Shown here: positions 1 to 64,000 of the stretch, piece by piece | Layout of the letters: every line of letters starts with the position of its first letter | Position numbering within the stretch: position 1 is the stretch's first letter | Assembly: GCA_029641185.1 (NCBI GenBank) | Contig: JAPWGK010000003.1 | Coordinates: 1,736,001 to 1,800,000, forward strand | DNA from: Pseudofabraea citricarpa | Taxonomy: Eukaryota; Ascomycota; Leotiomycetes; Helotiales; Dermateaceae | Direction of reading: 5' to 3' | Length of the DNA stretch: 64,000 nucleotides | Position numbers and translations under genes: made by a program | The notes under the pieces: model-generated | Seen by the model: only the letters and a program-made list of their open reading frames with translations | Told to the model about the DNA's origin: nothing | Databases searched by the model: none

Positions 1-547
1 GGAGGTAGGCTAGTGTTGAGATGTGGACAGAGTCCTTGTTCCGGGTTGTCTTGACTGGCAAGATGTATAGCCAACGTTCTTGCGCTCGTCGCATTATATC
101 TTCGAATAGGAGAGCCGGCGGCAGAGCGTTTTCGAGAAGAGAAGCATGTTATAGTTGTGCAGTTGCTTGACTGGCACCCGTATCGAATCTGAATAATATA
201 TCTGGTTGTATTTGTCAGGATCATTCAAGTACAGTGGGTATTACCTTAACTCACCTCTCTACCAGAATCTGGAAGTTATGACGACGACTAGCTCGGTGAA
301 TGGCATAGACTCTCTTTGGATCTTCAATATCAATCGTGAGCTTCCTTAACTCCGGTGGGGCGTCTTGCGGAAGACGAGGGAATGGTGCAGCTTGCCACAA
401 GGCTGCGTATATCGCGTCGGCATCGCTCTGGTCGTCCTCCATCTCTCGGGTCATGGCATCAATGTATCGCAGTGCGCTGGTTTTGTCTACTGAGTGGCAG
501 TACAAAATCAGATATCGGAGCTGTGTTGTTGACGATGCTTGTTCCAA
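1..547 (-). CDS. HECT ubiquitin ligase (Hul4/Ube3A-like), 5' part
   Basis: This is the start of a minus-strand gene that leaves the window at base 1. Exon 1 is 547-255; a 53-bp intron (donor GTGAGT) joins it in phase to exon 2, 201-1, which stays open to the edge. Exon 2 encodes a short cysteine pattern (GCxxxxC, then TTxxC) followed by NATSARTLAIHLASQDNPEQ and GLCPHL. This resembles the AZUL zinc-binding N-terminus of Ube3A-type HECT E3 ligases, and the fungal relatives are Hul4. The HECT domain itself lies outside the window, so the identity rests on the N-terminus alone. If correct, the protein attaches ubiquitin to nuclear or cytoplasmic substrates. The start at 547 is the first in-frame Met. 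Confidence 0.55.
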
Positions 548-1875
548 GGTTGTTTTTCGAGAAGCTAATGAAGGCCAGGCTCGAGTTCAGAGTTCAGATG
601 ACACAGCCGCGCTTCGGTGATCTGGGATCGAGGATCGGACTGGACCAACACAACGTCAGAGCATGACTAAGCACTTCAACTTTGTCACCACATCATCCAT
701 CATCCATTGGTGATCATTATTCACATCCGCCAACATCACAGGAAGAACATGAAATGCGGCGTTTTATGATAACCGTGCGCTTTCATTCAATATGCCCAGC
801 AATGCAATGAAATCCAAATCCTTCAACCATTCGGCAAGCAACCTAGTGTTTGCCTCTGTTTCTACCTTGATTCTTGAATTTCTCACTTAATCTAGAGGAT
901 TCTGCTTTGTACCTAGTTAATGCAATTTCAAGGTCAAAGTTTGGAATTAAAACCTTTGGCAACATCCCCAAGGCAATGCACGATCTCGAATTTGATTACA
1001 TCAATTGCATTATAAGCCGCTTTTATTACTTCTTCCGGTGTTTTTCTTACCGCGGTTACAGCAAAGACGCACCCGCCCGTTGTCTTCAACTAACCGTCAA
1101 CGTCTAACTTTGCTCCTGCATGGAAGATATTGATATTTAGATCATTTTCAGGACCTGTCGTGCAGAAATAAGGTGCTAGCCCTTGTCGAAATGGTTTACG
1201 TGGATAGCCAATTCTGTCACCAATGAAAGAGGGCAACTGCCGGATGCCAGGACGATCTCGACAGCATGTTGGTTTATGCAATCAATATTCCACTCACTGA
1301 GACATTACTCAGTGCAGGCCACCATCGCTAAGGCGAGGTCAGTGTTTGGTGTGAGCAAGGGAAAAATAATTTGAGCTCCGGGTCTCCGAAGCGAGAATTA
1401 TATTCAAGATTCTTAGGCTCATCCTTGGTTAGGATTATTAATATAAATCATGCCAATATAGGGTATAAATTCACTAGTGAGTGGTGAAAACCCAGGAGCA
1501 GAATTAAGGAAGAGATATATTTTTTCTCATGCCATCGATTGTCGACTAAAAAATTATCTCTCTGATTCATTGATTCCTTCTAGATATTCCCACCTCAGCA
1601 TGAAAATAGGCCAACTGGTTATTCCCTAAATATGCTAATGCCAGCAAACCCCGAATATCTTTTCCTATTTCTTTCCAAAATTTAAAGTATTGCACTATGC
1701 TGGGCACTATAGTGGTAGCCAGGCGCGATGTCAATTAGTCTACCCGAACGAATTTAAATACTCGTCTCGAATTCATAATTGAGGACTTTCATTCTTCATT
1801 CAAAAACCCCCATTTCCTTCAGACCACCAACCGACATTTATTTTTCTTCATCGGTCCCTGCATCGATTTAATACC
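548..1875. other. Intergenic, divergent promoter region
   Basis: This region separates the minus-strand ligase gene from the plus-strand GARS gene and so carries both promoters. It becomes AT-rich between about 1400 and 1700. The short ORFs here have no recognisable domains and no coding-like composition. No RNA gene or repeat was seen. Confidence 0.5.
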
Positions 1876-3761
1876 ATGGCTACTCGAATTCTCTTGATTG
1901 GCCGAGGTGGTCGCGAGTCCGCACTCGCATATAAGCTCAGCCAGTCGCCTCTTGTTCAGTCGATCTATGTGGTTCCAGGGAACGGCTACACCGCAGCCTG
2001 CCTCCCAAATGTTCATAATATAACGGACGTCGACGAGACGAATTATAAGGGACTGGTTGCGTTAGCACAGGACCTTCAGGTCAACCTGGTTGTGCCAGGT
2101 CCAGATGTTCCTGTTGTAGACGGGATCGAGGGTTATTTCCGAGCGGGTGAGTCTTACCATACACATCCAACTGCATATCCAACTACACAGCTACCCCTCC
2201 AACTACACAATTTTCCCTCCAACTACACACATTCCGAACGAGGATATGTATTGCGGTTTTGACATTCGCTACTGCTATACAATTCTTAGCTACTATGGCT
2301 GGCTAAGTGGCTAGCATCTGTCTGGCGACTAAAATGCTTTCAGACTGCAGTAATTCTAGTCACTACCAGAGTTTTGATGGCCATGGTGATCTCAGCTGCC
2401 ATCATCTCTCTAGCGACTATGTCGTCTTCCGATACTGCAGTCACTCTCGTCGCTATCAGAGTTTTAGTGTTCATGGTAAGCTCAGTGGCTATCGTAAACA
2501 CGATCATTAGAATGCTATAGTGGCTATATACTTTCTTCGCCTATCTCATCGATACAGCAGTACCACGTTGTTCATATTCCATTGCTTGCAAGACTAACTT
2601 TTCTTAGCTAATATCCCATGTTTCGCCCCCTCAAAAGCAGCAGCTCAATTAGAGGGCTCTAAGGCCTTCTCTAAAGACTTCATGGCTCGCCACAACATCC
2701 CCACAGCAGCATACAGTACATTTCGCGACCACTCCGCCGCAGAACACTATATTCATACTATCCAGCACCGAGTCGTGATCAAAGCTTCTGGACTCGCAGC
2801 TGGCAAAGGCGTCATTATTCCAGAGACTTTGGAAGAAACCCTCACCAGCCTAAAAGACATTATGCTAGACAAGAAATTCGGCGATGCGGGCGATGAAGTC
2901 GTGATCGAAGAATTTCTAGAGGGCGAAGAAATGAGTATCTTGACTTTCTGTGATGGGGCGAATTGGTATTCCCTCCCGCCGGCACAAGATCACAAGAGAA
3001 TTTTCGATGGTGATCTGGGTCCGAATACAGGTGGGATGGGTTGTTATTCTCCGACCAAGATCGCAACGCCAGAAGTGTTGGAGCAGATTAATGAGTTGAT
3101 TTTGAAACCGACTTTTGATGGCATGAGGAGTGAAGGTATGTCCTTTCCAGAATCCAAATTTCTTTGTATATCTAAACATTCAACTAACTGTGCAACAGGT
3201 ACCCCATTCGTGGGATTGTTGTTTACGGGAATCATGCTCACGCCCAACGGACCCAAAACGATTGAGTATAATGCACGATTCGGTGATCCAGAAGCGCAGA
3301 CAATGATCCCGCTCTTAAGCCACGACACGGATCTCGTCGAGGTCATGATGGCTTGTATAGAAGGCCGATTGCCTGATGTCTCGATCCGCGTCCAGGAGAA
3401 GTGCTCTGCAGTCGTTGTGGTCGCTTCGGGTGGTTACCCAGGTTCTTGTACTCAAGGCGAGGAAATCAAATTGAATACTGAGAATGCAGACCGGGGTCTC
3501 AATTTCTTCCATGCTGGAACGAGGATACGCAATGACGGGATGCTCGTCACGGCTGGTGGAAGGGTGATAGCAGTTTCAGCTACGGCAGACAAATTGGAAG
3601 ATGCTGTTAAGCTCGCGTATGAGGGTGTTGGCAGGGTCCACTTCGAGGGCATGTTTTATAGACGGGATATTGCTCATCGGTATGTTGACTGTATTCTTTC
3701 CCAAAGCTCTGTACAACTACTGATAAATGAGCTTAGTGCATTTCCCCCAAAACATGGTTGA
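1876..3761 (+). CDS. Stand-alone phosphoribosylamine-glycine ligase (GARS)
   Basis: GARS makes glycinamide ribonucleotide from phosphoribosylamine, glycine and ATP, the second step of purine synthesis. Exons are 1876-2146, 2608-3135, 3199-3679 and 3737-3761, which sum to 434 codons plus stop. The N-terminal domain begins ILLIGRGGRESALAYKL. The ATP-grasp domain shows SGLAAGKGV, LGPNTGGMG and NARFGDPEAQ, and the C-domain ends in the usual FYRRDIAH. Length and all signature motifs match an active bacterial-size GARS. Fungi normally carry GARS fused to AIR synthetase (ADE5,7), but here the gene stops after GARS. It is therefore either an extra paralogue or a split enzyme. A decayed copy lies 220 bp downstream. 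Confidence 0.9.
2147..2607 (+). repeat. Large repeat-bearing intron 1 of the GARS gene
   Basis: At 461 bp this intron is seven times longer than the others in the gene. Near its 5' end it has short copies of CCAACTACACA (about 2165-2228). It then has two degenerate tandem units of about 88 bp (about 2321-2408 and 2409-2496) that share CTGCAGT, CACTACCAGAGTTTT and CATGGT blocks. Splice ends are GTGAGT and TTCTTAG. Confidence 0.6.
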
Positions 3762-3984
3762 ATGGTTTTGGGCTAGGGACCTAGGGACCTGGGGTGACCA
3801 TTTAAATAGTATCGGATACCGGCTCGAATGCTCTCTCCGGCCATTGTATAACAAGGACTCCGGACCGAATCGAGGAGCATTTATACGCCTTAACGAGTTG
3901 TATCAATCATCTCATAGGCCGTATTACTGTTGGTGTTGGCAAGTCTGAAGACCACATCCCACCTCATTAGGTGATACGGCTAGT

Positions 3985-5161
3985 CACATAGACTACAGTG
4001 GTAGAATAAGCTTTCCGGGATTTTCGAGTCTGGTGAGTGTGAAGAATCTTGTCAAAATCTGCGAGCCAAGTTTGACGTGGGGATTTGAACAGCAGGTATT
4101 GCATTCTTTGGACCGAGCAAAGAAGCAGCACAGCTGGAAGGATCCAAGAGCTTTGTATCATCGTTCATGCACCGCCATGGTATACCATCAGCACCCTCAC
4201 ACGTCTTTGATACAGCTATAGAAGCGATGAGATTTATCGAGTCTTGCGGAAGCGATGTTGTCCTGAAGGCCTCTGGTCTCACCTTCGGAAAAGGAGTTAT
4301 TCTCCCTTCAAGCAAAGTGGATGCATTCCAAGCCATCCAGCAACTCATGCACGAGAAAGTTTACGGAGAAGCTGGATCCTCCATTATCATCGAACAGCGC
4401 CTTCGCGGCCAAGAGTTCACTGTCATGGTAGTTAGCGATGGCACATTCTTCAAGATGATATCGACAGTCAAAGACTACAAAAGACTCGGCGATGGCGATA
4501 CCGGCCCTAACACGGGCGGCATGGGAAGCTACGCGCCAGCTCAAGTTTCTGTCGAGTTTATGGAGAGCATCAAAAATATCATCATCAAACCCACAATCGA
4601 CGGCATGAAGAAAGATGGTATCCCATTCGTCGGCGTGCTGAATATTGGTCTGATAGTTGACCAAGGTATACCCAAGGTGATTGACTATGATGTCCGGCTG
4701 GGTGACCCCGAGACGCAATTCATCCTCCCTCTGCTACATACAGACCGACCTGGCAGAACTGATACTCAGCTGTGTTGAGAGACGCTTGTGCGAGGTGGAA
4801 ACGTCACTGTACACAGGATGCTGCGTGACCGTTGTGGTGTGCTCAGGGAAGTATCCGCACATTCAAGAGAAAGGACTTCAAGTCGTGCTAGGTCGAGACA
4901 GTGCGTTTTCAGAAGGTAAGAACCGGAAGCCACTGGTGGATTGGTATTGAACTTAAACATTCTGAAAGTATCTACCTAGGTTCGTTGGTCTTCCATGGCG
5001 GCATGAGAGAGGAGCAGGGAAAAATTGAGACGACCAGAGGTCGTGTACTGGCTCTGACGGTGCGGGCAGAATCCCTCCCCGAAGCATCTCGTGGCGCGTA
5101 TCAAGAAGTACAGAAGGTGCAGTTCGACGGCATGATATACAGGAGTGATATTGGGGCATGA
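3985..5161 (+). pseudogene. Decayed tandem copy of the GARS gene
   Basis: This copy lies directly downstream of the intact GARS and is similar along most of its length. The best part (4096-4740) keeps GPSKEAAQLEGSK, SGLTFGKGV, GDTGPNTGGMGSY and VRLGDPETQ of the ATP-grasp domain. A frameshift near 4745 then moves the reading into another frame, where the C-domain continues (LAELILSCVERR). A short intron at about 4916-4977 precedes the last part, 4978-5161, ending in FDGMIYRSDIGA. Upstream, the N-terminal domain survives only as a short remnant with two in-frame stops (about 3990-4032). Loss of the N-domain plus a frameshift makes a functional ligase unlikely. Confidence 0.75.
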
Positions 5162-6538
5162 GGTCGGAATCGAACTTCTAGGGCCGCATCGCAGCTGGGT
5201 ATAGGTACTCGAATGGTGAGGCTAGCCAGAGAAGAATGATACCGTTGATACACGAATGGAAGTTGTAATATCAATTGATTTATCAATTAATTCTATGGCA
5301 TTTAGAGCGATATAGAGTTTTGAATATAGAAGCCACTATTACGAAGTAAACTATCTAGCATCGAGTCGCGGTGTTACTAAACCAGCTGGCTTTTCCTCTT
5401 CTTTTTCTTCTTTCTACGCTCTTGCCACTAGCTATACGCACGATGTAAAGGCAGCTATTCCATATAATTAGAACCAGAACCTAACTAGCCCCCTATGGTA
5501 AACCAAAACACCTGTCAAATGAAACATCCACTAATTCAAAAGAGCAGCAAAACAAATACAAATCCGTAGCTCTGATTTCAAGCGTCATTCTACTTATCCT
5601 GCGGCCATGGCAACTACGATGTATAATACCAATAGACAACAAGAAACCCGCCAGGTTCTTGCCATGCTTTTTTTTTTGGGCTTTCCAGCTACGCCAGGGC
5701 CCTTCTAGAACTTAGGATCTATCCCGTCAGATCTGAGATCATCAAAGCACCCGCCGAATGCAATGCCTTCTATCGAGGAAGAGGCTGATTGATGACCGTT
5801 CCATTCTATCTACCGTACCGTAGCGCGTGGTGACGAGAGGAGGGGAGGGGATATTACTTCCCGCTTCCCGCTTCCCGTCTCGCTCGGTTGCCTTGCCTTG
5901 CCTTGCCTTGGAAGCTACTCCTTTTTTATTTTGCTCGCTGTATTGCATCTCCGTTCGTATAAACGCCAAGGTGTACTACAGCTCATGCATCCCAGCAAGC
6001 ACGTCTTAGCTCTCCCAGCTCGCAGCTCCCAACTCCCAACTCCCAGCTTCCACTCCAACAAAAACACAAACCCCACGAAAGCCTCTTTTTTTCTTTTTTT
6101 CTTCTTCTTCCTTTTCTTTTTCGAGTTCAGATCAAAAAGAAAAAAAAAAAAGCGCAGGGGGGATGGAGAGGGCTCCAAAACCCGTTTCAGGAGTGGAAAA
6201 GAAAAGAGAGGAAGAGGGAAAAGAAAAGGAGAGTTACCTAGGTATCTATCTCGAGGCATGTGATGTGGTGAGCACACACCTGAGCTGCGGAATGGGCTAG
6301 AGAAAGACGAAGAAAAGAGAAGAGAAGAAGGAAAGAGAAGAGGAGAAGGCAGGTTGGGATTTAAAACCACCTACCCATCTATCGAGATTTTATCAATATT
6401 TTATTACGTATCATCAAGGTAGAGCGGCTGTTTCTGTTCTAGGGTTAGATGAGGTTCTACATATATCTACAAGTGTCCTTCCCGATATCTATCATCAACA
6501 AGTCAGTTCTGAGAGACAACCACACCTCCGAAAACATT
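5162..6538. other. Intergenic, low-complexity
   Basis: No gene is supported. The stretch 5880-6130 is rich in CT tracts (TTGCCTTGCC repeats, CTCCCAACTCCCA, TTTCTTC runs) and 6130-6350 is rich in purine tracts on the same strand. ORFs crossing these tracts are compositionally biased and have no domain. Confidence 0.5.
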
Positions 6539-7882
6539 CTACATATCATCCTCGAGCCATTCACGCACCAGCCTGCTCTCCTCATCACCCTCACTTTCAC
6601 CTTCACACTCACCTTCCTCAGCAAGCGTCCGATATCTGATTCGAGTGTCGGCCTCGGCATGCGCGTCGAACGAATCCTCCCACGCGCCTCGGTCCTTGGA
6701 TTCATGAACGAGGATGCTCCTCCGCAAGAGACGGCACATCTCTTCCGCCTGGTCTTCCAAGACCGCTCTGGCTTCTCCTGCATCAGAAGAAGAAGAGGTC
6801 GAAGCGAGCGTGGTCATGATCAGGGAGCGGGGGATACGCAGTCCTGATTTGCGCGGGGGGAAAGTCAGGTGTGCCTTGGGGGTGACTTCAATGGCTGCAG
6901 CTTCTTGTAATGATGCTGCGGTCTCCGTCACGGGGTTCTTCGCCTCGACGACGTTGCCCTCGTCATCGAGGAAGAGGTCGTGCAGCGAGACCTCCGTCCG
7001 CACTGCTGAGAAAGCTGGTCTCATACCAGGGAAGGTCGCGGGGATGGAGGTGCCAGCGGTGCGGAAGAAGAGGATGGGCGAGGCGAAGGCGTCGAAGCAT
7101 TGGGCGGGCTCAGCGAATAAGGTCGTCTTGAGGTGGTGCAGGGTCTGTGTTGTCCAGAGGCCGTGGTGAGATGGTACTTCTCCGTCTTCCTCTTGTTGGC
7201 CATCTGGACTCTGTAGAGGGTCTCTGGTCGTGGCGACTCCGGTCCAGTCGAAGACGGCATCTCTGGCTATCAAGCCGCGGATCTTGGGCGTGTTCTTGAT
7301 GCGCGTCGCTCGTGACTCGGTTAAGGCCAGGGAGGTGGCTAGAGTGCCGCCGAGCTGCGATCCGTAGACGTAGAACTCAGGAGAGCTGAGGTGCGACGAG
7401 AGCCAGGTGTAGGCGTGGAGCACATCGTGGAGCGGCGTGGGGAAGGCATGGTTCCTGTACAGCGGAGACGACGTGAGGTGTGCAGAGGAGGAGGGCTGGT
7501 GGTTCCATCGGTAGTTGATCCTCGCGACGGGGTGCGAGTTGAGGAAGCTGGGAAATGGCGATGCGGCAGGATAAGTGGGATGCGGTGGCAGGTAGATGAT
7601 GTAGGGAGCGGACGCAGGAGAGGAGCTCCTGTTGTACAAACTGGGAGGCTGTTAGTCGGGGTGAAGCCGATCACAATATTATTCCTTCTGCCACTCGACC
7701 TACTCGACGCTGATGGACCCTGACGAACCACACGTGACGGTGTGCGACTCGACGTCACGTGCGGAGAAGGAGCGGCGGGATGATGCACGAGCACGAGCAC
7801 GAGCCAGGGGGACTTGTATGCATCTCCTCGAAAAGGCAATTCTGGAACATGAGCTCTGGCATAGCAGCGGGAGCAGCAGCAT
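6539..7882 (-). CDS. Alpha/beta-hydrolase-like protein, probable mitochondrial
   Basis: Two exons, 7882-7704 and 7640-6539, join across a 63-bp intron into 426 codons. The N-terminus, MLLLPLLCQSS then an arginine-rich stretch with RRSFSAR, looks like a fungal mitochondrial presequence. The core resembles the alpha/beta-hydrolase fold: a hydrophobic strand APYIIYLPPH, the tyrosine-bearing INYRWN, then a nucleophile elbow. That elbow reads YGSQLGG around residue 153, so the GxSxG nucleophile position carries Gln and not Ser. The protein may therefore be a non-catalytic relative or use another site. An upstream in-frame GTG at 7897 was rejected in favour of the ATG at 7882. Specific substrate unknown. 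Confidence 0.65.
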
Positions 7883-10549
7883 ACTCGGTCGTCGCACAAT
7901 GCACCCGACAGCAACAGCAACAGCAACAAGCGTGATACGTGATGCTTAATCTCGATCAAGCCCTCTCGCCCTCGCAGGATGGACGATGGATGGATGGATC
8001 ACAGTCAGGCGACAACCCTGAGCGCCAGAGTTGTATTGTCGGGGGGTTCGTTGCGCTTGTGGCAGTGGCAGAAGCAGAGGCAGAGGCAGAGGCAGTGGCA
8101 CGGGGCGAAGGAGTGACAGCCCGACTGATTACCGAGTGTGCCAATAGAATCAGAGCCTATGCTGGAGCGGGCGTTGGCATGTTTGGCCAAGTGGAGGGAG
8201 GAGGGGAGAGGGGCTTTTGCCATTTGCTCACAAGAGACAGAAAGAGGAAGCCTAGAGAGGATACACAGTGACAGTGCACATGTACTCACGGCCCGTGAGG
8301 ACACCGTCGGATGCTTTTCGTTTCGCTGTCGGCTAATTGGACTGGACTGGACTGGCCTGGCGAGCCTGGCTACAGAAACCCCCCCTCTGCTCTGCTCGCC
8401 TACGAATCGTGCTCGCTCGATGACCTGCAATCAAAGTCAATCTCGTAAACACGGTGACAGAAAACCCGCAGGACATTGGTTCTCCCGCGGGCCGGCGCAT
8501 CACGCATCACGTATCACGCATCAAGCATCAATCTCGTCGGTACCGCGTATCTCGTAAGACCAAGACCAAGCCGAGAGGAGCAACGACAAAAAAGAAGCCT
8601 TTCTGCTATATTTACATTTGGACCTGCGGAAAAGTAAGCAGAGCCCAGAGAAATCCCTCGGCCGGCCAAAGCTAGCTGATCAGACGCGTACTGCATCGTG
8701 TGCACCTATCGAATGCCGGGAGTGACGCAGCGAGCGAGGAAGAGGAAGCATGATGATGGGTTTTGCGATGCGATAGAGAGCAAGCAGAGGGTGGAAATCG
8801 AAAACCGTTGTTGGAACATCAGAAACACAACCCACTGCCCACTGCCCACTACCCACTACCCACAAACAATTGCCATCGCAAGACAAGCGAAGCGAAGCGG
8901 TCAAGACGAAGAGGAGAATATGATGAAGTAAAGAAGAAGAAGAAAAGAAAAAAAAAAGAGAACCCCGTAATTGATGGAACTGTACGGAATGTCATTTCCC
9001 AATCCTACCTACCCTACGTAGTACGAGTGCCGGTACTTGACCCTGTCGAGTTTTGCTCTTGGTGCTGCGGCCCCGGTCGTAAAGCCGGGGAGATTGTGAA
9101 GCGCAGAAGCTTAGCTAGATGTTTAAATGCTGCTGGAAGGCTGCGAGCCTGGACTACTCTACTACTGGAGCACACAACTGCCTGCACTGCCGCCTGTGGG
9201 GCGCGACGGTTGTACTGTACCTAGGGAACTGTAGGGGCCTCTCTGGGTGCACACTGCTTAAGCGTGGCCCATCTGCTGGCTACGAGGGATCCTGGCTCCT
9301 GGCTGGCTGGCTGGGTCCCTTGTTTGTGTATGCCTGCGTGCTCAGTGCCAGTGCTCCTCCCGCGTCTTTGCATGGGGGTGTACCGTACCGTACTGCACTG
9401 CACTGTATTATTTTATTTGTAGGGGGCCAAGCACCAAGCACCGCTAAACTCTTGGGGGAGGTAGCGTCGATGCCATCATTCTTATTGGCAAGCTCGCAAT
9501 AGCTCAGCAGTAGCGACGATCTACTTTGTCCTCCGGCCGCCCCACCACAGCACCACAGGCCACAGCGTTCAGGAGCATCAGTCAAACGCCCGTATCGCGA
9601 CCTCCTCCTCCCGTACTGCAAACACACTGCGATGTCTTCCCCAGTCTGCTATTCGGCCGCCCGAACGAACGAAGGTCGCTGGTCGGAGGCTATTGAGGCA
9701 CCTACGGACTAGCTAAGCTAACCTTTGCTCACTCCTCCCTCCCTCTTGCTTTCCCCCTCAGCCACACGACACGACACGCAATAATATCGGCTCTGTCTTT
9801 GGCCTGCCTTCTGTTGCTCTGAGTGTAAGTGTGAGTGTGAGACTTTCTTCACTCAATCCCTCGCCTCACCCCAACCCATCCCATCCCCCACCAACACTAT
9901 TTCTTTCTTCCCTCCTCCTTCTTCTCTGCTTCCACCGTTACCGTTGCCGTTACCGTATCCGTACCGTGACACGACTGTACTCTGGAAGCCTCGCTCTATA
10001 TAACTTGGGACGTTTCACTGGCCTCGACAAGCCCAGCCCAAGCTAGCAACCTTCCGTTCACCCACCTCTCTCTCTCTTCCCCCCCCCAAAAGTCAAATTC
10101 ACCGGCCCAGACCAAGCCTCGTTCAGCCTTCTAAAGCAGGACCCTGGTTCCCAAAAATTCCCGCACTTTCATTTCCCCATCTGTCATATTATAACTTCTC
10201 CTCCACCCTCCGTCTCTCCACCTCGTTGCTTCTTCATCTTCGTACGTCCTGGTGTTGGCCCTCAGCGTCACCTCTCAGCAGCTTGGTGAGTGTCCAACCT
10301 ACCTACCGAGCGTCCAAGTGTGTAACCTCTCGGCGCAAAGCTAACGCGGCCGTCATACTCTAGCCATCTTGACCATCCGCGACACAGCCTTCCACGCTTT
10401 CCTACGTAAGGAACACATCATTCATGGCGATAACCTGATCAATCCCACCCATCCACGCTGTCGGCGTTTCCCCCGTACGCAAGCCATCAACTAGAAAAAA
10501 AAAGGGGACACACACAACACACATACTTGGCTCGACTGAAGCATCAAGC
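7883..10549. other. Long intergenic region, divergent promoters and 5' leader
   Basis: This 2.7-kb stretch lies between divergent genes. It contains a GCAGAG/GCAGTG microsatellite (about 8060-8100), short tandem CCCACTACC repeats near 8830, a purine-rich run near 8935-8960, and CT-rich sequence from about 9720 to 10250 typical of fungal core promoters and long 5' leaders. A possible leader intron runs from about 10286 (GGTGAGTG) to 10363. The ORFs here show no domain or coding bias and are not called. Confidence 0.45.
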
Positions 10550-12400
10550 ATGGCGAAGAAAAGCATGTTAAGGAATACCTGCACCGTCCTACAGATCCTG
10601 TTGGCAGCGGCAGGTTGCTATGGCGTGTTGTACATGGGCGTGCTGCTGTTGCAGACCGGGACGTTGCCTCGAGCGCCGGCCGACATATACAAGAATCCCC
10701 TGAACCACAAGCCAGGGACGGTCACTGGATCTGGAATCCTGCCCTTGAGCTCGAGCAATGTCCATGTGGAGAGGATCAATCCCAACGCCAATTGGTTTAA
10801 CCGACCAGAGAGCCTGGTGGTTCCAACCGATGACTACCTCGGGAAGAGACCGCACATCGACACGGTCGCGAACTTGACAAAGTTGGTGGAAGAATGCCGA
10901 GGGTCATACGAGAACATCGAGAGGATGCCGTATGTGCACGACTGTCTGAAGTACCTGGCCGAAGGAGAGAAGGAATACTACTATAAGCCACCACGGGGCG
11001 AGAGAGCGAGCGAGCAGCCCCCGACGCGGGCTGAGTATCAGAACTCCGATGGCCAGTTCAACACCTTGTCGGAGTATCCTGCCTACAAGGCAGCGTCGAA
11101 GTCCTCCATCGGCCAGTGCAACGGGCCGATCGTCCCCTACCATGCGTACTGGACCGGCCCAGCGACTTGGCGAGTCGAATTGTTCATCAAGAGCCATTTC
11201 TACACTCAGAACGTACCTTGCGTGAGATTATGGATATGGCTAGATGGAGATAGAGATCCAGACGCGGTCGAGAAGATGCTGAATCACGACCGCATCTTTG
11301 CCAAGTTTTTGCCTTTTGTCGAACGTGGTGACATCGTCCTGAAGACCTGGAGGTTCCCATCCCGGATCCCGTTGCCACCAGGAGACAACACGGACGGCGT
11401 TGGATATTGGAAGACGCCGGGAAAGCCAAATTCGAAAGGCGAAGTACTTGTCGCAGATTCTTTGATTCGGGATGCAAACGACCAGGAGTGGCTGGTCTTG
11501 ACAGAAAAGCAGATGACTTTCTTGCCCGTGGCTGTTTCGGACGCCGTTCGATTCGTGGTCCTGCACATATATGGAGGAGCTTACTATGATATGGACGTTA
11601 TGTTGTTGCGAGATATGCGACCCCTGCTCATTGGGGACCAGCATTCTTTCGCAGAGAGGTGGGCAGGTCACCCGAGCCCAGGGGACTACAACACGGCCAT
11701 TATGTCCCTCACAGCTAATTCATCACTATCGTCCTACCTCCTTCGAGGAGGTGTACGAATGGGGTTGAACTTTCACCCCCGCGTGATTGGAGTGATGGCT
11801 GTGAAAGATCACCGAAACCAAGAATTCCACATGCTGGAAACGGCCGCTTTCGACCCAATCTGGACCGAATTCAACCGGGGCCGACTTGGACAATGCACGA
11901 TCCCTTGCATTCACGACTATGGCCAGGTCTTCAAGTCCAAGAACGCGTTCCCGCTAAAGGACGAGTGGAAGACTTATGATGGGCCACAGAAGAAGCTTGC
12001 CGGTAGCACTCGGGAACATTTCTGGGATGTGAAGAGAACAGAAAGTGAGAAGAGGGCACCAACGGTGACAGCAGATACTTATGATGCAGCGGCATTAAGC
12101 AAGATGGATTACAAGATCGAGGAGGACAACTACCCTCCGACCAACCGAACTTTAGAGAATTTCTTCCGCGGTGCCTGGACTTATCACATCCATAACCAAG
12201 TAAGTCTCCCTTTGTTACTCAACAAGTACTACTCGCTGACTGATATCAAGTGGCTCAAAAACCCCGAACCATCTTCCTGGTTGAACATCATCCAAAGAGC
12301 CCAGGATGGTTTCTTCTCCGGGAAGCGCATGAATCCCTATGGGGAGAAATGGGACGGCCCCGGGCTAGAGGAGTATGATGTCTCGTGGGAGTTTGTATAG
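10550..12400 (+). CDS. GT32-type Golgi glycosyltransferase with DXD motif
   Basis: A type II membrane protein: a short cytoplasmic tail (AKKSMLRN), one membrane anchor at about residues 11-35, then a lumenal domain. The key region VSDAVRFVVLHIYGGAYYDM followed by DVMLL (about residues 330-355) is the sugar-binding DXD region (Gly_transf_sug, as in Och1-like proteins). It probably transfers a sugar from a nucleotide donor onto a glycan or lipid in the Golgi. The reading frame is open for 616 codons. However, bases 12200-12250 form a textbook intron (GTAAGT, CTGAC branch, ATCAAG) of 51 bp, in frame. Splicing it would give a 599-residue protein with TYHIHNQ joined to WLKNPEPSSW, which looks the more natural sequence. 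Confidence 0.8.
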   Translation: MAKKSMLRNTCTVLQILLAAAGCYGVLYMGVLLLQTGTLPRAPADIYKNPLNHKPGTVTGSGILPLSSSNVHVERINPNANWFNRPESLVVPTDDYLGKRPHIDTVANLTKLVEECRGSYENIERMPYVHDCLKYLAEGEKEYYYKPPRGERASEQPPTRAEYQNSDGQFNTLSEYPAYKAASKSSIGQCNGPIVPYHAYWTGPATWRVELFIKSHFYTQNVPCVRLWIWLDGDRDPDAVEKMLNHDRIFAKFLPFVERGDIVLKTWRFPSRIPLPPGDNTDGVGYWKTPGKPNSKGEVLVADSLIRDANDQEWLVLTEKQMTFLPVAVSDAVRFVVLHIYGGAYYDMDVMLLRDMRPLLIGDQHSFAERWAGHPSPGDYNTAIMSLTANSSLSSYLLRGGVRMGLNFHPRVIGVMAVKDHRNQEFHMLETAAFDPIWTEFNRGRLGQCTIPCIHDYGQVFKSKNAFPLKDEWKTYDGPQKKLAGSTREHFWDVKRTESEKRAPTVTADTYDAAALSKMDYKIEEDNYPPTNRTLENFFRGAWTYHIHNQVSLPLLLNKYYSLTDIKWLKNPEPSSWLNIIQRAQDGFFSGKRMNPYGEKWDGPGLEEYDVSWEFV

Positions 12401-13594
12401 ACCTCCCTCTCATGGACTCCATCTCTTTCTGCTCTTTATTTTTTCCCCTGTTGTTCTTTTAGCGTATCATCTAATTGCCCTGTTTACGAATGGATGGGGA
12501 GATTTCATTCTACTGCACATATTTTTCTCTTTAGTGTTATTCCACGTCCAGGGTGATTCGGGACAGGCGTTTTGCTTTAACGTGGTTGGGCGCATTGATT
12601 GTGTGTGGCATTGATTGGTGGTCGAAGAGCCTACGCATTCGATCATACATTGGGCTGGCGTACTTTATTTTTCCTTGGGTCTTGGAGGTAGAGGTAGAGG
12701 CTGAGATTGATGAGGCTAGGGGAGATGTATAGTGGCATACTCAGTCAGTCGGGGGATGGGCGGACGCATTACATATCGATTTACGGTGGTTCGGTTTAAA
12801 ATAAGCCAGCGATATCAGAACATAGAACATAGACTACGCTATTATCCTTCACTGGTTCATCTTGTCCTCTGCTTTGTTGTTGCCAAGTGTGAGATCAAGG
12901 ACGGGATGGATGTACGCGATAAGGCGGCGGTCATTGTCATGTTTGAAATTAGACGGTAGGATTGCCGTGGGTTGCAAATTGATGTGAGAGGTAGTCGACT
13001 GGCTTATGATCGAGTCAATGCCTTCCAGGTTGGGGCTGTGCTGCAAACTGTGATCTGATGACTGAGGGTTTGAGGAGATTTCGAGTATGAGAAGAGATCC
13101 GGCTTGTCCGAAGAAGCCCAAGTAATCAAGTGAGATGGCGATAAGGAAACACGTGCCATGCGCGTGCACTTGTCCTGTGACGCGACACGGCAAGTTTTCC
13201 GGATTCGGATCACCTTCCCGATAAAGGACAGTAGTGCCGGACCACAGAAATCCGACGTCACTTCTTGCACCGAGTTTTTTTTTTTTTTTTGGCGGGGTGG
13301 ACGAGGGGTGAGTCTTTCATCATCAGGGTACTCGTGCTCAACTCATTCTTTTTGCTTACCTCCTACCTGTCCTCCATCCTCTTGTTTGGTGTTCCGTTCG
13401 CAACAAGACTTGGATTTGTTTTTGTTTTTGAAGCACAATTACACTGCATTCCGCTCCTTCGTACATTCCTAGTGACAGAAGCAGCAGCAGAAGAAGAATC
13501 TCTTTGTCCTATCGTCGGGTATCGATTATTTAAATATTGGAAGTTTTCGCCCTACTCGATACTCAACCACATCAACCCCTCCCCCATCCTCACC
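12401..13594. other. Intergenic and 5' leader
   Basis: The region holds the 3' end of the glycosyltransferase transcript and the promoter of the phosphatase. A T18 run lies at about 13276-13290. The reading frame upstream of 13595 is open back to 13265 but is low in coding character. No other gene was seen. Confidence 0.5.
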
Positions 13595-14353
13595 ATGGGC
13601 AAAACGACAATCCACTGCGTCCGCCACGCCCAAGGCTACCACAACCTCTGCGAAGCCAACCACACGCTGCCAGACCCATCGCTCACGGAACTGGGCGAGC
13701 GACAATGCCTCGAGCTGGCCGAGTCCTTCACGCACCACGAAAAGATCACGCACCTGGTAGCGTCGCCTCTGCGGAGGACGCTGCACACATGCCTGCTCTC
13801 GTTCCCGGCGGCCGTCCAGCGCGGGCTGGTCGTCACGGCGCTCCCCGAACTGCAGGAGACGTCGGATCTGCCGTGCGACACGGGCTCCGAGAGGAGCGCG
13901 CTCGAGAAGGAGTTCGGCTCCAAGGTCGACCTGCATCTGGTGCAGACGGGCTGGAATAACAAGCTGGGCAAGTGGAGCCCTGCTGCTGAGGCCATCGAGT
14001 CCCGTGCGAGAGATGCGCGCGTCTGGCTCCGCGACCTCGGTGCGGCGGGTGACGAGGATCGGGATATCGTCGTCGTTACACATGGTGGCTATCTGCATTA
14101 CTTCACCGAGGATTGGGAGGGCAATGAGCAGTTCACTGGCACCGGCTGGGCTAATACCGAGTATCGCAGCTATACGTTCGCCAGTGCGGCTGATGAGGAC
14201 GCGAAGATCGTCGAGACGAAGGAGAGTCGCCTCAGGAGGAGGGGTCATGAGAACGAGTTGAGTCCGGATGAGCAGCGGAATTTGAAGGCTAGTGCTGAGA
14301 GGGGCTGGAGCGAGAAGGGTTTCCAGACTCCTGGTCCTCAATCGCAGCTCTAG
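13595..14353 (+). CDS. Histidine phosphatase (phosphoglycerate-mutase-like)
   Basis: A single-exon gene of 252 codons. The catalytic RHG-type motif is CVRHAQGYHN (Arg10, His11), followed by LTELGERQC and the second-arginine motif VASPLRRTLHTC. The second catalytic histidine is in VVVTHGGYLHY (about residue 165). This set defines the branch 1 histidine phosphatase superfamily, which acts through a phospho-histidine intermediate on phosphate esters; the small fungal members resemble YOR283w/Gpm-like phosphatases. The start at 13595 (CACCATGG context) fits the family N-terminus. The open frame upstream is leader sequence. The substrate cannot be told from the sequence. Confidence 0.88.
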   Translation: MGKTTIHCVRHAQGYHNLCEANHTLPDPSLTELGERQCLELAESFTHHEKITHLVASPLRRTLHTCLLSFPAAVQRGLVVTALPELQETSDLPCDTGSERSALEKEFGSKVDLHLVQTGWNNKLGKWSPAAEAIESRARDARVWLRDLGAAGDEDRDIVVVTHGGYLHYFTEDWEGNEQFTGTGWANTEYRSYTFASAADEDAKIVETKESRLRRRGHENELSPDEQRNLKASAERGWSEKGFQTPGPQSQL

Positions 14354-15016
14354 GTTGGGTAGGAGAGGAGGGTGAGGGGTGTTAGATTGGAAATCGGAAT
14401 TGAGTTCCTGGCAAGGTATTAGGATTGGGACTTGGATTGGGATTGGGATTGGGACTGCGTTTGGAGGTATACATGGGCTGTGCGGCCCGGTAGAATTAGA
14501 AACAAGAAGCGAAGAGGTAGAATAGAAATAGAGATACCTTAGAATACACGCATGGTACCTAGCAGCAAGAGACCTTTTTTCTTCCTCTTCTTTTTCTTCT
14601 TGATGCCCAGCCAGGTATTCTTCAAAATGTTCTCTTCCTTCTTGAAAAGGCATCATTTTAACTTACTTGCTCGCTACTTCGCAGTACTCCTTCTCTATCT
14701 TTACTGCCTTGCTCATCTGTCACAACAAAGAACAAAACGTAACGTAGCGCAAGCAAATTATTATGAGAAGGCTGGGATCTTGATCCGCTAGAAGTAAGAA
14801 GGGAGGAAGAGAGGTTAGGAGAAGTAGAAAAAGGATTCTCTCTCTCTCTTTCCTTCTTTCCCTCCAGAAGACATTCGTATCCCCTACTTAAGTTTGAGAA
14901 ATATATCGCTCGAGTGTGAAGTCGAATCACAAAAGCTGAGATGAAAAGACTAGTTTAAGCGACCGAGAGAGAGAGAGAGAGAGATTGAAGAAATTCTAAG
15001 TAGGTGGGTAGGTGGG
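14354..15016. other. Intergenic with GA microsatellite
   Basis: This is the 3' flank of the phosphatase. It has GGATTGGGATTGGGA-type short repeats at about 14425-14460 and a (GA)10-type run at about 14963-14984. No gene was seen. Confidence 0.5.
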
Positions 15017-15018
15017 TA

Positions 15019-15482
15019 AAGTTCGGTTCCAAAAGTCTTTGTGCATCCCCACTTTTACGCCTAAAGTCACGTTATTCAAAAATATATTAATAATACTTAT
15101 AATTATTTTTTGAAAAAGACTTTGATATTACTAATAGATATTTAGATAAAGAATAATTCCTTAAAAAGATAATCTTATATTTCCAAGTATATAACTGAGG
15201 GTATAAGTTTAAAGCAAAGTGAATTTAAAAAAGTTACTTTTTTGGTGTAAATCCCTACTAAATTTATTCGTCGCTTAAAATAGTTTCTAAATATTATGAT
15301 CCTATTTATATTATATTATATATTATATTTTCTAAGAGTAAAAAACAAAGGTATAGTAATTTTCTAATTTTAAGTGAAGTTTTAACCTTATCAGCTAATC
15401 GCTAGTATTATTAATATATTTTTGAATAACGTGACTTTGGGCGTAAAAGTGGGGATGCACAAAGACTTTTGGAACCCAATTT
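15019..15482. mobile_element. MITE, Tc1/mariner-like, with TA target duplication
   Basis: A 464-bp AT-rich element with nearly perfect terminal inverted repeats of about 79 bp (15019-15097 and 15404-15482). They share GTTCCAAAAGTCTTTGTGCA and CCCCACTTTTACGCC with three or four mismatches. The element is flanked by TA on both sides (15017-15018 and 15483-15484), the target duplication expected of Tc1/mariner transposases. It has no ORF of any size, so it is non-autonomous and would have been moved by a transposase elsewhere in the genome. The inner part is over 75% A+T. Confidence 0.85.
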
Positions 15483-15484
15483 TA

Positions 15485-16119
15485 GGTAGGTATTGTTTCG
15501 GATGTTTCGATAGAGGAGAGAGAAAGGAATATTGATGTGTTGATTCGCTAGAGGTGATGTGATGTGACAGAACCTCTGAACGCCCACGTCGGGATTCTCT
15601 AAAAGTTTACCTAGAGCTTATTATCAAACCCGTTGGCAGATTCAAGCAAGAGCGGATAGGCAATCAATTGATTTGTCGAGAGAAAGAAGCGGACGGCGCC
15701 TCTCCTGTCGAGAAGTAAGATTCTAGCTTGGAGACGAGATATCGAGATGAGGACCACATACTTTAATTAATTCCTTCTTCAGTTAAAGATGGAGAAAATA
15801 CGTTACAAGACATGTTATCGACGACGCGCTTAGGAAGCATACCCCATAGAGCTACTAAAAAAAGAAAAGAGAGAGAGAGAAGAGAAAAAAGCAGAGGGGG
15901 AGAGAATCGCAAGTGGCGACGCACCAATCAAGCAACTCCTACTCCCAGCAGCAAGAAAAGAAAAGAGATCAAGAATCAAAGATCCCCCCCCGGGCGAAAA
16001 AAAGTCCCTCTCAAACACCCCCGACTCCCCTCCTCGGCTCCTTGATAGACGCGAATAACAGCTTGCAACTCCAACAAACAAGCCAATCAGCATTAGTCCT
16101 CCGGACGGGTGTTGAATTC
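15485..16119. other. Intergenic, purine-rich
   Basis: No gene was seen. A purine-rich stretch at about 15855-15990 includes AGAGAGAGAG. The sequence leads into the tRNA gene. Confidence 0.45.
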
Positions 16120-16247
16120 GGTGGTGTGGTGTAATGGTAGCACGTGACGTTGTGGTCTATCTCCCCTCTGCGCGAGATTTTCTTACGAAAGCAAAAATAA
16201 GGATTTCCCAATCCGTTTCAATCTGGGTTCGATTCCCAGCACCGCCA
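16120..16247 (+). tRNA. tRNA with intron, probably tRNA-His(GTG)
   Basis: The acceptor stem GGTGGTG (16120-16126) pairs with CACCGCC (16240-16246), with one G-U pair and discriminator A. The D-arm is GTGTAATGGTAGCAC. The T-arm CTGGG-TTCGATT-CCCAG is perfect and includes the B box GGTTCGATTCC. After the D-arm, TGACG leads into TTGTGG, which is the eukaryotic tRNA-His anticodon loop with GTG. A long insert of about 54 bp follows at the usual intron position after base 37. The 3' strand of the anticodon stem (CGTTT) pairs imperfectly, with one mismatch and one G-U. The isotype is therefore tentative and a damaged tRNA gene is possible. Confidence 0.6.
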
Positions 16248-16865
16248 GTGAGCAATTGGTACACATTGAAGAATCTGCGGTGGTTTGAACCCATCGGTTG
16301 TGTCATGAATTTTTTTTTTTCTTTCTTCTTTCTTTTCTTTTTGGAGCGTTATATAGCTCTCGCTTTTTGGGGAGGCGGACTTGTTTCGGTGCTGGGTGGG
16401 CCGGACCGTGGATTTTGCCGAGGGCGGAAAGATGGGGACGGACGGGATTGGAATGGGATATTTTTCTCGTTGTTCTTTCGGTGGTTATGTATATCCACTA
16501 CCACTTACCTAGAAGAACAGATGGCATTCTATAATATATTCGCCTGGTTTCTAATTGGTACGTAGCTCAGAGTTCTCCTAAATGACATCTAAACCCTGCT
16601 CCTACCCCGATGCGGTGATGGATTATTGCGGAGAGAGGAGAACTTAGTTAGCTAGGAAGAAGTTAGGGTTTAAGTAAGAGGAAGTAGTAAGGCTCTCTGA
16701 TGCTCTGGAGAGAGTTGATCATTCTGATATTTTGTTGAGTAAAAAAGAGGTTCTAGGTACTAAAAAACCCGCACCAGCCTTCTGAATCAACAAAGATTCC
16801 ATCGCCATCTATATAATCATCTAGCTGACGCATATCCATAAAAACTCCTATTTCCCACCCCAAAC
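16248..16865. other. Intergenic
   Basis: It contains a T-rich run (about 16308-16340) just after the tRNA, which fits a Pol III terminator, and the 3' flank of the minus-strand gene. Nothing else was recognised. Confidence 0.45.
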
Positions 16866-18916
16866 TTACCCACGATATGCAAAAATCATGCCTATAAGCG
16901 GCCAGATCTCCCTCAATCTACTCGTATGCACCTCTTCAATCCACGGGAACGCCCTCAGCAGTGCCAACATATCATCGAATTCCCAAATCCCCAACCCGCG
17001 TCTGTACGCCGCGAAGATGACCGAGTGCCATCGCTTCTGCTCGCCTTGAATGGATCCCATGGCTGACATGGCTAAGATCCACGCCAACACGGGGCCTGAC
17101 GGATGGCGGATGGGAATCGCGTTGCCGATGAAGATAATCGGGATGCTCTTAGACGTGAGGGCGATGATCTCTTGCGTGTACGCCTCATCGCACCGTGGGT
17201 CGGCGATGGTTGAGGTGAGGAATTGCTGGACGCGGGAGATGAACAGGAGACTGCCGATCTTGCAGACGGAGAGGATGTCGTTTTGGCATGCGTCTAAAGT
17301 CGGATCTTCTTCGATCCTCTGCAGCTGCTCTTTGAACGGTGTCCACATATCTTCATCGCTACGCGGGATTGCGTCGTTCTCTAATTCAACCCTCTGACGC
17401 CCAATCTCGCGCCTCGCTAAAATCTGGACTTGCTCGAGGATCTCGAAACATGGCCGTGTTGCCGCAGTCATATATGTATCTGGGATGGTGGATGGGTTGG
17501 TTAGGAAGTGGCATTGGTTCCGCGTGCGCGCCTCGAAGGCTTCTTGGTTTTGTGGGAAGGTTGGCCTTGTTCCCCAGAGCAGGGCTTGCATCATGTCGAA
17601 TCTTTTTTTGGCGTTAGTCGTATCATTTCCCGGACGTTATGTGTTTGTCGACGTGCTTCCAGTCAAAAGGGATTAAAGACTTACCTGCCGACCAGACCTT
17701 GCACGATAAGATCGTGCTGCAGGCTCTTCAACCCGCCTCGCAACATCACCAGCCTCGCCAGGCCATTGACGTGGACAGTAAACGCTTTCAGGTCGAATTT
17801 AAGCCACTGAAAGAATATGAGGTTACTGAACTTATCGACTCCGAATGAGAGACGTACCTCGTAAAGACAAAAGATCATCAAGGACATAACCATCTCGTCA
17901 CTCGTGTCAATAACCGGACCGCTCAACCTCTTATTAAGCGATTGAATGGCCGTTACCGACAATCTCATCGACTCGGTCTGGTCACCATCACAATCCTGTG
18001 CAATTTCCCACGACGAAGCCGCAAGCAGCTGAGTAAAAGCAGCCGGGTCCGTGACGCCATTATAGAACCCTCTATCGCGGAGCGTGGTAAAGATCAAAGA
18101 TGAATCAGAATAAACTGCATGCGCCCAAACACATCAGTCTCCCTTTCACGAATAGAACTCCAAAAAGAAAAAAGATCAAACCCACGATTTCGGAATAAGC
18201 GATGCGTCTGCGCTGTCATCTTGATCGGATATCTCCTGAACGGATCCATATCGCTAACGCCCAACCGGCAATTTAGAGGTTCCGCTGCTGCTGCTACGGT
18301 GCCGAGTCGAGGCATGAGTGCCTTCGCCTTCGCCTGGAGCAGCCTCTCTCTCGCAGAGCGCTCGACTTTCTGGCGGTCGAACTCGCCCTTGACATGGCGG
18401 CGGACTTTTTTCTTGGTCGTCTCGTCATGCTTGTACGTTGTGCTGAGGTTGATGAATTGCATTTTCGGAGCCGGGGTATTATTATAGTGCCTGGCGGGAA
18501 GGTATTGAGTGCTTGGCCGAGCGGACAGAGAGACATGCGTGGGAGAGTTAGGTAGGTACATACCGCTTCGAGGTCCGCTCTGTCAAGACGTGTGTACTTT
18601 TCTGACGCCCCCCACTATCATTCCTGTGCCCCCCTGACGCCTGTCTCCTTATTTCCGCCGCCTCTCCCAGTTTTCGCACCCCGCCGTGGGACGTCACTGC
18701 TGCGGAAGTGCTCGCGCTTCGTTGATTATTCAGGCTCGTACTTGAGCCGTAGTCATCGATACCGGGATTGCGATTGGCGGGAGCCGGTACCGCACCAGAA
18801 CGAACTGGTATTAATACCTCTGCATCAGCGATTATGATTCCGCTATTGGATAGTCCTGAAGGTGCCTGATTCAAACTCTCGGAAGATGTCTCGTTTTGTG
18901 CTATTTCTTCTGCCAT
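16866..18916 (-). CDS. Fungal transcription-factor-like protein without zinc cluster
   Basis: Five exons (18916-18564, 18490-18186, 18114-17858, 17806-17685, 17601-16866) give 590 codons. The N-terminal part is Ser/Asn-rich and disordered. It is followed by FINLSTTYKHDETTKKKVRR and HVKGEF, a signature of the fungal family whose members have a short basic N-terminal motif and a C-terminal fungal-specific transcription factor region. Then come DMDPFRRYPI and helical segments such as NGLARLVMLRGGL and RFDMMQALLWGTRP. No Zn2Cys6 motif is present, so the protein is unlikely to bind DNA through that fold. Intron 3 (17857-17807) is 51 bp and in frame. Role unknown; probably nuclear. Confidence 0.7.
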
Positions 18917-19756
18917 GTTTCTGGCCTGGAGCTGAGTTGTGCGGCTGTCTGGGATATGATAGTTGGTTTATGTCCTGAAAATTGTGCTGCATGTCTCACA
19001 ACTAGTCGCTACTTTGTAAGTCGCTGCCTCGTCGAGAATTATACATGGCTTTGCAATCTCTCGAGCAATTGACGTTGCTCCTAAGTAGTCGCTAAACACG
19101 ACGTCGTGAGATCGAGATCTGGTGTCTTGCAGATAAGATAAGTCGAGCCTTTACAGCTTACAGGGGTGTCATCTTGGCGAAGAGCCAGCTCCACTTGTGT
19201 AACCTAAATAGCTCTGTAGTTTTCGGACTCGGAGGATTAAAACTCATAAGAAAATGATGTTTACATTCAAAATTTAAATGGTTATTCATAACGTAGGAGA
19301 ATATGTGTAAGCGAGAGAGTCAATTGGCGTCTTGAGTGAATTAATATTGATTTGATACATCATATATTTCCGTTTTCTAAAAGTTTAGATGTGTATAACT
19401 GTGCTCAGAAACAGTTACTGCTTTCTATTTATGGTCTGAAACATGTAGAGTTCGTACAAAGTTTACTAGCAGTCTGTAGTACCTTTCTATATAAACTCTC
19501 ATCTACTAGTATATATATGCTAAGGGTCGCACTAAAAAGTTTTCACCACTCCAAATTCATTTTGAAACATGTACATCTCTCCGCTCTCCTAGGTGAATAT
19601 ATTCCAAGAATATGTATTGCTACGCCACATGAGGAACTAGATCTAGGAGTATTCCTTCTTCTGTTCCTCGTCATCTTCTCAACCAGAACACCGCGCCACT
19701 GGACCATCCCACCCACCCAGAGAAACAGAAACTTCAACAAGGTATCCAAATATCAA
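18917..19756. other. Intergenic, AT-rich
   Basis: This is the divergent promoter region between the transcription-factor-like gene and the 2EXR gene. The frame of the latter is open upstream to 19352, with an ATG at 19517, but the sequence there is leucine-rich and AT-driven, with no domain. Confidence 0.4.
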
Positions 19757-20710
19757 ATGCGCGACCGATCTATGGGTTCAATGTTGCGAAAGCGCTCGAC
19801 CAGCCCCAAAAAACAACGATCTCGCAGGTCACGAATGAGCAAGCTGTCATGTGGTTTGATAGCGTCTTTTCACCACTCGAAGGAGGAACCAGCTTTTCAA
19901 CCTTTCGCAGAATGTCCAGCCATAAATAGCAGGGCCAACAAGCTCTGTGAAATTAGGATCGTGCGGCATTATTTCCTTCTTCTACCAGTCGAAATCAGGT
20001 TCTCGATATATGACTATCTATGCCACGATGATTGCCAACTCGAAATCCTTAACCCATCACACCGACACAACGAATTATGGCAACTAGCCAATACCTGCAA
20101 TCAAGTGCGAGAAGAGCTTCATCGATGGAAGAAGTGCAAACCAAGTTATTGCTTCAGCCCGATGTTTGGGGCTTTCGACCCCAGAACGACCAAGTTCTAT
20201 CTGCGAATCGAGGAGGATTTTGCGCACAGCTCGCGTTCCAAGGACATCTTTCAGCGTTTCTGCGACGAGGAGACGCACTGGAAGCATATACAGCAGATGG
20301 AATTCGAATTTGACGTAGGCCCCGAACCGGAGCTGCTGCTTCCATATACCAGAGGCTTCTCGTTTCTACATCCCCCGGACCACTTCAACGCAGTCGAGAA
20401 GCTGGGAGGCTTTTGGAGGCTCAAGAATGTCACGGCGACTGTAAAATGGGAAAATTCGATATGCGAAGACTACAGCTTCTCGGAGGTTATCCTTGGCTTT
20501 ATGAACCTGCTGAATCCTGATAGGGAGATCCTAAATCAACGACCTGAAGACTACAAACCCCCCTCTCTGGATCTCTACGACAACCGACCAGGAGCTAAGA
20601 GGCCTGAGTCGAAAGGCCCTTTGAGAATTACCGACGTCATCGATGGCATTGCCCATCACCTTGTTGTAGAAATTCTACCTTATGGACAAAAGGCAACAAC
20701 AGAGAATTAG
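19757..20710 (+). CDS. 2EXR/F-box-like protein
   Basis: A single exon of 317 codons from the ATG at 19757 (MRDRSMGSML). The same frame is open further upstream (ATG at 19517), but the basic, serine-rich start RKRSTSPKKQRSRRSR looks like a natural N-terminus. The motif FLLLPVEIRFSIYDYLC (about residues 72-88) is the conserved start of the fungal 2EXR/F-box-like domain, followed by LANTCNQVREE. Such proteins are very numerous in Pezizomycotina and their functions are mostly unknown; some act as substrate adaptors. No partner is visible nearby. Confidence 0.65.
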   Translation: MRDRSMGSMLRKRSTSPKKQRSRRSRMSKLSCGLIASFHHSKEEPAFQPFAECPAINSRANKLCEIRIVRHYFLLLPVEIRFSIYDYLCHDDCQLEILNPSHRHNELWQLANTCNQVREELHRWKKCKPSYCFSPMFGAFDPRTTKFYLRIEEDFAHSSRSKDIFQRFCDEETHWKHIQQMEFEFDVGPEPELLLPYTRGFSFLHPPDHFNAVEKLGGFWRLKNVTATVKWENSICEDYSFSEVILGFMNLLNPDREILNQRPEDYKPPSLDLYDNRPGAKRPESKGPLRITDVIDGIAHHLVVEILPYGQKATTEN

Positions 20711-21173
20711 AAAAAGGATTTCCCTTGGGCCAAGCTTTTGAGCGTGGTTCTAGAGCATGAAGGGGTAGGAACAGGCTAGGAACAAGGCACTTGGATATGT
20801 GGTGGTCGCGCACTGATTCCACAACTCTAAACTGGCCAACGCATATTTCAGCAGAGAATGAACAAATTATCGTCTGCATTTGAAACTGGATAGATAGAGG
20901 GGTGATACATTGTTGGGGTTCAGTGAGTGAGAAGTCGCAGAGATCATGAAATATTTGTCTTGTCCTTGTGAAGGAATTATTCGAGTAGATTGGATGGTAA
21001 AGTCAGCATCCAGTATTGATCCCGAACAATGAAGTACCTCAAAATTTGCCATTTCCCCTACTTTATATTGCGTGATGAGATCCATAATAGATTTGGAGTT
21101 AAATTGTGGTGGGATTTTGAAGAATTCATAGATTGACCTCTCTCTGGCTTAGTGTGATTCTTATAACCCCTCG
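20711..21173. other. Intergenic, convergent 3' ends
   Basis: This 463-bp stretch lies between the 3' ends of two converging genes. No coding signal, repeat or RNA gene was seen. Confidence 0.45.
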
Positions 21174-22275
21174 CTATACACGTCGTGGTACAGCAACGAT
21201 AGCAATGACTGGGGGACCAAGAAGAGAACGCCAAGGGGTAGAAAGATACCAGTCTACAAAATGTCAAGTCAGACAAAGACTTGCAGAGCCGGGTTATTTC
21301 GACTCACCTCCAGCTGCAAATATACTGCCTTGCTTTCCCTTATTTTGCAATCCACAGTTTTTTGCCGTTACCCAAAAGTTGGCTCCTGTTTCAACATTCA
21401 GTTCTCTTTCTTCTCTGTGATTTACATTCATGCATCTTACCATTACAGTTTTTGTCGGCCACACAAGCATCCTGGATTTAGTGAGTCAGTCCGCTGAATT
21501 TTACCAAGAACATTACATAACTTACGATGCAAGATTCCAAGTCAAAATTCCCTTGTGCAATTCTTCCTGAAGAGAGAGTAGCGAGGGATGAGATAGCTGT
21601 CCACGGAGGAACCCACTCTTTGACATAGTGTTGGCACCATATCTTGAATGTGACTCCCTTTCGATTGATCGTGGTCATATGGGAACCAGGACAGCTGAGT
21701 GAAGGAACAGGCGGGGGAGGATCGACACATGAGCCAGGGCCACCTGATTTGACCTATTATCAGTACAAATCAAAACAACCATTATGAAGTACGGAGCTGA
21801 TACCATTCCATTTGAAGATCTTATTGCCAGCACAACAGCCTGCTTCGTTTACCGAGGTGTCTGTTTTGAGAGCAGTTCCATCATCACAGCAGACCATGGC
21901 CTTCGTCTTGGGATGTGGATATCTGTTGACTGTCAGCTACTTCAATTGGCGTGTAGATTCTAGAGAATCCATACTCGGTTCCGAGGCAAACTATATTTTG
22001 ATCAGTTATAAGTTTCTATATTGGTTTCGCAAGTCAGAGTGATGCGAACGTACTTCCCGAATCATCCTTCTTGCAATTTCCGGCGAAAGTTCCGTCAGTT
22101 TCATATTGAGGAACAAATCCTGCTCCTTGTTTCGAGCAGAATTCCTATATCAATTTAGAACTTTGCTACTAGTCACAGATGCGGAAGTAAAGTAATATAC
22201 CTCCGGTGTCTCGGCTGTGACCAGTCCAAGCAAGCCGAGAAGTGACAATAACCACAATCGTTGAGGCAAAACCAT
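21174..22275 (-). CDS. Secreted cysteine-rich PAN-type protein A
   Basis: Eight exons (22275-22201, 22144-22054, 21990-21975, 21922-21804, 21743-21526, 21471-21441, 21385-21308, 21253-21174) sum to 235 codons plus stop. A signal peptide MVLPQRLWLLSLLGLLGL ends near TAETPE. Next come two CC modules (VCCDDGTALKTD and AGCCAGNKIFKW), a proline-rich hinge (DPPPPVPSLSC) and a PAN/apple-like domain (TFKIWCQHYV, ESCIDACVADKNCNG, AKNCGLQ). Exon 3 is only 16 nt. Such proteins are extracellular and PAN domains bind protein or sugar; the actual ligand is unknown. It is related to the two neighbouring genes B and C. Confidence 0.7.
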
Positions 22276-23083
22276 GACTGATGACTCAACCGGCTGAACA
22301 AGATGAACTGCTAATGGAAGACCAAATGGTTGGATGTTTGAACTGGAACAATAGCTGCTGTCTTTGTTTTTATTTGAATAGAAGAAGGGGAAGCAGGCTG
22401 ACACAGAACGGCCAAGCATTTTGATTTTTGATCGGAAATCCCGGTTGTATCCAAGACACCGAGGAAACAATGCCACCATGTACTTGTCACAGCTGAGTTT
22501 CTAACTAGAGATAGTATGTAGACTTACTTTGGTCATCAACTCGCATGCCTATCTAGCGCCTGCGGTGTCTTGTTATACCAATACCAATATCAATATTTGA
22601 GTGCATGCTGTGTTCATTTATCGTGTTCAAGATACTATGAGTTTAAATTCTAATGGGACAGAAGACGGTTTTTTAGTGGTCCAGTAATAAACCAGTGCAA
22701 GTTTTAGTTCTGATCTGCAGTCTGGGAATCATTGGTGTCACTGTTACTAAAGTTTAATTCATCATCTGGTACGAGGTATCACTGCAGGTCTCGGTGTTGA
22801 ATTCTATCACATGTTCTCCTTCGCGAATAGAGGTGACAAAGTACACTGACGATCACAACTAATGCTAGATATGATGATTATATTTTAGTGTCATGGCAGA
22901 TCTTGAAAGATGTTTTGAAGATACTCTAAAAAATAGGAGCGAGCAAGAAATATATCTTTTTAGTAGATGGAATATTGTTTGATTAGGACGATTTTGGCAC
23001 TAGATCGTAGCTTAATTGATAACTTGGAATCCCAGTACCGGCATCGTTCTTTCATCCTCAAGTTCAGTTTACTACATATTATC
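22276..23083. other. Intergenic, promoter of PAN protein A
   Basis: The region lies upstream of gene A and downstream of gene B. It is AT-rich. ORFs near 22960-23250 overlap the 3' exon of gene B in the wrong frame. Nothing else was seen. Confidence 0.45.
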
Positions 23084-24726
23084 CTAGCGCTTTTTAACTG
23101 GAATTGCTGTGAGAAATTCGTACCCAAATGGATCACCAGTTGGAAGAAATTCCCAAGCACTGGCTTGAATACAATTGTTTGGATCGTAGTCTGGATCTGG
23201 CGGAAAGTAATTAATGCCTTGGCATTTGGGATTTTTAGCTATAGAAGATGATGGGTTAGCGAAGCAAAATAGTCCAACAACAATTCACTTACAGCAGGAT
23301 TCCATGCACTCCTCTGGAGTCTTAGCTTCCACTCTATCTATTGCGTCGATACTCTCTCTGAATGAGTGCTTGCAAGATATCTCATACTCTATTTCCCCGA
23401 TCGTCACTCTCTTCCCATTGGCTTGTGAGCATTTGTTCGGAACTGGCTCTGGCGTTGGGTCTGGCGTTGGATCTGGCGTTGGATCTGGCGTTGGATCTGG
23501 AGTTGGATCTGGAGTTGGTTTTGGTTTTGGTGCTGAGCATGAGCATTTGAATTCCTCTGTCACACCACAACAACCACCTTTACCGCTATCATTATCAAAT
23601 TTATAAGTAGTTCCAGCTGAACCTGCAAGATAATTAGGATGAGTAGCTTTGCTAGGTTGAAAAGGAAGCTTACAGCATTCTCCGGTACCTTTCTCGACAT
23701 TAGCTGAAAACGTCTTCCCATTGTCATAGCAGCCACCGATGCTTGCGACTCCATCAAAAGAGTATATCTTTCCTGCTTCACAACAATCACCTTTACCAGA
23801 ACCACCAGCGTCAGCTTGGTAGGTTTTACCAGCATCGCAACATTCGCCACCTCCATTTTTTACATCGGAGCTGTAGCGTTTTCCGGGTGTACAGCAACCA
23901 CTGAAGTTAGAGGCAGCATCAAAGCTAAACTCCAGACCCGGACGACAACATCCATATTTGTTAGAGATAGCATCAAGTGATGGTAGATCCAGCAGTACAA
24001 CAACTCTCGTAGTTGGTAGACTCATAAGAGGTCAAGACGAGCCCCTTGTCGCAACATCCTCCTTTCCCAGTCCTCGGATCTATACTCCAAGTTTTCCCGA
24101 CATCGCAGCAACCGCCTTTCCCAGCAAAATTGTCCCAGGCATAGACCTGTGGCGGAAGGCAACAACCACCTTCTTGGGGGAAGTCGGGATCAGTACTAAA
24201 GATACCCTGACAATGTTAATGATCGAATCGAAAGTAGATAAGTGGACATACTTTTTCTCTGCAGCAGCCATCTTGCTTGGTTTTTGGATCCTGGGACCAA
24301 ATCAGTGAACCGTTTAACTTGAAGATATCTTGGTTTTACCTTGTAGGCACTGTTGGAAGGCCAACACAATGATAAAGTTGGGCCTTTGCACACCTTTGTA
24401 GGCTCTATATAGATTTTAGGATTTGAAGATATGAACATGTATACAAGAAAATGCTTACTTCCATCAGGACCAAATACATTATCTAAAAAGGCAATGATTA
24501 GTTTTGGCAGTGAATCAACTCATTCTGAGGGTTACCAACAATATCCTGGTCCAGACTCTGCTCATCGTCAGCTTGACAAAAACTTGCAAGGAGGCTGAGA
24601 GTTCTTACTTGCAACACACATTGCATCATATTTTGCACGATCAGCTGGAGAAGGCTCAATTGCGAGGCTAGTACCGAAGATGAGAAATGCTGCGCCAGCA
24701 AGCGCTTTCCAACCAAAGCCAGTCAT
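23084..24726 (-). pseudogene. Secreted CC-repeat plus PAN protein B, frameshifted
   Basis: About eight exons (24726-24609, a small uncertain exon near 24545, 24482-24459, 24405-24341, 24290-24252, 24206-23674, 23622-23293, 23238-23084). The signal peptide starts MTGFGWKALAGAAFLIF. A run of modules follows, each with a Cys-Cys pair about every 20 residues (GGCCDVGKTWSIDPRTGKGG is typical). After that come a Pro-Thr-Asp linker (PDPTPDPTPDPT) and a PAN domain (EISCKHSF, KNPKCQGINYF). One extra base near 23975 in exon 6 puts a stop in frame; the CC modules resume in the next frame. Everything else is intact, so this is either a recent disabling mutation or a sequence error. Without it the length would be about 426 residues. 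Confidence 0.65.
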
Positions 24727-25853
24727 TCTCGGGAGATCAGTTGTTCGTTTTTCAAAGAAGAATTGATACTGTAGACAGTGAGGTTCAAACCTCTGACAAT
24801 AGATTAAAAGAGATACTGGGGATGAGATTTACTCAATTCACCATACTTGCATCCTAGACTTCGTTTCTTTCATTTCAATATTGCTTGTTGTACAGACTAC
24901 TCTATTTCGAAGGATATCTTCAACGTTTCCGGCAGTTTTCAGCTTTTCTTTTTCTGTGGCTTTTAATGATCTGGATACAAAAGTTTGGATGGATTACATG
25001 GACCTTGTCTCACATGGATCGAATCACCGATGAGTTACACGTAGCGAGCATTATTTGAGCTGATTCTTCTGATTGTAATACCGACTCCACAATTTTGTGT
25101 AATGCAGTATGGAACACAGAGAACCCATTAAACTTTCCTTGGAATATTAGTATTCGGAGATCTACATAGATCTTTAAGGTTGTGTAACAATGTCTCAACA
25201 CTTTCAAATTTTGATCCGATGTAATATAGCATGGATGATGAGAATAACAAAGAGACCCAATAGAGACTTTAGAAAAGGTTGGTTAGAGATGGTGCCTCAA
25301 AATGTCAGCGAAGCTTTCACAATTTTACGTCATTGTTAAACCACTTTTGCTTTACTTTACTTTCCTTTTGTCTCGGCGCTGTACTCGGAGAGAAATTGAA
25401 CTTCTTCGGAGATTTTAGGATCAGCTCCAGTTCGATACACACTTGATGCTACCTACATTAGACCAAAGTGGAGACACGTGTAAGCATGCTACTGTGCTAC
25501 TGTCTAGCGTTGAATTTATGTTTGGCGAAAAGACCGGGCCTGATGCTGTGCTCGTACGCCTCAGCTAGAGGCAGAACTACAATGAATCTGGTGTTTCGTC
25601 AAAAATTCTCTCCACAGTTTCATAATTGTGGTTGCACAGCCTTCAGGATTATACAATAACAATAGTTGGAGATTAATAATCGATCTATTAGAGCTACTAA
25701 TTTTCTTACGCATGGCGTTTTGATTTTGTAGTCATTTACCAAGCTCCCCATAATCTACACTTGAATCCTCACAGCACCCGCCTCTTCACATCTAAGATAA
25801 ATCCCGCTTTTTGGTTTAGATTGTTTTCAGAAGAGAACTTAGATAAGTTGAAG
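24727..25853. other. Divergent promoter region between PAN genes B and C
   Basis: This 1.1-kb spacer lies between two divergent secreted-protein genes, so they could share control elements. No gene was recognised and no strong repeat was seen. Confidence 0.45.
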
Positions 25854-27640
25854 ATGTGGTCTCCAAATTTGCACGCAGGCATTGCCCCGCTCATTATATT
25901 CGCCATTACTTGCTTGCCACTTTATGTAAGAGCAGATGCTGGACAAGGAAGACTCAGAGTCTATTCCTGCGTTAACAATAAAGACAATGGACAAAACTAC
26001 ACAACGTAACCTTATGTCCCCCCTCATGCAGGCGAGTTATTGACTTGAGTTTCGCAGGCCAGCACCAAATGCTATTACATATCAGCTTAGATGCGGATAC
26101 GGAACAACGGTAGGAGTCCAAATACAGCGAAAATTGGGAGGATCTAACACAGCCCAAAGGCGAAACGACTTGATGATCTTCAAGCATCAAGTTTGACAGG
26201 TTGTGCCGACAAATGCTCTCAACATCCGGAATGTCAGTCTTGCGATTGGGCAGCTGACACGAAACTCTGTGTCCGTTTTAGCCAAGTATGTCGTCTATTT
26301 TGTATTCCAGGAGCCATATTCTAACAAACACAACAGTATATAGATGTGAGTAGTAGTCTTCGTGCTAATACAGAGAACGTTGCGTCTATCACCATGACTC
26401 CGAGCAAGGAATACATCATATCAGTTAGACCTTACTAATCTATCACACCATGACAGCCCGTACCCAACGTAAGTTCCTCTTCTTGAACTAGTTAGTAAAA
26501 TACTAATTTTGAGGAAAGCCCAACGTGAATACATGGCAAGTTTACCTACTCAGCGAAAATGTTGAAATAACTGATATTTATTGAAGGTTTCCGCTTGAGG
26601 CACGAAAGAAGCTAGACCCGCCTCCAGAGCCAGCACCAGAACCAGAACCAGTGGATATACCTAATTGCCCGAAACCAGCGGCTGTGATTATAGAGACCAA
26701 AAATTCCACAGATTTCTCTTCGCCTGCTCTGTGCCCGCAAAGTAAGACAATCACTCAATTCAGACGTCAATCATTTCTGATTATGTCTGTTAGGCGATGG
26801 AAAAATCTACATCACCCCAGATGGCCAATACTTCAAAATTCAATGCACTGCTCATAATGAGCACGAGTTCACTGACGCCATTCACACTGCTCCAGCAAGC
26901 AGCCTATCAGAGTGTATCAATAGGTGCAGTGTAATGCCTGAATGCAAGAGGTACAAGATCTTTTGAACAAATTGTGATGAATTATTGCTTCTGTACAACT
27001 ACTAATCGAACTTAGTTTTACTTACGGGAAAAAGGATTGGAAGTGTTACCTTTATAGTAAAGGGGTGTTACAGCGTGAGTAACTGTGCTACTTTTTAGGC
27101 TTGATATATTGCTCACGCTGACTTCTATAGATTGTGACGTTGGTAAGATCAATGATCAATATCGAGGGTTAATAATTTACTTACATATCTCCTACTAGAG
27201 GCTCATGATGCCGCTTACCTTATAGAACCGCCAACCTCAGAAAAACCAGACGACGTAACGATAAAGTGTGCGAAGGAATGTCCGGGGGCAAATGGTCAGA
27301 TATTTGAAACGGGCGGTGTTGTAAGTTAACTTCCTACATATTGTTCTTCAACACATCCTCACAAATTCAGAAATTCCACATGGACTGCTGCAAGCGTCAT
27401 GGCACCACGGTTATAGGTTCAGATGTAATACCAACTTTCGAATTGTGTATGAGCGCTTGTTCAAAGATTTCATCTTGTGCATCTGTCGATTACCATGATA
27501 GGACTGGCACCTGCTACTATGGAAAGCATTTTGGGGAGCCTACTATTTCGGTCGGAGGATGGTCTTCTGCCCACTCATTGGGATGCGCTGGGGATTGCAA
27601 ACAAAAAGGAAACTGTGCGTGTGGCAAGACTGAGCTGTAG
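25854..27640 (+). CDS. Secreted protein C with three PAN-like domains
   Basis: Twelve exons were deduced (25854-26005, 26058-26109, 26160-26285, 26337-26345, about 26459-26470 and 26521-26537, then 26587-26741, 26794-26950, 27016-27074, 27131-27142, 27199-27320, 27371-27640), summing to 380 codons. The signal peptide starts MWSPNLHAGIAPLIIFAIT. PAN-like segment 1 holds LTGCADKCSQHPECQSCDWA. A Pro-Glu linker (PPPEPAPEPEPVDIP) follows. Segment 2 holds FKIQCTAHN and SLSECINRCSVMPECKS, and segment 3 holds FHMDCCKRHG and FELCMSACSKISSCASVDY. Several exons are tiny (9, 12 and 17 nt), and one intron appears to use a GC donor (26538). The small exons are the least certain part. Probably a cell-surface or secreted adhesin or ligand-binding protein. 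Confidence 0.65.
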
Positions 27641-27965
27641 GAGAATAGTAACATCAGAGTATAACTATCACTTCACAATAAAGTTTTCACGTATCGAGAA
27701 AAGAAATATTGGTGAAACAATTCCCTGCTTAGTAAAATGTTGGAAATCCGTGTGAAGCATTCTCACTTGCCTAAATAGGCAGCTAGGAATCATTCAAAAC
27801 GCGGTTCCGATGGTTCGGATCTGAATCCGCGATCTGCATCGCCTTATCTATTGATCTCCATATAGTTCGCTTCGCTTCTTGACAACTTACTGAATTACAA
27901 GAATTCCTTTTAACTCCTCAATACTGTTAAATCTGCACAACATTAAAAGAAGTAAAACAGACACA
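27641..27965. other. Intergenic, promoter of the GST gene
   Basis: This is 325 bp between co-directional genes, with nothing recognisable beyond the expected promoter. Confidence 0.45.
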
Positions 27966-28978
27966 ATGGCTGAATCACTTTTTGCTGAAGGGACTCCGGC
28001 AGAGGTAGTGAATGCAAAAGGGTTGCATCTCATAACCGCGTCAACCCCAAATGGACAGAAATCCCAGCTTATGGTAGAAGAGCTGATCGATGCTTATGGT
28101 ACTGATGTTAGCCGAACTCTTATGTAACATGTCATATTTTCCCCTTTTTGCCTGGTTTTATTGACGTCTTAATAGTGATATATTCACTGGCGAGCAGAAG
28201 AAAGACTGGTTTCTTCGATTGAATCCAAACGGTCTGTCCACACCCCACGAAAGATTTTATTGTTTTCTTTCTATTAAATTTCAGCTAAATTTACTTTGTT
28301 TCCAAGGCTTGATTCCGGTCCTCGTTGATCATACTAAATCACCACCGTTCCCCGTTTTCGAGTCATCGGCCATCCTTATCTACCTCCAGAAGCAAATTGA
28401 TACCTCCTTCAAGTTCGGATTCGAAGACGAGCGGGAGAGCTTTGAGTGTTTGCAGTGGCTTCTATTTTGGCATGGAACAGGTGCTAACGCCCAAGGCCGT
28501 AAGTTGCTTAACAATTCTCGAGCTAAGTTCTCCTCAATTAACTTTTGACAGAGACCAACTTTTACTGCCAATTGTTAGTTATCACATGATTAATCTTTAA
28601 CCTCCTCTACTTAGTATCAGCGCTAATGATTGGTATTTGAAAAGCGCAAACGAGAAATTGCCTTTTGCCATGGAATTTTCTCGAAACCAGGCATTGCGTG
28701 TCTTCAATGTTCTCGAGATTCGCCTTTCGGGCCAACATAGCGTTGACAAGAAACGACGTGACTACCTCGTTGGCGCTGGGCTGGGCAAGTACAGTATTGC
28801 TGACATAGGTATCTGGCCTTGGGTTAAAGGTTGGAAATTCTCAGGTTTCTCTAACGAGGAAATGTCCAAATTTCCATGCTTGTTGGATTGGGTGGAGAAG
28901 ATTAGTCAGAGGCCCGCAGTCAAGAGAGCGATTGGAGAAAAGTATAAAATACCTGATGGGTACTTACCAGATTTTTAG
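27966..28978 (+). CDS. Glutathione S-transferase (Ure2/GTT-like)
   Basis: Five exons (27966-28123, 28176-28231, 28307-28498, 28552-28573, 28615-28978) sum to 263 codons plus stop. The thioredoxin-like N-domain shows HLITASTPNGQKSQLMVEEL, the glutathione-contacting NPNGLIPVLVDH, and ESSAILIYLQ. The helical C-domain shows GKYSIADIGIWPWVKGW and FPCLLDWVEKISQRPAVKRA. This is a complete cytosolic GST of the fungal Ure2/nu-type, conjugating glutathione to electrophiles. It sits between the PAN genes and the acyltransferase. A role in detoxifying a pathway product would be speculation. The donor of intron 2 (GTCTGT) is weak. Confidence 0.88.
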
Positions 28979-29171
28979 TGCAATATGGTTTGGGCTTAGG
29001 AGTTCAGAGTTGTACATGAATATGTCTAGGAAATATTTGTTTGGAGAGTGACAACGGTCCTGAACTTTTTCATGTTTTTCTTTCTTTCTGAATACTCAAG
29101 ATTTGTCAACATTTAATTTCTTCGTCGTGATATGATCGTGCAATATTACACTAAACATGACTCACAAGACC

Positions 29172-30923
29172 TTACTCCTTCAGTTCCGCCACCGCAGCCT
29201 TTTCTTCTACCCATCTTCCAAACTTTACACAATTATCATCCACTAACCTGGACCACAGATCCGAAACCCAAAACACCATTGGCGTCAAGAGCAAGAACGC
29301 GACCACGTACCCGGCCACTAATTTCCAACCTTCTTTTCCTATCAGCTCCCATACCCATGGTAGAAGTGACCACCCTCCAGCACTCAAAATTGGGAAATGC
29401 ACAATGTAAAGAGGATAACTGATGCGTCCCAGGTATTGGGGCACCGAGCACTCGAGCAAATGCTGTAAGATCGGAAGCTTGGTTATGGAGAGGACGAGAA
29501 GTGCCGAGCCCGCCGCTTCCCAGGTCCAGCGGGAATGTGAGATCCAGTGCAGGGGAAGATAAAACTTGCTGGTTCCGTGGTTTGACGTGTATGATGCGAT
29601 TATGAGAGAAAGGATCATAGTCAGAGCCCAAAATCCTTGGATAAGGAGGCCCTGAAATCGGACTTGGTGTTTATTGTTACAAGTGTCGTTAAGGTTATTT
29701 TGTAGCTGGTTCAGTGGCCTGGAAAGAGGATTGGAAAGGAATGCCGCGATCAAAATACCACTAAGAAAAAGAGAGATATCCCAGCGTCCGATATAAAGAC
29801 AGAATGCCAGCTCCATAGCTACCACACAATTCCTAATAGGAGCACGTGTCCGTGACAAACCAGCCAAAGTTGCAAACAACACCATTGAGCTATAGAACTC
29901 AACTTCAATAGTCCACAGCTGGGGAGCATAATCAGCTTCCGTCCTTGAAGGATGGGGTTGAAACCAGAGATCTGGATAGTATAACCGAGTGAGGAGATAA
30001 GTGATCCAATCTTCCAACTGTCCAAAAAATGATAAATATGTCGGATGCGACTGGATAAAATCTGGGTTCTCAGGTAATGGATAAATAGCTGTATAAAATC
30101 CCATTTGTACCATGATCATGATAAGAAAAGTAGCGAGGGTCGTTGGAAGGAAAAGTCGAATGGCACGGCGGAATATAGAAGATGTCAAGTTTTGTGACAG
30201 TGGATCCCAGTTCTGAGCTCTGATGAATGCCAGTGGTTTCAGTGAGAGTGCCGTTCCTGAGATGACGAAGAAGATGCAGACCATCGGACTTCCTGCATAG
30301 AGAAGTCGAATGATCGGAAGTTGTAACAACGAGTCGCTATCTGGAGAAGAGCCATAAGAATCTAGCATTCCATGCAAATGCGGTGCCGAGAAATGATCGA
30401 TATAAACGATAAAGGCTGCGATGCCTCTAAGACCATCAAGGTACGCTGTTTTTGACTTTTTCTTTGGAACTATTGGCCCCTCTGAGGATATAAATCCATG
30501 GAAAGGGCCGGGAATTAAGACAGTAGCGACTGTAAATACCGCCCTTCTGGCTAAATCGATTATCGGAATAAAAGAGTTCGCAGGCAGATAAATTTGCTTT
30601 TCGATTTCGTCATTTGAATTGAGTAATGAATCCTCTTGGTAACTCAAAGAATCCTCACTTTCGTGCGCTTCAACTTCTCTCTGCATTGGGAGTAGGTGAC
30701 GAGCTTCATCTTGCCGTTTAAAGAGCAGAGAGAAATTCCAGTTCATTATTGTTGCCAAATTTTGGTCAAATCCTGCAAATTCTGTCGCGAACTGAAAAAA
30801 GTATTCTGAGTTCGGTCGAGTTGAGGTCATTTGAATTTCGTTCGGCTCGCTTCCGTCAGAAGTCCGCAATCCGCATTCCGTCCACAGGGCTCGGAAACTC
30901 GCACTCAAGACCCGGGATGCCAT
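29172..30923 (-). CDS. Integral-membrane acyltransferase (Acyl_transf_3 family)
   Basis: A single exon of 584 codons counted from the ATG at 30923. The ATG at 30746 (MNWNFSLLFKR) is a good alternative start that would give 524-525 residues, because the first 60 residues look like leader sequence. The family signature KTAYLDGLRGIAAFIVYIDH (about residues 155-175) contains the catalytic-type histidine. About ten hydrophobic segments follow, including CIFFVISGTALSLKPL and YLGRISYPLYIVHFP. Members move acyl groups onto sugars, peptides or lipids at a membrane. As a near neighbour of the RiPP-like region it could be a tailoring enzyme, but such genes are common. It reads toward the GST gene. Confidence 0.82.
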   Translation of the reverse strand: MASRVLSASFRALWTECGLRTSDGSEPNEIQMTSTRPNSEYFFQFATEFAGFDQNLATIMNWNFSLLFKRQDEARHLLPMQREVEAHESEDSLSYQEDSLLNSNDEIEKQIYLPANSFIPIIDLARRAVFTVATVLIPGPFHGFISSEGPIVPKKKSKTAYLDGLRGIAAFIVYIDHFSAPHLHGMLDSYGSSPDSDSLLQLPIIRLLYAGSPMVCIFFVISGTALSLKPLAFIRAQNWDPLSQNLTSSIFRRAIRLFLPTTLATFLIMIMVQMGFYTAIYPLPENPDFIQSHPTYLSFFGQLEDWITYLLTRLYYPDLWFQPHPSRTEADYAPQLWTIEVEFYSSMVLFATLAGLSRTRAPIRNCVVAMELAFCLYIGRWDISLFLSGILIAAFLSNPLSRPLNQLQNNLNDTCNNKHQVRFQGLLIQGFWALTMILSLIIASYTSNHGTSKFYLPLHWISHSRWTWEAAGSALLVLSITKLPILQHLLECSVPQYLGRISYPLYIVHFPILSAGGWSLLPWVWELIGKEGWKLVAGYVVAFLLLTPMVFWVSDLWSRLVDDNCVKFGRWVEEKAAVAELKE

Positions 30924-31291
30924 TCTCGGTGCCTCTCTTCGGGGCCTACAGCTAGCCAATAGTAAAACTCTGGCGGCTCCTGTCGGAAGTGGTCCTGAGT
31001 GATACTAACAAACCCCATAGTTCCTGGTTTCCGTGCTCCATGCACTAGAGAGAGCAAAGTCGCTCGCTAAAGTGTTGCTTGCCAGATCAAGTAATCCCAT
31101 GGAGAATGATTTATCCTTGACGAACTTGTGTAAAGCAAAGGTAGGAGGAATTATTTTTTGATGTTCGGGAGAAACAAGAGGCGCCATGATTATTGATTTA
31201 AAGTAATTTTAATGTGATCTAACAGAAAATTACACCCACCCTTCATCGTTTTCAACTCGTTTCTTTGGTCTCAAGTGCCGAGAAATCTGAT
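30924..31291. other. Intergenic between acyltransferase and transporter
   Basis: This holds the promoter of the acyltransferase gene and the 3' flank of the transporter gene. Several CGGA/TCCG words lie just inside and upstream of the acyltransferase start (about 30840-30900). Nothing else was seen. Confidence 0.4.
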
Positions 31292-33105
31292 CTATGTCTT
31301 CCCTGGCTCCCCTAGCTTTGTTGCCAAATATGCCGCAACTAATGCTGAGATCCCTCCAAGCCGCAACACCCATCCGACACTATCATCATTTTCTCCTGCT
31401 TCCCGCTTCCACATCCAGAATACAACACTGCTTACTAGTGTCGACACAAGTTGCGGAGCCGCGATGGCCATGTTGTGCAATCCAATAATAATACCAGGTT
31501 GTGTTTCGTATTCTTCGCTTTCGATAGCTGTGATTCCATCTAATTGCCATCGGTTTGTGTTTAGTCGCGAGAGCTCTGTACTGATAAGAGCGTATGGTAC
31601 CCAGCAAGTCATCGCCCAACTGATACCCAAAACACCAACAAGAGTCGTAGTTCCTCGTACGGTTGTGATGAATGGTGTACTGAACATGCAAATTGCAAAT
31701 AGGAGGTGGGACAATAGCCAAAAAGATCGGAGGGATAGCCAAGTGAAACGAGGATACCTTTGGATCAAGGAGGTTGTGCGATATTTTGGTTGTTTAAGTG
31801 CCATTAACGGGGGAATACATATTCCGGTAATAAGAGAAATGGCAGCGAAGATGAGAAGCGCAAAAGATCCTTCTCTTGTTGCGTCTTCATAGACCATCAG
31901 TTGTAGCGTCCTTGGGATGGCAGATTGGCTGGTGTATAGTTCTTCGATATCTAAAAGTAATATTAGTGTGCTGTTTGATCTTTGCTGGACCCGCTAATTA
32001 TTCTTACAAATTTGGCCGACATAGCTTTTTCGTGTGTTAGAAATATTTCGAGGCAGGTGGTTGTGATCACTTACGTAGTAATATAGTACAAAAAAACGAA
32101 CCAAGCTGACCAGGCTGCAAACTGTACCTTGCATACTTTCACAACCTCTGGGGGCATCCGACTGAAGCCAGAGAACATATGACGAAATTTGCCCATCGAA
32201 GTCGCCAGTTTTTGATCCGGTAGGCCATCACTGCTAGGGTCTCTTTCTTGTACCACCCAACATAGAATAGAGATCGTGACTACCAGATTCAAAGATGCAA
32301 GTACAGAGAGAACTTTGAATTGCGTATCGCCAAAAATTGGCAGCATATCTGGTAACTTTACAAAACCTGAACCATAGCCGAGGAGGTTACCGATACCAGT
32401 CATGCGAGCAGCCCACGCACTTGCATCGTCAAGTTGATCGGTAGGGCAGCTGTCGACAAAAAGAGCGCGCATACCACCTTGAACTGGCTGAATTGCGAGA
32501 TTAAGAGCATAGACGGAAACAGTTGCGACCAACATTGTGGTGTTCTTTATGAAGTCTTTGTTCTCGGGGTGTCCGAGGCCTCTTGCAGTAAAACTTGCGA
32601 TCTCAATAGACCATGCAAGGCTAAGCAAAGATATAACGATACAGAAAGCTCCAATGCTAATGTATGGCCTTCTTTTACCCCATGGATGGCGTGACTGGTC
32701 GCTACAGATTCCAAAATAAGCTTGTCCAAATGCTCCAGATAATGGACCTGCTGCCCACACAAGTCCCATCAGGGTTTTGCTAAAGCCCAAGGAAGCAAGA
32801 TACGGCTAATAAATCATTAGTGAATGTCTTTAAGATAATGAATATATTGATACATACAGAGCCACCAGCAAATTGAACTGCAAATACTCCTTGAAGCCTG
32901 GAATTTGTAAGTCTGATTGCCGAAGAGTTGATTTTATCATAAGAACATACCCCCCAACTCCCAAAGTCAAAAATATCAAGTACAGCATGCCTCTTCGCCT
33001 TGGACCATAATCATCAGGCGTTTGTTTGAGTTCGGAGCATATCTCGCTGTTCTGTTTAATATTGAAAAGCCACTTGGGACTTATAAACGACGATTTTGGA
33101 AACAT
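31292..33105 (-). CDS. MFS sugar transporter, sucrose/alpha-glucoside (GPH) type
   Basis: Five exons (33105-32951, 32897-32858, 32805-32075, 32024-32008, 31950-31292) sum to 533 codons. Twelve membrane segments can be placed. The family motifs are LGFSKTLMGLVWAAGPLSG, then SDQSRHPWGKRRPYI (the cytoplasmic loop 2-3 RxGRR-type motif), and AWAARMTGIGNLLGYGSG. This matches SUT1/Sut-like proton-coupled sucrose and maltose carriers of the plasma membrane. Exon 4 is only 17 nt and exon 2 only 40 nt. Export of a pathway product cannot be excluded, but an uptake carrier is the more likely function. Confidence 0.85.
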
Positions 33106-33752
33106 GTTTCTTAAACTGCAACAAAGCTAAGAAAATTGAGGTAGAATGCAGTAGAATACAAAAATAAAACCGTGGCTTTACGAAGATGGATAATACACCA
33201 GACCAAAAGTTACTTGCGGAGCCCCACTCTAAAGAGACCGGCGTCATGCGCCATCTATGCACAACAGCGGAAGAACTTTGCGCTCAACCGCTGATGGAAT
33301 TTTTTAATTGGTCAATCACCCAAAATTTCGAATGATATCCGCTCTCTTGATTTCGACCTCCGAGATGTTGCGGAAATGTATGACGCCGCTGTCCTGCATG
33401 AATCCTCTCCAGTGCTGCGCACCAATCCGCAACGTCAGCTCAGCTATTGACCGAAGGCTGCTTCGAATCGCGGTGCAAAATCCCCATAGTAAATATTGGT
33501 ACGTTCCGCTAGAATGATTCTGAAAATACTCAAATTGTAGATGTTGTAAATCGGTCTACACGAACAGCAAGTATTTAAGCCAGCATCTTTGATTTTAAGC
33601 TCATGAGTTTAGATGAAGCTTTTCTTTTTTGGCGTATTCCCAAGCAGTTTTCAAATGTGATAGACCAGAGTTACATCTTTACTAGCATGCTCCAATTTCA
33701 TTTTACTCTTTTAAAGTATATGTGGTGATTCTAGGTGCCTCCACTATGACCG
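33106..33752. other. Intergenic, promoter of the transporter gene
   Basis: This spacer carries four CGGAA-type words (near 33213, 33266, 33372 and 33503 on either strand), the core of Zn2Cys6 half-sites. No gene was seen. Confidence 0.4.
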
Positions 33753-34736
33753 TCATTTTCCAACCGGTTTCTTTCCCAAAGTTCCCGGCAATACTACTGC
33801 CGCATCTCCAGCCATGACTTTCGGTTGTTCATCGATCCAGTCAACCAATCTGTCATAATTCCTACATTGATGCTTCGCTCCCCAACCCGTAGCGATTCCC
33901 GCGTCGCTCACGCTCCCATCTTCTTCCAACATTGGCTCCAATGTCGGATCAGCATAGCACATCAGAGCTTGTCGAACAATCTCTACACAATGCTCAAAAT
34001 GCCCTCCAATTGTGTATTCTGCAAAGCTTCCCGGATACTCCTGCGTCAGTACCGAAGGGCCATCTTTAAGAAGTGAGTGCCATGCAAATCGTATAACGCC
34101 TACGCAGTGCAATTGATGGAATAAAGCGAGAGAATATACTTGTCGAGTGGCGTTCTTCGGTGCTGATGGTTGAAGTCCTTTTTTCGTGGGGTGATCAACC
34201 CAAATAAATCCTGTGCGACTCACTTAGAACCATTTTATGGATACAAGAATTCAACACACTCACGAGACTCGAGTGACTGCCAAGCCTCTTTGCTTATCGC
34301 ATCGTCTCTGTCAAGAGCAAATCTAGAATCTGGCATCCATGTTGTTTCATACATAGACTCAGAAATATCTAAAGCCCAAAACAGTCGTCATCTACTGATT
34401 CTAAATCGAGGACCTTGTCTGTAACTTACGTGCTGGTACGCCTGGTATTTCATGTGAGCCATACTCGTGTAGGCTATCATAGATCACAATTGAAGTTGCC
34501 CCCGATAGGAATACAATGAGCAAGATTGCAATCTGTGAGAACGGTATTCTGGACAACCATGCTAAGACACTAATCTTAAGATCCAACGTTGATGTCCCAG
34601 CTTCAGAATCAGCATCGGCCTCCTCCTTCTCCACTGGTATATACTGCCGATTCGACCATGGCAGACCGGATGAAAGGCTGAGATTAGAACTACTTTTGCG
34701 AGACCAAGGGTTGAGAAAAGTTGGAAGGTTTGACAT
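33753..34736 (-). CDS. UstYa-family oxidase (DUF3328), canonical type
   Basis: Three exons (34736-34430, 34368-34264, 34210-33753) sum to 289 codons. A cytoplasmic N-terminus is followed by one membrane anchor (IAILLIVFLSGATSIVIYD). The lumenal domain has the YETTWMPDS...W..L region and the two HxxHC motifs: FHQLHCVGVIR and HFEHCVEIVRQALMCYADPT. This pair is the hallmark of UstYa, the copper-type oxidase that cyclises or hydroxylates ribosomal peptides in ustiloxin, phomopsin and asperipin pathways, and of related halogenases and hydroxylases in other clusters. It heads the group of UstYa-like genes up to 40 kb. The start is the ATG at 34736; the longer open frame upstream is leader. Confidence 0.85.
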
Positions 34737-35762
34737 GATTGTACCAGGAGTAGTAAAAATAATATTTTGAAGAACCTTGAAGGCAAATGTAAGGTCAATT
34801 GAGTTTTTGGTAGAGTGGTCAAAAATTACAGAATCAAGTACAGTATGTTCCTGGTCTGCTGCGATATGACATTCATCGATGCCCCCATGGTAGGAGTATT
34901 GCGCACGGTAAAACAAACCAGGCACTGCATGAGTCGGTTTGGGAATTCCGAAGTACCTGCATAGAGCGGACCGATCTCTTCGTTTTCCGTCTCACTGAAG
35001 TTTCCCGAACAGGGCAGTGGGGTAAGATGCCGCGTCTTTCTAAGCGAGGAAGTGGCGGCTGTTGTCGGTATGGTGCGTTCAGTAGTCAAAGCTTACCAAT
35101 ACCCTGTAATACAGGCAGCTAGGCCCCAAATTTTAGCGAATTCGCTTCTAAGATTCAGTGATAGTGCGCTAGAAATTTAGCCACAGTTAATCAAGTCCCT
35201 AAAATCCAGACTATTCGCTTACGCCTTTGTTAGTAGACATAGAATCCGAGTATTGCTGTTTATGAGTAATGGAAAATCTGAATTTCCAGTCGAAATCAGG
35301 TGGATAAAACATCTCTTACTTAAGGATTCATTTCTATGTCTAGCGATCTATTCAACTCATGTCTTGATGCTCCATTTAAGTCTTGGAAGTTTAGAATTAA
35401 ACAATTCCTCCCTTCCCGCCGCTCGCCAAAAAAAGAAGAAAATAGAGATAAAAATAGAGAGCAAAAAGCGTACATAATTCTTCATACTTTCACGCTATAT
35501 ATAGACTTCAGTTCAGTCAAGGTGGGTTAAGGTAAAATGTTAAAATCGTTTCCGTAAATCACGGCAACCAGGCATTATAGGAAGCATGCTGTTGTAATTG
35601 ATATTCCTTCGTTAAATAATTTGCCTTCTCTACTACTGTTCGTTTCCTAACTATAGATGAAAATAAATAATATCCCATATCCCTGAGATCCAATGCACTT
35701 CATGGAATAGACTTGTGATTCATCTAACACTGAGACTCTTCTGGCACCACCAAGTGCATACT
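34737..35762. other. Intergenic between UstYa-type genes
   Basis: It holds the promoter of the canonical UstYa gene and the 3' flank of the next gene. TTTCCGTAAATCACGG (about 35549) contains spaced CCG/CGG half-sites. No gene was recognised. Confidence 0.4.
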
Positions 35763-36615
35763 TTATAGAGCGTGCAAATTAGTGTTCTTGGTGTAGCAGG
35801 TTGAGTAGTTGAGTGTAACAAGCGTGCCAATCTCGTGGAGAGGGAAACCTTCATCGCCTGTAAGGACATTGATGCAATGTTCAGTGTGCTCGTATTCCTT
35901 CAAATTATCAGTCTCGTTTTTTATACAACAATTTAGGAGCATGACACTTACGAGAAGACTTCCAGGTATTCCCAAACTGGAAATACGCAAAGATCGTGTC
36001 ATCATCTTCCAAATATGGCGACAGTGCCATACATGGTATTCTAAAGGAAAAGATATCAATATTACAATCATTGATAAAGTTATGTTGGAGGAATAGCTTA
36101 CCCCAGTTAAGCCAAAGGATCTCCTCCTCTCCTTCTCTTGCACGCGCCTGGGAAACCTGATCGGTAGCATTCTGGAATCGCCACCACTCAAATTCTCTTG
36201 ACAGATATTCATCTTGAATTTCAGGATCATAGCACTGAGCTGGGACCCATGAGTAGAGAATGATATCGAACTTGCATCCACGGGATCTTGCCTCATCTGG
36301 AGAGTGTCCGCAGAAATAGGCGTTCTCAATGGGTTCTTCGGTCTGCGTAAGTGCCCTGTCCCAGCCGGGTTCTAATTTTGGGCCTTTGCTGTAATTCATG
36401 TTAAGCACAAAGAGGGTTACAACAACGCCGAGGATGAGAAAACCAATATTCCAGATAGCTCCGAAACGACGAGCCCGAGTCTTGAGTGCGGTCATGTGGT
36501 TGTATTCGAAAGGATGTTTCTCGAGCAATGCTTCTTGATCAAAGCATTCTTGTTCGTAGGATGATTTGGAAACCAAAGGTTGTGAACCTTCAGTATTCTG
36601 TTCTTTGGCCGACAT
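35763..36615 (-). CDS. Divergent UstYa-like protein 1
   Basis: Three exons (36615-36102, 36040-35952, 35897-35763) sum to 245 codons. A cytoplasmic tail and one anchor (IWNIGFLILGVVVTLFVLN) precede a lumenal domain that starts with the signature shared by four neighbours: CGHSPDEARSRGCKFDIILY followed by SWVPAQCYD. Two HxxHC motifs are present, YHVWHCRHIWKMM and EHTEHCINVL, and both appear only after splicing. The overall plan (anchor, HxxHC twice) is that of UstYa, but the CG.(S/T)..EA...C.FD block marks a separate clade. A role as an oxidase acting on a peptide in the secretory pathway is inferred. Confidence 0.75.
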
Positions 36616-37282
36616 TGTGATTGTACAAGGTAAGATTCGGTTGCCTTCTTACTCAACAGCACAGAGGTGGTGGCAGTGGACAAGAAAATTATAACGATAT
36701 TCACAGGAAAGGATGAGATTGAAGATATGCCTGGTCAACAAATATGAAGTCAGAAACCGGAAAGTCCTAAGTGGTACTCACAACTGGAACTAGATATTTG
36801 CGGAACTAGGCATGTAGCGGTATAGCAGATATGATATAGCGGTGATAGTCCAACGGAAAATGCTCACGGACTATGGAGGCATCCGTGGAAAACAACCGTT
36901 GCGTTCGCATAACTTGTCTCGGTTTTCCGAGGTCAAGATTACCTGGAGTGGAAGGCCGAGAATTCCCGCATCGCTAAAAGAAAAATAGCCAACATCGCCG
37001 AGCACAAATTTCCGGTCCTTTCATCTGCAAATTGATTGGCCAATTGGACTTGTGGGGACCTTTTGAGAAACAAGAGCTTGCAGCGGCGTATATCGGTCAA
37101 CTCGAATTGGATTTCCTTGGAAGCAGTAATTAATGGTTGAACCAGACAGTCATTGAGTCTCAAATTTTTCAATTGTTTCAGTCATTCTGTTGACATATAG
37201 CTCTACCAAGAAGCAACCTTTGAAAATGCCAATGTTTGCTACCATTTAATTCTTCTCGACTCCAATCACCAATTTCTGCCCC
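36616..37282. other. Intergenic, promoter of UstYa-like 1
   Basis: It contains TTTGCGGAACTAGG (about 36797), CAACGGAAAATG (about 36852) and CGGTTTTCCG (about 36918), all CGG-type words upstream of the gene. No other gene was seen. Confidence 0.4.
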
Positions 37283-38038
37283 TTAACAAGTTAAAAATGC
37301 CACGGTGATTTCTGTCAATAGATCTTGCAAAGGATGTCTATCCAGTGTAATCTGACCGCAATGTTGAGTGTGGGCAATATCACTAAGTGCCGGCTCGATT
37401 CTCCTGCCCACAATCATAGCCCGATTCATCTTCTGCCATTGATAATTGCAATGAATAAGATGCCATTCGAGCGGCGCCCAAATGAGTTCGTCAGGTCCAC
37501 TTCTCAAGTGGAGCTCATCTTCACGCAATTCAATAGTTCCATCCTGATCAGCCCAGTATCTCCATTTCCGCTCATGGCGAAATGCTTCCGTGAGGCCAGG
37601 GTCCTGACATTGTGGAGGCAGCCATGCCATGGACAAAATGTCAAAAATGCAACCAGATGCTTTGGCTTCTTCAATTGAAGCACCGCATGTATAATCCTTG
37701 CGGAGGGATTTAGGGTCGATGAGATCAGTTGTGTGTGCAAACTTCACCGGAGAAAATGCAAAGCTAGCGATTGCGATGAAAATAACCAAGGCAATGCCTG
37801 CGATCAAGAGGTAAAATACCCTTAAGCGTTTGTGAAGGCGGTTGAGGCTGTCTGTAAGATTTGCCTCAAAGTAATCCCGTTCTGTGTCGATGATAGTGTG
37901 TGTTGCAGGCATATCGAGAGTCTCATCGCTATCGCTGGAAATCTTCTCAAATTTTGGACCAGAGTTGTTCATCTTGTTCTTTGAGATGAGATCTGAAAAC
38001 CTTGGTGCAATAGAGGTATAAGAGTTTACTAGCAACAT
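37283..38038 (-). CDS. Divergent UstYa-like protein 2
   Basis: A single exon of 251 codons from the ATG at 38038; MNNSGPKFEK at 37972 is an equally good start (229 residues). One membrane anchor (FYLLIAGIALVIFIAIASFA) is followed by the clade signature CGASIEEAKASGCIFDILSM and AWLPPQCQD. Both HxxHC motifs are intact: WHLIHCNYQWQKM and AHTQHCGQITL. The protein is close in plan and size to UstYa-like 1 and 3. It reads divergently from UstYa-like 3, with a shared 430-bp promoter, so the two are probably co-expressed. Confidence 0.78.
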   Translation of the reverse strand: MLLVNSYTSIAPRFSDLISKNKMNNSGPKFEKISSDSDETLDMPATHTIIDTERDYFEANLTDSLNRLHKRLRVFYLLIAGIALVIFIAIASFAFSPVKFAHTTDLIDPKSLRKDYTCGASIEEAKASGCIFDILSMAWLPPQCQDPGLTEAFRHERKWRYWADQDGTIELREDELHLRSGPDELIWAPLEWHLIHCNYQWQKMNRAMIVGRRIEPALSDIAHTQHCGQITLDRHPLQDLLTEITVAFLTC

Positions 38039-38467
38039 TTTTTAGATACTTTAATTTATAGCTGTATTACCAAAAGGTATTCTTACATTTGCTCATGAAA
38101 GGTGGTGACATCGGAGCCGGGTGGTGAGTCGTACGTGCTTGAAAAAGGTTTGACGATTGAGAAGTAAAATGCCACATCAAATGGGAGAAATAACCAGAAG
38201 TAAAGGTTGTTAATATCAGTCACGTAAATCCCAGGGGCCGCATATGTTTTCCGAATAAGTTTCGTGCGCTATCGGATTGGAGGATCAGCAAACCCGGTTC
38301 CGTTCCGCTCCAAACCGCTCTGGAAAGTCGCGTGGAGACTCATGTACTGACCAACGCAAAATCTCATGTGCCAAATGGGTCACGTAGCAAAACTTCATGA
38401 ATCTGTATAGCAAAAACAGAACAATCGTTTTCTAGTTTCGAAATAAACCTTATCATATAAAATCTCC
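38039..38467. promoter_or_regulatory. Shared divergent promoter of UstYa-like 2 and 3
   Basis: This 429-bp spacer has CCGCATATG, TTTTCCGAATAAG (about 38248) and CGGTTCCGTTCCGCTCC (about 38297). Read on the other strand the last is GCGGAACGGAACCG, a pair of ACGGAA/GCGGAA words like those upstream of the repeat precursor. Binding by the nearby Zn2Cys6 protein is inference. Confidence 0.4.
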
Positions 38468-39094
38468 ATGTCAAGATCGGAATACAGCGACGTCGAGCTA
38501 AGCGACGCAGTACCAGATTACTCTACATCACTCAAGAAGCGACTCAGCCGTTTCTCCAGCAGTAACTTAGCATGGCTTTCTCACCAGAGCCTATTCTATC
38601 CATCGATTGCATGCGTGGTTGGATTTACAACGATGGCCATCACAAGCTGGATAATTTTGACCAGCTTTCACGAACACAGTTATGTTAATAGCTGCGGTAA
38701 TACACCATATGAAGCGCGAGCCAATAAATGTCAGTTCGACATCATGGAAATTGCTTGGGTACCAGAGAAATGCTTTGATGAAGCACGCATGCAAGCTGAA
38801 GATCCATTTGGTCGGTGGAGCTTCTACCAGGATGTGCATCGTGAGTGGGATCTAACCGAGGAGGTTTTACTCTCAGGGGAACTGCCAGTGTTCTATGCGG
38901 ATTGGAGTTTTCATCAGGCGCATTGTGCATATATATTGAAGAGATTAGTGAGGGGAGTTGTGGAAGGTGTGGAAATGCCGAACCGAACGATCGATATGGG
39001 ACACACAATGCATTGTTCTGGTGCATTGGTCGAGGAAAAGAGAGATACAATGGTTACGATGGCCATTGTGAATTATCTGACGTGTAAAGAATAG
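38468..39094 (+). CDS. Divergent UstYa-like protein 3
   Basis: A single exon of 208 codons. An N-terminal cytoplasmic stretch and one anchor (SIACVVGFTTMAITSWIIL) precede CGNTPYEARANKCQFDIMEI and AWVPEKCFD. The HxxHC motifs are FHQAHCAYILKRL and GHTMHCSGALV. All expected metal-binding histidines are present, so the protein is probably active. It ends with NYLTCKE, like the LTC/LYC end of its neighbours. The gene faces UstYa-like 4 tail to tail with only 116 bp between. Confidence 0.78.
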   Translation: MSRSEYSDVELSDAVPDYSTSLKKRLSRFSSSNLAWLSHQSLFYPSIACVVGFTTMAITSWIILTSFHEHSYVNSCGNTPYEARANKCQFDIMEIAWVPEKCFDEARMQAEDPFGRWSFYQDVHREWDLTEEVLLSGELPVFYADWSFHQAHCAYILKRLVRGVVEGVEMPNRTIDMGHTMHCSGALVEEKRDTMVTMAIVNYLTCKE

Positions 39095-39210
39095 ATTGAT
39101 TTTCGGATTCTCAGATGGCTGCTGAGCAATTAATGTTTCAGTATACTCAATACATGCGAATCACATCTGTTATTACTTCTGGTGAACTGATACATAATGT
39201 ATTTCCCAAA

Positions 39211-39873
39211 TTATCCTTCCACGCAATACAAAAAGTCCATTTTAATCCTTACATCGCTTTGGTTTCTTTTCTCCCATCCATTCGGAAAACCGGCCAAGAA
39301 ATCGGCACATCTATCCATACCCTCAATATCCCAGATCCTACTATCAGCCATTCTTTTCTCGGTCAAGGTTCTCCGCAGCTTCTTCCATGCATACTGGCAC
39401 TGTTTGGCCAGAAAAACATCAGTCACCACTATCGTCTGCACATCTCCAGCCTTCAAGGCTTCGTTCGAGACTGCCGAATTTTGGGATGCTGTATCAGCAC
39501 TAGATACCATAAAATTGATGGGTAAAAATTCGAGTTCCAACCCCTCATCTGCGCACAGAGACGGTAACCATGAATAATGCAAAATATCGAAATGACAGCC
39601 ACGGTCTCTAGCTTCGGATGGTGAAGTGCCACAGGGAGATGGTGCATTTACTGGCTTGCCATTGGGCGCGGGTAGGCTAACTAGGAAGTAGAGAAAAAAA
39701 GCGAAGAAAGAACCCAGTAACAAGATGTAGGTCCAAAATCTGGGTTTCATGCTTTCTACCAGAATTTGGGCTTCTGACATGCTGATTTCGCCCTCATTGT
39801 AAAGACAATATGTTGATTCGGAACTATCGTAGTCGAGAGTTTTCTGTTCGTCGACGGGGTTTGATGGAGACAT
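39211..39873 (-). CDS. UstYa-like protein 4, HxxHC motifs lost
   Basis: A single exon of 220 codons from the ATG at 39873 (MSPSNPVDEQ); an upstream ATG at 39999 is less likely. The anchor (FWTYILLLGSFFAFFLYFLV) and the clade signature CGTSPSEARDRGCHFDILHY and SWLPSLCAD are conserved. Where the relatives have the first HxxHC this protein has FLAKQCQYAWKKL, and where they have the second it has IEGMDRCADFL. Both cysteines and the frame are kept but all four histidines are gone. It is therefore probably not an oxidase by itself. It may be a pseudo-enzyme partner, since UstYa-type proteins can act as pairs, or it may be drifting. Confidence 0.75.
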   Translation of the reverse strand: MSPSNPVDEQKTLDYDSSESTYCLYNEGEISMSEAQILVESMKPRFWTYILLLGSFFAFFLYFLVSLPAPNGKPVNAPSPCGTSPSEARDRGCHFDILHYSWLPSLCADEGLELEFLPINFMVSSADTASQNSAVSNEALKAGDVQTIVVTDVFLAKQCQYAWKKLRRTLTEKRMADSRIWDIEGMDRCADFLAGFPNGWEKRNQSDVRIKMDFLYCVEG

Positions 39874-40479
39874 TTTGTGTGTGAATTGGAAATGAAAACC
39901 AAGTGCTTTCGACGTTTTGGATGGGTTGAGTCTTGTGTCTGTCTGTAGGTAGAGAATGTGTGGTAGTGGAACGGGAACACTGGGTGGGTAAGTATGCATG
40001 TTAACCGAGCTGCGGAAACTGGAATTAAAGTCGCGGAATTGCACGCAAATTCTACTTCAACTTAGAGACATAGAATATCTTCGCTTACTACTATACTCTT
40101 TACAAGAGAAGTTAATCTATCTATCTCAAGAACTTATGGCAATGATTGCATCTTTGCATTTTTATATACGGAGTATACACAATGAGTGCTTGTCACGTGA
40201 TATGTGTTTCAACCTGAACTCCAGTTGAGCATTACTCACAACCTCAAATTATTTCAGATTTTGTGTAAGCTGTGAGGTAACTCAGAGAATATAGAATGGT
40301 TAATCTTCGTAGAGATCTGAGAGAACTTGCGCTGCACATGATCGTCCCCGCAGACTCTCAGGGGTCCCCTGCATATCATTGTCGTCATAATCGCGATACA
40401 ATCATAACAACCCAGAAATCATCAATAATCTATCAACTACATTCATTTGACCATTGCCATACACTGTCATCAAGACAAA
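39874..40479. promoter_or_regulatory. Divergent promoter of UstYa-like 4 and the reductase
   Basis: The region contains a block at 40005-40043 (CCGAGCTGCGGAAACTGG, then CGCGGAATTGCA) that recurs with about 80% identity at 41699-41739. It holds two CGGAA words 18 bp apart. No other gene was seen. Confidence 0.45.
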
Positions 40480-41566
40480 ATGCGTCTTACACAATGCCTC
40501 ATTGTCGCGGTAGTTGGCACCATCGTACCAGCTTGGTGCTTCGATGCTCAAAAGCCTATCATCGCGCCACACATTTCCCAACCACTGATTGGCTTCGGGA
40601 CATGGAACCTCAACCTCTCTCCCGAGAACACCACTGAGGCTGTGTCGTTTGCAATTCAGTCTGGGTATAGACAAATTGACTGCGCGGCTGCATATAAGAA
40701 CGAGAAAGCCGCGGGGAAGGGGATCGCTGATGGCTTGAAGAAGGCTAATCTCGCCAGAGAAGATATTTGGGTCACTTCAAAGCTGTGGAATGACCAGTAC
40801 GCCGAAGTCCGCTCTACTGTTGAGCCAAGCTGATTTTGTAATAGCCATGAAGATCCCGCTCTTGTTGAATCAGGGCTCGACCAAACACTTGCCGATCTTG
40901 GACTTGAGTACCTTGATCTTTATCTCATGCACTGGCCAGTAGGTAGCGGCACAGGAAAGAAAGACTTTCACTTTGACTACGTAGAGGTATGCATATATCA
41001 TCTCTTTTTGATATCTGAATACTGACAGGATCAAGACATGGCGTTCTATGATCGCACTCCCTAAAAACAAGGTTATAAATATCGGCATCTCCAACTTTGC
41101 CCCATCTCAGCTCCACGAAATCATCAGCAAAACAAACGTCAAGCCGTTCGCTCATCAAATGGAACTCCATCCATACTTGCAACAATCGGCATGGATCGCC
41201 ACCCACAAAGCGCTCGACATTTCCCTGACCGCATACTCACCTCTCGGAAATACCAATCCTACATATGGTGACCGGAGTGACCCTCCATCTCTTTTGAAGA
41301 ATGATGTGATGGTTGATATTGCAAAGGCAAGAAACTGTACGACGGCTCAGGTTGCTCTCACTTACGGAATGGGACGCGGGACTAGTGTCATTCCGAAGTC
41401 GTCACACCCAGATCATATCCTGGAGAATCTCAACGCGCAGGATTGTGTATTATTCTATGAAGACTTGGTGAAATTGAGATTGATGGGGAGGAAGTACTTA
41501 ACGCGGTTTAATAATCCTGGTAAGCAGTGGGGTGTCACGCTATTTGAGGGCTTGGATGGCGCTTAA
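40480..41566 (+). CDS. Aldo-keto reductase with N-terminal signal peptide
   Basis: Three exons (40480-40796, 40845-40986, 41036-41566) sum to 329 codons. The first residues, [20 protein letters not shown], look like a secretory signal, which is unusual for this normally cytosolic family. The AKR barrel is complete: [10 protein letters not shown], then [14 protein letters not shown] with the catalytic Asp and Tyr, TSKLWN with the Lys, and [10 protein letters not shown] with the His. [18 protein letters not shown] and SVIPKSS follow for NADPH binding. It would reduce a carbonyl using NADPH. Position and the predicted secretory route fit a tailoring step on the same peptide as the UstYa-like proteins, but this is inference. 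Confidence 0.85.
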
Positions 41567-41934
41567 AATCGCGCGTAACATAAAGTCTTACATGTTGACT
41601 GTATAATTAATGAGGGCAAGATGATTTGGGAAATATTGGGTTGCTTTAAGTGTATTCATAGCACGTTTAAGTTGGAACAGAGTAAACAAGTATGCGAGCC
41701 GAGCTACGGAAATTGAAATAAAAATTGCGGAACAGTGCATAAGTTTTGGTTTTGGAGAACTAGAACTCCACCCCTGTTTTGAACAAGATTCCTTCGAAGC
41801 ACTTTCATATAGCTTATGAAATTGCAGTGGAATTTAAGCGGTATTCTATTGGCAATCTTCACTTGGAGAATCACATTCTACTCTCGTTTCAACTCTAATA
41901 TTTCTGTGCACCGACACAATGCAGTCAAATAAGG
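41567..41934. promoter_or_regulatory. Orphan promoter-like block between convergent genes
   Basis: At 41699-41739 lies a second copy of the promoter block found at 40005-40043 (CCGAGCTACGGAAATTG, then TTGCGGAACAGTGCA). Downstream, the sequence runs CT-rich to an ATG at 41919 that opens only nine codons. This looks like the promoter of a lost gene, perhaps another UstYa-like copy, left in front of the regulator's 3' end. Confidence 0.4.
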
Positions 41935-44511
41935 TCATTTCTTAGCCGAACAATACTGCTGCGCAAGTGAAACCAAAGACACCAATTCCTGAAAAGCAAA
42001 GTCCCCCGATTTCTCTGTTGAAAGCCTTCCAAACCAGCCGATCGCCATACCCAAATACGCCAGGTTCTGTTGGGATTGTGTAGAAGGATTCGTGCTGAAG
42101 ATGTCGAGTAATAGATAGAGAAATGCCATGATAGGTACTTGAATCATTGACCTAGGAATATTAATAATCGTGCGATTATTTTATGAGAAAGTGAGGAATT
42201 ACCAGTCTGATGTGCTGCGGTTGTAAGCGAAGTGGTGGGCCATACTGAGAATCTCTCGAGAAGATTGTATACAAGTCTCGCCACTATTTTGAGATAGTGA
42301 TTAGCACAATGAGCGCCTGTGGTTAAGTAAATGGATCGTTCATACTTTTGGTGGATGAGGAAGCGAAGCTCGTGCCACTGTAAACTCAAATCGATAAGTC
42401 TATGGCGATCAAAGTCCTTTTCTGCCACTGATACACGCGTTGATTCACTTTCCTGTAGAACCCCGTTTGTCGAGAACCGCTTCAGAACCGATGTCTTCCA
42501 CGTTTCTAACATTTTCTCGAGAGCCAAGGCCGTACTACTCTTAGATGTCAGATCGACAAGAGAACTCTGTACGCCATATAGTTTCTTGACTGCAATCGAG
42601 CAGAGCTTTGCAAATTCGCAGTAATACAAGAGCTCATCATTTCTGGAAACACTAGATATGGAAGGCGGATACATGTTGTGTGGGGATAGGTCGATGAAAT
42701 CATCGTCGATTATTGAGGAACGACCTAGCCGCATGGCAAGTGGCTTCTCAATTGAGTAGATACACCAGAATATTCGTTGGATCAAACGCTGTTCCTGTGA
42801 ATCTTTGGACATTGCACGGATTCCTGCCATTCGATTCATCTTGAGATCGAGGGAGTATTGAGTAGCTAGTGAGATTAGAGACATAGCAGTTGTAGGATTT
42901 CTTAGTCTCTCAGAAGCGATCGCCTATTGTTCAAATTAGTTGACAATAGAACTTTGATTTAATGTATTCAAGGAGATACAAACCAGTACAGTAAATGCCT
43001 GGCATACAAATTAGCCTTCTTTTATTTCAGTCAAGATTAATGAAACCTACCTGAATCTTTTGAATCGTAGCCGGTCCCCCCATTAGACTTTCTCGAGCGC
43101 GCAATGCGATAGACAGGTATGACTGGGCTTGGGAATCGGTTCGTTGAAGGTCAAGTATATTCCTATGGGTATAACATCCCATTGCAAGAACTGCGTGGAC
43201 TATAATTGTCGTGGCATCATCAGTTGTAGCATTACTCGAAATGACAGAATCTCTCAGATGGTGAAAATCGCCTTCTAGCATTAAAGGATAGCGACTGGTA
43301 GCGTCAGAATCTGGAATGACATGAAGCGACATGACACCTTCTCTCACCTTTGATATTCTCGGAAATAAGCTGTGAAAAATGGTCAGATAATGAGTTCGAA
43401 AAAACCTTTGGGACTAAATAATTGCTAACCATGTGAATACTGCTGAACGATTTGCGAGTCATAGTTGGCTTCTGAAGGTGGACATAAGATAACTTCGTCA
43501 CTCAAGTGTGATTGAAATGTTGTAGACCCGAATATTTTAGCAGCGATTTCCTCAAGAGCAGCTTGAATTTCCGAATGTTGAGCTTTATCGTCGATAATGC
43601 TTCGCATATTCATGTAGAAGATGCTTGATAACGTGGAAAACCCATCTGTCAAAAGTTAAGCAAATCCTGATAAACTAATCCTGATAAGCACTTGAAGTTC
43701 CTTACCATATGTACAGTCATCCTGATAGATTTAATTCAATTTAGCAAAGCATAACTTGGGTGAGGTGACAGACTCTTCGTGTCATCGAATTACTCACATC
43801 GTCACTATTGGAGATTGACCCGTTCTCTGAGCATGTGTTGCTTTGCATTGGAAACAAACTGCCTTCAAGATTGCCAACGAGAAGATCATTTCCATGATTG
43901 CCATTGATAACAGGGCTGAACTCATGAGTCCAATGTGGCTTTTGGTGGTGGTCATAGTCCGGAACTGGAAAACCGTGGCTCAGAGCCGAGAAACCGAGCT
44001 CGCTAAAGAAATCGAAGTCCTCGAAAAGTTCATCGCTGATTACCGCGACTTCCTCACTACCCGTGATGGGCTGAAGCAAAGAATCTAAATCAACGAATTC
44101 TGATTCTTGCAGTAATATAGAGGACTCTGTTGCTTGTAAAGTAACACTGTGGTTGTTTCTTTTGTGTTGATTGCTGGCTGAATTACAATGAGTTTTGATT
44201 TTGTTGCACGAAGGCGAATGTGAGCTTGAGGAAAACTTACATGTTGATTTTGGGTCTTCAGATTGGGTGCGCCGTGGATTCTGATAATGACATTTGAGTG
44301 ATTGTTTTTGACATCGGCCACAGCCTGGTTGCTGGCCGTCGCCTTTGACTTGTCAGTATTGAAAAGTTTGGAAAATATGGCCCTCGTGCCGCCAGTGGAA
44401 AGGACATAAAAATGGATTATCAAGGAACGAAGGCCACCCACAACGTATCTTTCTGTGCTTGCACTGGAGACATGCTCCTCTACGTCGCACAATCTTTTGC
44501 TCCATCTTCAT
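41935..44511 (-). CDS. Zn2Cys6 transcription factor
   Basis: A multi-exon gene starting at 44511 (or the ATG at 44505). Exon 1 (44511-44442) and exon 2 (44342-44241) join to form the binuclear zinc cluster: ACLQCKHRKIRC followed by DGQQPGCGRCQKQSLKC, with all six cysteines at family spacing. Exon 3 (44177-43798) is acidic. The fungal-specific transcription factor domain follows (TSRYPLMLEGDFHHLRD, QRIFWCIYSIEKPLAMRLGR). The last exons are 42884-about 42197 and 42147-41935, ending SLAQQYCSAKK. I could not settle the exon joint at 43430-43330: no intron of normal length gives one clean frame. A pathway-specific activator of the surrounding cluster is the natural reading. Confidence 0.75.
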
Positions 44512-46250
44512 TCTAACAGTATCTCGAATAAAACTTTGAAAAAACTTCACCTCCGTCTAGGTCGAAAAGTGGCTTTCGAATTCTATTCCAACACAGTATG
44601 AAAGCGGCTGGGATCAATATTAGGAATATCCTTCTGGGCTGCTGTGCCGCAAAATCACAAAAGTATCCTGAGATAGCTGAGGGTCTAGGCACCAAAAGCT
44701 TGTAGGAAGCGGCTCGTACCACTTTAGGAAGGTGAGGGGTGGACGGGGGTGGAGATTCTGGGGCAAATTCTCGCTGACATGCTGTCCTTGGCAATTTGTA
44801 TCCACATATACGAACCAAAGAATTTGATTGGGACGCTACCATGCTTACTCACACTGATTGATAACGCACCAGACGTTGATAAGATCACAGCCAGTCAGTG
44901 CCTTGTAAGCATCCTACATAGGGCTGGACGTTTTTCTTTTGAGCCAAGAGATATATGTCGCTAGGGTCCAGACTCACCAACTCATCAAGTATCCTGCAAG
45001 GTGGGGAAATTCCGGCCGCCTCAAAAAAGGCTTATTTTTGTAATCAATTTATGGGTTTCATCGAGTTTATAATGTTTGTAGATTCATGGCCTCCCATTGT
45101 AATTTACTGCATTGGAATCGAAGATGGTATGTTTCTCGTTTCTTTCCTCCCTTATTTTCTCCTTCTTTTCTTGCCCATCTTTTCTTTTGACTTTTGACCA
45201 GATGATCTCTGAGGAATTGAGTTTTCCACATCATGGTCAGCTTAGTATTTGCCACTTGCTGTAACATTCAGCTTTTATTTTCTAGCCTAGGTCGTTCTAG
45301 ACCTGATCACCTTTGTTAATGACTACTTTGTGAGACCAAAATAAGGATTTATATGCTACTTGACTACTTTATATAATGCTGCCAGGGACAAAAAGTGTTA
45401 CATACTTGAGCAATGGGTCATTAAGTAAATGTCCAGTGTTTATCTAACACATGAATAACCACGAGTTCTAACACATGAATAACCACGAGTTCGAACTGAT
45501 ATCAACTGAACCTTCCTGTTCTATCGTATCCGAAAATACTCATGGGAAACGATAAATCTGGTATCCCGTGCGGCGTTGCATTTTCGATAACGGCCAACCT
45601 TAGTGCGTAGCTAAGCCTCTCAGCTGCATACAGAAGTAGGCAACAGTTTTTCGGACCCATCTCCCCTCCTATCACTGCCGAAGTATAAGCTTCGGGGGAC
45701 AATAAACCAGACAGCGGACCGCAGCGGATGGTGGATAGTGCCAACCGAGGGACCGTTTGCTCAAATCCATGGTATATCTCGACATCTCGGTTAGAGCGCA
45801 TTTGACAGCCACCACCTTTACCGCTTCTGCAACTAGCAGCATTAGGATTCCATCCCCGACTCTTCGATTCGGTCAGCTTCTGGTAATCTACGGATTGTGA
45901 AAGTGAATGAATGATCATTCCGTAACGGAACCACGGTACGGAAGATTGATCTTTCCTGGAGACAATATCGATCCGTCCAAGTTGGAATCAGAACCCCTTA
46001 CGGAATGACTTTGAACAAAACGAAAAGCCGTCTTGAGTGATGCTGGTAGTCGAAAATATGCAGATATAATACGAGTAGTAGGTTGCTCCTGAATCAAAGT
46101 CTGTATCCTCTAAGATATTGCTACTCTTCGACTCAGCCAGCAAGTCAGCCAGAAAACATCCCTCAAGCCTTCCGCTTCAAGCCATAGGTGATTATTTGAT
46201 TCAAGACAAAAGTTTCGACACTAATCCTTTTCATTGCAGCAACCGCAACT
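44512..46250. other. Intergenic, divergent promoters of regulator and precursor
   Basis: This 1.7-kb region has no convincing gene. A TATA-like GATATAATAC lies at about 46064 and a likely 5' leader intron (GGTGATTA...TTGCAG) ends just before the precursor ATG. A minus-strand ORF at 45502-45918 has no domain and overlaps the CGG-rich promoter. The direct duplication GAATAACCACGAGTTC (about 45450-45493) is short. Confidence 0.45.
45918..46004 (+). promoter_or_regulatory. Cluster of CGGAA sites upstream of the repeat precursor
   Basis: A perfect inverted repeat TTCCGTAACGGAA sits at 45918-45930 (everted CCG-N3-CGG), followed by ACGGTACGGAAGA and, about 65 bp further on, TTACGGAATGA. Three CGGAA words within 90 bp, about 250-330 bp before the start codon, suit a Zn2Cys6 dimer. 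The same word recurs upstream of several UstYa-like genes. Function is inferred. Confidence 0.4.
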
Positions 46251-46948
46251 ATGAAGTTCACCCAAGTTTTCACCGCTGCCTTGTTGGCAAGTATTGCTGC
46301 TGGATCAGTCATTCCGGTAAGACGCAACATTGTTGGGGGATCTCCCAAAGTTGTCGAGGAGCGAAACATCGTTGGCGGCTCTCCTAAAGTCGTTGAAGAA
46401 CGTAATATTGTGGGAGGTTCTCCAAAGGTCGTCGAGGAACGTAACATTGTCGGCGGTAGCCCAAAATTAGTCGAGGAGCGCAATATTGTCGGAGGTTCTC
46501 CAAAGGTTGTCGAGGAACGCAATATCGTTGGTGGCAGTCCCAAAGTGGTTGAAGAGCGTAACATTGTTGGCGGCAGCCCCAAGGTTGTGGAGGAACGAAA
46601 CATTGTTGGCGGTTCTCCCAAGGTTGTCGAAGAGCGTAACATCGTTGGTGGCAGCCCAAAAGTTGTCGAAGAACGAAACATCGTTGGCGGCTCTCCCAAA
46701 GTTGTCGAAGAGCGCAATATTGTGGGAGGTTCTCCAAAGGTCGTTGAGGAACGCAACATCGTTGGTGGCAGCCCCAAGGTAGTTGAAGAGCGTAACATTG
46801 TCGGCGGTAGCCCAAAGGTCGTCGAGTCGTAAGTACGTTTCACCCTCCATCTTCCACATCGAGGCCCAGCTAATGACATGAAAATTCAAACAGGCTTGAT
46901 AAACGATGCTCGTGCAGTGGACCAACATGTGCCTGCTCGCCTCCTTAA
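46251..46948 (+). CDS. Secreted tandem-repeat peptide precursor (RiPP candidate)
   Basis: Two exons, 46251-46828 and 46894-46948, sum to 210 codons. A signal peptide (MKFTQVFTAALLASIAAG) and a short pro-segment ending in the Kex2-type site VRR precede 13 tandem copies of the 13-residue unit NIVGGSPKVVEER (the last lacks ER). The only protein variant is Val-to-Leu in copy 4. The intron (GTAAGT, CTAATGAC branch, AAACAG) leads to LDKR and the tail CSCSGPTCACSPP. This layout (signal, repeats, basic sites) is that of fungal Kex2-processed repeat precursors such as UstA or PhomA. The nearby UstYa-like genes support a RiPP. Repeats are separated by Glu-Glu-Arg, a weak Kex2 site, so cleavage between units is uncertain. 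Confidence 0.8.
46326..46828 (+). repeat. Thirteen 39-bp coding repeats
   Basis: These are tandem 39-bp units inside the precursor gene. They differ at many third positions, and serine is written TCT in seven copies and AGC/AGT in six, while the peptide hardly changes. Confidence 0.9.
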
Positions 46949-47353
46949 GTCTGCACACCGAGCGAGCAACACAAACCGATGACAACCACTTCAACAACAG
47001 TACCTTAAGCAACCAAAGACAGATCCCTTAATCTTGCCGCTCAAACTTTCTCTCATGACCTTGGCTCTTGTTTGCATTTGACTTTGCCGTGCTTGGATCT
47101 CTTTTTCGGGATAGATAGCTTAGTCAAGAATTGATACTTTTCTTTACACATTCGCGTAATCAATCGTGATTCTGTTGAGATAAAATTAGGTGTTGATGAC
47201 CCATTCGTGTTAACAGGTCGGTCTCAAGTTAGGAATATATGCCGATTCTGTGTCGTCTTCTCTAACAAGGTAGACCAGTCAGTTCAAGGAATGAATGAAT
47301 GATACCTGTATTTAGGATAAAATTAAATGTCATTAGTTTGTATAACCATCTTT
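46949..47353. other. Intergenic, convergent 3' ends
   Basis: This is the 3' flank of the precursor and of the Izh gene, which converge. No gene or repeat was seen. Confidence 0.45.
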
Positions 47354-48592
47354 TCATGTAGTAATTCGACAAAACCGATGATGGTAACCATAATCAAAAG
47401 CCTCCAAAATCCCCCATAAATGCACCAATGCAGCCACAACGACAAGCACGTGGAAGATCTGGTGGCTAGCGCCCACGATATCAAATCTGCCAGGTTTATA
47501 ACACTCAGGAACCCGCAACTAGATTTTGGTTAGTCTCTGGTCGTTAATAAAGACGTGTAACCTTGGGATCACTTGCCGAATAGAAAACTGCCCCGAAAGC
47601 AAGGATCAACCCCTCGAGGAGATATTGCTTCATGCCGGATTGGATCCAGCTTTGCGCCCAGCCAAACTTCGCCACGCCGTGCAGAATAGGAATGAATCCC
47701 GACATGGCAGTCGATATGAACGTGCAGAGCCGAAAAGTTCGGTATTCCTTACCCTGGTATTTGGGACTCAGAAGGATGGTTATTGTTCCTGAACCAAGAG
47801 TCATGATCTAACTCCATTGTCAGCCTCTATCATAATCGCCAAGTTGTGCATTGTTGATCGTCATACCATGGTCCAATAGACTCTTTTCAAAATCGGTTCG
47901 CACAAGAATCCAACATAGATGCCGCTGACGAACTTGCCCAGGATTAAAACCATAATGCCAACGAAATCGAAACGTAACATTACTGCTGATACATGCTGCG
48001 AGTGGTTCATAAGCGTATGAAAAGCAGCACTCAGACCAAGACAGATAGCAGCGGTAGCAAAAAAGAAAGCGAAGATGAAGCGATCCAAGGTACTCGCTAA
48101 AGGATAAGTGACGGAGAAATAAGTCTGCAGCGACGATTGCGAAATTATGAAAAGCACTGCCGGTACGAGGTGCGTGTAAATATTTAGCGATTCGTTGTGC
48201 ATGTATGTCCAGCTTCTCAAGCATTCCTTCCACGAGTACGAGATTGGTCTGTATCCACGAATAATAAAATCATTATCCTGATGCCAGGCTGGAATGTTAT
48301 CCCAATCCAGAAGTTGAGATTTGTGATTTTGCGATGTTTGTTTTTGAGATACAGATTTGAGGTATCTGGTCTCCATGAGGGGCGAGTTGACTTCTACTTG
48401 GATGGTTGTTGTGGTTGTCGTTGATGCTCCTCTGTTCCGTTGCCGATGCGAAGAAGACATTCCTGGCTCCTCGTCGTGAAAGGGAGCTGGTGCCTTCCAG
48501 CCATGACTATATGTAGTTCCAGCAGATGACGTTCCAGAAGCTCCACCTGAACCTGTAGCGCTCGACGATCCGAGCCTTGAAACGCAATCCAT
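47354..48592 (-). CDS. PAQR/Izh family membrane receptor (haemolysin III/AdipoR type)
   Basis: Three exons (48592-47867, 47807-47577, 47518-47354) sum to 373 codons. A Ser/Thr-rich cytoplasmic N-terminus is followed by the family signature region (WDNIPAWHQDNDFIIRGYRP, SWTYMHNESLNIYTHLVPA) and seven membrane segments. Zinc-site residues are present: AAFHTLMNHS, DFVGI, and GASHQIFHVLVVVAALVH near the C-terminus. Intron 2 has a GC donor (GCAAGT, at 47576) joining FYS to LRVPECYKPGRFDI, the conserved family sequence. Yeast Izh proteins affect zinc and sterol homeostasis; PAQR proteins may have ceramidase-like activity. Confidence 0.88.
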
Positions 48593-49899
48593 TGCCACGT
48601 TTTTCTTTATTTTCCAAGTAGACCTCGCTCCTGTACGACAGCTACTGTATCTCGCATCCAAACCTAAAAAGTGCGCCTTAAACGAGAAACACGTCCTATG
48701 AAAAAATGCCGCGCGAAGCGACCGTGGTGAGTCAAACAGTGCAGAACGCAGGGGCACCGTCTAGAATAAGAGCAAGAATTTTCTTTCTGGTTTTCTCTGG
48801 AAGGGGCTTCGAGGAGGGAGGTTTTGTTCCGAGTTTCCACTCACGTGGCTTGCTTGCCAGCGCTCATCAAAATAATCAATAAAGAATCCCGGAGGCCTCG
48901 GAAATCAAATGAAACTGGCTGTCTTGCGAAAAGCCGGAGCGCCTGCGACAAAGTTAACGGACAGGTCTGACCAGAAAGAATTAATTGCTAGAAGTTGAGA
49001 GGGAACAAGTTATTTCGTTTGCGAAATGGGAGAAATATAGATATGTAAGCCTCGCTCCCACCCCACCTCTCTATCCTATCCCCTCCTCATCTCATGTCAA
49101 TATCATATCATCTTGCATCAGTCTCGGAGTGGGATAGGATCAAAAAATAGACGGATACGACTCCGAGTCGGCCGGTTCAGGACCGAGCCATCCGAGGTTT
49201 TTTCTTTAAGGCTGCACGAGTTGCAGTCTCTTGACATGCGCCATTGCAGATCTGTGAATTTTGCCTAATCTTATCTGCGACCAGTCGTTTTGCTCGGTTG
49301 ACATGCGACATCGTGCGAATTGCTCTCCTTCGTTCCACGCTGAACGATGTGTGATTAAGCTTTGGTTCACATGTATGCCGCATGCGTGCCGTGCTTGCAT
49401 GATCGCCGAGTACATCTTAGAGCTAACATGCTTTGCTAGCTGGCGTTGCGCATTCGAATGCGAGATGTGGCTGGCGGTGTGGTTGAGCATCTGAGAATAG
49501 GCGAGCGAGGGTCATAATGCAATTAGTAGTATTGTGTAAGGCAAGGAAGGGTTGATCATGAATAAACGCTTGCGTACGAGGATGGATTGGTCTTTCCCCC
49601 TATTTGCTGGGTAAAAGACTGCAGAGAGTTGATAGGAAAGAGGAATTCTCATCTTTCCTTTCCCTCGGGTAAATCGTTGTTGGCATTTGAAAGTTCGATT
49701 CAATCACATGTAAAGTATTATGCCACACTGTTTCATTTCTCCAGACATATCCAGTACTCATTTGTCTTCATACATGAATAGGAAGGTGAGGAAGTAGCTC
49801 ATTGGGCCCATGTGAAATACCAAAGCCAACCAACAGCAAAACATCTCCATCTCAACGCCAACAGAAACTATAATCCCACTAGCATCTCATTCCACGCAA
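48593..49899. other. Intergenic
   Basis: This is the promoter of the Izh gene (minus strand) and the 3' flank of the BTB gene. The frame upstream of the Izh start is open to 48757 but is leader-like. No further gene was seen. Confidence 0.45.
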
Positions 49900-50577
49900 T
49901 CAAAGCTCCAAATCCGGTGTATCCAAACATAGAGAACTGACTAAGACAACCTTCTTCGCAATAACCATGCTGTCCAGATATTCTTCCTTCTCAGTTTCCG
50001 ATCCCACTATCTCAAGGGCATTCTTGCACTGTCTTCCACACATCGACGGCTTACCACGATGAACGAAAATCCCTCTTGGGCAAATATAAATCTCCCTGGT
50101 CCTCCGCTCTAAGTGATGCTTCAGCTCAATATCAGAGGTTGTGGTATCCGTCAAGTCCTCTGGTTCATTGAAGACATACTCGATGCGTATGGCCTTCAAG
50201 TAGACCTTGTCCTGAAGCCACTTCTCAAGACGAGGAATTTGGAAGTACTTTGCTTCCTCGAGGAGCGCAAGGTAGAGCGCATAATCGTGACCCTTCGTGT
50301 TGTCGAAGAAAATGGGGAAAACGCCACGGCGGAGGTATTGTAAGATGTGATCGAAGAGCTTCGGGTCGGCATCGATAAAGTACGATCCGTCAGGTTGTCT
50401 GCTGTCCCAGCGGCCAGATAGAAGAGAGGCAAAAAACATGCTTCGATCGGTCAAAGAATCTCGTGTTGTGTAAAAGGTACGTTCGCCGACTTGGAGAATG
50501 ATCTTCTCATCGTCTGTTGGTGTGGGCGGAAAAACTGGGCCGGAGGCGGGCGATCTTGAAATGGGGGTTGCGTGCAT
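49900..50577 (-). CDS. BTB/POZ protein (KCTD-like)
   Basis: A single exon of 225 codons. The BTB/K-channel tetramerisation fold begins at about residue 24: IILQVGERTFYTTRDSLT, then SMFFASLLSGRWDSRQPDGS and YFIDADPKLFDHILQYLRRG, followed by YALYLALLEEAKYFQIPRLE. The C-terminal half is not recognised but has a short Cys pair region (SMCGRQCKNALEIV). KCTD-like fungal proteins often act as oligomeric adaptors for cullin-3 ligases; this is the likely but unproven role. The start codon lies immediately downstream of a trinucleotide-type repeat in the leader. Confidence 0.8.
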   Translation of the reverse strand: MHATPISRSPASGPVFPPTPTDDEKIILQVGERTFYTTRDSLTDRSMFFASLLSGRWDSRQPDGSYFIDADPKLFDHILQYLRRGVFPIFFDNTKGHDYALYLALLEEAKYFQIPRLEKWLQDKVYLKAIRIEYVFNEPEDLTDTTTSDIELKHHLERRTREIYICPRGIFVHRGKPSMCGRQCKNALEIVGSETEKEEYLDSMVIAKKVVLVSSLCLDTPDLEL

Positions 50578-50579
50578 TG

Positions 50580-50700
50580 TGATTGATGATGGTGGTGATG
50601 GTGGTGATGATGGTGATGGTGGTGATGGTGGTGATGGTGGTGATGGTGGTTGGTGATGGTGGTTGGTGATGGTTATTGATGATGGTAGCTGATGATGGTT
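50580..50700 (-). repeat. GGTGAT-type microsatellite in the BTB gene leader
   Basis: A run of about 120 bp of GATGGTGGT/GATGGT units lies directly before the BTB start codon (minus strand reads CACCAT/CACCATCAC). It must be in the 5' leader or the core promoter. Confidence 0.8.
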
Positions 50701-51623
50701 GTGAAGTGGGAAGTATCAGGGAAGATGGTTGACTGATATACCTCCAGCAAATCCAACAGAGTTTTCTAGCAAGAGACTGAAACCAACAAACGATTCGTGC
50801 ATTCTGCCTATTGGAAGGCAGCAGCATCTAAGCCTCTGAAATTCCAACAAAGAAATACAAGTTTGGTTCGGCATCAAGCATTTTCGTCTACATCAAAGAG
50901 AGACAGGGTCTTGTAGCCAGGTAGACCGTTTTGCGCGCCCCGGTGTCTGGAGTAGGAAACAAGAGCGCCTGTTGGCAGCCATTGAGCAAATGGCGGTGCA
51001 GCAGTACCTCATGCAACATCATACGAGATCCAAAATTCCAAGCCGAAGAAATGATCTGGATTGATGTTGCTGTATGCCTCGAGATTGTACTTGGTCCACG
51101 TGAGGTCGCATAACGGCCAGTGGCAGCGCAACACAGCCCACCTCGGCTGAGCATCATCATCATCACGACCCGGAACCCATTCATTTCTGTGAAGCGATTG
51201 CAGGATGGCGACCTCTTTGAAATGACTGGGAAAATGATCGGCATTTCCTATGAGTAAGGTTATTTTGCTACACATGCAATTGCTAGCAGTTTATATTATA
51301 ACGCGGACGCAAAAGCGAATGTTATGCTTGAAGAGATTCAATTGACATGAGGAAAAAGGGAGAAACTTGCATTATCACCCTTTACATCGCGACTACAGAA
51401 TAAATTACAAACTGAGCGCACGATAGAGAGATGACGCTTGATCCCGTTTGATCATGCCTTTCCAACGCCAGCACCTTGGTGAACAGAGAACCCAGTAGAG
51501 ACATGAGCTGCAAATTGAAATGTGAACGGGCCTTGAAGTTAAAATCCGAAGAGAAAAGAGATCTTGCCAATGCTATGTGTATTTATTTCCATTTAGAAAC
51601 CTACGCGTCTTGTTACTTCATTC
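50701..51623 (-). pseudogene. Coding-like fragment with an internal stop
   Basis: On the minus strand, from about 51275 to 50882, one frame reads like a real protein, with ILQSLHRNEWVPGRDDDDAQ, RWAVLRCHWPLCDLTWTKYN, NINPDHFFGLEFWISYD and then PFAQWLPTGALVSYSRHRG ending LFDVDENA and stop. A single TGA at 51009-51011 interrupts it, and no intron of normal size removes the stop while keeping the frame. I do not recognise the family. It may be a young pseudogene or a small gene with a structure I could not resolve. No start exon was identified; 51300-51620 shows nothing clear. Confidence 0.35.
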
Positions 51624-52786
51624 TCACTCCGCTGGTTCAGTCTTCTTGAAAACTCTTAAACTGATATTAGCACTTTCTCTTCCATAACATGATATGATGA
51701 TACTTACAGATGGCTCTCGTAGAATTTTAGCATCTACTCGATAAGTTAGCAGATACTCTTGTAAGGAGCAAAGGGAAGCATTACCCTTTGTGGACATCTC
51801 TTGTACACTTGGTGGAGTGGGTGTTGAGACTTCAATCCATTTTTCCAGGTTAAATAAACCACGACCTTGCCCTCGCCTCCTTCACAGGCATCAATGCCAA
51901 TCACCTCATCCTCCCAATTGCCTTTCGGTGGGACAAACCTTTCTTCTTTTGCGCTTGCTGGCGGTGATGCTGATGTTGGAGTTGCAGTCTCCTTCTTGGC
52001 TTTCTTTGCAGAAGCAGTGCCATTTGATTGACGGCCCCTCTTTCTCTTTGGAGCTGCTTCGATCTCCGCCTTTTTTGTATTGTAATCCTCGATAAGCTCC
52101 TCTCTGTCACCATGTTTCTCGAAATAAGCCAAGACCATATCAGTTGCCGTTTCCCTGTATTGTTAAGATTAGTAAGGGGATTGAGACGGGAATTACAGAA
52201 AACCAACATCAAGTTTGCCTCTGGCTCCCATGTTCTATCGGAGGCCTTGTTGTAACCTTCCCATTTGACTTCGAATAGGAGTTCGCCAGTCTGTGCCATA
52301 TTAGTCACCAAACTTGAGGTATGGGTAAGAGCAAGCTTACTTCTGCGTCCACAATGTGGTTTCTGATTTCCTCGACGACAAATCTGTACACGACAATAAG
52401 CACTACAGTAAAGAAGAGCTGGGCAGATTTGTTCGTACACATCTTCATCCAAACCTTCCTCTTCTTCCTCGTCGGACTCCACCTTCATCTCCTCTTCTTC
52501 CTCCGGCTCTTCCTCTGGTTCTTCCACCTTTGGCTGTGCCTTCTTTGGTCTGCCCTTTGACTTGGCCGGGGCCTTCGGTGTAACTTTGGGCGGCGTAACC
52601 TTGGGAGGCGCCTTGATTTCAGGTTCGGTCATCTCCACATCGGAGGACGCAGAGGATTCGTCTTCGCTGATTTCTAACATGAATGTAAGCGCATATTCAA
52701 GTGAGGCTCCAAAGAGGACTTGGAGTCAATGTTCGTGAGGTATGCAGTATGAAAGCGCGTTCGAGAAACTACTTACGCGGAGGCAT
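51624..52786 (-). CDS. Heterochromatin protein 1 (chromo plus chromoshadow domain)
   Basis: Seven exons (52786-52777, 52673-52439, 52383-52341, 52290-52208, 52154-51785, 51733-51708, 51654-51624) sum to 265 codons. An N-terminal tail rich in Pro/Lys then Glu precedes the chromodomain (FVVEEIRNHIVDAE, then LLFEVKWEGYNKASDRTWEP, about residues 83-125) with the aromatic cage residues. A basic hinge (PKRKRGRQSNGT, SAKKAKK) and the chromoshadow domain (NWEDEVIGIDA, VVVYLTWKNG, RCPQRMLKFYESHLVF) follow. It binds H3K9-methylated nucleosomes and dimerises to build heterochromatin. Exon 1 is only 10 nt, coding MPP and one base. Homologues are HP1/HepA in fungi and Swi6 in fission yeast. Confidence 0.92.
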
Positions 52787-53370
52787 GTTGACTGTTCAGG
52801 TTATTGTCACAGCGATTTGAGTGAATGTGAGGTGAAGAGATGCGCCGGATAGCTGACGAGAGCGCAAAAGCTCAATGGAAGACGCGTGTGAAGCCGGCTG
52901 ATACTGCAATGGAATGCGAAGATATGAAAGCGATGCTTTCTGTGATGCAGTCGTGGTTGTGAATGCGACCGATTGTTAAAGACGAGGCTGGTTGTGGAGA
53001 AAAGACGCGATCGACTTGTCGCGCTCAATTGACGTGGGCTAGAAATGACCACGTGATTAGGCGCTCAAAAGAGTAGGGGGGCATGGGACTGATTCGTCAA
53101 CAGGAGCTTGCATGATATTCTCAATGGAAACATATGGGTTTTGCACCTATTTTGAATGATTCTAACATTTTAAACTTGATCTTTTATTTACAGAAGTTGC
53201 GAGAACTTCAAGATTCAGCACCGAAATATGTATCTCTCAACATCAAAGATGGCACCTGAATAAGTCTATCCCTGTCTAATTCGAGGCTCTAGGGAAAACA
53301 AGTTTATCAAGTTTCGATATCCAGTGTACCATTAAACCAAGCGGGTTCTCTTGGAGCAGGACCTCTGTCA

Positions 53371-53403
<33 letters not shown>

Positions 53404-56400
53404 CACAAAGCGAAGAGCGACATGAGACCTTCTTATTATTACCTCTGCACGCTGTGACGGAAATATTTTGAACGGATTTATTGGTATGCTTAGACGCATT
53501 AAAACTGTCTCAATCCAACTGAATTTTGTCTGCAGGGTGATTGGGTCATAAGAATACGTATATCGGTTTCGGAAGGCATACAAAGCATATATTTCGAGTT
53601 CTTAATCCTTTTGTGGGAACTTTCCGATCCCTTCGACCCCCTTTGTCGTTTCTTGGGTCTAACTGTCTTACCACAATATACTTTCAGGCAGTTCTCTATT
53701 TATGTCAGCTAAAAGTCAAATAGGGATCTTGTCAAATTTGTCTTCGACAGATTGTTCTGAAAGAAAGAGTTAAGCGACACTAGCCCAAGACTTTCAACGT
53801 TTCTTAGAATGGGCAGAAAGATACATAAAAGAAGCTCGAGAACCTCATAAGTATCTCCATGGACGTATGAAGATGTGGTGAGATGCTCAATTTTGGGACA
53901 AGAAGTTCAGGCAATGACAATGGATCCATGAATAAGGTAACACAGAAATCCCTGTAATTCTTCCCAGCATTCTATCCAGAGTGTTCTAACCATACAAATC
54001 ATCAGTGTGTGACTAAAAATGTCTCCTTATGCGAGTACCATGACTTGAAAATACCTTGGCCTTCTTCACTGCATGACCTAACCCCTCCCTGGAGCTTCAT
54101 TAGTCTATTGGATTTGGTAACTATTCACTCAAGTCATTCAAGCACGAGAAAACATGTTGTGTTAAATATGCTAGGTACGAAGTATCTAAACATTCGTAGA
54201 AGTTTTTGGGAATTTAAGAGGGATTCTTCTCACGTAAGTTCAGCCACAGAATTCTTCCCTGCCAAAGTTGTAGTGAACCAATATAAATAGAATGCTTCCG
54301 GTCTTGTCACTGCGCTCTAAACACACGAACCCCCGCAAACCTTGGCGATAGGACATCAATCTCCTGCATCAGTCAAGCATAATTGCAAAATCAGATTCCT
54401 TTCTTGGCCATGTGTCAAAAACAGGAGTCTCTGTGAACACCAAGAATATGTGATTGCGCTCTTTTGCCGTGCTTATGAGGCGTTCATTTCGTGCAATTTG
54501 AGATTCTATGTGGAGAGGTTGAGAGAAGTATTTTCAAAATCTGGAATTACCTGAATAATTTTACAGTAGAGTCAACGGAGAAGAAACTATGTTCCCTACA
54601 GTTGTCTTCACTGAAGATGTAGACCAGCGATGCATAACCCCACCATCGAGTAACAAGACGGGAAGGGTTAGGCCGGCTCGGGAACCACGTCTCCGGTCAA
54701 TTCAAGAAAGTTGGAAGCAAATACGAAAATACGTTCGCAATTGATGGGACTTGTATGTTTGATTTTGGGATTGAAAAAACATCCAAGTTGAGCATCTCTT
54801 CAGCCTCTTGAATCTTGGTCGCCTTTTAAAAAAATTTGTTGTGAAAACCCCATCAATATATGGGATACAAAGCACAATGCCAGCTTGTACGAAGCATCTC
54901 GATTAAGAAGAGCAGCCATAATATTAGACCAAGCGCCACTAAATTCTAAGGGCTTTGAGTTTCTACCCCAATACTATTATGGGCTTGGTTCGGATAACCT
55001 TGATCCGACGCCTCGTTCTGGGGGACTCTGACTACCAAGACTCTCGATGCAAAAAGTCAGCACCGCTCAGATGCAGAAGCTTCCGTAGCTAGAGAATGCA
55101 AGATCTGGCCATTAGATTACAGTACAGAAGAATAGAAGATTCTCTACCTCTTCGAAGCCGCTTTGCAGGAGTATTTTCAAAAGCCCATAGCTAAACCATA
55201 AGCAAAGCACTTGCGGTGGGTTGTTAATGACAGTCTTAGGCATTCTTCAAGGGATTCACATCGAAGTTCTTTGATGGTGGAGGTGGCTGAGCAAAGGGAT
55301 ACCTGATCTTCCGAAGCGATAGAAACATTCTGCATTGACTCGCTTAGGTAATCACCAAGGGCCCTAAGCTCGGCGACAGAAGAAACACCCTCATAATTGA
55401 CGCAAGATGAACTTTCATCTTGGCAGCCTTATAAGAACAACAGCTCGTCCATCTTCTGCGCATTAACTGCCTGCAGTGAACCGCCGTTCGAGCTCTCGAG
55501 GACCTCCGACAACACTGAACCACCGATCCAATCCCCACTGAAGCAATCAGCCGCGGCCTCTACGATCTATGCGACTGCAATAGACCTTGACGCGCATGGC
55601 ATTTAGCGACACCCTTTCGAGCTCAAGCTTAAGATATCCAGGATATGAAATGGAGGAAGGTCCCCAGGCTCGCAAGCAATCGTGGAATGGCTTATGCCGC
55701 GAATACATGCAATACCATACTGGGTTTTGAGAGCCATCAAGACGCCATCCATGTGGGACGGAGCAGATTGTTGGGCCATCACGGACGAGATGGAGCTAAG
55801 ATGTCAGGAAGTGGACGCGCATTGCGCAGCTGGGACTTTTGACGGCTTTGGATCTTCGAAGACCACCTCACCCATGCCTAGCGATTGCGAATTCGATCAA
55901 GTTCTCGTCGTCGACATATCGTCTCCGAGCTCCTACCGATATTGTCACCCGCGTCTTTCACAATCTTATCTGACAGTCCTTCACAGCAACGATGAAAAAT
56001 CTATGAACTCCTCAGCAAAGAGGGCTGCATAAGGATAAAGGACATTGCTGCGCACTCTCAGCCATAACGTTGCCAATGGGAAGGGAAAGCAATATAGTAA
56101 CTTGAACGGTACCATGTGGATTATGCGATGCCTTCACTTTTAGATAAGCTACCACCATCGACCACCGACATAGAACGAATCGTTCGTATTATTGACTTGT
56201 TTATCCTTGCAGCATGGCTCGTTTCCGTGGTCGGTTTCGTTGTCTACATCCAATTGATACTGCGCCTCAATTATAACGTTCAAAAACAATCACATCTGCC
56301 GGAGAACATATTCAAGACGCCATAAAACAACAAGTTCCTCGAAGATTCCAATGCCGACTACGTGTTGGCATTAAATCAAATTTCGATTTCGGTGAACGTG

Positions 56401-58379
56401 TACGTGTGCTTTCTTTCGACGCATGATAACCAATTGCCGGCGGTAATACTCCATGTACAAGCATCATCGATCAACCGAATTCAATGACCATACGATTGAA
56501 CGGGCCCCTCGGGCAGCATCTTTTTCAGCTGCGTCGTCAGAGCTGGATTACACTTATGTTGTTTGAGACACGCTACTTGACATTTCAGCACGCGGACTAC
56601 AACCTCAAATTTGCCATGCGAGAGGCAGTGGAAGCATTCTCTCATCGCTACGAAACAGAATGTTTCGAGGCTCAAATTGTTCCCTTGGCGATGCTAGCGA
56701 CTCAATAGCTACGCAAGCGTTTGACGAGGAGTAACAAAAGATACTAGGGGTTTTGAACGATTGAATGATGCCAGCCAAACATGGCTGCTCATCAGAACGA
56801 AACCAGAGCCTCCACCAAGAATACCGCAGTTTATTCGGATGAGATGTGTATTCATATCTGAGCTGAACTTGATTGCCACAGAGCAGTCTCTTCGAAGCCG
56901 GGGGATGTAAGCAAGCAAATTGCGATGGTGCCCATTTGCGACGAAACATGCCGACTAATGCACGGCATCTTTGATTCCGTGGCTTAGTCTCGCATAGTGG
57001 TGGTATCACGCCAGATCTTCAACTATCTTCCGCTGTTATCAATTGCTCAGCAGATTCGAGTCAGCAGAGCTTAGCACCATGAGGAAGTCCTCCATAGGTG
57101 TTCATCAAGGTAATGCTCAAATCTCTTCTTTGACCAATGCTGTTGAGATATTGTGTGCTGTCACGATTGCACTTAACAATTCATCTCAAGTCACTCTCTT
57201 CTAAAAATGGGTTGCCTCGGTAGTTCATGAATGATTTGAGTTTCTTAGTTTGCATGCAGGTTTGCTTCGGTGCGATTACATCAGTATCTGCGACAGAAGA
57301 ATTGCGACGCTTCGACCTGTTGTTGCTTGATACAGTAGTCTATAACGAGACAAACCTGTTTGGGACTTCAAGGTGGTGTTGCTAAAGACATGATCGAACA
57401 TAGCTAGGCCAATGACAGCCACTCAGTTCGGAAGCCTTTGTCAGCTCTATATGACTCGCATGAATGCATACCCGTGTGTTCCTGGCAGAAGGCCGTTCCC
57501 GCATTAAGTACTACGGTACTGCTGCAAACCTTGCCTTGAGTCGAGGCGTCGACAGTGGGGCGAACCACCTGCACCCTCCAGTCCATGGTCCAGGCACATT
57601 AAGCGAACAACTGAACAGTGCAAATACCGCAGGCTGTGCTACCAATTCTGGAACACAAAACAATCGTAGTCCGTCAGTGCGGCATCGACATGTCGGTATT
57701 CACGAGTCGGGTTGTCTTCAGAATGCTAGGGTCGGCAAGTGCTGTAGTATTGAATTTTGACCCCGGGGAATAGCATCCGGTCAACAAATAATGCCATGCC
57801 ATAGATCGACATAAACGCTTACACTATACCGACGTTGTATCATCTGGAATCCTCCCTAAGCCTTCTCTAAGCCTCTGGGCACCGTTGCTTGTTCTTGATA
57901 TGGGACGTCAGAGTGGCTCTGAGACTCCACGTCCAGCACGGCGATGGGCATTATGGAGATCTCCATTTATGCACATTTGGCCAGGGCCCCCAGATAGTTC
58001 CGGGTGGCGGAGAAATAAGGTATTAGCGCTCCCGCTCTTGGATGGTTGCCAAGACATGCCAAGTCCCTGAATTAAGTCTTGTTCTCAACTCTGCTCCACG
58101 AATATCGCAGTGTTACAACAACCGTTACCGCGGCTTCCTATGCACTGTTTGGGCAGGGATCGATCGTGTGAGTTGCGAATATCTCTCGATCTGATAGTAA
58201 AGATGCTGGTCCTTCTCGATGCTTGTCAAAAGACCGCTGCGTGATAAGTTAGCCTCCACTCTCCTCATTATTTATCTGATCCGTCTGGTCATTTTCATTT
58301 GGTCTGTCTATTCCGAATCTTGTTTTCCTCTTGCTGTATCTGAGGTCTTTCTATTTCCGGTGTCTAGCATATCTTCACA
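52787..58379. other. Gene-poor 5.6-kb region with coding-like relics
   Basis: I could not call a gene. An A27-type run lies at about 53377-53403. Several stretches look faintly coding but do not connect: plus strand 55682-56032 (WAITDEMELRCQEVDAHCAA, CEFDQVLVVDISSP), 56116-56325 (one membrane segment, LFILAAWLVSVVGFVVYIQL) and 56484-56708 (HADYNLKFAMREAVEAFSHR). Their order on one strand suggests one or more decayed genes. No transposase, reverse transcriptase or terminal repeat was recognised. The last few hundred bases are the CT-rich promoter of the iron permease. Confidence 0.4.
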
Positions 58380-59981
58380 ATGTCGTCGATATGGCAAAAG
58401 TTCAAGACATCTGTGTCGCCTCCAAAGGCACCCATCATGGCTCATGCCCCTACACAGAGAGCTCTACGTAGAACGCCAACGCGGAAGATGATGGAAGGTG
58501 GGACAGTCGCCGGTCGACTTTCTTTTCTACCATTCAATACCACCTCAGATCCAGAAAAGGGAGAGCCCCCTGTTCTTGAAAGGGCCATCACAGACTCATC
58601 CTCCATATACACTGCAGAAGAGCGGCCTCCACCAGCGAAGCTTGGAATATTCGATAGAGTAACCCGGGCCGCTGGATCAAACTATGTGTTCCTTGGAATG
58701 CTGGTGATTGTGGCAGCGTGGGTTGTTTATGGAATCGTTGGCGGTACGGACGACACATGGCAGATTCTGATGCAAAATGCCAGTTCCATTCAAGTTTATG
58801 TGACAGATATTCTTCTATTGCGTCAACAGTCCAACAGCTGTCGGTCACTTCTGACGAACCTCGCCGAGATGCAGTCCCGCAATCTATCTTGTGAGCGCTT
58901 GATCCGCCAAATTCCCGATTGTGAGTGGATGGAAACACACAAGGAGGCTCCTCGACGGTTCATCACAGCAAATGGGAAACCTATCGAGGATGAAATGGAA
59001 GAGACTCTTCTGATAGAGATGCAGCAGCTGTCACGATGGAAGTATGTTTGGAGTCGTACGTGTCACTCGGTGGCCGTTGGTGTAGGCTCTCTGTATGCTT
59101 TTATATTCTACTGGGTTGGCATTTTCTTCTGGATTGGTATCGGACCGCTCTTCCAATTCAGTGATACCTGGCAATTGTACGTCAACACTGCTACAGCCTT
59201 AGCTCTTACCTTCACCAGTGTTTTCTTGCAGAACATCCAACAGCAACAGGAAGACAATCTTGAAAGGTCACTCGAGTATGCCACCAAGATCGATGCCGAA
59301 GTCGAAGAACATCTTCGAGAGCTGGCTGACGATACCAAGCCAAACCCAACCTTTGAAATTCCACCTCCAAAGCTTACTTGGGTTGAGAGAGCTATTGATT
59401 GGTTTGCTGAGATGATGGGATCGATGGTGGGCGTTACCATTACTCTGATTGTCACAGCTGTTTGGATCAGCGTCGGACATCTCCTCGACTACAGCGACAA
59501 CTGGTGGTTGATCATCGGTACATTCACTGGACTTGTTGGCTTCATTGATGGCTTTGTTCTTCGCAACGTCTACGCCCGAGAAGCAGTCATTGTCAATGCT
59601 GAGTTTCGCAACATCCTCGTTGCCGATGAGCGGATCTTTGACCTACTTAACCTACCTCACCCACAGATGCCCGCACCCAAGAAGCGATCCATCTCAACAC
59701 GATTCAGCGGTGCCGCTGGTGACTTCTGTGCTCTCAATGGTACAACCGTCGGCTCTGTGGCTCTGGTATTCATCTTAATCGCCATCGCTTCTGGCATGCG
59801 ATGGTCAGTCACTGGTCAACTCCTTTGCAATACGCCAACCATGATCATTGAGGGTTTCTTGCTCTTGATCCTCATCCAAGCTCACAACATTGCCAATAAC
59901 GAAAGAGGCCGCGAATTCAGTGGTATTCTCAAGCGCCGGCTTGTGCTAAACCAATATGTCCTTAACCTGCAGCAGGTCTGA
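58380..59981 (+). CDS. Low-affinity iron permease (Fet4-like)
   Basis: A single exon of 533 codons. The protein has about six to eight membrane segments in two related halves: a first pair near FLGMLVIVAAWVVYGIVGGT and a second repeat near GVTITLIVTAVWISVGHLLD. The conserved family pattern recurs (DTWQ/DNWWLIIGT, FLQNIQQQQEDN/FVLRNVYAREA). This matches the fungal low-affinity iron permease family, which carries Fe(II) and also Cu and Zn across the plasma membrane when metal is ample. The N-terminus is cytoplasmic and Ser/Thr-rich. It lies near the zinc transporter, but no shared control is visible. Confidence 0.88.
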   Translation: MSSIWQKFKTSVSPPKAPIMAHAPTQRALRRTPTRKMMEGGTVAGRLSFLPFNTTSDPEKGEPPVLERAITDSSSIYTAEERPPPAKLGIFDRVTRAAGSNYVFLGMLVIVAAWVVYGIVGGTDDTWQILMQNASSIQVYVTDILLLRQQSNSCRSLLTNLAEMQSRNLSCERLIRQIPDCEWMETHKEAPRRFITANGKPIEDEMEETLLIEMQQLSRWKYVWSRTCHSVAVGVGSLYAFIFYWVGIFFWIGIGPLFQFSDTWQLYVNTATALALTFTSVFLQNIQQQQEDNLERSLEYATKIDAEVEEHLRELADDTKPNPTFEIPPPKLTWVERAIDWFAEMMGSMVGVTITLIVTAVWISVGHLLDYSDNWWLIIGTFTGLVGFIDGFVLRNVYAREAVIVNAEFRNILVADERIFDLLNLPHPQMPAPKKRSISTRFSGAAGDFCALNGTTVGSVALVFILIAIASGMRWSVTGQLLCNTPTMIIEGFLLLILIQAHNIANNERGREFSGILKRRLVLNQYVLNLQQV

Positions 59982-60518
59982 GATGTCAGGGCTGTGGGAT
60001 AGCATTCATGATTTTAATGACTTTCTTTAATCGGAGTACCTGGCTTCACAGTACCTGTGTCACTTCAGACGTAGAGGGCAGGAAGTCCCTTGTATACATA
60101 ATCTTTATTTGGGGGCGCAGGGCGTTTCGAATACTGTCGCCGCTAGGAAACTTATTACGTTCTTTAAATAAACGCAAATCAATACATCATCACATTCTTT
60201 TTATTCTCCTCTGTTGTTTCTGTGGTATGGTGTGGTTGTAGAGTGAGTGGTGTTGCACTGCTGGCTTTATTTTGGTCTGATCCAGTCTTAGTACTGTCTT
60301 ATTGCTCTTCAACCTGTGTTTCATGGCACGTAAGCCAACGTGCTTAATTAAGCCGAGGATGATATGGCTTGAATCTTGCGAGTTGTTTGACTATGACTAA
60401 CAAAGCTACGATTGCAGGAACCGAGGCAATCAAGAAGAAACACCGTAGTACATTTGAATCTAATATTCCGATGGCTAATAGTATAGTCCCTCAGACTCTC
60501 GTCTCATCTCTAGATCTC
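59982..60518. other. Intergenic, convergent 3' ends
   Basis: This holds the 3' flanks of the iron permease and the zinc transporter. No gene was seen. Confidence 0.5.
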
Positions 60519-62462
60519 TCACCCGCAGCACGTTAATCCCTCACACCTCACCCCACAGACAATATTACACTCCTTCTCCGTAACTCTTCTCCGCAGCGTG
60601 CTGTTCTCCCCGGTGACACCACCATCGGTAACTCCTCCAGCACCAACACCAACACCCCCTGGACCCGCGAGTTCGGGCTGCAGCGTAACGGAGTGTATCC
60701 CGTACGCGTGCAAGCACTCGCCAATCAGCTTGGCCTTGCTCATAAACGCACTCAGCGTCGAGTCGGTCGTCACGACATGCACGCTCGCGAGGGCCACTTT
60801 CTGGTTCAGCCTCCACACGTGCAGTTCGTGAATAGACGAGACGCCGCCGACTTTCTCGATGTCATGCTTCACATCCTCGAGGTTCAATCCCAAGGGGACG
60901 CTTTCAAGAAGGATTGTTCCAGAATTTTTGACTGTGCATCTCCTCTTTAGCCTTCCCTCTTTTTTCTTTCTTTCTTTCTTTCTTTCTTTTGGAGAAAACT
61001 TACTGATGGGAATGGCCGTCGCGAGGATCAGCAGCGAAATGGCCATACTGACACCGGGATCCGCATAGAACCGGCCGTCGAACTTGGCCTGCCAGATGAC
61101 GACGCCGGCTATCATGACGCCGATGTTGTTGATAGCATCGCCCACGACGTGGATCAGCGCGGCCAGCATGCCCAGGTCGCGCCCCGTCTTGGACACCAGC
61201 GTCGTCAGGTGCCGGTGGTCTTCGTGCGAGGATTTTAAGGGCGTGAGCGCTGTTTTGGTTTGCGTGTCCAGCGTGATGCTGGTTGGGATAGGATGCACTT
61301 CTAATGCATGCCCGTGTACCCCTTCTTCTTCGTGGGCATGAGCGTGAGCGTGCGAGTGTTCGTGCCCTGTTGTATGCGCCTGCCCATAACCATCTAGTTC
61401 GTGCTCTTCCTCGCCGCCGTGGTCGTGGTCGTGCTCTCCATGATCGTGGCCGTGGCCGTGGCTGTGTCCTCCGTGGTCGTGGTCATGCTCTATCAAGAAA
61501 TCCACTCATCAGACAGATGCTCTGAACTGTTCGACTCGAATCATGGGAGAGGGGACTTACCGTGCAGAAATACACCACATACGATGTTCAACGCCAGTCC
61601 GACGCCGCCGACGATGAGAACCAATTCGGGTTTGTCAATTCCTTTTTCAATCGATATCTAATCAGCCATGCTCTCTTCTTATTTGATGTTTTGCTTTCTT
61701 TTTCTTTTTACATGAATTGTGAATTGGATTTGACGGGCGTGGTGAGGCTGTATACGTACTTTCGAGAGACACGAAACGCTCAATGGACTGCAGGAAGATG
61801 CTGATTCCCAGCGCGAGCAGGAAGACGCCGTTGAAGAAGGCGCCCAGCATCTGGAGGCGCTGCCAGCCAAAGGAGAGGTTCTCGGGTGAACTGGGCCGTT
61901 CGGAGATCTATGTAGTTATGGTTAGTTATTTTCTTTCTCTTTTTTCTTTCTCTTGTGGTGATTTAGGAGATTGGGAAGGGATGAAGTAAAGAGAAGGGGA
62001 ATAACGAGAAACAGTGAGAGAAAATACCTTTAATGCAGCAAGAGCGACGATGAACCCCACGAGGTCATTGAGCTTGATCCCGAATAAAAATTAGCAAAAT
62101 ATCTCATCTGGGTAAGGTAGCTAAAGTAGGTATGCATGCGCCCGTGAGAGGATAGACGGATTTGGTTCCTGTTCATGTAACTCACATAATGGAACGCATC
62201 TGCGATGAGTGCTAAGGAGCGGGTATAGAATCCCACTATACGGAAATAGCAATCAGTTATTGAAGCATAGTACTTTATTACAATCGAGCAGTGCTGTTGA
62301 TAAATCATGTAGTGCGGGGTAGAAAGGATCGGTATAGGTACTGTACATACCAGAGATCTCGGCTACGAAGAACGAAGAGGAGATGCCGATGATGAGCATT
62401 AGCCTCTGCGACTTGGAGAGGTGGAATCGTCCATGCTGATGCTGATGTGCGTGAGAAGGCAT
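60519..62462 (-). CDS. CDF zinc transporter (Zrc1/Cot1-like)
   Basis: Seven exons (62462-62351, 62235-62186, 62072-62028, 61907-61760, 61641-61561, 61489-61004, 60931-60519) sum to 444 codons. Six membrane segments carry the HxxxD sites: LIADAFHYLNDL in TM2, formed only across an exon joint, and ALIHVVGDAINNIGV in TM5. Between TM4 and TM5 is the histidine-rich loop (HDHDHGGHSHGHGHDHG, then HEHSHAHAHAHEEE). The cytoplasmic C-domain has LLESVPLGLNLEDVKHDI and IHELHVWRLNQKVALASVHV. It exchanges protons for Zn(II) to load the vacuole and protect against zinc. A (CTTT)n tract sits in the last intron (about 60965-60990). Confidence 0.93.
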
Positions 62463-64000
62463 TTTTCTTTCTTTTCCTTTCCTCTCTTCTTTCCTCTGGA
62501 TGTGAAATAAAGAAAGAAGGGTTCGAGATAAGAATTAAATGTTTCGATCCCGAGGGCGTTTGTAGATGGTACGAGACCCCACCTTTATTAACGTAGAAGG
62601 TAGGTAGCTATGCAATGGTATGGTGGTACCATATGGGAAAGTTAATGCTGCTGTCGTGCTGCGTTACGCGACTAATGTCATGAAGGGATGATTAGCACAA
62701 GATATGCAAGCATGTGCATGTGCATGTGCTCTACTTTACTATACCTGTACTATTTTTTTGTGGATGTACACACTCAAGTACCGAGTCGTCCTCTACAGTA
62801 CCAGTACCAGGCAGGCAGAAAGAAAAACAAAACGTACGTATGTTGGTTAGCTACCTACCGAGAAGGATTCATCATCATCGCCCCTCCAAAAGCAATCGAG
62901 AGGTAACATTGGATTAAGCATTGAACATCTCCCCACTTTAATCCCCAGCATGAGCAACTGCTGTAACCTGAGCATTTTAGTGTTTTAGCGAATGTTTGGG
63001 GAAGGGAGATCTTGTGCTGTCCTCCATAAGCGACGGCGACAAGTCATGGGTTCCTGGCTAATCTGAGGAGAGGCTCTGGGCCTTTTGTCGCTCGTCTGTG
63101 CTAGAGCTTCGAGACGACGAGGTTGGAAGCTAGAAGGGGGGAGAGGGAAGTTTTTGCCCGTCGTGTCTGCGGCATTGGCATTGGCACAATTGGTACAAAC
63201 CTTCTTTTTCTTTGGGCTCCGTGCTGGAGTGTTGGAGCGTAGCATGTTTGGTTGGGGCCCAGAGAAAGAAGCAATGAGATTGAGGGGAGGGAGAGCGTGC
63301 GCCGTGGCGTGCATGAATCGGCCACTTGGCATCTGGAGCTCTGGAGCTCTGTGCTCTGGACCTGTAACAAGATGGACAAGAGTCAAGACAAGCGACGAGC
63401 AATGCTTAAAAAAAGCCCTCATCTCCCAAAACTACCCGTCTCCCCCCAAAACCAAAAAATATACTAAACTCGGCACCACATTCCCCTTTCCCCGAATTTC
63501 AGTCCCATAATGTAGATTCTGTCGAGACTTTGGTACTCTGAAGTGAAGCGAGGCCAAGGACGTGCCTCGTTTCGTTTCGACCTGCTTGTCCATACAGTAG
63601 CACACGTAGCTTGCTTGCCCGCCATGCCATGCTGACAGCAGTCTTTGTCACTCACTTGCTCCTACAGTAGCAGCCACCTACCACGGTACCAGCGTCACAT
63701 TGTTCTTTTTTCTCGCCTTCTCTCTTCAGGGTTCGGCGCGAAACCGATCTGCGTTTTCCATTTTTTGCTTTTCTGACAGTTGCGGTGCCAGTGGCACGGC
63801 ATGATTGCAATTGGGCGGCTGCCCATTTGATCATGGCCCTGTGAAACCCGCCTGGGATCTGCTTCGTCCTGGTTGCTGGTATTCGAGTGCTTGGTGCTTG
63901 GTGCGGATGAAGTCATAGCTACCTTACCGCACAGTAACAGTACAGTACTGTACACAGCTAGCGTGTATGAAGGAGAAGGAGAAGGAGGCAGAACAAGAAG
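62463..64000. other. Intergenic, promoter of the zinc transporter
   Basis: No gene is supported. The stretch has CT- and GA-rich pieces and short repeats such as CATGTGCATGTG (about 62708-62732). Overlapping ORFs at 62985-63510 on both strands are low complexity and have no domain. The window ends in GAAGGAGAAGGAGAAGG. Confidence 0.45.

What the first reader, a model, noticed from the sequence alone, without database searches (positions are those of the whole stretch)
33753..46948. Possible new RiPP cluster: repeat precursor with five UstYa-type genes
Seen: a secreted precursor with 13 identical 13-residue units, five single-anchor proteins (four with intact HxxHC pairs), an aldo-keto reductase with a signal peptide and a Zn2Cys6 regulator within 13 kb. 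Known: ustiloxin, phomopsin, asperipin and victorin pathways combine a Kex2-type repeat precursor with UstYa oxidases. Inference: this is a RiPP pathway. What does not fit: the unit NIVGGSPKVVEER has no aromatic residue, no classic KR sites separate the units, and no tyrosinase, methyltransferase or peptidase is seen. The chemistry would thus differ from known dikaritins.
Basis: partly seen in the sequence, partly recalled or inferred. Interest (0 to 1): 0.88.

Follow-up and report, generated by a model that had tools for sequence, protein, structure and literature searches.

The report
Aliphatic-core UstYa-type fungal RiPP cluster
A fungal gene cluster probably makes a new modified peptide from a protein built of twelve near-identical 13-residue units and a truncated thirteenth; unlike related pathways, the unit has no aromatic residue, its borders are not the standard cutting site, and most of the enzymes beside it are not recognised by a standard family search.

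Summary
The precursor (46251-46948, one predicted intron) has twelve full NIVGGSPKVVEER units (eleven identical, unit 4 V to L), a truncated thirteenth, then SLDKR and a Cys-rich tail, CSCSGPTCACSPP. Of five membrane-anchored proteins only A matches PF11807. B-E form a sister HxxHC family without a Pfam match; E has lost the histidines, as has its relative P0009, so it looks like a conserved pseudoenzyme. The RiPP reading is supported: synonymous sites of the array are saturated while its peptide is held, as in ordinary repeat precursors (KEPs) of this genome; sister-family genes lie within 12 kb of such precursors at four of six other loci; and the puzzling border VEER fits the published expanded Kex2 motif, with three ordinary KEPs here also showing an ER border. 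Aromatic-free cores are plausible because UstYa proteins are tied to changes of Ile, Asp and Pro in phomopsin. No precursor relative, product or expression data were found or available. Verdict: a new variant of a known kind, UstYa-type and dikaritin-like, with an aliphatic core, non-dibasic borders, a Cys-rich tail and a conserved pseudoenzyme.

The parts
46251..46828 (+). Precursor exon 1: signal peptide, SVIPVRR, 12 complete 13-residue units and start of unit 13
46326..46828 (+). Repeat array NIVGGSPKVVEER x12 + truncated unit 13; inter-unit site VEER|N
46829..46893 (+). Predicted 65-nt intron (GTAAGT...AAACAG)
   Evidence: no RNA evidence
46894..46948 (+). Precursor exon 2: completes ...VVESLDKR and encodes CSCSGPTCACSPP
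33753..34736 (-). A: canonical UstYa (PF11807), exons 34736-34430, 34368-34264, 34210-33753; both HxxHC intact
35763..36615 (-). B: UstYa-like sister family, exons 36615-36102, 36040-35952, 35897-35763; HVWHC/HTEHC
37283..37972 (-). C: UstYa-like sister family, single exon; HLIHC/HTQHC; 81% identical relative P0001
38468..39094 (+). D: UstYa-like sister family, single exon; HQAHC/HTMHC; 64% identical relative P0005
39211..39873 (-). E: sister-family member without HxxHC, likely pseudoenzyme; same loss in relative P0009 (59%)
40480..41566 (+). Aldo-keto reductase with signal-peptide-like start, exons 40480-40796, 40845-40986, 41036-41566
41935..44511 (-). Zn2Cys6 transcription factor (several exons; start and stop read by eye)

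Best explanation
A UstYa-type RiPP pathway. The precursor enters the ER by its signal peptide; membrane-anchored copper oxidases (A-D, HxxHC pairs in the lumen), possibly paired with the pseudoenzyme E, oxidise aliphatic positions of the unit (Ile, Val, Pro) by dehydrogenation, hydroxylation or cross-linking. Kex2 cuts after PVRR, after each VEER and after LDKR; a carboxypeptidase trims Arg, leaving about twelve copies of a modified NIVGGSPKVVEE-type peptide and one copy of CSCSGPTCACSPP. The lumenal aldo-keto reductase may reduce a carbonyl made by the oxidases; the Zn2Cys6 protein may regulate the cluster. Shown here: gene content, repeat conservation, fit to the Kex2 motif, presence of a Kex2-type gene, and relatives of C, D and E that report one contig length. 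Inferred: that the enzymes act on this precursor, that VEER is cut, the chemistry, and the roles of E, AKR, regulator and tail.
For: Array: pS 0.78, one amino-acid change in 12 units; seven unit sets from six ordinary KEPs give pS 0.63-0.97 (some of the matching expressions fixed the peptide, so peptide identity there is partly by construction). VEER matches the motif [LIVAP]-notD-[KRTPEI]-R, which I wrote from a figure legend of PMC8528282 (passages), at 12 of 12 inter-unit sites. Three of eight ordinary KEPs have ER at a unit border, each as LxER, two of them before the first unit. One Kex2-type gene (S8 + P_proprotein) at C42:689354-690726. Peptidomics suggested cleavage of KEPs after single Arg (PMC9769878 passages). 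A is PF11807; B-E are remote UstYa relatives aligned on both HxxHC (41.4 and 39.0 bits; highest of 60 occupied-column shuffles 20.0). Sister-family genes within 12 kb of a KEP at 4 of 6 other loci. C, D, E relatives report the same longest contig. Gene inactivations tie UstYa proteins to dehydro-Ile, -Asp and -Pro in phomopsin (PMC10880069 passages); CctR hydroxylates an aliphatic carbon with two coppers (PMC12435403 parts 1-2 of 3).
Against: No product, peptide or transcript data. No precursor relative among 7996 scored candidates although C, D and E relatives exist, so co-inheritance of precursor and enzymes is untested. The eight ordinary KEPs found here all contain Tyr; this unit has no aromatic residue. 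Lysine never stands at P2 between units although it is one base change away, so a strong dibasic site may be selected against. KEPs were sought only around UstYa-type and AKR loci, so the 4-of-6 association has no genome-wide background; at 2 of 6 loci no KEP was found. A first hhalign shuffle control had a highest score above the true one. The AKR's closest paralog (67%, C7) has no UstYa, sister-family or KEP match in the 9.9 kb examined.
Confidence: 0.7

Rival explanations
1. The single C-terminal peptide CSCSGPTCACSPP is the real product (or a second one), and the 13-mers are a multi-copy spacer, recognition or carrier segment.
For: It stands behind SLDKR, the only KR in the protein, and has four Cys in 13 residues.
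Against: The unit's 13 residues are held (one change in 12 units) while synonymous sites are saturated; SLDKR has Asp at P3, described as unfavourable (PMC8528282 passages); exon 2 rests on a predicted intron and has no Pfam or PDB match.
Confidence: 0.12
2. A structural or surface repeat protein (Rep1-like amyloid former or wall protein) that only happens to lie beside the oxidase genes.
For: Best single-sequence AlphaFold2 model of the unspliced protein is a strand-turn array, pLDDT 79.8; peptides from the KEP Rep1 form amyloid-like fibrils (PMC9769878 passage).
Against: The other four models average 27-50; best PDB match E 0.07; repeats can mislead AF2 (own knowledge); no other repeat ORF that could be the oxidases' substrate was seen in the cluster.
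Confidence: 0.1
3. An alpha-type mating pheromone or other linear signalling KEP, unmodified by the neighbours.
For: Signal peptide plus tandem peptide repeats plus Kex2-type sites.
Against: Leotiomycete alpha-factors mostly carry a GQ or PG dipeptide with KR/RR/KK and Ste13 sites (PMC10569646 passages); the unit has none of these, though that this fungus is a leotiomycete is only inferred. Almost all mating-factor KEPs lack DUF3328 neighbours (PMC7329392 abstract).
Confidence: 0.05

Closest known systems
Dikaritins (ustiloxin, phomopsin, asperipin-2a pathways)
   Same: Secreted repeat precursor with UstYa proteins nearby; the phomopsin cluster also has five DUF3328 genes, three of them tied to aliphatic or acidic residues
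   Different: No Tyr or other aromatic in the unit, no tyrosinase in the window, non-dibasic VEER borders, four of five oxidase-like genes outside PF11807, Cys-rich tail
KEX2-processed repeat proteins (KEPs; PMC6339444, PMC7329392)
   Same: Signal peptide, at least three near-identical repeats, borders that fit an expanded Kex2 motif
   Different: Both surveys demanded dibasic borders (KR/RR/KK, one also RK), so this precursor would be missed
DUF3328/UstYa copper oxidases (CctR, PMC12435403)
   Same: A-D: HxxHC(x)nHxxHC after one N-terminal anchor; aliphatic C-H chemistry is a known activity of the family
   Different: B-E unrecognised by Pfam; E lacks the copper-ligand histidines, whose alanine mutants in CctR were inactive

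Membership tests
KEP (strict, Umemura 2020) | Signal peptide and >=3 tandem repeats of >=8 aa | tested here: met
   signal peptide read by eye, no predictor run
KEP (strict, Umemura 2020) | Repeats between KR, KK, RK or RR sites | tested here: not met
   Only dibasics are at residues 24-25 and 196-197, outside the array
Kex2 substrate (expanded motif, PMC8528282) | Aliphatic P4, P3 not Asp, P2 K/R/T/P/E/I, P1 Arg | tested here: met
   12 of 12 inter-unit sites plus PVRR; SLDKR fails only on P3 Asp; cleavage itself not tested
Dikaritin / UstYa-type RiPP | UstYa (DUF3328) gene near the precursor | tested here: met
   A, PF11807 1.4e-23, 11.5 kb away; sister-family E 6.4 kb away
Dikaritin / UstYa-type RiPP | Tyr in the core for ether macrocyclisation | tested here: not met
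   Unit NIVGGSPKVVEER
Dikaritin / UstYa-type RiPP | Modified peptide product | not testable with these tools
   Needs LC-MS and gene deletion
UstYa family, proteins B-E | Match to PF11807 | tested here: not met
   No Pfam family listed at E <= 10
UstYa family, proteins B-E | Two HxxHC motifs about 30 residues apart after one anchor helix | tested here: met
   B, C, D met, E not met; anchor helix 25-73 in the model of C, in the others by eye
UstYa family, proteins B-E | Profile-level homology to UstYa | tested here: met
   hhalign probability 78% and 71%, 41.4 and 39.0 bits; highest of 60 occupied-column shuffles 20.0. A first control on all columns, gap-rich ones included (39 shuffles and the reverse), had a highest score of 132 bits; I take it for an artefact of gap-rich columns but did not trace it
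Alpha-type pheromone | GQ/PG core with Ste13 and dibasic sites | tested here: not met

The most novel reading that the evidence does not exclude
The Cys-rich tail CSCSGPTCACSPP (CxC-x4-CxC) is a Cu(I)-carrying peptide that travels with the substrate and supplies copper to the binuclear HxxHC oxidases in the lumen, and the weak VEER sites delay dicing so that the oxidases act on, or cross-link, the whole 13-unit chain before release. That would be a RiPP precursor that brings its own metal carrier and is modified as a polymer. It would fit the accessory protein for electrons or Cu(I) that the CctR authors postulate.
Probability: 0.07. Interest if true: 0.85.

Novelty: new variant of a known kind. 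Interest (0 to 1): 0.52.

Why it matters
It points to two blind spots of fungal RiPP mining at once: surveys that ask for dibasic borders miss precursors with aliphatic-x-E-R borders, and PF11807-based mining misses a sister oxidase-like family that here lies near several KEPs (at C39 a KEP, a sister-family gene and a tyrosinase lie within 5 kb, and none of the 46 PF11807 matches is on that contig). If the product is confirmed, it would be a UstYa-type RiPP without any aromatic residue, a test bed for copper-dependent C-H chemistry, with a conserved pseudoenzyme whose role could be tested directly.

Tried and rejected
Precursor search of the protein database: none at E <= 10 among the 7996 candidates scored. 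A local phmmer control with 12 targets (the query, its unspliced form, a six-unit form and nine arrays with randomly changed units) scored all 12 at E 1e-44 or better, so the scoring step is sensitive; relatives that share no 5-residue word, or lie outside 0.55-1.75 times the length, would still not be seen. AlphaFold2 of the unspliced array and of C, compared with the PDB: nothing usable; no PDB sequence match for A at E <= 1. Alpha-pheromone idea for the tail: dropped. Shared promoter motifs: GACTCA 7 seen, 1.2 expected, in 6 of 6 promoters; CGGAA 18 seen, 6.5 expected; picked from all 5- and 6-mers, so not significant. Another repeat precursor in the window: none seen. KEPs at C14 and C39:535k: none seen in the fetched DNA, so 2 of 6 sister-family loci lack one. 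Lysostaphin_N hit of the array (21 bits, cut-off 60): taken as a chance match of repeats. First hhalign control had a shuffled score above the true one; repeated on well-occupied columns. Border counts (42 in all: 30 KR, 3 ER, 2 PR, 1 TR and others): the matching expressions misplace borders in C34b and C18, so the KP, EK, KK and AP entries are not taken as borders. Unit sets: two sets come from one array (C34), C22b and C34b were not measured, and exact expressions (C28, C22a) admit identical peptides only. One paper search for the unit's letters found nothing (open-licence library only).
Full report
What is there. The window lies in a 44-Mb fungal genome (G000:C23:1736001-1800000). Between 33753 and 46948 lie, in order, A (UstYa), B, C, D, E, an aldo-keto reductase, a Zn2Cys6 regulator and the repeat precursor. 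Flanks are an acyltransferase and MFS-like frames (below Pfam's cut-offs) upstream and a haemolysin-III-type gene downstream.

The precursor. Exon 1 encodes a signal peptide (by eye), a short pro-piece ending in PVRR, twelve complete units and part of a thirteenth. A GTAAGT...AAACAG intron of 65 nt leads to exon 2, which completes ...VVESLDKR and adds CSCSGPTCACSPP. The splice is predicted, not observed. Units differ at every third codon position (pS 0.78, saturated), yet only one amino acid differs in 12 units. As a control I looked for peptide repeats in loci L001-L008 and L012-L035 of the same genome, fetched around UstYa-type genes, and found eight KEP arrays (hits in antisense or shifted frames and the duplicate views L001 and L006 dropped). 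Seven unit sets from six of these arrays give pS 0.63-0.97. Peptide identity is 0.97-1.00 in five sets and lower in C42 (0.68) and C39 (0.83), but the expressions used to collect units fixed much of the peptide, fully in C28 and C22a, so only the pS values are an unforced comparison. Conserved units of ordinary KEPs here thus carry the same saturated synonymous change as the window array.

Cleavage. The only dibasic sites bracket the array. A review of fungal effector processing gives Kex2 preferences as Arg at P1, Lys at P2 with Arg, Thr, Pro, Glu, Ile as alternatives, an aliphatic P4, and Asp at P3 as unfavourable (PMC8528282, passages). VEER fits at 12 of 12 inter-unit borders; SLDKR fails only on its Asp. 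In three of the eight ordinary arrays a unit border is ER: FER in C34a and HER in C42, both before the first unit, and AER in C39; the printed proteins show Leu before each, that is LFER, LHER, LAER. Peptidomics of heterologously expressed KEPs gave products that appear to come from cleavage after single Arg (PMC9769878, passages). The genome has one S8 + P_proprotein gene. Both published KEP surveys required dibasic borders (PMC7329392 section 13; PMC6339444 section 24) and would not list this protein. Against this: glutamate is kept at all 12 borders with both codons, never lysine, although units of several ordinary arrays end in EKR. That may mean slow cutting is selected.

The enzymes. A matches PF11807. 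B-E match no Pfam family; they share a CGxSPxEAxxxGCxFD...WxPxxC motif and, except E, two HxxHC motifs. Profile comparison aligns this family with UstYa over both HxxHC motifs: 41.4 bits, and 39.0 bits on occupied columns against a maximum of 20.0 in 60 shuffles. An earlier control on all columns, gap-rich ones included, gave a highest shuffled score of 132, which I take for an artefact but did not trace. In this genome C finds ten further exon matches at six loci outside the cluster. At four of the six a KEP lies within 12 kb (C22, C39:957k, C42, C34:1881k), and at C39 a tyrosinase lies 2 kb from the sister-family gene while none of 46 PF11807 matches is on C39. At C14 and C39:535k no KEP was seen in the fetched DNA. 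KEPs were not counted genome-wide, so there is no background rate.

A relative. P0001 (81% to C), P0005 (64% to D) and P0009 (59% to E) each report 25,125 bp as their longest contig. I infer one contig; the DNA could not be read. P0009 has the same losses as E: FLAKQC for the first HxxHC and MDRC for the second. CctR alanine mutants of these residues were inactive (PMC12435403, parts 1-2 of 3), so E is best seen as a conserved pseudoenzyme. CctR is a homodimer through this region, which makes a heterodimer with C or D a natural guess.

Chemistry. Lack of aromatic residues is unusual: the eight ordinary KEPs found here all contain Tyr, and 65.6% of the repeated sequences of DUF3328-linked KEPs do (PMC7329392 section 7). 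It is not an obstacle: gene inactivations strongly suggest UstYa proteins for dehydro-Ile, dehydro-Asp and dehydro-Pro in phomopsin (PMC10880069, passages), and CctR hydroxylates an aliphatic carbon with copper and oxygen. The unit offers Ile, three Val and Pro. Absence of a tyrosinase within the window fits a Tyr-free core. The AKR is plausible but weakly tied: its nearest paralog (67%) at C7 showed no HxxHC or repeat ORF in the 9.9 kb read, while at C43 two UstYa matches lie within 3 kb of another AKR.

Limits. No expression, peptide or product data; intron and gene ends predicted; precursor relatives not found; no DUF3328 structure found to compare. The strand-rich AlphaFold2 model of the array came from one of five discordant models and has no significant PDB match.

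Judgement. It works like a dikaritin-type RiPP pathway. It fails two strict membership features, Tyr in the core and dibasic borders, so it is filed as a UstYa-type, dikaritin-like variant rather than a dikaritin proper.

Noticed in passing
L021 and L022 (C39:955400-960400): KEP (EVGYTY units), a sister-family HxxHC gene whose second motif reads HTIDC, and a tyrosinase lie within 5 kb, without any PF11807 match on that contig: a dikaritin-like cluster that PF11807 mining would miss.
   Followed up: partly
L015, L018, L024, L026, L030, L032, L035: Seven further Tyr-containing KEP arrays with mostly KR borders near UstYa-type genes; this genome is rich in such clusters.
   Followed up: partly
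G000:C18:5604-5849 and 54258-54503; G000:C12:34357-35481 and 82415-83539: Pairs of identically scoring matches in opposite orientation about 48 kb apart on two contigs, suggesting large inverted duplications or an assembly artefact.
   Followed up: no
window 34737-46250, promoters of the cluster genes: GACTCA occurs in all six promoter stretches taken (7 seen, 1.2 expected) and CGGAA is enriched (18 seen, 6.5 expected); not significant after correction.
   Followed up: partly
window 23288-24031: Cys-rich ORF with repeated CCxxGKxY-like blocks and a 12-bp tandem repeat in its DNA.
   Followed up: no
L036 (C43:282-286k): Two UstYa matches within 3 kb of an aldo-keto reductase, a second UstYa/AKR pairing, but no repeat precursor seen in 9.9 kb.
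   Followed up: partly
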